Below are positions 1-39,159 of a DNA stretch of 39,159 nt, one piece after another. Under the pieces are notes generated by a model that had not been told where the DNA came from, searched no databases, and saw only the letters and a program-made list of their open reading frames with translations. The stretch comes from Candidatus Magasanikiibacteriota bacterium (GTDB lineage: Bacteria > Patescibacteriota > Patescibacteriia > Magasanikbacterales > GWA2-37-8), in the NCBI GenBank assembly GCA_016234265.1, contig JACRFW010000021.1:1-39159 (forward strand), read 5' to 3'. How positions within the stretch are numbered: the stretch's first letter is position 1; each line of letters starts with the position of its first letter. The position numbers were made by a program, and so were the translations under genes.

Positions 1-84
1 AGGCTGCAACTCGCCTGCATGAAGTAGGAATCGCTAGTAAACGCCTATCAGCCACGGGGCGTTGAATACGTTCTCGGGTCTTGT

Positions 85-1081
85 ACTCGGATCGCTTGGC
101 AGCGACAGAGAAAAAGATGTGCAAATCATCTGCGGCGAATTGAAACGCCGAAAGCAGAGGGCACGTTTTATCCGCGAGGATACAACGAAGGGCCCATAAG
201 CATTTTACAGCTTGAGTTCACGCAATAATAGTTATATGGTTGACGACCCATTTGTGAGTACATGGGGAAGTCTTTCAATACAAATACCATTTAACTATCG
301 GTGAACCGGAGATGTAAGAAAATGTTCTCTTTCGTAACCCAAGGAGATCTGGCATACTCCTCGTAAAGTTTTCCACAAGACAGCCTGTCTGTTCTGTGGT
401 AAACTAACCCCGAGGTAGAGTAAGAAGTAATTCTTAATCAACGGTATGCCAGAAGTCTGCAGAGTTCGTAGTACCAACCGGAAGCCGTTTAGGCGTAATC
501 CTAAACTTAAGCCGCCGGTTGGGAAGGAACAAATCCAACTAAAACCGCTCAATCCGCATTATATTGCTGGATTTATAGACGGAGAGGGTTCGTTTTCGGT
601 GAGTATCAATCACCATAAAACCCTTAAAAGTGGTATTGAAATCAAGCCGGAGTTTGAAATAGAGCTTCGTGCTGATGATAGAGAAATTCTTGAACGCATT
701 GTTGTCACCATTGGTTGCGGAAAAATTTATGACTGTTCTTACGAACGTTATGGATGGTTTCCACACGCCAAATTCAAGGTGACCAGCGCGAGAGATTTGG
801 AAGAAAGGGTTTTTCCTTTTCTTGATCAATATCCTTTGCAAGCGAAGAAGCGCAAAGTCTATATCCTATTTCGCGAAATTGTTCTTATGATCAGAAGTAA
901 GCAACATTTAAAAGAAAAAGGATTTGAAAAGATACAGCAATTACGGAATGAAATGCGTGAATTTGGCAAGAAGCATAACTTCGTTGACAAATTTAATGCC
1001 AAGTTGGAAGCCGCCAGGATACGGGAAAGCCGTTCGTCCGGTGGCGTCTGACAATAAGTTAGTAATAATTTATTTGACCAG
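85..1081 (+). other. Intron in 16S rRNA (probable group I) carrying a homing endonuclease ORF
   Basis: Separates conserved 16S blocks near E. coli ~1391-1395. A possible P1 pairs exon UUGUAC (81-86) with intron GUGCAA (119-124), placing a U84.G121 wobble at the 5' splice site. The 3' boundary (after G1081) is approximate because the spliced junction does not exactly restore the consensus. Confidence 0.8.
446..1051 (+). CDS. LAGLIDADG homing endonuclease (intron-encoded)
   Basis: Motif IAGFIDGEGSFSVSI; ~200 aa single-motif architecture; located inside the 16S intron. Start codon uncertain. Confidence 0.9.
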   Translation: MPEVCRVRSTNRKPFRRNPKLKPPVGKEQIQLKPLNPHYIAGFIDGEGSFSVSINHHKTLKSGIEIKPEFEIELRADDREILERIVVTIGCGKIYDCSYERYGWFPHAKFKVTSARDLEERVFPFLDQYPLQAKKRKVYILFREIVLMIRSKQHLKEKGFEKIQQLRNEMREFGKKHNFVDKFNAKLEAARIRESRSSGGV

Positions 1082-1286
1082 AAAACCGCCCGTCACACCA
1101 CGGGAGTTGGCAATGCCCAAAGTCCCGACCTAGTCGGGATTAAGGCAGGGTCAATGACTAGGGTGAAGTCGTAACAAGGCATGGGTAGCGGAAGCTGCTC
1201 ATGGATCACCTCCTTTCTGGAGATACTTAGTCGAAAGACTATGATTTCCGTCGAACACTCCGACGTAAAAAGTCGGAGATGTAAGA

Positions 1287-1330
1287 CCCGCCCGCCATGC
1301 AAGCCTGGCTTGCTAGGCGTTGCGGGCAGG
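1287..1330. repeat. GC-rich imperfect palindrome in the 16S downstream spacer
   Basis: cccgcccgccatgcaagcc-t-ggcttgctaggcgttgcgggcagg; perfect core gcaagcc/ggcttgc. Confidence 0.6.
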
Positions 1331-1433
1331 TAGATAGTATGCGTTTTTTTGCTAACGACGAGACTATCCGCGCAAGCGGAGAGTCCGACGTTATCAATCC
1401 CGCCTCGGCGGGAGTCACGTCCGTGTTGTCAAG

Positions 1434-1461
1434 AAAAACTCACCGTCATTGGTGAGTTTTT
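1434..1461 (+). terminator. Rho-independent terminator after 16S
   Basis: Perfect 11-bp stem aaaaactcacc / ggtgagttttt with 6-nt loop and T-tract. Confidence 0.85.
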
Positions 1462-1530
1462 GTTAAATTAGCAAATAAGTCATGTGTTGACTTTATTCAT
1501 CTTTTTACATATACTGTCCCTATCTATTTA

Positions 1531-1607
1531 GGGCGGCTAGCTCAGTTGGTTAGAGCGTCACATTGACATTGTGAAGGTCAGAGGTTCAACTCCTCTGTCG
1601 CCCACCA
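1531..1607 (+). tRNA. tRNA-Val (anticodon GAC), CCA encoded
   Basis: Full cloverleaf; anticodon loop UUGACAU; acceptor GGGCGGC/GUCGCCC; ACCA end. Confidence 0.95.
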
Positions 1608-1628
1608 GCCTGTGTTTAGTGGATAAAA

Positions 1629-1702
1629 GGGCATGTAGCTCAGATGGTTAGAGCGCGTCACTGATAATGACGAGGTCCCAAGTTCAACTCTTGGCATGCC
1701 CA
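1629..1702 (+). tRNA. tRNA-Ile (anticodon GAT), CCA not encoded
   Basis: Full cloverleaf; anticodon loop CUGAUAA; acceptor GGGCAUG/CAUGCCC; discriminator A followed by cat. Confidence 0.95.
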
Positions 1703-1752
1703 CATGAAGTTTAAAGTGAAAAGTGCAAATTTGCTGGGGGAGCTTGATTGAT

Positions 1753-1781
1753 TTGCCAAATGTAAAATTATGCGCTATAAT
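1753..1781 (+). promoter_or_regulatory. Sigma70-like promoter upstream of lepB
   Basis: TTGCCA (1753-1758), 17-bp spacer, TATAAT (1776-1781). Confidence 0.6.
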
Positions 1782-1811
1782 AGCCCTGAAATAGAGAGTA
1801 ACTAATTAACT

Positions 1812-2444
1812 ATGACTGAAGAAAAAGAAGTCGGTCAGTTTGAGTTTAAACCGGCTACGGGAGCGCCAGTGCCGCCGGAGAGTTCGCGGGCCCAGGCGTT
1901 TGGCATCTTCATAGTGGAACTTATCAAAGTGGGGCTCTTGGCGGCGCTCACTATCGGGCTGATCAGATATTTTTTGTTTAAGCCGTTCTATGTGAAAGGC
2001 GCTTCCATGGAGCCGAATTTTTATGACCACGAGTATCTGATTGTTGATGAACTTAGTTACCGTTTTCGCGCTCCGGCGCGCGGCGAAGTAGTGGTGTTCC
2101 ATTATCCCGGCAATCCGAAGGAATATTTTTTGAAACGCGTCATTGGTCTGCCCGGCGAGCGTGTGAAAATTTCCGAAGGGCATGTGACCATTTATAATCC
2201 GGAACATCCGGAAGGAGCGGCGGTGGAGGAATCATATTTGCCGAAAGATCTGGCCACCGTTGGCGAGGAAATCACCACTCTCGGCGACAAGGAATATTTC
2301 GTGTTGGGCGATAACCGTCCGAATAGTTACGATTCGCGTCGATTTGGTCCGGTTGGTTTAAACGCGATTGTCGGTAGAGCGTGGTTTCGCGGCTGGCCGG
2401 TATCAAGGATACAGACGTTTACCACACCCGGATTTAACTTATAA
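1812..2444 (+). CDS. lepB: Signal peptidase I
   Basis: GASMEPNFYDHEYLIVDE (catalytic Ser region), LKRVIGLPGERV (Lys region), VLGDNRPNSYDSRRFGPV; N-terminal TM. Confidence 0.95.
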   Translation: MTEEKEVGQFEFKPATGAPVPPESSRAQAFGIFIVELIKVGLLAALTIGLIRYFLFKPFYVKGASMEPNFYDHEYLIVDELSYRFRAPARGEVVVFHYPGNPKEYFLKRVIGLPGERVKISEGHVTIYNPEHPEGAAVEESYLPKDLATVGEEITTLGDKEYFVLGDNRPNSYDSRRFGPVGLNAIVGRAWFRGWPVSRIQTFTTPGFNL

Positions 2445-2465
2445 GTAAGGAAGAGCCAGCTTTTT

Positions 2466-3944
2466 ATGAAGCCTAAGAAAAATAAGCCTACAAAACCAGT
2501 AGAGAAAAAAATGACTGTGAAAGATAGAGGAAAAAAGAGCGCAGCCGTTGCCGCGGCGCCGGAAAAGGCGCCGAACAAAAAAACCTATAATGTTCTTCGG
2601 GGCATGCATGACATTTTGCCTAAGGAAGAGAAATACTGGAAACTGGTGTCCCAGGCCGCTGAAAGTCTGGCTGAATATTTTCAGTTCGGACGCATTGAAA
2701 CGCCGCTCTTGGAAGAAACCAGCCTGTTTGTGCGTTCCATTGGACGGGGGACTGACGTGGTGGATAAAGAAATGTACAGTTTTGAAGATCGCGACGGAGC
2801 GCGGGTGTGTTTACGCCCAGAGGCCACTGCTTCGGTGGTGCGCGCCTACATTGGCAACGGCATGTGGAACATGACCCAACCAATCAAGGTGTGGTACCAG
2901 GGGCCGATGTTCCGCCATGACCGGCCGCAAGCCGGACGCTACCGGGAATTTTTTCAGGCGGGTTTTGAAACGCTCGGTGCCAAAGACCCCTCGGCCGATG
3001 CCGAGCTTATTTTGGTAGCGTATAGCTTCTTTAAAGATATTGGGCTTCCCGTCACCGTCGCCATTAACAGCATCGGCACTCCGGAAGAGCGCGAGCGCTA
3101 TATCAATGAGCTAACAAGCTACTATCGCAGCAAGCGGAGCTATTTGTGCGAAGAATGCCGCGCCCGGCTCGCCAAGAACCCGCTGCGCCTGTTGGATTGT
3201 AAAGAGGCCGGGTGCCAGCCGGTGAAAGAGTCAGCGCCGCAGATAGTTGATTGGCTGACCGAGGAATCAAGGAGTTATTTCATGAAAGTTCTGGAATATC
3301 TTGATGAACTCTCCATCCCCTATATGCTCACGCCGACTCTGGTGCGCGGGCTGGATTATTACACGCACACTGTTTTTGAGATATATCCGGTTTTAAACAA
3401 ACCAGACAATCAAGCTGAACAAACCCAGCCAGGCCAGCCGCGCGAGCTTGGCTCGGCGGGCAGCCCAGACCTGCCTGCCGGCAGGCAGGGCGCGGTCGCC
3501 GGCGGCGGGCGTTATGATCTTTTGATTGAAGAATTGGGGGGTCGTCCGGCCCCGGCGGCCGGGGTGGCAATTGGCATTGAGCGGGCCATCGTCGCGCTGA
3601 AGGCTTATAACGAGGAGAATAAGATTGTTTTCAGTGAGCCGAAGTTTACTATCTTTTTTGCTCAACTGGGCGATGAAGCCAAACGGCGCGCTCTTAAGAT
3701 CATCACAGATTTGCGGGGGAGCGGGATCCGCGTTGCCTTTAATTTCTTTAAGAATTCTCTCAAGACTCAACTGGAGACGGCCAACAGCCTCGGGGTGGCG
3801 TATGTGGTGATTTTGGGGCAGAAAGAAGTGCAAGATAAGACGGTTATTGTTCGCGACATGGAGTCTGGCGTGCAGGAAATTGTTGACCAGAAAAAGTTGG
3901 AACATATTCTGAAAAAAAAATTGGAAACTGAAAGCGGTAAATAG
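2466..3944 (+). CDS. hisS: Histidyl-tRNA synthetase with lysine-rich N-terminal extension
   Basis: GMHDILPKE, YQGPMFRHDRPQAGRYREFFQ, LVRGLDYYTHTVFE, GAVAGGGRYD motifs. Confidence 0.95.
   Translation: MKPKKNKPTKPVEKKMTVKDRGKKSAAVAAAPEKAPNKKTYNVLRGMHDILPKEEKYWKLVSQAAESLAEYFQFGRIETPLLEETSLFVRSIGRGTDVVDKEMYSFEDRDGARVCLRPEATASVVRAYIGNGMWNMTQPIKVWYQGPMFRHDRPQAGRYREFFQAGFETLGAKDPSADAELILVAYSFFKDIGLPVTVAINSIGTPEERERYINELTSYYRSKRSYLCEECRARLAKNPLRLLDCKEAGCQPVKESAPQIVDWLTEESRSYFMKVLEYLDELSIPYMLTPTLVRGLDYYTHTVFEIYPVLNKPDNQAEQTQPGQPRELGSAGSPDLPAGRQGAVAGGGRYDLLIEELGGRPAPAAGVAIGIERAIVALKAYNEENKIVFSEPKFTIFFAQLGDEAKRRALKIITDLRGSGIRVAFNFFKNSLKTQLETANSLGVAYVVILGQKEVQDKTVIVRDMESGVQEIVDQKKLEHILKKKLETESGK
3470..3489. 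repeat. 20-bp perfect palindrome inserted in hisS
   Basis: cctgcctgccggcaggcagg; translates in frame as the core of DLPAGRQG. Confidence 0.85.
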
Positions 3945-3966
3945 TCTGGAGAAACAGTGGTGGCGT

Positions 3967-3995
3967 TTGACGGCCGGCATTTTTCGCGTTATACT
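3967..3995 (+). promoter_or_regulatory. Sigma70-like promoter upstream of rpsU
   Basis: TTGACG (3967-3972), 17-bp spacer, TATACT (3990-3995). Confidence 0.65.
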
Positions 3996-4040
3996 AGTAG
4001 TAGATACTATGTATTTTATTTAAGAAACGGAGGTGAAATT

Positions 4041-4286
4041 GTGGCAGGAATTAAGCGCAGGAAAAACGAATCATTTGAAGCGTACATGCGCCGGGTGAAA
4101 AAGATCTGGCAGCAGTCCGGCAAAGTATTGCAAGTGAAGAAAACGCAATTTTTTGCGGGAGAAAAGAGCCGGAACGTCCGCCGGAAAAGTGCCTTGCACC
4201 GCTTAGCGGTGGCGGGGAAAATGGCTTACCTGAAAAAGATCGGCCGTCTGCCGGAAGATACGTTCAAAAAGAAATTTAGTCGTTAA
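4041..4286 (+). CDS. rpsU: 30S ribosomal protein bS21 (GTG start)
   Basis: AGIKRRKNESFEAYMRRVKK, basic ~80 aa; SD ggaggtg upstream of GTG 4041. The longer ORF from 3957 overlaps the promoter. Confidence 0.85.
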   Translation: MAGIKRRKNESFEAYMRRVKKIWQQSGKVLQVKKTQFFAGEKSRNVRRKSALHRLAVAGKMAYLKKIGRLPEDTFKKKFSR

Positions 4287-4329
4287 ACTCCTTGGTGTCC
4301 CAGGGAGGTGTTATTGAATCCATTGTCCC

Positions 4330-6354
4330 ATGCTTCAATGGAGCTTTCCACATAATGGAGACAGTTACGGAACAAAAACCACCGCTAGGCTCTGGTTAGT
4401 TTTAGCGGTGTTTTTTTGTTTTTTACTGGTTCCTTTTCGTCCGGTTGCCGCCCAAAGCATTGCCGCTCCCGACAGCAGTTTGAATAAAGGCGTGGCAGTT
4501 ATCCAGCAACCGCTCGGGCTCCCGGCCACTGATATCCGTCTGATCATCGCCAATATTATTCGGGTGGCGCTCGGGCTCATTGGCTTGGTGCTCTTGGTGC
4601 TTTTTCTCTACGGCGGGTATTTATACATGACGAGCGGGGGCAACGAAGAACAAGTGGCTTCAGCCAAAAAAATTCTCATTAATGCCACTATCGGTCTGGG
4701 TATTATTTTAAGCGCGTATGCTATCGTAGTTTTTGCTATGCGGCTTTTGGGTTTGAGCGGTCTCATAGGGCCAGGTGGCGGTGGCGGGCTGACCGCGCCG
4801 GGGGAGGAAAATTTTCGCGGCTCGGGCGCGCTGGGCGCGATTATTAAAGATCACTACCCGGGCCGCAACCAGAAAGATGTCCCCCGCAACACGAAGATCG
4901 TGATTACCTTCCGTAGGCCGATAAATCCGGATAGCTTTATTGTCAACAGCAATCAGAGTAAAGATAGTAGCGGCAACCCGATCTATGGCGATTGTCTGAA
5001 TCAGGGCGCCGGGATGAACTGGGAAACGGATTGCGATCAGATTAAAAGCGGCGCGAGCTATATTGTTGTCACGAGGGCCGATACGAACGAGGTCATTCGC
5101 GGCGCGGCCGTTTTGGCGAGTTATGAAAACGGAAAATTGTCTACGGTGGTGATTCGGCCATATGATACGCTGGGGTCGGCGATTGACAAAGTGGCCTATC
5201 GTGTTCACATTGGCGGCGGTATCACAATAAATGATTCGGCGAACGGCAACCCATCTATTTTTGCCGGCCGGAGCGCCGGGCGCGATTTTTACGAATGGAA
5301 TTTTACCACCGACACCACGCTTGACAACACCCCGCCTCGGGTCAGCAGTGTTTTTCCGGCAGCGAAGACAACCGAGGCGAAGAACAGCGCGATTCAGATT
5401 GATTTTAGCGAAGCGATGGACCCGATCGGTCTGCAGGGGGCATTTACCTCAACCGTCTCGGGCTACTATGCTCTGCGCGGGAACGAGATTTTTTTGAAGA
5501 GCGGGAAGAGCGGTTTGCCAGCCGGCACTTTCCATTTGACCAACGGGTACCGGACGCTGGAGTTCACGCCGAGCAAGGAGTGCGGTGAAAATGCCTGCGG
5601 CGGCAAAGTGTATTGCCTGCCGGTGTGTGATTTAGCGGGGGCCAACTGTCGCCAGGACGACTACGAAATTCTGGTGAAAGCGGCACAAACTTTTTCTGCT
5701 AATTCATTTGAATCAGCGCCTTTTTCCGGAGCGATGGATTTGGCCGGCAACGCGCTGGACGGCAACGGCGACGGGAAAGTGCAGGTCGCCGGCACCGCCG
5801 CCTCAGTGTTCCCCGGTCAGGAAACGCCCGACAACTATTTTTGGGGTTTTATATTGAATGATACGGTTGACGTCACCGCGCCCTATATTCAACGGGTATT
5901 TCCCGGCGTAGACGCCGATTACGTTTCCGCTAACGCGGATTTTGGGTTGGTATTCAGCAAACGCATGCTGGCCGACCCGATGTATACTATTGGCGTAGAG
6001 GAGCAGCCGGCGCCAAAAGAGTCGCTCTGCCGTGTGCCGAGAATGTTTTTTGACCTCGCTAATGGCACTACCCTGACGCGTTTGGAACATTGCCCTTTTG
6101 TTGATACGGAGCGGCGTTATTACTTCCCCACGGTTGATTCACGAGTGGAGGATGTTCATTTTAATTGTTTTTATCCCGGCAAGGGGCCGCTCGGGAACGA
6201 CCCGACAACAAAAGAATCGCTGGTCTGCGATAGCCAGCATTTGAGCCAGTGCTGCGCGGTGAATGCGGCCGCGGCGCCCTTCTGTTGCAATGGAGCCGCC
6301 AATTTAACGGATCAAAAAGCGTGTTTAGCTAATTTGCGAGCTAATAGCCCGTGA
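4330..6354 (+). CDS. Exported protein: signal peptide, VirB2/TrbC-pilin-like two-TM domain, Big_5-like ectodomain
   Basis: ATDIRLIIANIIRVALGLIGLVLLVLFLYGGYLYMTSGGNEEQVASAKKILINATIGLGIILSAYAIVVFAMRLLG, then DNTPPRVSSVFPAAKTTEAKNSAIQIDFSEAMD; Cys-rich C-terminus. Confidence 0.8.
   Translation: MLQWSFPHNGDSYGTKTTARLWLVLAVFFCFLLVPFRPVAAQSIAAPDSSLNKGVAVIQQPLGLPATDIRLIIANIIRVALGLIGLVLLVLFLYGGYLYMTSGGNEEQVASAKKILINATIGLGIILSAYAIVVFAMRLLGLSGLIGPGGGGGLTAPGEENFRGSGALGAIIKDHYPGRNQKDVPRNTKIVITFRRPINPDSFIVNSNQSKDSSGNPIYGDCLNQGAGMNWETDCDQIKSGASYIVVTRADTNEVIRGAAVLASYENGKLSTVVIRPYDTLGSAIDKVAYRVHIGGGITINDSANGNPSIFAGRSAGRDFYEWNFTTDTTLDNTPPRVSSVFPAAKTTEAKNSAIQIDFSEAMDPIGLQGAFTSTVSGYYALRGNEIFLKSGKSGLPAGTFHLTNGYRTLEFTPSKECGENACGGKVYCLPVCDLAGANCRQDDYEILVKAAQTFSANSFESAPFSGAMDLAGNALDGNGDGKVQVAGTAASVFPGQETPDNYFWGFILNDTVDVTAPYIQRVFPGVDADYVSANADFGLVFSKRMLADPMYTIGVEEQPAPKESLCRVPRMFFDLANGTTLTRLEHCPFVDTERRYYFPTVDSRVEDVHFNCFYPGKGPLGNDPTTKESLVCDSQHLSQCCAVNAAAAPFCCNGAANLTDQKACLANLRANSP
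4374..4417 (+). terminator. Rho-independent terminator or attenuator overlapping the 5' end of the next ORF
   Basis: caccgcta (4381-region) / tagcggtg (4403-4410) followed by ttttttt. Confidence 0.7.
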
Positions 6355-6360
6355 TTTTTT

Positions 6361-9300
6361 GTGAGTAAAGCCGCCCGTAATTTGAAAACAATCATTCTGG
6401 TCGCCCTTTTGGTAATCGGGGCGGGGTTTTTTGTCGCCCAGGGGGCGCGGGCTCAAACGATAAGTTCCAATGATTTAGGAATCAGTTACGGCGCCGCCAC
6501 CGGGCTCGGAGCTACCGACATACGTTTAACGATCGCGAGAATTATTCGGGCGGCTCTGGGATTTCTCGGGGTAATAGCGGTGATGGTAATTTTGTATGGT
6601 GGTTTTCTCTACATGACGGCTGGGGGGAACGAAGAGAAGGTATCCGAAGCGAAAAAGATTTTAATTAACGGAGCGATCGGTCTCGTTATTATTTTATCGG
6701 CCTTTTCCATCGCGAGTTTTGTCGTGAGTAAATTGACGGGCGCGACCACCGGAGCAGAGCCGGGAACAGGCGGGGGCGGCGGAGGCGGCAGCGGTGGTGG
6801 TTTTCTTTCCAATGTTTTTTACGTGAGCAGTCTGCCGCAAGCCGGGGCGGTATGTCTTCGTAATATTAGTCTGCTGGTTGTTTTTAGTAAGGAGGTTGAT
6901 GTCACCACGCTCGGAGGAAACATCGTCGTGACGGATCAAAGCGCGAATAACGTGGAGGTAGCCGGAGGCTGGAAGTACGGCCAGACAAAAAACATGGCCA
7001 TATTCGCTCCCAATGGGCCGTGCGCGCCGAGCGCCGGGAATGATTGCTATAAGCCGGAGACAGCCTATAATTTGGTATTCAAAAATGCCGCCGGCGTAAA
7101 GACGCTTGATAAAAATCCTGAGTTAACCCTTAATTGCCGGTACAAAGCCGGCTGTGGGCCGGTGCCTTTCAAGAGCGGCCTCGGGGTGGACCGTTTGCCG
7201 CCTACGGTGACCATAACATACCCGGTGTCCGATACTATTTTAGAGCCCGGGACAACGGTGCCGGTGAAGTTGCATTACTCTGATGATAATGGCGTACAGA
7301 ATTTGTCGTTGTCATACGCCAAGGGGACGAGCGCTGCCACCTTTGTCGGTAGCGCATCCTTTAGCGGTTGTAAGCAGAGTGCGGACGTAACCATCCCGTG
7401 GCCGACCGGCGGTGTTGCCCCCGGCACCTATACGCTGTCGGCAATTGCGACTGATTGGGCCGGCCTTAATGGCACTGATACGCAAGATGCCACCCTTCGT
7501 CCGAACCAGTGCTTTAATGGGGTACAGGATACGAACGAAGCCGCGATTGATTGCGGCGGGACGAGCGGCTGCGGTCTCTGCCAGGGCGGTTCCTGTACCG
7601 CCAACAGTCAGTGCGCGAGCGGGTCCTGTGTGAATGGGATATGCCGCGATGTTATGCGGATTGATAGTTTTTCTCCGGCTTCCGGCGCTCCCGGCACCTT
7701 TGTGACGATTTCCGGCCGATGGTTTGGGGAGACCCCGGGTAAAGTATATTTTGCCACGACCAACCATCCGGCGGCCGGTAATCTGAGCGACTGGAAAGAA
7801 GCGAAAGTAGTAAATTGTGGGAATGTTATTGATAATTGGAGCGAGCGGCAGATTTTAGTTGAGGTGCCGGCCGCGACGGCGGCATCAAGCCCGATCAAGG
7901 TGGAGGCGGCGCCGGTGATGCGGGACGGCCTTACCACCACCCCGGTTGATATAACAAGCAATCATAATTTACCTAATTTTGACGTGACCACGCTCGTTCG
8001 GCCGGGTATTTGTGTTCTTGACCCGAATCATGGCCAGGCGGGTGACCTGGTGGCTATTAGCGGAAAAAATTTTGGCACTCTGAAGAGCGCGAGCGACAAT
8101 ATCACATTTGGAGATATGAAAGCGGCGGTGGCCCAGAATCAAAATGGAACGCCGGCTTGGGCCGCGGAGCGTATCGCTGTCGCCGCGCCAGCCATCGCTT
8201 CCGGGAGTGTCGGGGTGACGGTCACTAAAGACGGCGTGCCGAGCAATAGCGTCCGTTTTTTAGTTGCCGGCGGGGCCGTAGCCACCGAGCCTTTCATCTC
8301 CGGTATTACTCCGGCGCGGGGGGCGGCTGGTGACTATATCACCATCACTGGCGGTAATTTTGGCGACACCATCGGTTCGGTATGGTTTAAAGCCACGCCA
8401 ACCAGTCCGGCAATTATTGGCAGCTTTAACTTCCCTAAAGCCTGCCAGAATAATTTATGGAGCGATAAAAAAATTATCATGAAGTTCCCCGTGAGCAGCG
8501 GGTCGGCCAACACCAATTATTTAGTGCAAATCAATACCGGCAACAACCGGGTCAGCGCCATTGACAGCAATCAAACTTTTACTTTGGAAACTGGCGAGCC
8601 ATCGCCCGGTATTTGTTCTATTACTCCGGTTTCCGGGCCGATACCGTTCCCGGCCGGTCAGACGCTTCGTCTATCGGGCGAATATTTTTTGATCCCCCCG
8701 CCGGGCGGCACCACCGGGGCGCTACCGACCGATGTCTATTTCTGGTCTGGTAGCGGTAACCCCGCCGCCATTGTCGGGCGACCGGTGGCCGATCGTTCCA
8801 GTTCATTTTCAATTACCGCCACCGCTATCACTGTCCGGCCGCCAGATAAGACCATTACCGGCCCGGTATCGGTATATCGCGGGGCAGATCAAAAGATCAG
8901 CAACCCGGTTAACTTCAGCGCCAGCGATTGTCGTGTCAGTACCAACCAGTGTATTGCCGGCAGCCGTTGTTGTTTTTCTGGCGATCAAGCGGGCTTTTGC
9001 AAACCGAACGCCGAACTTTGTGTTGGAGAGACGCGCTCCAGTGGTTATATCTGGCGTTTTTCCACCAAAGACCTGCCGCCGGTACCGCACGTGGTGGAGC
9101 GCTGTGACGCGATCACCGAGAGCGGGGGCGCTCTGCCCACGCCGACGCCCAGCGTTCAGTGGGACGCCAACAACCAAGGCGATCATCACGCCGTGTGTTC
9201 CAGCGCTCTCGCGGTCGTGGAGTTTTCTACCGCTATTGATCAGGCGACGGTCAATGCCCAAAACGTGGCGGTGAATCGCTGTACCAGTGTTGACAGCAAA

Positions 9301-12300
9301 AACAATTGTGTTAACCCGGCGCCCCAGACACTGGCCGGAGAAAGTTATCGGCTGGAAACCGCCCTAAGCACCCGGCAGGGGAGCCACAGCTATCTTGAAC
9401 TTCAAAATACGAAGCCGTGGGATAAAGGTATCTGGTATCAGGTGGTATTGAGCAATAAAATCAAATCTTCCGCCGGGGCGGGCGGTATGGCTATAGCCTT
9501 GTCGGCTGATAAACCCTGCGGCGGCGACTCGGCTTATTGCTTTGTGTTCCAAGGGGGCGGGCAAGCCTGTGTGTTGAATAAGGTAGTGGTTACCCCGTAT
9601 AGCTACCTGACTGAATTTTTGGAGGAACCGGTGAGAAAGCACACGGCGCAAGGAGTAGGCGCGCCGGTTGATTACGTCGGCAACGGCCTCAGTAGCCAGC
9701 GCTGTATTATGATGGACGTGAGCGGGTACGCTTGGCAATGGGCGACGGGCAATGCCGTGTATGCGGGTATTTATAACATTAATACCGGCAGGAGGGTAAA
9801 TGTATCGGCCAAGGCCAATACGGTGGGAATAGGGCTCGCCAATGATTCCGTGCCGATTCAGGCGACCGCGAAAACCAACACGCCGGACGGGCCGATCGAG
9901 AAGCAGGGTCAAAGCCCGCTTACTATTGATTTAACTAATCCGGCCGTTGTGGATTACTGGCCGAAATGCTTAGAGGCCTGCACCGATGCCGATGTGGCAG
10001 TGCAGTTTAATGTCAGCCTTTCAACCAGAAATATTGATCGTGATGCCATAGAGCGAGGAGCAGTGAAGCTTAATAAGTGTAATGATGAGAACTGTTTAAG
10101 TGTTACCCAGGTGGGCGTATCTTCCGACGTGATTCTTGATCCGCAATCTCCCTTTACTGTTTTACATATTGCGAATAGCACCAATGGTTCGCTTGAGCTT
10201 GAACCAAATCAGGTGTATCAGGTGGTAATTTCTGCGGCGAGTTCAGACCCGGCTGCTACCAATCAGATATGGTCGCGGGCGCGGTCGGCCGTGCCGGCCT
10301 CTTTCAGTAAACCATATAATCAAGAGTTTACTTGGCGTTTCCGGACAAAGAAAGACAGATGCGTGGCGAGCCGGGTAAATGTTACCCCGCCTGAATTTAT
10401 TGCCCAGTTTATTTCCGATCGGCAGGTGTATACCGCTCAGCCATTTTCTTCTCCGGATAAGTGTTCCGCCTCTGGACAAAAATTAAATCCTTGGAAAGTA
10501 GATTGGACCTGGAATTCCAGCGCTCCGGCAGTGGCCACTATAGCGACCTTTAAAACCAAGGGGCGCAATAGTTTTTGCTCGTCGGCTTGTGTTAAGAGAG
10601 GCAGCGTCATACCTTCAACCATTGGCAACATTGTCTTGCCAGTTTGTGGCAATGGCAAGGTAGAGGCGGGGGAGGATTGTGATCCGCCGGGAAAGGCTAT
10701 CGGCTGCGGTCTTGATTGTCGCTGGCTGGGAAAATCGGCTGCTTCGGTGTGTGGCAATGGCAAGGTAGAAGCGGGCGAAGCCTGCGACCCGGCTGACCCT
10801 TTAACCAAAATTGGTTGTGGTAAAGATTGTTTGCGTCTGGGTTCTCTGCCGGCGGGGGCGGCGGGGAACGCGACCTCTACCTCTATTTGTGGCAATGGCA
10901 CTGTTGGCAGCGGTGAGGATTGTGATATTGGCGCGGTAGCGGACGTCTCCTCTCCGGCTTCGGCTCTTGGCTGTTCCGCGAAGTGTCTGCATCTGGGGAC
11001 ACATTTGACCAGCGATTGGTGCGCGAAAAACTTGACTGGTCAAGGTGGTTTCACGCCAACTGAATATACGGCATCCTGCGCTCAAGCCTATAGCCAGTGC
11101 GGTGATGGCGTGCCGGAGCCGGAGGAAGATATTGGCTGTGATTTGGGTGGCGGCAAACATGCGGACTGGTGCAATGATTATTGTCTCGTGAACAATAAAA
11201 ATCACCCGCTATCAGTCGGTTGCACTTCGGATACGGAGGGCTGTGATGTCAACGGTCAATATCTTGGCTCCGCGCTCACCTATAGCGCCCCCTCAGTCTG
11301 CGGCGATGGACGCGCCGGTATTGGCGAAGACCCGGTGTGTGAAACTAATTTGACGGTTTCGCATGACGGGCTCACTGACCCGTGGACACTGGCAATCGGA
11401 GTAGGGAAAGGGGTTGCCAACGGCACCCCGCCGGCTCAGCGCACGGTAATAACAGCCGCGACCACACCAGCGGCCGGTAAAACGGTTAGCGGGGCAGGCA
11501 AATTTATCATTGCCTGTGGCTATAAGACCGACGCCGATTGTGTAGCGGCGCTGGGGGACAGTTATGGCGTGGCCTCTGATTCCTGTTGTTATGCCCGCCC
11601 GCGTCTCATTAAACCGACAGTGCCGGTTGATAAGGTGTCTGACCCGATGAATGGGGCGGCGGTATGTATCAATACAGCCATTCAAGCGAAGTTTGACCAG
11701 TCAATTGATCCGGCTACTGTTGCGGGCAACTTCCTCATTGCCCGGGGTATCGGCGCGAGCGATTCCTGCGTCAACTCTTCTGACGATGTAACGGCGTTGC
11801 TCGCTTCGGTGCAGACGAGCGATCGTCATTCGTGGCTCCGCAACGTATTTAATTGGGCGCTCGCGGTGGCGCGCGACCTTTTGGGCGAGCGAGTGTCCGC
11901 GAAGATATTCAGTCCGCCGGCTAAATGGTGTGTCGGTGATGATTTGGGGACCGCGTCAGTAAGCGCGGGGCCAAATAATACTTCTTATGTGAATGTTGCT
12001 TTGGTGAAACCATTGGCTCCGGAAACAAACTATGCCATTATTTTGAAACCAGGCATTAAAAATATGAGTGGGGTGAGTATTGGAAAAGACGCCGGCGGAA
12101 AGAATATTTCCTGGAAGTTTGATACTCGCAACGGGCCGCCCTGCCTGGTTGATGCGGTGACCATTGATCCGCCGCAATGGTATTTCTCCCAATCCAACGC
12201 TACCGCCACGCTCACCGCGCGGGCTCGCTCCGGTGTAGGCAACGGAGTCACCATCCAATCTCTCCCCGGCTTCTATTCGTGGGATTATATTTGGTCGCCG

Positions 12301-15300
12301 ACAAATAATGATTCGGTGAGTGTGCCGGTCAGTCGGGCAGAGCGCGTGATTATCAGTTCCAAGAATACCAACGGCGAGGCCACGGTGCGCGCGTCCGCTA
12401 ATATCATTGATAACGTCTTCACGAACGCCACGGGCATTGTCGGGAGCGGCACGGCGCAGGTGGTGGTATTCCTCTGCGAAAATCCGTGGCCACCGAAAGA
12501 TATTTTTTCCGAGACGACCATCGCGGCCGGATCAAATACGGTGGGTACCTATACCCCAACCGGATATGTCCAGGATATCGCTTTTGCCGGTAAATATGCT
12601 TTTGTCGCCCACAACAACTATAGCGCGAGCGTTAACCCCGGGACTTTTGAAATTGTTAATTTCACCGACCCCACTCATCCGGCCTCAGTAGCCACGGTTC
12701 CCGTCGTCGGTTCGGTGCAGGGCGTCGCCGTTAGTGGTGATTATGCGTACGTTTCGTATTACGATCCGACCGGCACTGTGCCGGGGAGCATTCTTAAAAT
12801 TATAAATATTCGTGATCCTCTGCATCCGGTTGAAGTCGGCATTTTTCCTCTCGCCGGTTGGATGATCTGGCCAGGAGGAATATCGGTGATGGGTGATTAT
12901 GCCTACGCGCTCGTTAATCAGTGGAGTGTTAATTCTCAAGGAAGCATTCTCCAAGTAATCAATATCCGCGACCCTGCTCAACCGGCCAATGTGGTTTTAT
13001 ATCCTTTGTCAGTGTGGGCGAATACCTCGGCTGTGGCGAGTGGCGGCTATGTTTACTTCGTATCCAATAATTGGAACGGGACACCGGCCGGCACACTGAC
13101 AGTAGTTGATGCGCGCGATCCGGCTTACCCAACCGTGGCCACATCATATCAATTAGCAAACCCAGTGCAATCGGCTCCGATTATCGCCGGCAGCTATATT
13201 TATATTGGTGACTACTCTCTGGACTCAACGAAGTTTAATGTTGAAATCATCAATATCAGCAATCCACTTCAGCCGATTCTTATTGGTTCTGCGCCAATCA
13301 ACGGGTGGCTTCAAGGCGTTTCTGTTTCTGGGAACACGCTCTACGTGGTTGATTACAATTCTCTCGTGGCTGCCCAGAGCATCTTTCATATTTTTGACAT
13401 TCGCGATCCGGCTCACCCGACGGCAGCGAGTGCAAAGACACTAACCAGCTGGCCGAGCGGGCGCGGAGTGTATGTGTCTGGTGATTATGCTTTTCTGACA
13501 GCTACCAACGCAGCCTCTACCGGCAGCAGCTTGGAGATTGTTACTCAGCAAGCCGGTGGCACAGTCCGGACCGGGCCATTCACTATTTTCCCGTATGAAG
13601 ATGCCTCCGGCAATAACGATGCCTTTGATTTCAGCAAGGACGTTTTCTCTAACGCCGCGATCCCGCGGAGCACTGTGAACGCGCCCGGAGTCGGTGATGG
13701 CTATTTCAATTTTAGCACCTACTACTGCGCCGATGGCGGTAGCGCGGGTACGTTTGACGATTTGCCCTATTTACGTCCGGCGGCGCAAACGACGGCGGCC
13801 GATTTACAGGGTCAACCGGGCGTCTGCGAGATCACCGGAACGAGCTGTCAGACGGACGGTCAATGTGAGAATTATTATCAGTCGGCGATTTCGTTTGCCG
13901 CGCCGAAATCAGCGGCGAGCATTTGTGGCGGGACGACATCAACGGCAGCGGTCGCGAGATACTTCTTGGACGGGAAAGGGGCGCCGCTCGCGTGCGGTTC
14001 TGACACCGACTGTGCCGGCAGTCAGGATTTCACCAGCTGGAAAAAGAAAGCCGGCATCACCACGGGGAGCACTTGTCTGGCGCTCTCCGCCCTGCCGAAA
14101 CGCGCTCTCGCCTGTTATCTCTATCCTCCTTTGAAGCGATTTATTTTTACCAACAATAGAAATAGCGATGCGGTCGGTATTCAGGTGTTTAGCAATCCTC
14201 GTCATCTAACGCCGGCCGAATGGTATCGGCAGGATAAACGGGGGGGCGGACAGGGGTTCCTGGGCGCGGTGCAGACCACCAAGATTGCCGGGTACAATGC
14301 CGTCAGCGATGGTGACAATGTGTATATAGGCGCTTTGAATTATTCCACTTCCACCAACAGCCTGTATGATTTGGTTTATCTACTGAGCGTGAACAGCGGG
14401 GCCAAACCGGAAACACGCCGGGTATTTGACGCTTTTGTCAATAATTTTCGTCTGACCACTAATCTGACCGGGAATGACGGGTATTGCGGGGCGAAGATTG
14501 ATACCCCTGACTACCAGGTGAAATGCGTTTCTGATTTGGATTGTCCGGGGGGCCAGGTATGCGCGGCGCAGGTGGAAAAATTGCGCCGCGACTATCAGCG
14601 GATACGCGATTTGCGGACGATGGAAACCGGTCTGGAAACGTACGCCGCCACTCAAGTTGATACGGCGGCCAACATCAAAAAATACCCCGATTTGAAAGAG
14701 GGGACTTATCTCAGCGGGCAGACATTGAGCGTTTGGTCATCTTGGTCTGTTTTGGGGAACGCGCTCGGGCAGACATTGCCGCTGGATCCGGTTAATCAGC
14801 TGGGCCGGGCGGGGACATGCACGCCCATAACGACGCCGCCGGATACAGCGGATATCCATTGCGCGCGCGGCGAATGTAAACAATTTTGTACGACGGATGC
14901 GCAGTGCGGGGCGGGAAAGACCTGTACGCTGCATGATGCCACGACCGGCTGGAGCACAGCGGATCGGCGGTTCAGCTTTGCCTGTCCAAAATCTTCATAC
15001 GCCTATCGGTATATTTATTCTCCAGCCGGCGGGTATTCTCTGCGTTCCAATATTGAAGATATTGGCGTGCCGGTTGATAATTTGAGCGGCTTTCTAAGCG
15101 GTTTTGGTTTTTCTGACGCGAGCCGTTATAATGGACTGGGTTTTAACAGCGGCGGGCCGGGCATCTGTAACAACGACCAGGAAGTTTTGACCATCAGCAA
15201 AGGCTCGTGCGGTGACGGGCAGGTTAATATCGCTAATGGCGAGCAGTGCGATCCGCCGGGAAGCCAACGTTTCGGCTCCTGTGTCAGTGGCGCCGTGGCG

Positions 15301-17994
15301 GTTGATGTCTGTAATCCCGGTTGCCAGTGGGTCGCCTCTACCACTCCGTCGGTATCATGTTCTTATCTTAGCAAATGTGGCAATGGGCGGGTGGAGCGCG
15401 GCGAAGCCTGTGATGATGGCGCTTTGAACGGGAAATATAATCATTGCAATGTGACGTGCCGAGGCAAAGTAGCGGCCTATGATCCGGCGAATCCGAATGT
15501 TTCGCCGGGTTTTTGCGGCGATGGCAAGGTGAACCCAGCGTATGAGCTGTGTGACAACACTACCGGTCAGCCCATCTACGCTACCAACAGCACGGACAGG
15601 AATACGTCCTGCGGCGCCGATTGCCAGTCATATGGTCCGTATTGCGGCGACGGCATTATTCAAAGCCCGCGCGAAGAATGTGAGGGCAACCAGACCTGTA
15701 CCACTCCCGGCGGCCAAAACGGGACAAGATACTGCGCCAAAGATTGTACCCGGCAACCGTTGGCCGCCGCCGATGCCTGGCAACAACTCCTGGCCAACAA
15801 GGATGCCTGGGATAAGCTGGTCGAGGGCAGCGCTCCCGTAGGTTGGTGGCGGCTGGACAACAGCCCAATAAATATCAATGATGACGAGCTAGAAGCCAAA
15901 AAAGCTAAAGATTATTCCGGCAACAATTACGATGGCGCCATTTCCGGTGCGCCCAGATCAATAAGGGGCAAATTCGGTGATGGCATAAGCTTCAATGGCA
16001 TAGGCTTCGGCGGCCAGGGTGACGCGGTCACTATCGGTCAGTCGCCCAAGCTGGAGGATTTGCCGGAGATGTCGGTGGAGCTGTGGTACAAACCGGATGT
16101 CACCAATCGCGGTGAAGTGCTCGTTTCCAAATATGCAGCCGTTCCCGCGGAGTTTGAACTAGGCACCGGCAGTTGCGCCAACGGGTCAAGTCTTTGTCCG
16201 CTCTTCCGGCGCGATACCGTAAGCGGCCAATCCGGTTACGCTCTGACCAATGTCCATTTGCAGGCCGGGACATGGTATCATCTCGTCGGTTTGGATACTG
16301 GCGGCCAGTTGAAATTGTATATCAATGGCAAGAAAGAGGGAGAATCGGCGGCCGGACTCGCGTTTTCCACCGCGCGTTCGGACGCGGTTACTATTGGCAA
16401 GAGAGCCTACGCGGGCGCGGAATCCTACGCCAGCGGCATCATCAGCGAAGTGGCCATTTATAACCGAGTCTTGAGCGAGTCTGAAATTGTCAGCCACTAT
16501 CAAGCCGGCAATGTCTGGGTTTGTCAGGCCGATACGGGAGCGGCGGCCGTCAACACCGGCGGCGCCGCGGCTGGTCCGGCCTGCGGCAACGGCGTGGTGG
16601 AAATAAATGAAGCCTGTGACAATGGCTCCAAGAACGGTGTGGTTTGTACGCCAGGATACGGAAAGGCCTGTTCTTATTGTTCCGGCGACTGCAAAAATCG
16701 GATTGATGTCCAGCCGACCGAATATTGCGGCGATGGCGTCGTTCAAGCCGCGGAGGTATGTGACACCGCCGCCGACGGTACGGTATATGCCAAGTCCACA
16801 ACCGACCCTGCCACCACCGAAACCGCCAAGTCAACCGAGCATAACGGTTATGCGGCGTTGGCTTGCGCGAGTGAACCATTGGTAGCCAATATATTTAAGA
16901 AAGGCACGAAGATTTGCGCGAATAACTGTGCCGCTATTTTAGTAAAAGAGACCGGACAATCAAGTTGTGTTGCCTGCGGTATTGATGAGAATCGTGGTGT
17001 AGTGGTCAAGGGGGCGATATTAAATGTGCTGGAAGCTGCCAAGCCAACTACTTCACAGAATCCTCTTTATGCCTCGGTCAGCCATCTGGGCAAGATTGTT
17101 TTGTCCGGCCTGCCAGAACCCGGCGCGGTTAATGCTACTGAGCCCGGTATTGCGCGTGTTCTTCAGAATACCTCCTTTTCAGCATATGCCCTGCAATTCA
17201 AAAATAGTGGTGGTCAGTACATTGACGCGCCGCTCTCTACGGCCGGCCTTTGTTCCGCCGGGGATAGCGGCCGGAATTACAAGTTAACGGTGAATGACAG
17301 CGCCGATCCGTTTCTGTTTCCGATCAAGGTGGCGCCGGCGGCCTGGCAATATGATTTAATTCTGTCCCCGGTTATCAGCGCGGTGGGGTTGAAAGATCAG
17401 GACACCCGGAGCCGCCGGCCGGACGATATTAGGTTGGTGGTGAGCTGGGTAGGGGATGCTACTTTTAATAGCGGTTTTGTAAAACCCGTTTCCGGCAGTC
17501 CGACGATTGAATCGTTGGGCTTCGTACGCCCCATTACTACCGGTTTTGATTATTACACTAAGTCGTACAACGACCCCGCTGCCAGTGTTTGGGGTATATG
17601 GTATCATGGTCGCGGGCAGACGCCGGGCCTTCTCTCGGAGGAATCCTTCACCATCAATACTGGTGCCATGCAGACAGCAACGACCGGTGACACATACGTA
17701 TTTTATGTCCGCACGGAAGACGGCAGCGCTATTAAAAATATCGGGCGCGGTGCTAAATTGCGCGTTGATGTGTATCTGCCCGTCAGCCCGACGGCAGCGC
17801 CGGACTATACCACCTTCTCTCAGCCGGCGAGGAGTTTCCAGTTTGTGCTCTCTGACCCGTCCGACAACCCGGGCGCGTCGTATTGGGAAGTCCTGAAGAT
17901 ACAGAGGGCGCCTGGCCAAGTTACCAATCGCATTGAGGACGTGACGGCTAACCTTGATAATGGTAGAATAGTAACAGGAGCGGCACAATTCTAA
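6361..17994 (+). CDS. Giant (3877 aa) multidomain surface protein: pilin-like N-terminus, IPT/TIG, Big_5-like, Cys-rich DUF4215-like, LVIVD propeller and LamG-like domains
   Basis: GTG start. N-terminal ATDIRLTIARIIRAALGFLGVIAVMVILYGGFLYMTAGGNEEKVSEAKKILINGAIGLVIILSAFSIASFVV. About four IPT/TIG units (7650-8880), repeated CGNGxVExGExCD modules, LVIVD-like repeats (12.55-13.55 kb), LamG-like region (15.84-16.5 kb). Confidence 0.9.
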   Translation: MSKAARNLKTIILVALLVIGAGFFVAQGARAQTISSNDLGISYGAATGLGATDIRLTIARIIRAALGFLGVIAVMVILYGGFLYMTAGGNEEKVSEAKKILINGAIGLVIILSAFSIASFVVSKLTGATTGAEPGTGGGGGGGSGGGFLSNVFYVSSLPQAGAVCLRNISLLVVFSKEVDVTTLGGNIVVTDQSANNVEVAGGWKYGQTKNMAIFAPNGPCAPSAGNDCYKPETAYNLVFKNAAGVKTLDKNPELTLNCRYKAGCGPVPFKSGLGVDRLPPTVTITYPVSDTILEPGTTVPVKLHYSDDNGVQNLSLSYAKGTSAATFVGSASFSGCKQSADVTIPWPTGGVAPGTYTLSAIATDWAGLNGTDTQDATLRPNQCFNGVQDTNEAAIDCGGTSGCGLCQGGSCTANSQCASGSCVNGICRDVMRIDSFSPASGAPGTFVTISGRWFGETPGKVYFATTNHPAAGNLSDWKEAKVVNCGNVIDNWSERQILVEVPAATAASSPIKVEAAPVMRDGLTTTPVDITSNHNLPNFDVTTLVRPGICVLDPNHGQAGDLVAISGKNFGTLKSASDNITFGDMKAAVAQNQNGTPAWAAERIAVAAPAIASGSVGVTVTKDGVPSNSVRFLVAGGAVATEPFISGITPARGAAGDYITITGGNFGDTIGSVWFKATPTSPAIIGSFNFPKACQNNLWSDKKIIMKFPVSSGSANTNYLVQINTGNNRVSAIDSNQTFTLETGEPSPGICSITPVSGPIPFPAGQTLRLSGEYFLIPPPGGTTGALPTDVYFWSGSGNPAAIVGRPVADRSSSFSITATAITVRPPDKTITGPVSVYRGADQKISNPVNFSASDCRVSTNQCIAGSRCCFSGDQAGFCKPNAELCVGETRSSGYIWRFSTKDLPPVPHVVERCDAITESGGALPTPTPSVQWDANNQGDHHAVCSSALAVVEFSTAIDQATVNAQNVAVNRCTSVDSKNNCVNPAPQTLAGESYRLETALSTRQGSHSYLELQNTKPWDKGIWYQVVLSNKIKSSAGAGGMAIALSADKPCGGDSAYCFVFQGGGQACVLNKVVVTPYSYLTEFLEEPVRKHTAQGVGAPVDYVGNGLSSQRCIMMDVSGYAWQWATGNAVYAGIYNINTGRRVNVSAKANTVGIGLANDSVPIQATAKTNTPDGPIEKQGQSPLTIDLTNPAVVDYWPKCLEACTDADVAVQFNVSLSTRNIDRDAIERGAVKLNKCNDENCLSVTQVGVSSDVILDPQSPFTVLHIANSTNGSLELEPNQVYQVVISAASSDPAATNQIWSRARSAVPASFSKPYNQEFTWRFRTKKDRCVASRVNVTPPEFIAQFISDRQVYTAQPFSSPDKCSASGQKLNPWKVDWTWNSSAPAVATIATFKTKGRNSFCSSACVKRGSVIPSTIGNIVLPVCGNGKVEAGEDCDPPGKAIGCGLDCRWLGKSAASVCGNGKVEAGEACDPADPLTKIGCGKDCLRLGSLPAGAAGNATSTSICGNGTVGSGEDCDIGAVADVSSPASALGCSAKCLHLGTHLTSDWCAKNLTGQGGFTPTEYTASCAQAYSQCGDGVPEPEEDIGCDLGGGKHADWCNDYCLVNNKNHPLSVGCTSDTEGCDVNGQYLGSALTYSAPSVCGDGRAGIGEDPVCETNLTVSHDGLTDPWTLAIGVGKGVANGTPPAQRTVITAATTPAAGKTVSGAGKFIIACGYKTDADCVAALGDSYGVASDSCCYARPRLIKPTVPVDKVSDPMNGAAVCINTAIQAKFDQSIDPATVAGNFLIARGIGASDSCVNSSDDVTALLASVQTSDRHSWLRNVFNWALAVARDLLGERVSAKIFSPPAKWCVGDDLGTASVSAGPNNTSYVNVALVKPLAPETNYAIILKPGIKNMSGVSIGKDAGGKNISWKFDTRNGPPCLVDAVTIDPPQWYFSQSNATATLTARARSGVGNGVTIQSLPGFYSWDYIWSPTNNDSVSVPVSRAERVIISSKNTNGEATVRASANIIDNVFTNATGIVGSGTAQVVVFLCENPWPPKDIFSETTIAAGSNTVGTYTPTGYVQDIAFAGKYAFVAHNNYSASVNPGTFEIVNFTDPTHPASVATVPVVGSVQGVAVSGDYAYVSYYDPTGTVPGSILKIINIRDPLHPVEVGIFPLAGWMIWPGGISVMGDYAYALVNQWSVNSQGSILQVINIRDPAQPANVVLYPLSVWANTSAVASGGYVYFVSNNWNGTPAGTLTVVDARDPAYPTVATSYQLANPVQSAPIIAGSYIYIGDYSLDSTKFNVEIINISNPLQPILIGSAPINGWLQGVSVSGNTLYVVDYNSLVAAQSIFHIFDIRDPAHPTAASAKTLTSWPSGRGVYVSGDYAFLTATNAASTGSSLEIVTQQAGGTVRTGPFTIFPYEDASGNNDAFDFSKDVFSNAAIPRSTVNAPGVGDGYFNFSTYYCADGGSAGTFDDLPYLRPAAQTTAADLQGQPGVCEITGTSCQTDGQCENYYQSAISFAAPKSAASICGGTTSTAAVARYFLDGKGAPLACGSDTDCAGSQDFTSWKKKAGITTGSTCLALSALPKRALACYLYPPLKRFIFTNNRNSDAVGIQVFSNPRHLTPAEWYRQDKRGGGQGFLGAVQTTKIAGYNAVSDGDNVYIGALNYSTSTNSLYDLVYLLSVNSGAKPETRRVFDAFVNNFRLTTNLTGNDGYCGAKIDTPDYQVKCVSDLDCPGGQVCAAQVEKLRRDYQRIRDLRTMETGLETYAATQVDTAANIKKYPDLKEGTYLSGQTLSVWSSWSVLGNALGQTLPLDPVNQLGRAGTCTPITTPPDTADIHCARGECKQFCTTDAQCGAGKTCTLHDATTGWSTADRRFSFACPKSSYAYRYIYSPAGGYSLRSNIEDIGVPVDNLSGFLSGFGFSDASRYNGLGFNSGGPGICNNDQEVLTISKGSCGDGQVNIANGEQCDPPGSQRFGSCVSGAVAVDVCNPGCQWVASTTPSVSCSYLSKCGNGRVERGEACDDGALNGKYNHCNVTCRGKVAAYDPANPNVSPGFCGDGKVNPAYELCDNTTGQPIYATNSTDRNTSCGADCQSYGPYCGDGIIQSPREECEGNQTCTTPGGQNGTRYCAKDCTRQPLAAADAWQQLLANKDAWDKLVEGSAPVGWWRLDNSPININDDELEAKKAKDYSGNNYDGAISGAPRSIRGKFGDGISFNGIGFGGQGDAVTIGQSPKLEDLPEMSVELWYKPDVTNRGEVLVSKYAAVPAEFELGTGSCANGSSLCPLFRRDTVSGQSGYALTNVHLQAGTWYHLVGLDTGGQLKLYINGKKEGESAAGLAFSTARSDAVTIGKRAYAGAESYASGIISEVAIYNRVLSESEIVSHYQAGNVWVCQADTGAAAVNTGGAAAGPACGNGVVEINEACDNGSKNGVVCTPGYGKACSYCSGDCKNRIDVQPTEYCGDGVVQAAEVCDTAADGTVYAKSTTDPATTETAKSTEHNGYAALACASEPLVANIFKKGTKICANNCAAILVKETGQSSCVACGIDENRGVVVKGAILNVLEAAKPTTSQNPLYASVSHLGKIVLSGLPEPGAVNATEPGIARVLQNTSFSAYALQFKNSGGQYIDAPLSTAGLCSAGDSGRNYKLTVNDSADPFLFPIKVAPAAWQYDLILSPVISAVGLKDQDTRSRRPDDIRLVVSWVGDATFNSGFVKPVSGSPTIESLGFVRPITTGFDYYTKSYNDPAASVWGIWYHGRGQTPGLLSEESFTINTGAMQTATTGDTYVFYVRTEDGSAIKNIGRGAKLRVDVYLPVSPTAAPDYTTFSQPARSFQFVLSDPSDNPGASYWEVLKIQRAPGQVTNRIEDVTANLDNGRIVTGAAQF
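12548..13550 (+). repeat. LVIVD-type beta-propeller repeats within the giant protein
   Basis: Recurring V.VSGDYAYVS...SILKIINIRDPLHPVEVG / LQVINIRDPAQPANV / LTVVDARDPAYPTV / VEIINISNPLQPILIG / FHIFDIRDPAHPTAA. Confidence 0.8.
15838..16510 (+). other. LamG / concanavalin-A-like domain within the giant protein
   Basis: VGWWRLDNS...DYSGNNYDGAISGAP...FNGIGFGG..DAVTIG...EMSVELWYKP...TWYHLVGLDTGGQLKLYINGKKEG...ISEVAIYNRVLSESEI. Confidence 0.85.
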
Positions 17995-17995
17995 T

Positions 17996-18418
17996 ATGAA
18001 GAAGTTTGTTGTTTTCTTTGTCATTGTCCTCGTGCTGGTCGGTTCGGTATTTTTGGTGTATCGGTTGCGGTCAAATCGGGCGCCGGAGGGAGGAGCCGGG
18101 CCGGAGAGCGGGACGGCGGGAGCGGATTTCCGGCGGCGGGAGCGGAAAGCGGCGAGTGATAAGGCTTTTAGTGAAACGATTAAGAAAATAAGCGAGACTG
18201 ATCAGGATTTGGACGGGCTAACCGCTGCGGAGGAAAAAAAGTACGGCACCGACCCGAAGAAAGCCGACACTGACGGCGACGGAATTTTGGATAAAGATGA
18301 AATCATAATTTATCACACCGATCCTCTGAAAGCGGATACTGATGGCGATGGGGTCAAGGATGGCGAGGAAGTGCGCCGCGGCCTGAATCCGAATGGGCCG
18401 GGCAAACTTTCTTTATAA
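17996..18418 (+). CDS. Membrane-anchored thrombospondin type 3 (TSP3) repeat protein
   Basis: N-terminal TM VVFFVIVLVLVGSVFLVYRL; DTDGDGILDKDE, DTDGDGVKDGEE. Confidence 0.8.
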   Translation: MKKFVVFFVIVLVLVGSVFLVYRLRSNRAPEGGAGPESGTAGADFRRRERKAASDKAFSETIKKISETDQDLDGLTAAEEKKYGTDPKKADTDGDGILDKDEIIIYHTDPLKADTDGDGVKDGEEVRRGLNPNGPGKLSL

Positions 18419-18461
18419 ACCATACTTATTTTTATTTCGCGGAGAGCCTTTCTTCGCGCTC

Positions 18462-19256
18462 ATGAGTTCTATGTTTGACGATCAACAGAATAGCGCCGGC
18501 GCGCCGCCGGCGAATTTACCCACTGAACCGGTAGATATGTTCGCCGGAGTGGAGGAGAGCGCCGAAGCGGCGCCGCCAAAGCTGCCTGACGCTTTGTCCT
18601 CGGGAATGTTAAAGCGCAAGGGCGCGGAGACACCAACAGTAGCCGCCGCCGCTCCTCTGCCTTCGGCCGGGGAAACCGCGGCGGCGCCGGTCACTACATT
18701 ATCAACAACCGCCCAGCCGATTCTGGGTAAGATATTAGTCGTTATTTTGATTCTGGCCGCCCTCGGCGGTATTGGCTGGGGCGGCTCTCGGCTCTACGCT
18801 CAGTATATAGCTAAAAAGGCGCCGGTGGTTCAGGAAACACCGGCACCGGTCAGGGGGCAAACTCCGCCTCCGGCAGTAGAAATTCCCGCGTCGGTTGCCG
18901 GAGCGGCCAGCCAGCCACTGGTTGCTGAAACCCCAACTTCCACTATTACCACTAACATAAAAAACGATACGATTTTGTTTGGCGAACCGGTGGATACTGA
19001 TAAAGACGGGCTGGATGACGCGCGCGAAAAAGAATTGGGCACTAATCCCAACAATCCGGATACCGATGGCGATGGTTTAAGTGACGGCGATGAAGTTTTG
19101 ATTTGGAAGACGAACCCGCTCAACCCCGATACCGATGGCGACGGCTATCCTGATGGTGAAGAAGTAAAAAATGGGTATAATCCGCTGGGGCGCGGGCGGC
19201 TTTTGAAGAGCCCGACTTCAACTGCGCCGATTGTTACTACGACAAAGACCCCATAA
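18462..19256 (+). CDS. TSP3-repeat protein with cytoplasmic N-terminus and one TM
   Basis: ILGKILVVILILAALGGIGWGG TM; DTDKDGLDDARE, DTDGDGLSDGDE, DTDGDGYPDGEE. ORF is open from 18393; start at 18462 or 18471 preferred. Confidence 0.75.
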   Translation: MSSMFDDQQNSAGAPPANLPTEPVDMFAGVEESAEAAPPKLPDALSSGMLKRKGAETPTVAAAAPLPSAGETAAAPVTTLSTTAQPILGKILVVILILAALGGIGWGGSRLYAQYIAKKAPVVQETPAPVRGQTPPPAVEIPASVAGAASQPLVAETPTSTITTNIKNDTILFGEPVDTDKDGLDDAREKELGTNPNNPDTDGDGLSDGDEVLIWKTNPLNPDTDGDGYPDGEEVKNGYNPLGRGRLLKSPTSTAPIVTTTKTP

Positions 19257-19264
19257 AATAGAGT

Positions 19265-20443
19265 ATGTTTGGTCTAGGCACAAAAAAAACTAGCGAAGAG
19301 CCGCCCAGCGCCATTCCCGTTTCGGCGATGCCGGCGGAATTTTATGGCGGCGCCAACCCGACGGTGACGTTTAAGGCGGTTACGAAAGAAGTGGAGATTG
19401 GCGATTTGACGCCGGGTGAAAAAAAAGCGTTTGATCGGGCCACGGCGCCGGGGAGAGGGCAACCGTTCCATCCGGTGAATCTTTTTACCAACCGGCGTTT
19501 CATTATTATTGCCGGCGTTGTTTTGTTTGTATTTTTCACGGGCGGCGTCAGCTGGTATTATATCCGCCAGGCCGAACCGCCGCCGCCGCCAGCTACTCCG
19601 GCCGCCCCCCCCGCTGTTCCCGCTCCGGCAGTTGAGGAGCCGCCGGTGATTGCCACGACCACCGTTGAGGCGACCAGCACCCCGCCGGCGGCGGAAACGC
19701 CAACAACCACTCCCGCCGTTACCGGTCTCATTGAGTTCCCATCATTGGTATTGGGCAGCAGCCCGGATTCTGATCGTGATGGCTTGTCCTCTCCGGAAGA
19801 GGAGTTGTTTAAGACTGATCCGGCGGCGCCGGATACCGATGGCGACGGCTACCGTGACGGGAGCGAGGTGTTTCATTTGTATAACCCCATCGGGAAAGAG
19901 CCGCAGAAACTGATTGATTCCGGTTTGGTGAAGGAGTTTGTTAACCCGGTTTTCAATTATCGGCTCTATTATCCAACGACGTGGGCGGTGGGGAACGTTG
20001 ATCAGAATTATCGTGATGTGCTCTTCAGCACTCTCACGGGCGAGAATATTGAGGTCAAAGTGTCGGATATAGAGTCCGGCCTGCCGCTCGCTGATTGGTT
20101 CAATACTTTCGCGCCCACTGAGAATGTAAACACTGTCACAAATTATGCGTCAGTCTTTAAGGAGCCGGGTCTGCGCCGCCCCGATGGCTTGGTGTTCTAT
20201 TTCCCGCGGCCGAACCAGATTGTGGCGGTGGTGTATCACCCGGCGATGGGGGAGACCGTTGTGAATTATCGGTCAGTTGTTTCCCTGATGGCTCAGAGTT
20301 TCCGCTGGCCGGGCAATGGTGTCGCCATCCCCGCTCCGGCTCCGGCAGTGGTGTTTGATACTACTAACACCGTTACTGTCACCCCCGTCACGGCTCCGGT
20401 CCCTGCCACTATCTCTACCACCTCCACTCAGGGGACGTTTTAA
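19265..20443 (+). CDS. TSP3-repeat membrane protein with extra C-terminal globular domain
   Basis: TM RFIIIAGVVLFVFFTGGVSWYY; Pro-rich linker; DSDRDGLSSPEE, DTDGDGYRDGSE; C-terminal FNYRLYYPTTWAVGN... Confidence 0.75.
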   Translation: MFGLGTKKTSEEPPSAIPVSAMPAEFYGGANPTVTFKAVTKEVEIGDLTPGEKKAFDRATAPGRGQPFHPVNLFTNRRFIIIAGVVLFVFFTGGVSWYYIRQAEPPPPPATPAAPPAVPAPAVEEPPVIATTTVEATSTPPAAETPTTTPAVTGLIEFPSLVLGSSPDSDRDGLSSPEEELFKTDPAAPDTDGDGYRDGSEVFHLYNPIGKEPQKLIDSGLVKEFVNPVFNYRLYYPTTWAVGNVDQNYRDVLFSTLTGENIEVKVSDIESGLPLADWFNTFAPTENVNTVTNYASVFKEPGLRRPDGLVFYFPRPNQIVAVVYHPAMGETVVNYRSVVSLMAQSFRWPGNGVAIPAPAPAVVFDTTNTVTVTPVTAPVPATISTTSTQGTF

Positions 20444-20451
20444 ACAGAGAT

Positions 20452-20892
20452 ATGTTGGGAATTTCTTATCAAGCTGTTGTCGTTTGCCCGGTGGCGGGAG
20501 CGGAAGTGAAAAAGATAGTGCGTTTCGCAGCTCGGCGAGAGAAAAAAATTCGCGGCCGAATTGATGTTACCGTGGTAGGTGATGCCGCCATCCGGAGCTT
20601 GAATAGGCGCTATCGCGGAAAGGACCAAGTGACCGATGTGCTTTCCTTTGCCTGGGGCGAAGATAAAAAAATGCCAAGCCGCTATCTCGGGCAGATCTAT
20701 CTGTCCTATCCGCAGATCAAACGGCAAGCGCGTGTCTTTCAGGCGCCGGTCGCGGAAGAATTCGCGCGGATGTTGGTTCATGGTCTGCTCCACCTGGTCG
20801 GGTATGACCATGTCCGGAGGGCGGAAGCAGAGCGAATGTTTTCCCTCCAGGAAAAAATTGTTGCCCACGCTGGCCCCAAAGGGCGGTCTTAG
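20452..20892 (+). CDS. ybeY: Endoribonuclease YbeY
   Basis: VHGLLHLVGYDH metal-binding motif; YRGKDQVTDVLSF. Confidence 0.95.
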   Translation: MLGISYQAVVVCPVAGAEVKKIVRFAARREKKIRGRIDVTVVGDAAIRSLNRRYRGKDQVTDVLSFAWGEDKKMPSRYLGQIYLSYPQIKRQARVFQAPVAEEFARMLVHGLLHLVGYDHVRRAEAERMFSLQEKIVAHAGPKGRS

Positions 20893-20901
20893 CGAATTAC
20901 T

Positions 20902-21270
20902 ATGCTATCGTTACGTCGTTTGACGCAAAGTTTCCAAGATGCCCGGCGCGGCTTAGCTCACGTATTCCGGGCCGAACAAAATTTTCGTCTGCAGGTCATG
21001 GCGGCCGCGCTCGTTTTGGCGGTGGTATTTTATTTCCCTCTGCGCCAGTGGGAAACGGTCGTCATCCTTCTTTTGATCGTGATGGTTTTGACCATGGAGA
21101 TTCTCAATACCGCTTTAGAGCGTTTTACTGATCTGCTCAAACCGCGGCTGCATCACTACGTTGGCGCCATTAAAGACATGATGGCGGCGGCCGTGCTCGT
21201 AACGTCGCTCGGCGCGCTCATTATTGGGACAATCATCGTGGGTCCATACTTTATCAGTTTGGCAAGGTAG
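20902..21270 (+). CDS. dgkA: Diacylglycerol / undecaprenol kinase family
   Basis: AEQNFRLQVMAAALV, MEILNTALERFTDL; three TM segments. Confidence 0.9.
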   Translation: MLSLRRLTQSFQDARRGLAHVFRAEQNFRLQVMAAALVLAVVFYFPLRQWETVVILLLIVMVLTMEILNTALERFTDLLKPRLHHYVGAIKDMMAAAVLVTSLGALIIGTIIVGPYFISLAR

Positions 21271-21286
21271 TGTATACTGTGAGTGT

Positions 21287-22558
21287 ATGAAGAAAAAATA
21301 TTCAGCGCTTATCGCCGGTTTGGATATCGGGTCGGCGGCGGTCCGGCTTGTGGTGGGGCAACTCACCTCTCCGGAAGAGACGGAGCACGAAGCCGGTTTG
21401 CAAATTTTAGGCGCGGCCGAAGTGCCCTCGGCCGGGGTGCAGAAAGGCGTCATCAGCAGCATTGAGGATGTTGTTTCTTCCGTATCCGCTGGTTTGGAAG
21501 CGGCTGAGCGCATGGTGGGGGTGCCAATAAATAGTTTGTGGGTGGGCATTTCCGGTCTCCATATTGTTTCACAGAATAGCAAAGGGGTCGTGGCCGTTTC
21601 CAAGGCGGATAGCGAAATTACCGAGGAGGATGTGGCGCGGGCGGTGGAGGCATCGCGCGCCATTGCTACACCACTGAATTATGAGGTCCTCCATGTGTTG
21701 CCAAAAAGTTTTAGCATTGACGGCCAGGGCACCATTAAAGATCCGGTGGGGATGACCGGCATTCGTCTGGAGGTGGATGCCCAGATTATTCTGGGGTCAG
21801 CCTCCCAGATCAAGAATTTGACGAAAGCGGTTTATCGGACCGGGCAGGACATTGAAGATTTGGTGCTTTCTATTCTGGCCACCGCGGAGGCGGTCGTGAC
21901 GCCGCGGCAGAAAGAAATTGGCGTTCTGGTGGTGAATATCGGAGTGGCCACTACCAGTTTGGCGGTTTTTGAAGAAGGGGAGATTCTCCACACGGCTGTT
22001 ATTCCACTCGGTTCGGAGCATATTACGAAAGATATTGCCTTGGGGCTGCGCACGTCTATTGACATTGCCGAGGCGGTGAAGCTGGAACATGGGGATTGTA
22101 CGCCAGGCCTCGTGTCCAAGCGCGAAGAGATTGACCTTTATGAACTCGGCGCGCCGGAACATGAAATTGTGAAAAAACAGTATGTGAGCGAGATAATTGA
22201 GGCGCGGGCGGAAGAGATTTTGCAAAAAATAAATCAGGAATTGATTCGGATAAAGAGGAGCGCCCTGCTTCCAGCCGGAGCCGTATTAACCGGCGGCGGA
22301 GCGAAACTTACCGGTCTGGTTGAACTTGCTAAAAAACAGCTGCGATTGCCGGCCATTCTGGGCTATCCGCTCAATGTGGTGAGCGTTACCGATAAGGTGA
22401 ATGATTTAGGTTTTGCCACGGCGATTGGTTTGGTGAAGTGGGGGGCGACTACGCCGGGGCAGGGCTATGGGGGAAGGCGCGAAGGGGGAGGGTCAATGAG
22501 AAAAATTAATCGCGCCGGCAGCCAGCTTAAAAAATGGTTTAAGACGCTCATACCCTAA
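21287..22558 (+). CDS. ftsA: Cell division protein FtsA
   Basis: AGLDIGSAAVRLVVGQL, VGISGLHI, VLTGGGAKLTGL; C-terminal amphipathic SQLKKWFKTLIP. Confidence 0.93.
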   Translation: MKKKYSALIAGLDIGSAAVRLVVGQLTSPEETEHEAGLQILGAAEVPSAGVQKGVISSIEDVVSSVSAGLEAAERMVGVPINSLWVGISGLHIVSQNSKGVVAVSKADSEITEEDVARAVEASRAIATPLNYEVLHVLPKSFSIDGQGTIKDPVGMTGIRLEVDAQIILGSASQIKNLTKAVYRTGQDIEDLVLSILATAEAVVTPRQKEIGVLVVNIGVATTSLAVFEEGEILHTAVIPLGSEHITKDIALGLRTSIDIAEAVKLEHGDCTPGLVSKREEIDLYELGAPEHEIVKKQYVSEIIEARAEEILQKINQELIRIKRSALLPAGAVLTGGGAKLTGLVELAKKQLRLPAILGYPLNVVSVTDKVNDLGFATAIGLVKWGATTPGQGYGGRREGGGSMRKINRAGSQLKKWFKTLIP

Positions 22559-22592
22559 ACGTTAAGTTATACACATTCCTTGACAATTGCGC

Positions 22593-22622
22593 TTGACAGG
22601 GTATTCTCTGGGGCGATACACT
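22593..22622 (+). promoter_or_regulatory. Sigma70-like promoter upstream of ftsZ
   Basis: TTGACA (22593-22598), 18-bp spacer, TACACT (22617-22622); a 7-bp hairpin agcgaag/cttcgct lies in the leader (22627-22648). Confidence 0.55.
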
Positions 22623-22700
22623 ATCTAGCGAAGACACATTTCTTCGCTTATTTTATTATAAGGTGGTTGAATACAAAAATTATTCATCAATTTCACACCT

Positions 22701-23915
22701 ATGCCGCAAGTTAAACCGGAAATGGAAGCTTTTGCCAAAATTAAGGTCGTGGGCGTTGGCGGGAGCGGCGGGGCAGCCATCAATCGGATGATGGCGAGCA
22801 AAATTCGGGGCGTTGATTTTCTGGCCATGAACACCGATGTGCAGGCGCTTCATTACAACAGCGCGCCGCACAAAATTCATATCGGCAAAACGGTCACGAA
22901 AGGCCTCGGCGCCGGCATGGACCGCGAGGTCGGGCGAAAAGCGGCCGAAGAATCACAAAATGAAATTCGCGACGCCATCAAAGATGCCGATATGGTATTC
23001 ATTACCTGCGGTCTGGGTGGCGGCACCGGTTCGGGCGCGGCGCCGATTGTCGCCGAGGTGGCCAAAGAACTCGGCGCGCTGACGGTAGCGGTAGTCACCA
23101 AGCCGTTTTCCTTTGAGGGTCCGCAACGCAGCTCCATCGCGGAAAAATCGTGGGAAGATCTGGTGAAGAACGTGGATACCATCATTACCATCCCGAACGA
23201 CCGGATTCTTCAAGTCATTGATAAAAAAACCACTCTGCTTGACGCTTTCAAAATTGTTGACGATATTTTACGCCAGGGTGTGCAAGGGATCTCCGAACTT
23301 ATCACCATCCCGGGCCTGATTAATGTTGATTTTGCCGACGTCAAGACTATCATGCGCGACACCGGTTCGTCCCTCATGGGCATTGGTACCGGCACCGGCG
23401 AAAATCGGGCGGTGGAAGCCGCCAAAGCGGCCATTTCCAGCCCGCTCCTGGAGCTCTCTATTGACGGCGCGCACGGTATTCTCTTCACCATCACCGGCGG
23501 CCCGGATTTGACCATGAACGAAGTAACCGACGCCGCGAAGCTTATCACCAGCTCCGCCGCCGCCGATGCCAAGATTATTTTTGGCGCCATCATTGATGAA
23601 AATATGATCGGCAGCATGCGTATTAATGTGGTCGCGACCGGCTTTGACGACCGCCGCCCCAGTGCGCTGAAAGAAGACACGGCGCCGGCCCAGAATTTTT
23701 TCTCCGGCGGGAAATATCTGCCGAGCACGTTTCTGCGCAAAGCCCAGAAAGAAGAAGAGGAAGAAGAAAAAAAATTCAAGAACTTTACCCAGCGCAACAT
23801 TCCGGCCGCCGCGCCGAACCAGGGCGAAACCAACAAACCAATCAAAGATCAAGACCCGGGTCTGGAAGAAGACCCGGAGATGCCCGCCTTCCTTCGTAAA
23901 AGGATGGGTCTTTAA
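22701..23915 (+). CDS. ftsZ: Cell division protein FtsZ
   Basis: KVVGVGGSGGAAINRM, GLGGGTGSGAAPIVAEVAKE; C-terminal EMPAFLRKRMGL. Confidence 0.97.
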   Translation: MPQVKPEMEAFAKIKVVGVGGSGGAAINRMMASKIRGVDFLAMNTDVQALHYNSAPHKIHIGKTVTKGLGAGMDREVGRKAAEESQNEIRDAIKDADMVFITCGLGGGTGSGAAPIVAEVAKELGALTVAVVTKPFSFEGPQRSSIAEKSWEDLVKNVDTIITIPNDRILQVIDKKTTLLDAFKIVDDILRQGVQGISELITIPGLINVDFADVKTIMRDTGSSLMGIGTGTGENRAVEAAKAAISSPLLELSIDGAHGILFTITGGPDLTMNEVTDAAKLITSSAAADAKIIFGAIIDENMIGSMRINVVATGFDDRRPSALKEDTAPAQNFFSGGKYLPSTFLRKAQKEEEEEEKKFKNFTQRNIPAAAPNQGETNKPIKDQDPGLEEDPEMPAFLRKRMGL

Positions 23916-23926
23916 TTATCGCGCCT

Positions 23927-24388
23927 ATGCGCTGTCCCGTTTGCAACTATCGTGATGTCAGCGTCATAGATACCCGTCCGCTGGAGGACGATTTGTCCGT
24001 CCGCCGCCGCCGGGAGTGCCAAAAATGTCACTATCGGTTTTCCACGGTGGAAGAAATTGAACTGCTGGACATCATTGTTGTGAAAAGAAACGGCGAACGG
24101 CAGAGCTATATGCGCGACAAAGTAGAAGCGGGCATCCGGCGATCGCTGACGAAGCGACCTTTCACGCAGGACAAATTTCACCGCCTGCTCCACGCGATTG
24201 AGCGCGATATTCAGAAGAAGCGCCGGCGGGAAATCGCGAGCAACGAGATTGGCGAAATAGTGATGAAACATCTGCACAGTTTTGATAAAATCGCCTATAT
24301 CCGTTTTGCCAGTGTCTATCGCGATTTTAAAGACGTGAAAACATTTGAAAAGGAGCTAAAGCGCATTAGTCACAAGCAATCTAAATAA
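23927..24388 (+). CDS. nrdR: Transcriptional repressor NrdR
   Basis: MRCPVCNYRDVSVIDTRPLEDDLSVRRRRECQKCHYRFST zinc ribbon plus ATP-cone. Confidence 0.96.
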   Translation: MRCPVCNYRDVSVIDTRPLEDDLSVRRRRECQKCHYRFSTVEEIELLDIIVVKRNGERQSYMRDKVEAGIRRSLTKRPFTQDKFHRLLHAIERDIQKKRRREIASNEIGEIVMKHLHSFDKIAYIRFASVYRDFKDVKTFEKELKRISHKQSK

Positions 24389-24394
24389 CACTCT

Positions 24395-24838
24395 ATGTTA
24401 AAACGCGCGGCGACACCACCGGAGCAGGGCGACGCACCACCGACCCTCTCGGCCGTTTCCGAAATCGGAGAGCGTCCTGCGACCGTGCCCAAAGACACGA
24501 GCGGGGCGGCGCTCCGCGATCTTTTAGAGAAAAATCTCAAGTGGTCGCAAATAATCTACGAACAGAATCGGAAGATCAACCACAAATTATTGTGGTCGGC
24601 GGTGGCCAATTGGTTCCGGCTCATCGTGATTGTCGTGCCGCTCATTCTCGCCGTTTGGTATTTGCCGACTATTATGAAAGGGCTGCGAGATAAGTACGGC
24701 CTCTTTTTAAACGCAGCCGCCAAGGGTCAGCTGTCGCCGTCTTCGGTAAACAGTCTGCTTGATGTGCTGCCGATTAACGCGGTGGAGCGAGAGCAACTGA
24801 AGGCGATGCTGCAGTCGTCCAGGCCGAGTCAAAAATAA
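24395..24838 (+). CDS. Hypothetical membrane protein
   Basis: One TM LIVIVVPLILAVWYLPTIM; between nrdR and pyk, short spacings. Confidence 0.7.
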   Translation: MLKRAATPPEQGDAPPTLSAVSEIGERPATVPKDTSGAALRDLLEKNLKWSQIIYEQNRKINHKLLWSAVANWFRLIVIVVPLILAVWYLPTIMKGLRDKYGLFLNAAAKGQLSPSSVNSLLDVLPINAVEREQLKAMLQSSRPSQK

Positions 24839-24847
24839 GGTAAAGGT

Positions 24848-26284
24848 ATGTTTAAACACACCAAAATCGGCGCCACCATCGGCCCCTCCTGCGCGGACCC
24901 GCTGGTGCTGGAGAAAATGGTCAAAGCCGGGATGAATTTCGCCCGGCTGAATTTTGCGCACGGCACGCACGAGAGCAACGGAAAACTTCTCAACACTGTT
25001 CGCGCGGTTGAAGAAAAAACCGGCGAGCCCCTGGCCATTCTTCAAGACCTGCAGGGGCCGCGCATCCGCCTGGGCGCCATGCCCGCCGAAGGGGTCGCGA
25101 TTAAAGAGGGCGATACTGTTACTTTGAATACTGCTTTGACTACATATGCCGGCGGCGACTGGCCGGTTGACTATCCGGAGTTGCACCGTTTCGTCAAGCC
25201 GGGTGAGCGCGTTCTCATTGATGACGGCCGGGTTGAACTTAGCGTCACGGCGGTGACCGGCTCGCAGATAACGGGCAGCGTCGCGCAGGGGGGCGTGGTG
25301 ACATCTCATAAAGGAATTAATTTGCCGGATAGCGTATTAGAGATTCCGGCTCTGAGCGAGAAAGACCGGGCAGACCTGCGTTTTGGCGTCAAAAGCGAAG
25401 TGGATATGGTCGGGCTGTCATTTGTCAGCAGCGCCAAAGATATTTTGGATGTTCGGTTTCTTATTCAGCAGTATTTGAAAGAAGAAGGCCTGACCCGCGC
25501 CCAGCCGATTTTTATCATTGCCAAAATTGAACGGCGGGTGGCGGTAGAGAATTTAACCGAAATTTTGGATGCGGCCGATGGCATCATGGTGGCGCGCGGC
25601 GATTTGGGCCTGGAGTTGCCGGCGGCGCAGGTGCCCTTGGTCCAAAAAAGAATTATTGACGCCGCGAACGCGCTGGCGAAGCCGGTGATTGTAGCCACCC
25701 AGATGCTTAATTCCATGCAGACCAGCCGCCGCCCCACGCGCGCGGAAGTGTCCGACGTAGCGAACGCTGTCATTGATCACGCCGACGCGCTACTTTTGAC
25801 CAATGAAACGGCGAGCGGGGAGTTTCCGGTGCTCGCGGTTGAAACCATGGCGGATATTATTGTCACCACGGAGCGCTCCAGCTATGACGACACCGATTTG
25901 CCCGCTCATCATAAGGGGGTGTCGCTTGATTTGGCCATTGCCGACATGTCGCGGCTTCTTGCCGATGAGCTGAGCGCCAAATTGATTTTGGCGGCCTCAA
26001 TTTCTGGCGAAACCGGCCGACTCATTAGCCATGTCAGGCCGTCGCTCCCGATTCTGGTTGCCACCAGCACCCCGGCTTCGTGGCGTCAGCTCAATCTTTC
26101 TTGGGGAGTGAAACCATTTATGATGCTTCAGTGCCAGTCCATTGAGGAGCTCGTAGAGCGCTCCATTGACTACATCAAACACCACAAAATTGCCCGGAAG
26201 GGCGATAAGATGATAATCGTGGCCGGAGAGCCGGTTGGCCAGGCGGGAAATGTTAATCTGGTAGAGGTGAGGGAGATCTCGTAG
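24848..26284 (+). CDS. pyk: Pyruvate kinase
   Basis: TKIGATIGPSC, MNFARLNFAHG, IMVARGDLGLELP, VIVATQMLNSM, RRPTRAEVSDVANAV. Confidence 0.97.
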   Translation: MFKHTKIGATIGPSCADPLVLEKMVKAGMNFARLNFAHGTHESNGKLLNTVRAVEEKTGEPLAILQDLQGPRIRLGAMPAEGVAIKEGDTVTLNTALTTYAGGDWPVDYPELHRFVKPGERVLIDDGRVELSVTAVTGSQITGSVAQGGVVTSHKGINLPDSVLEIPALSEKDRADLRFGVKSEVDMVGLSFVSSAKDILDVRFLIQQYLKEEGLTRAQPIFIIAKIERRVAVENLTEILDAADGIMVARGDLGLELPAAQVPLVQKRIIDAANALAKPVIVATQMLNSMQTSRRPTRAEVSDVANAVIDHADALLLTNETASGEFPVLAVETMADIIVTTERSSYDDTDLPAHHKGVSLDLAIADMSRLLADELSAKLILAASISGETGRLISHVRPSLPILVATSTPASWRQLNLSWGVKPFMMLQCQSIEELVERSIDYIKHHKIARKGDKMIIVAGEPVGQAGNVNLVEVREIS

Positions 26285-26390
26285 CAGAATGGGTGACAGG
26301 GGGCAGGGCGAACAGTCCACTGGTGTGCTATGGTGTTTTGTGCTACAGTACAGTCATGGCTATTTTCTATCATTTTTAATTTTATTTCCT

Positions 26391-26717
26391 ATGGCCAAAC
26401 CAGGATTTTCTTTTTTGGAAAATTATATTATGGAAGTTTTGCAAGACAGCGGACTAGGCAAACTGTCTGAAGCTAACAGGCAAGTCTACGTGCCGCAGCT
26501 GGCGGCTGAGGCCGAATATCGTTTGGGGCTGGAGCTTTTGCCAAAACTAGACAAAGAGCAGGCAGAGAAGTTTAGTGGCATGGTTTCCGCGGAGGAGAGT
26601 TCGCCCACCGTTTGGCAGACTTTTTGGAGACAAGCCGTGCCGCAGTTTGATGCCACTGTTCAATCGGTTTTAAAAAAATTTGCCGAAGACTGCCGGAAAA
26701 TTTTAGCCCGTTCATAA
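26391..26717 (+). CDS. Hypothetical protein (possibly DUF5663-like)
   Basis: MAKPGFSFLENYIMEVLQDSGL...; ATG at 26391 preferred over 26289. Confidence 0.6.
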   Translation: MAKPGFSFLENYIMEVLQDSGLGKLSEANRQVYVPQLAAEAEYRLGLELLPKLDKEQAEKFSGMVSAEESSPTVWQTFWRQAVPQFDATVQSVLKKFAEDCRKILARS

Positions 26718-26719
26718 CT

Positions 26720-26914
26720 ATGGCGCAAACTGGCACAGCGCGAAAATCGCGTTTGGAGCGCGTTCAGCGCGAACTCGTAAAGGATTACGAGGGTATTTTG
26801 AAACGATTAACCGTTTTGCGGAAAAAACGCGCGGCTCTGCACAAAGAGATTCTTGCCGCGCTTGATCGCGCCAAGGTGCAGGGTGTTTTGAAAAAAATAA
26901 AACGATTGCGTTAA
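26720..26914 (+). CDS. Small basic coiled-coil hypothetical protein (64 aa)
   Basis: Abuts the preceding stop; Lys/Arg/Leu rich. Confidence 0.5.
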   Translation: MAQTGTARKSRLERVQRELVKDYEGILKRLTVLRKKRAALHKEILAALDRAKVQGVLKKIKRLR

Positions 26915-26929
26915 TTTAATGCTTACTTT

Positions 26930-29900
26930 TTGATGGCTATGAGCCCTGCTAGACTAAAAACAACTTCTGATGGTTTATCCGGACCGGAAGAAGAGACAAG
27001 GCGTTTGCGCGCGGTGCCGGATGCTCCGAAAGAAGAAGTAGAAAATATTGATCATCTGGTTGATGAAGCAATTCGGAAAGAGCGGGAAGAGGGGGTTGCT
27101 GAGCTTGAAAGAAAGATTAAGGAAATGACAGAAGAACTGCGTATTTTGTGGGACGAAGATCTTAAGAAAGAAGTCTACGAGTTGGAGAACGATCTTTTCA
27201 AGGTACGACAGGCAAAAGATGAGCTCAGCAAGGTTGATTTTGATACATTTCGTGAACAAATTGAAGAATTACGGCTTTCGCTTAACGCCCTCAAAGGCGA
27301 TATTGCTTATATTTTAGAACAGAAAGCTCATCTTGAAGAGGTGGCGGAAGAGGACATCATAAAGAGCGAAGAAGATATTCATGCGTCAGAAGGTGAAATG
27401 GAAATTGAAGAAAGAGCGCTGTCCCCGGAGGAAGAAGCGGCGGTGCGAGCCGTGGCTGAGCCACCCGCCGAAGAGTCGGCGGCCGAGCCGCCTTCTGAGG
27501 AACCGCCGCCGGCCGAGCCCGAGCCTAAAGTCGGCGCCAGTCACTTGGAAACCTCTGTGATTGATACTCGGCGGTTGCGCGGCGGCGGAAAAAAAGAATT
27601 TGAACCGCACAGGAAAGCCGTGATAGACATTCCGGAGCCCTTGGTGAAGAAAATTCTTAAGGAAAGCGGTGAAGCGGACAAGCTATTTGCGGCGATTATT
27701 TCCGGAGATCAGCCACTAGCCAAAAATATTTGTCATGATCTTTTGGAAAGAAGGATTGGAAACGTCAGTGTGAAGGGGGTGAGTTCAGAACTGGAGATAG
27801 AATTAGAAATAGCGCTGGCAAAACAAGGCCTCACTCTGGAGCAATTTCGCGGTAAGTGGAAGGAAGGTTTGTATAAGCTTGTTTTGAACGTTATTCAGGA
27901 TCGCGTGGACGCGGAAACGCGCCAACAAGCGGTGGCGGAGATTTCCACTCTGGAAAAACTAAAAATCAATTGGGAAGGTATCGCCAAGAAAGCGGCGATT
28001 GTCGGCGGCATTACCGCCGTAGCGGCCACCGGTTTCGGCGCGGTCTTGGGCGGCGCGGCGGCCATCGGCGCCGGTGTGGCGACCGGCGGCGTGGTTTCGC
28101 GTTTTTTTCAGGGCTTTATCAAAAAGCGACGCGAAGAAGGCGTCACCGACGAGGGCGAGAATAGGGCACAGCGCCGGATGAACGATTTGATTGAGAAAAA
28201 GAAAGCCCGGATTATCGGCGAATTGGTGGAAAAATGGCAAGGCGACGAAACTTCCATGTCCTTGGTATTGAGCCAGGCCATCCGGGAAGCATCGGCTGGT
28301 AACGCCGATGTCAATAGGATGATTGTTCAAGAAACACTGCTTAAGACGGCGGAAAAACTGAAAGACGCCGGCGAAGTGGACGAGGCACAGGCCAGGGAAT
28401 TGGAGGGTCTCATAGCCGGTTTAGGCAATCTCCGTGAAACTGACCCGGAATTAAAGAGACTAATTGCCGGCGCCGAAGCAACGCCGGTCGCGATTGAGAT
28501 TTTGAAAAAACTGCAAGAAGCCAAGAGTGGCCAACTGTTTGCCGCCGCGAAAGGCGATACCAAAAAATCAAAAATTGAAAAGGTGGCTGGGTATTTGGCT
28601 CCGATAGCCGTGGGCACGACTGTGGCTGTGGCTTGTGCGTCTGGAGTTAGTGTTGGTGTACGTGCCGGTATGGGTGCGCTGGGCGGGGGTGTGGCTGGCT
28701 TTAAGATGGGTGAAGCCCGCGACCGCGCGGCTAAAGAGAAACAAGTTGAGGCGGAAATTAATCGGATGATGATGGCAACAAGCAGTATTATCAGCCACTA
28801 TAAGGGCGAAGCATCATTAAGTGGTTTGAAGCAATCTGTCGGCAAATTAAAAGCCCAAGTTGAGTTATTTACTGCCCTGCAGCCGGAGGCGCGAAAATCT
28901 ATTCTCCTCACCAAGGCTGACGCCGTTATCCGCGAGAGCGACCGGATAATCTTGGAGGCAGAGGAGAGCCAGGCGTTACTGGAAGCGTTAAGAGGTCAAC
29001 GTCAGGAGGTCATAAAACACGCCAGCGCCAGCATACAGAAAATTAATAAGGATGTCGGCCGGTGGCGGCGGTGGGTGGGCTTGGCTGCCGGCGCGGTTCT
29101 TGGCGGCGGCTTGGGCTTTCTGGGCGGCGAGATGGCCGAGCATCGCCAGGAGCTGAAGATAGAAGAGAAACTGGACGAACTTTTGAAGAGTGTGTCGGTG
29201 GACGTGAAGGAAAAAGTGTTGCAGTCATTTGCGGGGTCTGGGCACAAGGTGCATAATGTGGAGGATCTGACATTTGTTGAATTGAAAAATTTACTAGCTC
29301 GTGATGGCAAAACGCTTGATGTTAATTTGGTGAAGTTCAAAATCGCCGACGCGCAGCAACCGGTAGATCGTATGGAGGATTTTGATAGTTCGCAACTGGA
29401 AGTTCTTGTTGCCCCATTTTCCCCGCTGAAAAGAACGGAATGGATTGGACAGGGATTAAGTCCGGAGGCGATTGATAAAATAAATACAGCTTCTTCCGGC
29501 GGAGTGGCAGAGAAGATAACGGTGGTAGATCGCCTTTTGGCCGGAGCCGGGGGCGACCCCAGCGCGATGCGCACCATTAATGCCCAACTGGAGGGCGGGG
29601 TTGAAATTGAAACGACGCTGAAGAATGTGTTGGTGGCGCCGGGCCGGGGATCCAACAGCGTTACGGCTCTGATCGCCCGTCAGCTGGAGGCGAACCCCAG
29701 CCGTTATGGGTTTGACGCGCAGAAGCGATTTGATGATGCCCATGAATGGGCCAAGCACGAAGCGGCCGTACTCGCCAAAAGGGATGGTTATATTAATGCC
29801 AACGGCACCTCGCGCGTCGGTGTGATGCTGGGCAAAAAAGATAATTTTGTCCTACTGACGGATGATGGGAAAGGCAGTTTGAAGATAAAGTTGAGGAATT

Positions 29901-29947
29901 TGGGGGTAAAAGTAACTGGCAAAACGTATTTAATGTCAAATAAGTAG
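26930..29947 (+). CDS. Large (1005 aa) coiled-coil protein with three glycine-zipper hydrophobic segments
   Basis: Acidic coiled coil; GGITAVAATGFGAVLGGAAAIGAGVATGG, GVSVGVRAGMGALGGGVAG, GLAAGAVLGGGLGFLGGEMAEH. Confidence 0.75.
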   Translation: MMAMSPARLKTTSDGLSGPEEETRRLRAVPDAPKEEVENIDHLVDEAIRKEREEGVAELERKIKEMTEELRILWDEDLKKEVYELENDLFKVRQAKDELSKVDFDTFREQIEELRLSLNALKGDIAYILEQKAHLEEVAEEDIIKSEEDIHASEGEMEIEERALSPEEEAAVRAVAEPPAEESAAEPPSEEPPPAEPEPKVGASHLETSVIDTRRLRGGGKKEFEPHRKAVIDIPEPLVKKILKESGEADKLFAAIISGDQPLAKNICHDLLERRIGNVSVKGVSSELEIELEIALAKQGLTLEQFRGKWKEGLYKLVLNVIQDRVDAETRQQAVAEISTLEKLKINWEGIAKKAAIVGGITAVAATGFGAVLGGAAAIGAGVATGGVVSRFFQGFIKKRREEGVTDEGENRAQRRMNDLIEKKKARIIGELVEKWQGDETSMSLVLSQAIREASAGNADVNRMIVQETLLKTAEKLKDAGEVDEAQARELEGLIAGLGNLRETDPELKRLIAGAEATPVAIEILKKLQEAKSGQLFAAAKGDTKKSKIEKVAGYLAPIAVGTTVAVACASGVSVGVRAGMGALGGGVAGFKMGEARDRAAKEKQVEAEINRMMMATSSIISHYKGEASLSGLKQSVGKLKAQVELFTALQPEARKSILLTKADAVIRESDRIILEAEESQALLEALRGQRQEVIKHASASIQKINKDVGRWRRWVGLAAGAVLGGGLGFLGGEMAEHRQELKIEEKLDELLKSVSVDVKEKVLQSFAGSGHKVHNVEDLTFVELKNLLARDGKTLDVNLVKFKIADAQQPVDRMEDFDSSQLEVLVAPFSPLKRTEWIGQGLSPEAIDKINTASSGGVAEKITVVDRLLAGAGGDPSAMRTINAQLEGGVEIETTLKNVLVAPGRGSNSVTALIARQLEANPSRYGFDAQKRFDDAHEWAKHEAAVLAKRDGYINANGTSRVGVMLGKKDNFVLLTDDGKGSLKIKLRNLGVKVTGKTYLMSNK

Positions 29948-29950
29948 CCG

Positions 29951-31204
29951 CTAGTAGTTCAGTGTCGGGTAGAGCGGAAATTTTTTGGTAAGCTCTTTCA
30001 CTTCGGTCTTAATATTCGCGAGTTTGGCGTCGTCTTTGGCGTTTATAATTGCTTGGTTAATCCAGTCTCCCACTTGTTTCATTTCGGCTTCTTTCATTCC
30101 CCTCGTCGTTAAGGCTGGCGTACCCAGACGGATGCCGCTGGGGTCCATCGGCGCGCGCGGGTCGTCGGGAATCATATTTTTGTTCACCGTAATGCCGGCT
30201 TTATCCAGGGCAATTTGGGCTTCTTTGCCGGTAATACCTTTGCTTTCAAAGACATTGATCAGCAAGAGGTGATTGTCGGTGCCCCCAAAGCAGAGTTGGT
30301 AGCCTTTGGCGTTGAATACCGCCTCCAGCGCTTTGGCATTCTTTTTAATTTGTTTGGCGTAGTCTTTAAATTCCGGCTGCAGCGCCTCTTTGAAGGCCAC
30401 CGCTTTGGCCGCGATGTTGTTTTCGTGCGGGCCGCCCTGAAAACCGGGGAAAACAGCCTTGTCAATCGCTTTAGCCCATTTTTCTTGGCACATAATCATG
30501 CCCCCGCGGGGGCCGCGCAGAGTTTTGTGGGTGGTGGTAGTGACCACATCAAAGAGTGGCACGGGGTTATTCATTTGTCCGCCGGCGATGAGCCCGGCGA
30601 TGTGCGCGATATCGGCCATGGTGATGGCCCCCACTTCGTCGGCGATCGCTTTTATTTTTTCGTATTCAATTTCGCGGGAGTAGGCCGAGTAGCCGACCAA
30701 AATCATTTTTGGTTTGTGGTCAAGCGCCATCTGCCGCAAGTTATCTAAATCAATTTTTCCCTCGGCATTGGTTTTATAGCGGACAAAGTTGAAAATTTGC
30801 GCCATGTAGGTCACCGGGTGTCCGTGAGTGAGATGCCCGCCGTGGGAGAGGTCCATACCAAGAATAGTGTCGCCGGGTTTGAGGAGCCCAAAATAGACGG
30901 CCACGTTCGCCGGGGCGCCCGAGAGCGGCTGGACATTCACATGTTCGGCGCCAAAGAGCTGTTTGGCTCGGCTGATGGCGAGCGTTTCCACTTCATCAAT
31001 AAATTCACAGCCGCCGTAGTAGCGTTTGCCGGCGTAGCCTTCGGAATATTTGTTGGTGAGAATAGAGCCGAGGGCTTGGAGCACGGCCGGGGAGACAAAA
31101 TTTTCCGAGGGGATCATTTCCAGGCCGGTTTCTTGCCGGTCTTGTTCGCGCTTGATGCTCGCGAGAATATCCGAGTCAAAGTCTTTAAGAGAATGAGTAT
31201 ACAT
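29951..31204 (-). CDS. glyA: Serine hydroxymethyltransferase
   Basis: [52 protein letters not shown]. Confidence 0.97.
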
Positions 31205-31262
31205 ATGTACAAAAAATACAGAGCTATGATACCATCACCATATCATTAAAGCAACTATCGGT

Positions 31263-32258
31263 ATGAACAGTGATTTTGCCATTATTGACAGTAATTTAGA
31301 GCGTACCAGCGAGGGTTTGCGGATGCTGGACGAGATCGCCCGTTACATTACCGCCCAAGCGGACGTTTTTGAGGAAATAAAGGCTATTCGGCATGATGTG
31401 CAGGATATCAGCGCCTGGTTTGGCCCCGCTAGGCTGATTGGGGCTCGCGCGCGGGCCAAAGAGCACGAGGTCAAAGTAACCGAGAGTGAAGCTAATCGTT
31501 CCACTGCCTGGGGGATGATCCGCGCCGGTGTTGGTCGTATCGCCGAGTCGCTTCGTATTTTGGAAGAATTTTCCAAGATTTATGCTGTCCAGGCGACCGA
31601 GCTCGTCAAGCGTTCGCGCTACGCCATCTATGTTTTAGAAAAAGAATTACTCCAGGCTACGCCCCACTACTATCTGCGGCGGTATTTTGAGAAGGGGGTT
31701 GTGTACCCGCTCTCGGAGAGCGTGGGGGAAATTTTGTGGCTCGTTGACCACGGCGCGCAAATGATACAATTTCGCGACAAAAAGAGTTCACGCGATGAGG
31801 TGTTTCAAAAAGCCAAACATTTAAGTACGGTTATTACCGAGAAAAATAAAACCAGCAAAGATCAGACGCTTCTGATAATTAATGATTATCCGGAAATCGC
31901 GGCGGAGTTGCCGGTGGCCGGCGTGCATATTGGCCAAGAAGATGGCAAAGTCGCTCCGGTGCGTCAGCTGTTGGGTAGCAACAAAATTGTCGGGCGCTCT
32001 AGTCACTCTATAGAGCAGATCCGTGAAGCGGTGGCCGACGGCGCCGACTATGTGAGCATCGGTCCGGTGTATGCCACACCGACCAAGCCAGACCGCCAGG
32101 CGGTGGGGCTCGCCTTGGTGCGCCATGTGGCCGACGAAATAATGATTCCGTGGCTCGCGATTGGCGGCATTGATGAGACTGTTGTCCATGATGTGTATTC
32201 GGCTGGTGCCAAAAATGTTGCGGTCGTGCGTTCGGCCCGGAGCTTCTTCCAAAATTAA
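31263..32258 (+). CDS. thiE: Thiamine-phosphate synthase with N-terminal ThiD2-like domain
   Basis: N-terminal IIDSNLERTSEGLRMLDEIARY; C-terminal MIQFRDKK, GVHIGQED, GRSSHS, DYVSIGPVYATPTKPD, AIGGI. Confidence 0.85.
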   Translation: MNSDFAIIDSNLERTSEGLRMLDEIARYITAQADVFEEIKAIRHDVQDISAWFGPARLIGARARAKEHEVKVTESEANRSTAWGMIRAGVGRIAESLRILEEFSKIYAVQATELVKRSRYAIYVLEKELLQATPHYYLRRYFEKGVVYPLSESVGEILWLVDHGAQMIQFRDKKSSRDEVFQKAKHLSTVITEKNKTSKDQTLLIINDYPEIAAELPVAGVHIGQEDGKVAPVRQLLGSNKIVGRSSHSIEQIREAVADGADYVSIGPVYATPTKPDRQAVGLALVRHVADEIMIPWLAIGGIDETVVHDVYSAGAKNVAVVRSARSFFQN

Positions 32259-32267
32259 AATTTTTTG

Positions 32268-33914
32268 TTAGGGTTGGGTATTTTTCACCATATACGTCTT
32301 TTCCAGCCGGTAGCCCCACTTGCGGTAATAATCGCGTACGCCAACGCCAGAGATCACGGCCAATTTTTTAAGGCCGTGTTTTTTTGTTATTTTTTCTGCC
32401 AAGGCCACCAATTTTTTCCCGAGGCCCTTGTGTTGGCTGGAAGCCTCGTGCTTTTTGCCAATGCGCACCAGTTGGCCATAGGTGTGGAGCTCGCGGATAT
32501 AAGCGGAGTAGGAATTTAATTTTTTGTTGGGGTGGATAATTGGTTTGTCAACAAGGCGGAGACGGCAAAAGGCAAAGACCACGCGGCGTAGTTTGTCTTC
32601 GTAGCTCAAAAAATATTCCGTGCCGCCGCGTGTGTCGTATTTGTCAATAAATAAGACTGGCTTCAGCTCTTTCGCCGTCCAGTCGTCCGTTTTCACATGC
32701 CCAATCTCTCGGCAGCGTAAACATTTACAGACCAAACTATCGCGTTTCATTTCCATTTCAATAACCTGGCGCAAGTTGGTGACCATGTTGCCGTTTTCAA
32801 TATATTGTCCTGGAATGTCGCGAATAAGCCGTGAGACGCGCGCGTAGCGGGGGATATGAGTTTTGAAGGTTTTGATGATGTCAATTAAATTGCGTGTCGG
32901 ATAGGCCTGGTGTTTACCCGCCACAAACCAGTCGTAGAGTTCGGAATCTTTTACCACCGAGCAAGGGTAGATCTTGATCATGTCTGGTTTCAGTCCCGGG
33001 TCGGTAAAAACACTTTCCATCATCTGCAAGTCTTCCTTTGGCGTAGCGCCGGGCAGCTGCGGCATGAGGTGAAAATCCACTTTGAAACCGTAGTTGCGGA
33101 GAAGCTCGGTGGCCTCGCGGGCCTGCTCAATAGTGTGGCCGCGCTTGGTGAGCGCCATGATTTTGTCGTCGGTGTGTTGCACGCCCACTTCCAGGCGCGT
33201 ACAGCCTTGTTCGCGCATCTGCCAGATGGTGTGGTAGTTGATAAAATCTGGCCGTGTTTCTAGCGTGAGGCCGATGATACGATGTTTGGCCGTTTCATTT
33301 TTTCGTTGTTCGCGGGCGAGCGCCTTTTTTAGTTCCGCGAGCGGAGATGTTTCAGTTAATTTTGTTAGTTTTGGATTTTTTTGATCACACGTGTTGCACG
33401 CTTCAAACGTTTTTAAAATAAACCAATATTGATAGCTAAGTGGGTACGAGTTCCAAGTGCCGCCTTTCAGAATAAATTCAATTTTGTCCGTGGGGTGGCC
33501 GTTGTTTTCCAGCGCTTCAATGCGCCGCGCCATTTGCTCATAAGGATCAAACTTGAGCGTGAGCGCGCGCATGGCCGCCGGCTCTTCGGACAAATAGCTT
33601 TTGGGCATGCGCTCATCCAGCGGGCAATAGACGCACTCGCCCGGGCAGGGGTAGGGTTTTACGAGCGAGGTGACAATAGCCACGCCCGAGAGCGAGCGCA
33701 CAGCGCGACGGGTAAGAAGTTTCTCTAGGGCGGGGGTTCGGACAATCCTTTTCTTGGCTAGTAATCTGTGATATGCTGAAAGCAAGTTGGTTTTTGTGGG
33801 TAAAGCCGGCTCTTTGGCTCGCAGTACGACCGCTCTTTTTAGCGCGTTAAATTGCTCCTCGGTTTTGGGGAGGTGTTTCACGGCGGCAAGAATTATTTTT
33901 TCGGTGAGAGTCAT
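32268..33914 (-). CDS. elp3: Elp3-family tRNA uridine(34) modification enzyme (radical SAM + GNAT)
   Basis: KPYPCPGECVYCPLDERMPKSYL; RLEVGVQHTDDKIMALTKRGH; C-terminal SSQHKGLGKKLVALAEKI...GVRDYYRKWGY. Confidence 0.9.
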   Translation of the reverse strand: MTLTEKIILAAVKHLPKTEEQFNALKRAVVLRAKEPALPTKTNLLSAYHRLLAKKRIVRTPALEKLLTRRAVRSLSGVAIVTSLVKPYPCPGECVYCPLDERMPKSYLSEEPAAMRALTLKFDPYEQMARRIEALENNGHPTDKIEFILKGGTWNSYPLSYQYWFILKTFEACNTCDQKNPKLTKLTETSPLAELKKALAREQRKNETAKHRIIGLTLETRPDFINYHTIWQMREQGCTRLEVGVQHTDDKIMALTKRGHTIEQAREATELLRNYGFKVDFHLMPQLPGATPKEDLQMMESVFTDPGLKPDMIKIYPCSVVKDSELYDWFVAGKHQAYPTRNLIDIIKTFKTHIPRYARVSRLIRDIPGQYIENGNMVTNLRQVIEMEMKRDSLVCKCLRCREIGHVKTDDWTAKELKPVLFIDKYDTRGGTEYFLSYEDKLRRVVFAFCRLRLVDKPIIHPNKKLNSYSAYIRELHTYGQLVRIGKKHEASSQHKGLGKKLVALAEKITKKHGLKKLAVISGVGVRDYYRKWGYRLEKTYMVKNTQP

Positions 33915-33937
33915 AATGAACTAAACCCCCTCCTCTG

Positions 33938-33960
33938 TCCTCCCCCTCATAGGGGGAGGA
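33938..33960 (+). promoter_or_regulatory. Perfect 9-bp hairpin overlapping the purine-rich SD region of the methyltransferase gene
   Basis: tcctccccc-tcata-gggggagga. Confidence 0.6.
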
Positions 33961-33962
33961 GG

Positions 33963-34667
33963 ATGGTAAAACCTATGGACATTGTACAAAAGACGCGCGA
34001 TGATTACAATAAAATTGCCAAGCATTTCGCGACCACGCGGAGCCGCGCGTGGCCAGAGTTTGACCAGTTTAGCGCACTTATCAAAAACGGTCAACGGATT
34101 TTGGATTGGGGCTGCGGGGCGGGACGCCTTCTGATGATGCTCAAAAATCGGCCGGTGGAGTATTTTGGAATTGATCAAAGCATTGAGCTTTTGAAAATAG
34201 CGCGGCGACAATATTCTAAACTTATCAAAGCCGGACGGGCTCATTTTTATTCCACAGCGGCGCGTGAGAAAAAGTTCCCTCCCGGCTACTTTGATCTGGT
34301 TTTCATGATTGCGTCGTTTTTTCATCTGCCGGATGAAACAAGCCGTCAGAAGTTGCTGGCAAAAACATTTCGCGAATTAAAACCCGGAGGCAAATTGGTG
34401 ATGCTGGTGTGGAATCTGGGCAGTGACTGGGCGAAAGAAAAAAAGAAGGAATGGAAACAAATCGGTGAGCAAGATTTTCTTATTCCCTGGAAGAATCAAC
34501 AGGGAGAGGTGATGGCAGAGCGCTATTATCACCATTTTACTCCGGAGGAACTGACTGGTTTGCTTACTCAGACTGGTTTCGTGGTTGAGCGTATGGATTA
34601 TTTTGCCGGCAAGTGGAGCGATAGCAAAGGCGGACGGAATTTGGTCGCAGTCGCTCTAAAAAAATAA
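33963..34667 (+). CDS. Class I SAM methyltransferase, Trm9/ALKBH8-like
   Basis: YNKIAKHFATTRSRAWPEFDQF, ILDWGCGAGRLL, FGIDQSIELLKIAR, ELKPGGKLVMLVWN. Start at 33963 or 33975. Confidence 0.8.
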   Translation: MVKPMDIVQKTRDDYNKIAKHFATTRSRAWPEFDQFSALIKNGQRILDWGCGAGRLLMMLKNRPVEYFGIDQSIELLKIARRQYSKLIKAGRAHFYSTAAREKKFPPGYFDLVFMIASFFHLPDETSRQKLLAKTFRELKPGGKLVMLVWNLGSDWAKEKKKEWKQIGEQDFLIPWKNQQGEVMAERYYHHFTPEELTGLLTQTGFVVERMDYFAGKWSDSKGGRNLVAVALKK

Positions 34668-34668
34668 T

Positions 34669-35892
34669 ATGAAAATTCTCCAGATCAATAAAAATTTTTC
34701 CGTGCAAGGCGGCTCGGATACGGTTTTTTTTGAAACAATCAACGGGCTCCGCCAGCGCGGGCACACGGTAGCGGAATTTTCCCTGCGCCGGCCAGGGAAC
34801 ATGCCATCGGCCTATGAAAAATATTTTGTCAGTCCGGTGTCGCTTCGGGCGACAAGTTTCGTTGAGCGTTGGCGCGCCACCCGACGGATGTTTTCTTCGT
34901 CCGAGGTTGTTGCCAACCTTACACAGCTCGTAAAAGATATCCGGCCGGACGTGGCACATATTCATAACGCGTATCGCGAACTCTCGGCGAGCACATTTTT
35001 AACTTTGAAAAATCTGGGCGTGCCGACGGCACTCACGGTGCATGATATGTTTCCGCTGGTGCCCAATCACAATTTTCTTTTGGGCGAAACGATGGCGGAG
35101 AAAAAACTCGGCAATTCACTTTTAAACTGTGTACGCTATCGCTGTGTGAATAATAGTTTTAGCGCGAGCGTAGTCGGAGCATTGGAAGCGCGCTATTATC
35201 GTTCTCATGGTATCTGGCAAGCGATCAATCATTTCATTTGTCCGAGTGAGTTTATGAAAAATAAATTACTGGAGTATGGTTTCCCGTCTGAAAAATTAAG
35301 CGTAGTGTTAAATCCGTGCGAGTTGCCAAAAAATATTTCTCCACCGGGGAACAAGATTGTTTTCCTCGGGCGGTTGCATGTAGAAAAAGGAATCAGGGTA
35401 TTTATGCGCGCGATAAAAGATTTGAGGGAGTATCAAGTAGTGGTGGCGGGCGACGGGCCCGAGGCGCCGTGGGTAGACAAGTTTATTAGCAAAAATAATT
35501 TAACGCACGTAGAACGCCGAGGCTGGGTGGATGAAAGATCTCGGGAAAAACTTTTGGCCGAAGCGCGGGTGGTAGTGTCACCGTCAATTTTTTATGACCT
35601 TTGTTCGCTCACTATTTTGGAAGCACTGGCTCATGGGCGGCTGGTGGTGGCGAGCGACCGCGGCGGCAACCCCGAGCTCGTTCAGAATGGCAAAACCGGA
35701 TTCTTGGCCCGGCCAGAAGACCCGAGAGACCTCGCTCGGGCCATTCAAGAGGCCATGGAGGCCCCCCAAGGCCAGGTAGACTATATAGTGGCCACGGGTC
35801 GGGAATTAGTGCGTAAAAATCATAATTTAGCCCAATATCTGGCCAAAATAGAGGCTGTGTATAAAGAAGTGAAAAAGATCAGAGCTAGGTGA
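34669..35892 (+). CDS. GT4-family glycosyltransferase
   Basis: GGSDTVFFETINGLRQRGH; FLGRLHVEKGIRVFMRAI; SPSIFYDLCSLTILEALAHGRLVVASDRGGNPELV. Confidence 0.9.
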   Translation: MKILQINKNFSVQGGSDTVFFETINGLRQRGHTVAEFSLRRPGNMPSAYEKYFVSPVSLRATSFVERWRATRRMFSSSEVVANLTQLVKDIRPDVAHIHNAYRELSASTFLTLKNLGVPTALTVHDMFPLVPNHNFLLGETMAEKKLGNSLLNCVRYRCVNNSFSASVVGALEARYYRSHGIWQAINHFICPSEFMKNKLLEYGFPSEKLSVVLNPCELPKNISPPGNKIVFLGRLHVEKGIRVFMRAIKDLREYQVVVAGDGPEAPWVDKFISKNNLTHVERRGWVDERSREKLLAEARVVVSPSIFYDLCSLTILEALAHGRLVVASDRGGNPELVQNGKTGFLARPEDPRDLARAIQEAMEAPQGQVDYIVATGRELVRKNHNLAQYLAKIEAVYKEVKKIRAR

Positions 35893-36130
35893 CCCTGCCT
35901 TGCACCCCGAAGCCTTTGGCGAAGGGGTGTGGATAACTGCGTTGACCCTTTCCCCAAAGACCAGTAGTCTAAGTAGATATACTATTATGTCGTTAAATCA
36001 CTCCCACAATCTCTGCTGGTCCAATAAGGTAATGAAGACCTTTATTTTGGATTTGGCCATTATTGTACGCCCATACGCGTTTCGGGGTGAATATAAACGA
36101 AGATAGATAAGATACTTTCGTTTGTAAGAG

Positions 36131-36158
36131 CCTCGAGACCAAACTCTCGGGGTTTTTT
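36131..36158 (+). terminator. Rho-independent terminator
   Basis: cctcgaga-ccaaac-tctcgggg followed by tttttt. Confidence 0.8.
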
Positions 36159-36200
36159 AATGAGAAGTTGTTCTTTACAAATCAGGTCAGGTAGATAGGC

Positions 36201-36254
36201 TGGCGCTACGCCAGACAAGCAAGTTGCTTTGAAAAGGCGGTTTACTTGTCTGGC
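36201..36254. repeat. Inverted repeats with mutually exclusive pairings
   Basis: tggcg-cta-cgcca (36201-36213) overlaps gccagacaag (36210-36219) / cttgtctggc (36245-36254). Confidence 0.65.
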
Positions 36255-36278
36255 AGCAGCAGTGGCAGCGGAGCGGGG

Positions 36279-36304
36279 CCTTCTGCTCTATAGTGAGCAG
36301 AAGG
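36279..36304 (+). promoter_or_regulatory. Perfect 10-bp hairpin upstream of the GC-rich ORF
   Basis: ccttctgctc-tatagt-gagcagaagg. Confidence 0.7.
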
Positions 36305-36327
36305 AACAACCTGAGGAGAGCGCCGAA

Positions 36328-36744
36328 ATGATCACCGTTCGGATCAGCGGGATGGTTCAGCAGAGGAACCTCACGATGGAGGGCGACCCGGAGGCGACGC
36401 ACTTCGATGGCGACCTGGAGGGGTTGCGGGAGATCGTGCGGGGGCGGCTGGTCAACGGCCAGTACGGCCGCTCCCGGCGCAAGCCTGAGAACTACGCGAT
36501 GCACCTGGAGGGCGACGAGGCGGAACTGTTCCGCGCGCCTGGGCTCGGGGACATGAGCGGCAAGCCCGTGGCGGCCTCGGTCATCGTGTTCCTGCGGCTG
36601 AGCGAGGAGTACGGCCACCCGGTCTTCACCGTGGTGAAGATGATGGCCGCGTCGGACGTGGGGGCCTTCGCGGGGTGTCTTCTCCCCATCCAGGAGGAAC
36701 AGCTCCCCGCCGCTCTCCCGAGCGCCCCCACCGCCACCACCTAG
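36328..36744 (+). CDS. Hypothetical protein, 138 aa, compositionally foreign
   Basis: SD ggag (36315-36318) 9 nt before ATG. Manual count: 128 of 138 sense codons end in G or C. No recognised family. The ORF track extends it to 36229. Confidence 0.65.
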   Translation: MITVRISGMVQQRNLTMEGDPEATHFDGDLEGLREIVRGRLVNGQYGRSRRKPENYAMHLEGDEAELFRAPGLGDMSGKPVAASVIVFLRLSEEYGHPVFTVVKMMAASDVGAFAGCLLPIQEEQLPAALPSAPTATT

Positions 36745-36767
36745 GCGTAACGCGCGCTACCTGACAC

Positions 36768-36829
36768 CCGGAGGCGGGCGAATGCACAGTCGGCTGTGAT
36801 GAACAGCTGACAATGCTCGCCCCCTCCGG
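36768..36829 (+). ncRNA. Long hairpin just upstream of the hammerhead motif
   Basis: ccggagg(c)gggcga (36768-36781) / tcgccccctccgg (36817-36829); inner gtcggctg (36789-36796) / cagctgac (36804-36811). Confidence 0.7.
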
Positions 36830-36835
36830 TAACCC

Positions 36836-36937
36836 AGTCTCTCCCGATTAAATCGGGGCTGATGAGTCCTAATAAAAACGAACTACGAAACGATACGAAA
36901 GTACGAAATGATTTGATGAGAGCAAGGACGAAAGACT
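36836..36937 (+). ncRNA. Candidate hammerhead ribozyme (stem III open)
   Basis: AGTCT (36836-36840) C17 (36841); stem I TCCCGAT/ATCGGGG; core CTGATGA (36859-36865); stem II GTCC (36866-36869)/GGAC (36926-36929); core GAAA (36930-36933); stem III GACT (36934-36937). Confidence 0.8.
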
Positions 36938-36944
36938 AATAAAT

Positions 36945-36977
36945 AAAAGACTCTCTCACATACGCGGGGGAGTCTTT
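36945..36977 (+). terminator. Rho-independent terminator immediately after the hammerhead motif
   Basis: aaaagactctc...gggagtcttttt. Confidence 0.75.
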
Positions 36978-37002
36978 TTGTGTTATACTATACCCAGATT
37001 AT

Positions 37003-37908
37003 ATGTGGTTTATTATTGCCGTTAGCGGCTATCTCTGTTTGGCCGTCGTCACCATTTTGGATAAATACATTCTGTCGGAGCAAAAAATGCGTCCGATTCT
37101 GTTTGTTTTTTATTCCACAGTTTTTCTTGTTCCCCTTTGGCTACTCGTGCCGTTTGGAGTGAAACCATTTTTACTGCCACTGCAATGGGTCTTGGCGTTC
37201 GTGGCCGGGCTTTGTTTTGCCTTGACATTGTGGGCTCTGTACCACGCAGTGGCCGAGAGCGAGGCCAGCCATATTGGCCCGTTCATTGGCGCGGTGGTGC
37301 CCAGTTTTGTGTTAGTATTCAGTCGGACTTTTCTTTTTGAACAGGTTACTGTCCGACAGGGGGCGGCAATAGCGCTGCTTATTGTTGGTTCGCTTATTAT
37401 TTCTTTTGAAAATAGCCCGCGTCATCATGGCTGGCACCGGGGGTTTTGGTGGGGAATAGTAGCTGGGTTTTTTGCCGCCGTGTTTCAGGTGTTATCAAAA
37501 TATCTTTATGGCGTGGTGGGGTTTTATAGCGGTTTTGTCTGGATTTGGAGCAGTGTGGGGCTTTGCGGTGTGTTGTTGTTGGCCCACCCCGTGGTGCGTG
37601 AGGCATTATGGCGCCAAAAACGTCCACAGGGTGCCAGGAGGCCTATAACAGCGCGCATAGCGGTGTTGGCCGATAAGTTACTTGGCGCGGTGGGAGTGGT
37701 GCTGGTTCAATATGCGGTGTCACTTGGCAGTGTGGCGGTGGTAAATGCCTTAGCCGGTGTCCAGTTCGGATTTTTGGTGATTCTAATTGCTGTACTCTCT
37801 AAGTTCACACCGGGAGTTTTTCGGGAAAAGTATGTTCGCGGAGAAATAATTCAAGAAATCGCGGCGGTTGCCTTGATTGCGTTTGGGCTTGGTTTGGTAC
37901 TGGTGTAG
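37003..37908 (+). CDS. EamA/DMT-family transporter-like membrane protein
   Basis: ~10 hydrophobic segments; two-half DMT organisation. Confidence 0.8.
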   Translation: MWFIIAVSGYLCLAVVTILDKYILSEQKMRPILFVFYSTVFLVPLWLLVPFGVKPFLLPLQWVLAFVAGLCFALTLWALYHAVAESEASHIGPFIGAVVPSFVLVFSRTFLFEQVTVRQGAAIALLIVGSLIISFENSPRHHGWHRGFWWGIVAGFFAAVFQVLSKYLYGVVGFYSGFVWIWSSVGLCGVLLLAHPVVREALWRQKRPQGARRPITARIAVLADKLLGAVGVVLVQYAVSLGSVAVVNALAGVQFGFLVILIAVLSKFTPGVFREKYVRGEIIQEIAAVALIAFGLGLVLV

Positions 37909-37913
37909 TTTCT

Positions 37914-38921
37914 ATGCGGAAATTGCGGTATAAAAAAATTATTCTGATTGGTGGGGGGCTTTTGTTATTGTTAGTGATTTTTTATGCCAGTTTGTTTTTG
38001 AATTGGGGACGCGGCGCCAGCCAAACATACGGCGTTAGTTTTGATCCGGTTTATGCTCGTTACCTTGGTGTTGACGCCGGTAAAGCATATTTTGAGGGGT
38101 TGATACGCGATTGGGGGTTTCGCTACATTAGGCTTCCGGCCCACTGGGAGTCTGTTGAAGCCAAGCGCGGACAGTATAATTTTAGTGATTTGGATTGGTA
38201 TGTGAATCGGGCGGCGGACGCAGGGGCCAAGGTTGTGCTCGCTATCGGCCAGAAAACTCCGCGCTGGCCCGAGTGCCATGAGCCGAAGTGGGCCAAGAAC
38301 CTGCCATCAGTCGAAAACCGGGCGGCACTCCTAAAGTATATTACTGCTACTGTTGAGCATTATCGCGCCCGGAGCGGTATTGAGTTTTGGCAGGTGGAGA
38401 ATGAGCCGTTTTTAGATTTTGGCGAGTGTCATGCCTTTAGCGCTAGTGATTTGAAAGAAGAGATAGCTTTGGTGAAGCGGCTGGACCAGACCCACCCCAC
38501 TATCACTACTGACAGCGGCGAGTTGAGTTTGTGGTGGAAAACGGCCAAGGCCGCGGATTATTTCGGTACCACGATGTATCGCACGGTGTGGGATAAAATG
38601 TTTGGCTATTTTACTTATCGTTTTCTTCCGCCGGGCTGGTACACTGTCCGGGCACTTCTTCTCGGTCGCAGTCTAAGCGCCGCTTTTGTTATGGAACTGC
38701 AGGGCGAACCGTGGAGTCCTGGCAAGCCTATCACCAGCGTGCCACTAGCCGAGCAATACCGGTCAATGAACAGACAGCGTCTGCAGGAAAATATTGAATA
38801 TGCCAAACGCTCCGGTTTTCCTCGCGCTTATCTCTGGGGCGCGGAGTGGTGGTATTGGCTTCAACAAAATGGGTACAAGGAGATTCCGGATTTCGTAAAG
38901 ACCCTACCTAAAGGGAATTGA
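37914..38921 (+). CDS. Membrane-anchored clan GH-A glycoside hydrolase-like protein
   Basis: N-terminal TM; RLPAHWESVEAKRGQYNFSDLDWYVNRAADAGAKVVLAIG; acid/base VENEP; possible nucleophile MELQGEPW. Confidence 0.8.
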   Translation: MRKLRYKKIILIGGGLLLLLVIFYASLFLNWGRGASQTYGVSFDPVYARYLGVDAGKAYFEGLIRDWGFRYIRLPAHWESVEAKRGQYNFSDLDWYVNRAADAGAKVVLAIGQKTPRWPECHEPKWAKNLPSVENRAALLKYITATVEHYRARSGIEFWQVENEPFLDFGECHAFSASDLKEEIALVKRLDQTHPTITTDSGELSLWWKTAKAADYFGTTMYRTVWDKMFGYFTYRFLPPGWYTVRALLLGRSLSAAFVMELQGEPWSPGKPITSVPLAEQYRSMNRQRLQENIEYAKRSGFPRAYLWGAEWWYWLQQNGYKEIPDFVKTLPKGN

Positions 38922-38946
38922 CGGAAAGAAATTTTTCGGCTATAGT
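38918..38946 (+). promoter_or_regulatory. Promoter for tRNA-Val(TAC) overlapping the end of the glycosidase gene
   Basis: TTGACG (38918-38923), 17-bp spacer, TATAGT (38941-38946); hairpin ttcggcta-tag-tagccgaa overlaps the -10. Confidence 0.6.
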
Positions 38947-38959
38947 AGCCGAACTTATT

Positions 38960-39035
38960 GGACAGTTAGCTCAGCTGGTAGAGCATCGCTTTTACACAGC
39001 GAGGGTCACAGGTTCGAGCCCTGTACTGTCCACCA
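38960..39035 (+). tRNA. tRNA-Val (anticodon TAC), CCA encoded
   Basis: Full cloverleaf; anticodon loop UUUACAC; acceptor GGACAGU/ACUGUCC; ACCA. Confidence 0.95.
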
Positions 39036-39127
39036 GAATTAAACTTTCAGGAATTTTGCCAACGGATTTTGCCGCGCGAAGCGCGGCCAATCTCGTCGGG
39101 CAAATTCCCGAAAGTCAAATTCTGGTG
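39031..39127. repeat. 97-bp nested inverted repeat starting inside the tRNA-Val 3' end
   Basis: caccagaattaaactttcaggaattttgcc (39031-39060) / gggcaaattcccgaaagtcaaattctggtg (39098-39127); inner gccgcgc-gaa-gcgcggc (39071-39087). Confidence 0.85.
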
Positions 39128-39159
39128 CGTTTATTCTACCAAATCCGAACCTATTTTGA

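Follow-up and report, generated by a model that had tools for sequence, protein, structure and literature searches.

A type III hammerhead ribozyme behind a GC-rich orphan gene in Patescibacteria and its probable role in mRNA 3'-end maturation

The 39,159-nt stretch of Candidatus Magasanikiibacteriota DNA analysed here (the window) very likely encodes a working type III hammerhead ribozyme, for which sequence predicts cleavage 3' of C36841. The hammerhead does not stand alone: in this ultra-small bacterium of the Patescibacteria (CPR), it closes a recurring one-gene unit on the 3' side. Related hammerheads occur in about one-eighth of the sampled genomes of the phylum, often behind GC-rich genes that differ between genomes, indicating that they probably form a system for trimming mRNA 3' ends. 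From these comparisons, we put the probability that the window hammerhead matures the 3' end of the mRNA from the ORF in front of it at roughly 70%. Such a system, if real, has so far gone unnoticed in Patescibacteria, and it would imply defined mRNA 3' ends, as well as short mRNAs capped by a hairpin, for a class of genes that can be recognised in a phylum with very small genomes. The features of the unit in the window are as follows.

36131-36158, + strand: terminator-like leader hairpin with a U-tract, CCTCGAGA/TCTCGGGG followed by TTTTTT (sequence)
36169-36182, + strand: boxA-like antitermination site TGTTCTTTACAAAT (motif enriched upstream of CPR hammerheads)
36211-36253, + strand: strong 5'UTR hairpin, CCAGACAAG...CTTGTCTGG (fold of the 80 nt that follow boxA, z -3.4)
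36313-36319, + strand: Shine-Dalgarno-like GAGGAGA (sequence)
36328-36744, + strand: orphan ORF of 138 aa in a stretch of 66% GC (no Pfam or PHROG match; GC3)
36768-36829, + strand: long GC-rich hairpin, separated from stem III on its 3' side by 6 nt (fold)
36836-36937, + strand: type III hammerhead ribozyme (R2 model match, covariation in 90 relatives)
36836-36840 with 36933-36937, + strand: stem III, AGTCT with AGACT (sequence)
36841, + strand: C17; cleavage predicted 3' of C36841 (sequence)
36842-36848/36852-36858, + strand: stem I, TCCCGAT/ATCGGGG, loop TAA (sequence)
36859-36865, + strand: core CTGATGA (sequence)
36866-36870/36925-36929, + strand: stem II, GTCC(T)/(A)GGAC, 4 bp, or 5 bp with the U-A pair
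36871-36924, + strand: stem II insert with a copy of the dispersed ACGAA/TACGAAA repeat (about 36872-36908)
36930-36932, + strand: core GAA (sequence)
36945-36985, + strand: intrinsic terminator directly 3' of the hammerhead (terminator scan)

Helices I, II and III of the hammerhead comprise 7, 4 to 5 and 5 bp, with standard or G-U pairs throughout. Helices I and II are closed and helix III is open, which is the type III topology. The NUH triplet is CUC, ending at C36841, and A15.1 (A36933) pairs with T36840 (U16.1) at the base of stem III. An earlier, sequence-only reading had listed every core block of the motif, and all of them were present at 36836 to 36937. Its 4-bp stem II was right, becoming 5 bp when the U-A pair is counted, and the insert with ACGAA units and a TAC-GAAA-GTA hairpin, given there as about 56 nt, measures 54 to 56 nt. 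Its type III topology, CPR origin and predicted cut after C36841 also hold. Its statement that type III is rarer than types I and II in bacteria is unsupported: according to Perreault et al. (2011, PMC3088659), type II equals types I and III in frequency in bacteria, and at least 92 full type III hammerheads were found in viral contigs.

The motif is almost certainly a genuine hammerhead. When 690 million strand-bases with the dinucleotide composition of the window were simulated, long loops allowed, comparably good motifs had an expectation of about 1e-4 per window. Searches with Rfam at gathering and relaxed thresholds returned chance matches alone for the window locus, and RF00008 was absent at its own position. 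The hammerhead lies below the RF00008 gathering cut-off, which is a database threshold and not a biochemical property; this failure is attributed to the 54- to 56-nt stem II insert and the narrow type III model. Two relatives, L060 (53.4 bits) and L146 (48.8 bits), pass the cut-off of 48.5 bits. A covariance model (R2) trained on 73 hammerheads of other Patescibacteria families, with the window's family left out, scored the window hammerhead at 55.1 bits (E 4.9e-13). The sequence-only reading had named the lack of a covariance-model hit as a sign against the motif; Rfam indeed gave no hit, but the independent model detected the window copy. The assignment to type III is based on the relatives and their covariation, described below, together with the R2 match and the two members above the Rfam cut-off.

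Among 90 aligned members, 95.1% of pair cells were standard pairs, and 16 of 17 pairs, in all helices, showed changes on both sides. The covariation score was 0.831; shuffling gave 0.191, and sliding the partners gave no more than 0.14. Since the alignment was made to fit the structure, these values are somewhat inflated, but most changes are true pair swaps. The sequence-only reading had named a lack of covariation in homologs as a sign against the motif and had proposed a search for copies in related CPR genomes; both lines supported the hammerhead identity, with covarying relatives across Patescibacteria. Judged by folding energy, a competing structure comes out ahead (free MFE of -21.6 kcal/mol, compared with -18.3 kcal/mol when the hammerhead stems are imposed), so that the case for the hammerhead rests on conservation.

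The relatives were collected in several ways. Whole-query DNA similarity within the family recovered mainly the ACGAA repeat and terminator-like palindromes, along with the first true relatives, and a rule-based scanner added further hammerheads, tandem copies among them. A pattern scan for the core with a long insert gave complete hammerheads in CPR contigs only (Magasanikbacteria, Adlerbacteria and Taylorbacteria); its 36 loci were mostly coding-sequence coincidences lacking stems I and III, and the CPR ones alone survived. A covariance model (R1) was built from eight CPR hammerheads, with inserts trimmed for the seed. R1 matched 11 of 27 genomes of the window's family (E ≤ 0.1, a few weak matches included), 29 of 88 genomes at order level (E ≤ 0.01) and 46 of 389 genomes, or about 12%, in the class sample and again in the phylum sample (E ≤ 1e-4). 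The 19 genomes from other phyla yielded no convincing hammerhead, the best match scoring 22 bits, whereas the sampled CPR matches exceeded 26 bits. The whole 913-kb assembly of the window contained one hammerhead at the model threshold.

The surroundings of the window hammerhead, namely the boxA leader, the GC-rich ORF, the 3' hairpin and the terminator, are its more informative part. Across the CPR loci, the order of the unit is (leader hairpin), boxA-like site, long 5'UTR hairpin, GC3-rich ORF, strong hairpin, hammerhead and then a terminator or the next unit, and the ORF is usually an orphan. The boxA-like motif occurred upstream of CPR hammerheads 21 times in sense and 2 times in antisense orientation in 84.5 kb, and the 80 nt after it folded with a mean z of -3.58 over 20 sites, compared with -1.33 in controls. 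The GC3 of the upstream ORFs exceeded that of their neighbours in 41 of 47 loci (median +0.26, p=3e-7), with the largest contrast being 0.96 versus 0.42. Most of these ORFs had no Pfam or PHROG relatives and, one pair excepted, they were unrelated to each other. Folding of the 48 nt that immediately precede stem III gave a mean z of -2.98 in 79 CPR members versus -0.62 in control windows, and terminator-like sites were located within 100 nt downstream of 33 of 80 CPR hammerheads versus 10 of 80 control stretches. The hammerhead set offers a conserved, testable anatomy of stop codon, hairpin, cleavage site and terminator.

In the window, GC3 was 0.85 for a 171-aa reading of the ORF (36229 to 36744), and neighbouring ORFs average 0.57. 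The ORF had no Pfam or PHROG match, and no relative was found in 26 other genomes of the family or in phage records. The leader hairpin at 36131 to 36158 is positioned like the hairpin that precedes the boxA-like site in G016 (L061). The nearest annotated genes, from the subset of ORFs that was annotated, encode a glycosyltransferase, a methyltransferase, an EamA transporter and a glycosidase. Elsewhere in the window, the 3' part of a 16S rRNA gene (1 to 1216) is interrupted by an insert, the match resuming near 1019; the insert carries a LAGLIDADG ORF at 446 to 1051, and a weak group-II D1-D4 match lies at 416 to 529. A 3877-aa ORF at 6361 to 17994, with T4SS_pilin, Big, TIG, Laminin_G_3 and LVIVD matches, represents a giant surface protein.

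The anatomy suggests the following course of events. The transcript would begin with the boxA leader and the long hairpin, continue through the GC-rich ORF, the strong hairpin and the ribozyme, and stop at the intrinsic terminator behind it. Self-cleavage after C36841 would release the ribozyme-terminator tail with a 5'-OH and leave an mRNA that ends a few nucleotides past the stable hairpin with a 2',3'-cyclic phosphate. This hairpin-capped 3' end would probably protect the mRNA from 3' exonucleases. Where relatives carry tandem arrays, such a cut would divide a polycistronic RNA into mRNAs of one gene each. In the G006 array, the last of three hammerheads alone has a terminator, and a boxA-like site lies 8 to 9 nt after each of the first two, which fits a separation of cistrons. 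We infer that the ribozyme cleaves in vivo, that the mRNA is stabilized and that the boxA is functional; the gain from processing could be stability, uniform ends or separate regulation. The units of G006 (L018 1283-1470, 2190-2380 and 2880-3000) and those of G005 and G007 also contain a structured RNA of about 150 to 200 nt between the ORF and the hammerhead hairpin. It is 70 to 85% conserved between units with unrelated ORFs and had no Rfam match in L018.

Several observations count against 3'-end maturation. The boxA was present at only 20 of 56 loci, part of the upstream ORFs are not GC3-rich and the terminator is absent at some loci. Across the hammerhead set, the triplet was CUC in 14 and GUC in 24 cases. 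Folding energy slightly favours the competing structure, and the long insert could also impair the loop-loop contacts of the window ribozyme.

Loop II in the hammerhead set ranges from 3 to 4 nt up to 56 nt, the window copy being the longest. The A-rich portion of the window insert is the TACGAAA/ACGAA repeat, which is dispersed in the window genome and in several relatives, and the GAGCA beside stem II resembles residues of relatives with 18- to 19-nt loops. Loop II has likely grown, or taken up an insertion, at its tip. Pairing of the insert with the cleavage-site strand is also feasible and may have a regulatory or inhibitory effect. Loop I of the window copy, GATTAAATC, is identical in L061 and L086. 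The insert of L061 was also considered as a dispersed repeat and rejected, the sole copy in G016 being its own. In two genomes, TACGAAA repeats lie beside a small gene (L008 1-600 and L004 1350-1750), and in L008 they are inverted on the two sides of an ORF at 176 to 568 (130 aa), whose product is presumably a GxxExxY-family protein. These repeats and the small gene possibly constitute a mobile unit.

The unit is retained at a syntenic site in three genera, represented by G000 (the window), G009 and G016, with a hammerhead in the interval of each. Upstream gene products at this site are 45 to 78% identical, the downstream EamA and glycosidase genes are common to all three, and the interval varies in length and content. 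G016 has an additional gene between the hammerhead and EamA, and no glycosyltransferase match was found in its stretch. No homologue of the window ORF was detectable at the syntenic sites in G009 and G016. Sequence comparison establishes the motif, its covariation, the gene anatomy and a conserved site with a different ORF. The hammerhead-linked ORF at the syntenic site in G009 (L191 8297-8905) appears frameshifted, through either assembly error or decay.

A similar exchange was observed in five loci (L126-L130) from different genomes of four families. Their 5' and 3' blocks are 75 to 88% identical, and the ORFs between them, of 113 to 420 codons, are unrelated. Since the identity of the shell rules out divergence of the ORF by point mutation alone, ORF replacement is the better reading for this group. 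The end of the 3' block recurs inverted at the start of the 5' block in L127 and, by eye, in others of the group, which suggests inverted terminal repeats. The units end in inverted repeats of about 70 nt (TTCAAAAAATATTTTT...), and long palindromes beside them resemble, by eye, integron attC sites. We tentatively suggest, with the odds somewhat against it, that Patescibacteria have exchangeable one-gene cassettes in which a conserved RNA shell (boxA leader, 5' and 3' hairpins, type III hammerhead and terminator) carries changing GC3-rich orphan cargo. The hammerhead-made ends would give unusually stable or discrete mRNAs, and in one group the shell would be bounded by inverted repeats and move between families. 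If true, this would be a new way for Patescibacteria genomes to swap genes with their expression signals retained.

Alternatively, the hammerhead and orphan gene may be remnants of a late operon of a phage, where hammerheads cleave long transcripts; they would then be domesticated or decaying and have no present role in the host. In viral contigs, full type III hammerheads with the layout of stop codon, hairpin and hammerhead are common, at least 92 of them in at least 67 loci, and a phage association of hammerheads is noted in a review (PMC6155905). Among the matches listed, about 37 nt separate the stop codon from the phage hammerhead, and a hairpin immediately precedes the ribozyme (mean z -3.05). 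These listed phage copies had no sense boxA and a GC3 difference of merely +0.04, whereas the CPR units have a boxA, a 5' hairpin and a strong GC3 bias. This indicates that the stop-hairpin-hammerhead order is common to phage and CPR, and that the CPR set is distinguished by its boxA leader and its GC-rich exchanged cargo. Given also that three genera retain the unit at a syntenic site in the chromosome and that there was no phage gene among the neighbouring genes examined, a phage leftover is unlikely. One 93-kb viral contig contains five hammerheads of type I reading (L305 1892, 2389, 2867, 4170 and 6151), each shortly 5' of a start codon.

It is less likely still that pairs of hammerheads excise and ligate an ORF-carrying RNA circle, as a circular-RNA or retrozyme-like element would. 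Tandem hammerheads on the same strand, 0.5 to 1 kb apart, do occur in several genomes, and in other organisms retrozyme and viroid-like circles are bounded by type III hammerheads. However, just one hammerhead is present in the window and at most loci, the ORFs enclosed by tandem copies are unrelated, and each copy in the closely inspected arrays has its own boxA-like site and hairpins. Neither a reverse transcriptase nor repeat-bounded copies were seen at the window, and Perreault et al. (PMC3088659) sought circles with bacterial tandem hammerheads and found none.

A regulated ribozyme is about as improbable as the circle, or slightly more so. The 54-nt insert would act as a switch, with GATTTGAT-GAGAG pairing to ATTAAATC and CTCTC around the cleavage site and blocking cleavage unless displaced. 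This alternative pairing is the free-energy minimum, and the window insert is the longest of the set and contains the dispersed repeat. The overall fold was, however, no more stable than shuffled sequence (z -0.74), the other long inserts (L029, L044 and L061) are unrelated to that of the window, and GAGCA, part of the complement, also occurs beside stem II in short-loop relatives. Finally, a chance or inactive look-alike, with which the missing Rfam match would agree, is very improbable in view of the simulation, the independent model, covariation, synteny and the conserved surroundings.

Maturation of the mRNA 3' end remains the preferred reading, and the unit can be compared with known systems. 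The window copy shares the core, three helices, NUH triplet and open stem III with RF00008 type III hammerheads; it differs in its 54- to 56-nt stem II insert and CUC, is undetected by RF00008 and lies at a chromosomal gene end, whereas the classic setting is satellite or viroid RNA. The boxA-like TGTTCTTTNAAA followed by a long hairpin resembles an rRNA-operon leader (boxA and Nus antitermination), but the putative boxA here precedes an mRNA and not rRNA. With retrozymes, the unit shares type III hammerheads adjoining repeated units; it lacks a bounding hammerhead pair, LTR or reverse-transcription features, and its cargo is protein-coding. No paper joining hammerhead ribozymes with Patescibacteria or CPR was found in the open-access subset searched. 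The review describes small non-conserved ORFs between bacterial hammerheads and calls their role open (PMC6155905). Perreault et al. (2011, PMC3088659) showed that tandem hammerheads from bacteria self-cleave in vitro as well as in E. coli, with cleavage of three arrays reported, and proposed that those of prophages divide long transcripts into mRNAs of gene length. The anatomy of stop codon, hairpin, cleavage site and terminator is not described in the available parts of these two sources. The hammerheads of PMC3088659 likewise flank single small non-conserved genes, and some were shown to be active; those are largely prophage-linked, whereas the CPR set is chromosomal, with a boxA leader, 5' and 3' hairpins, an exchanged GC3-rich ORF and a terminator right behind the ribozyme.
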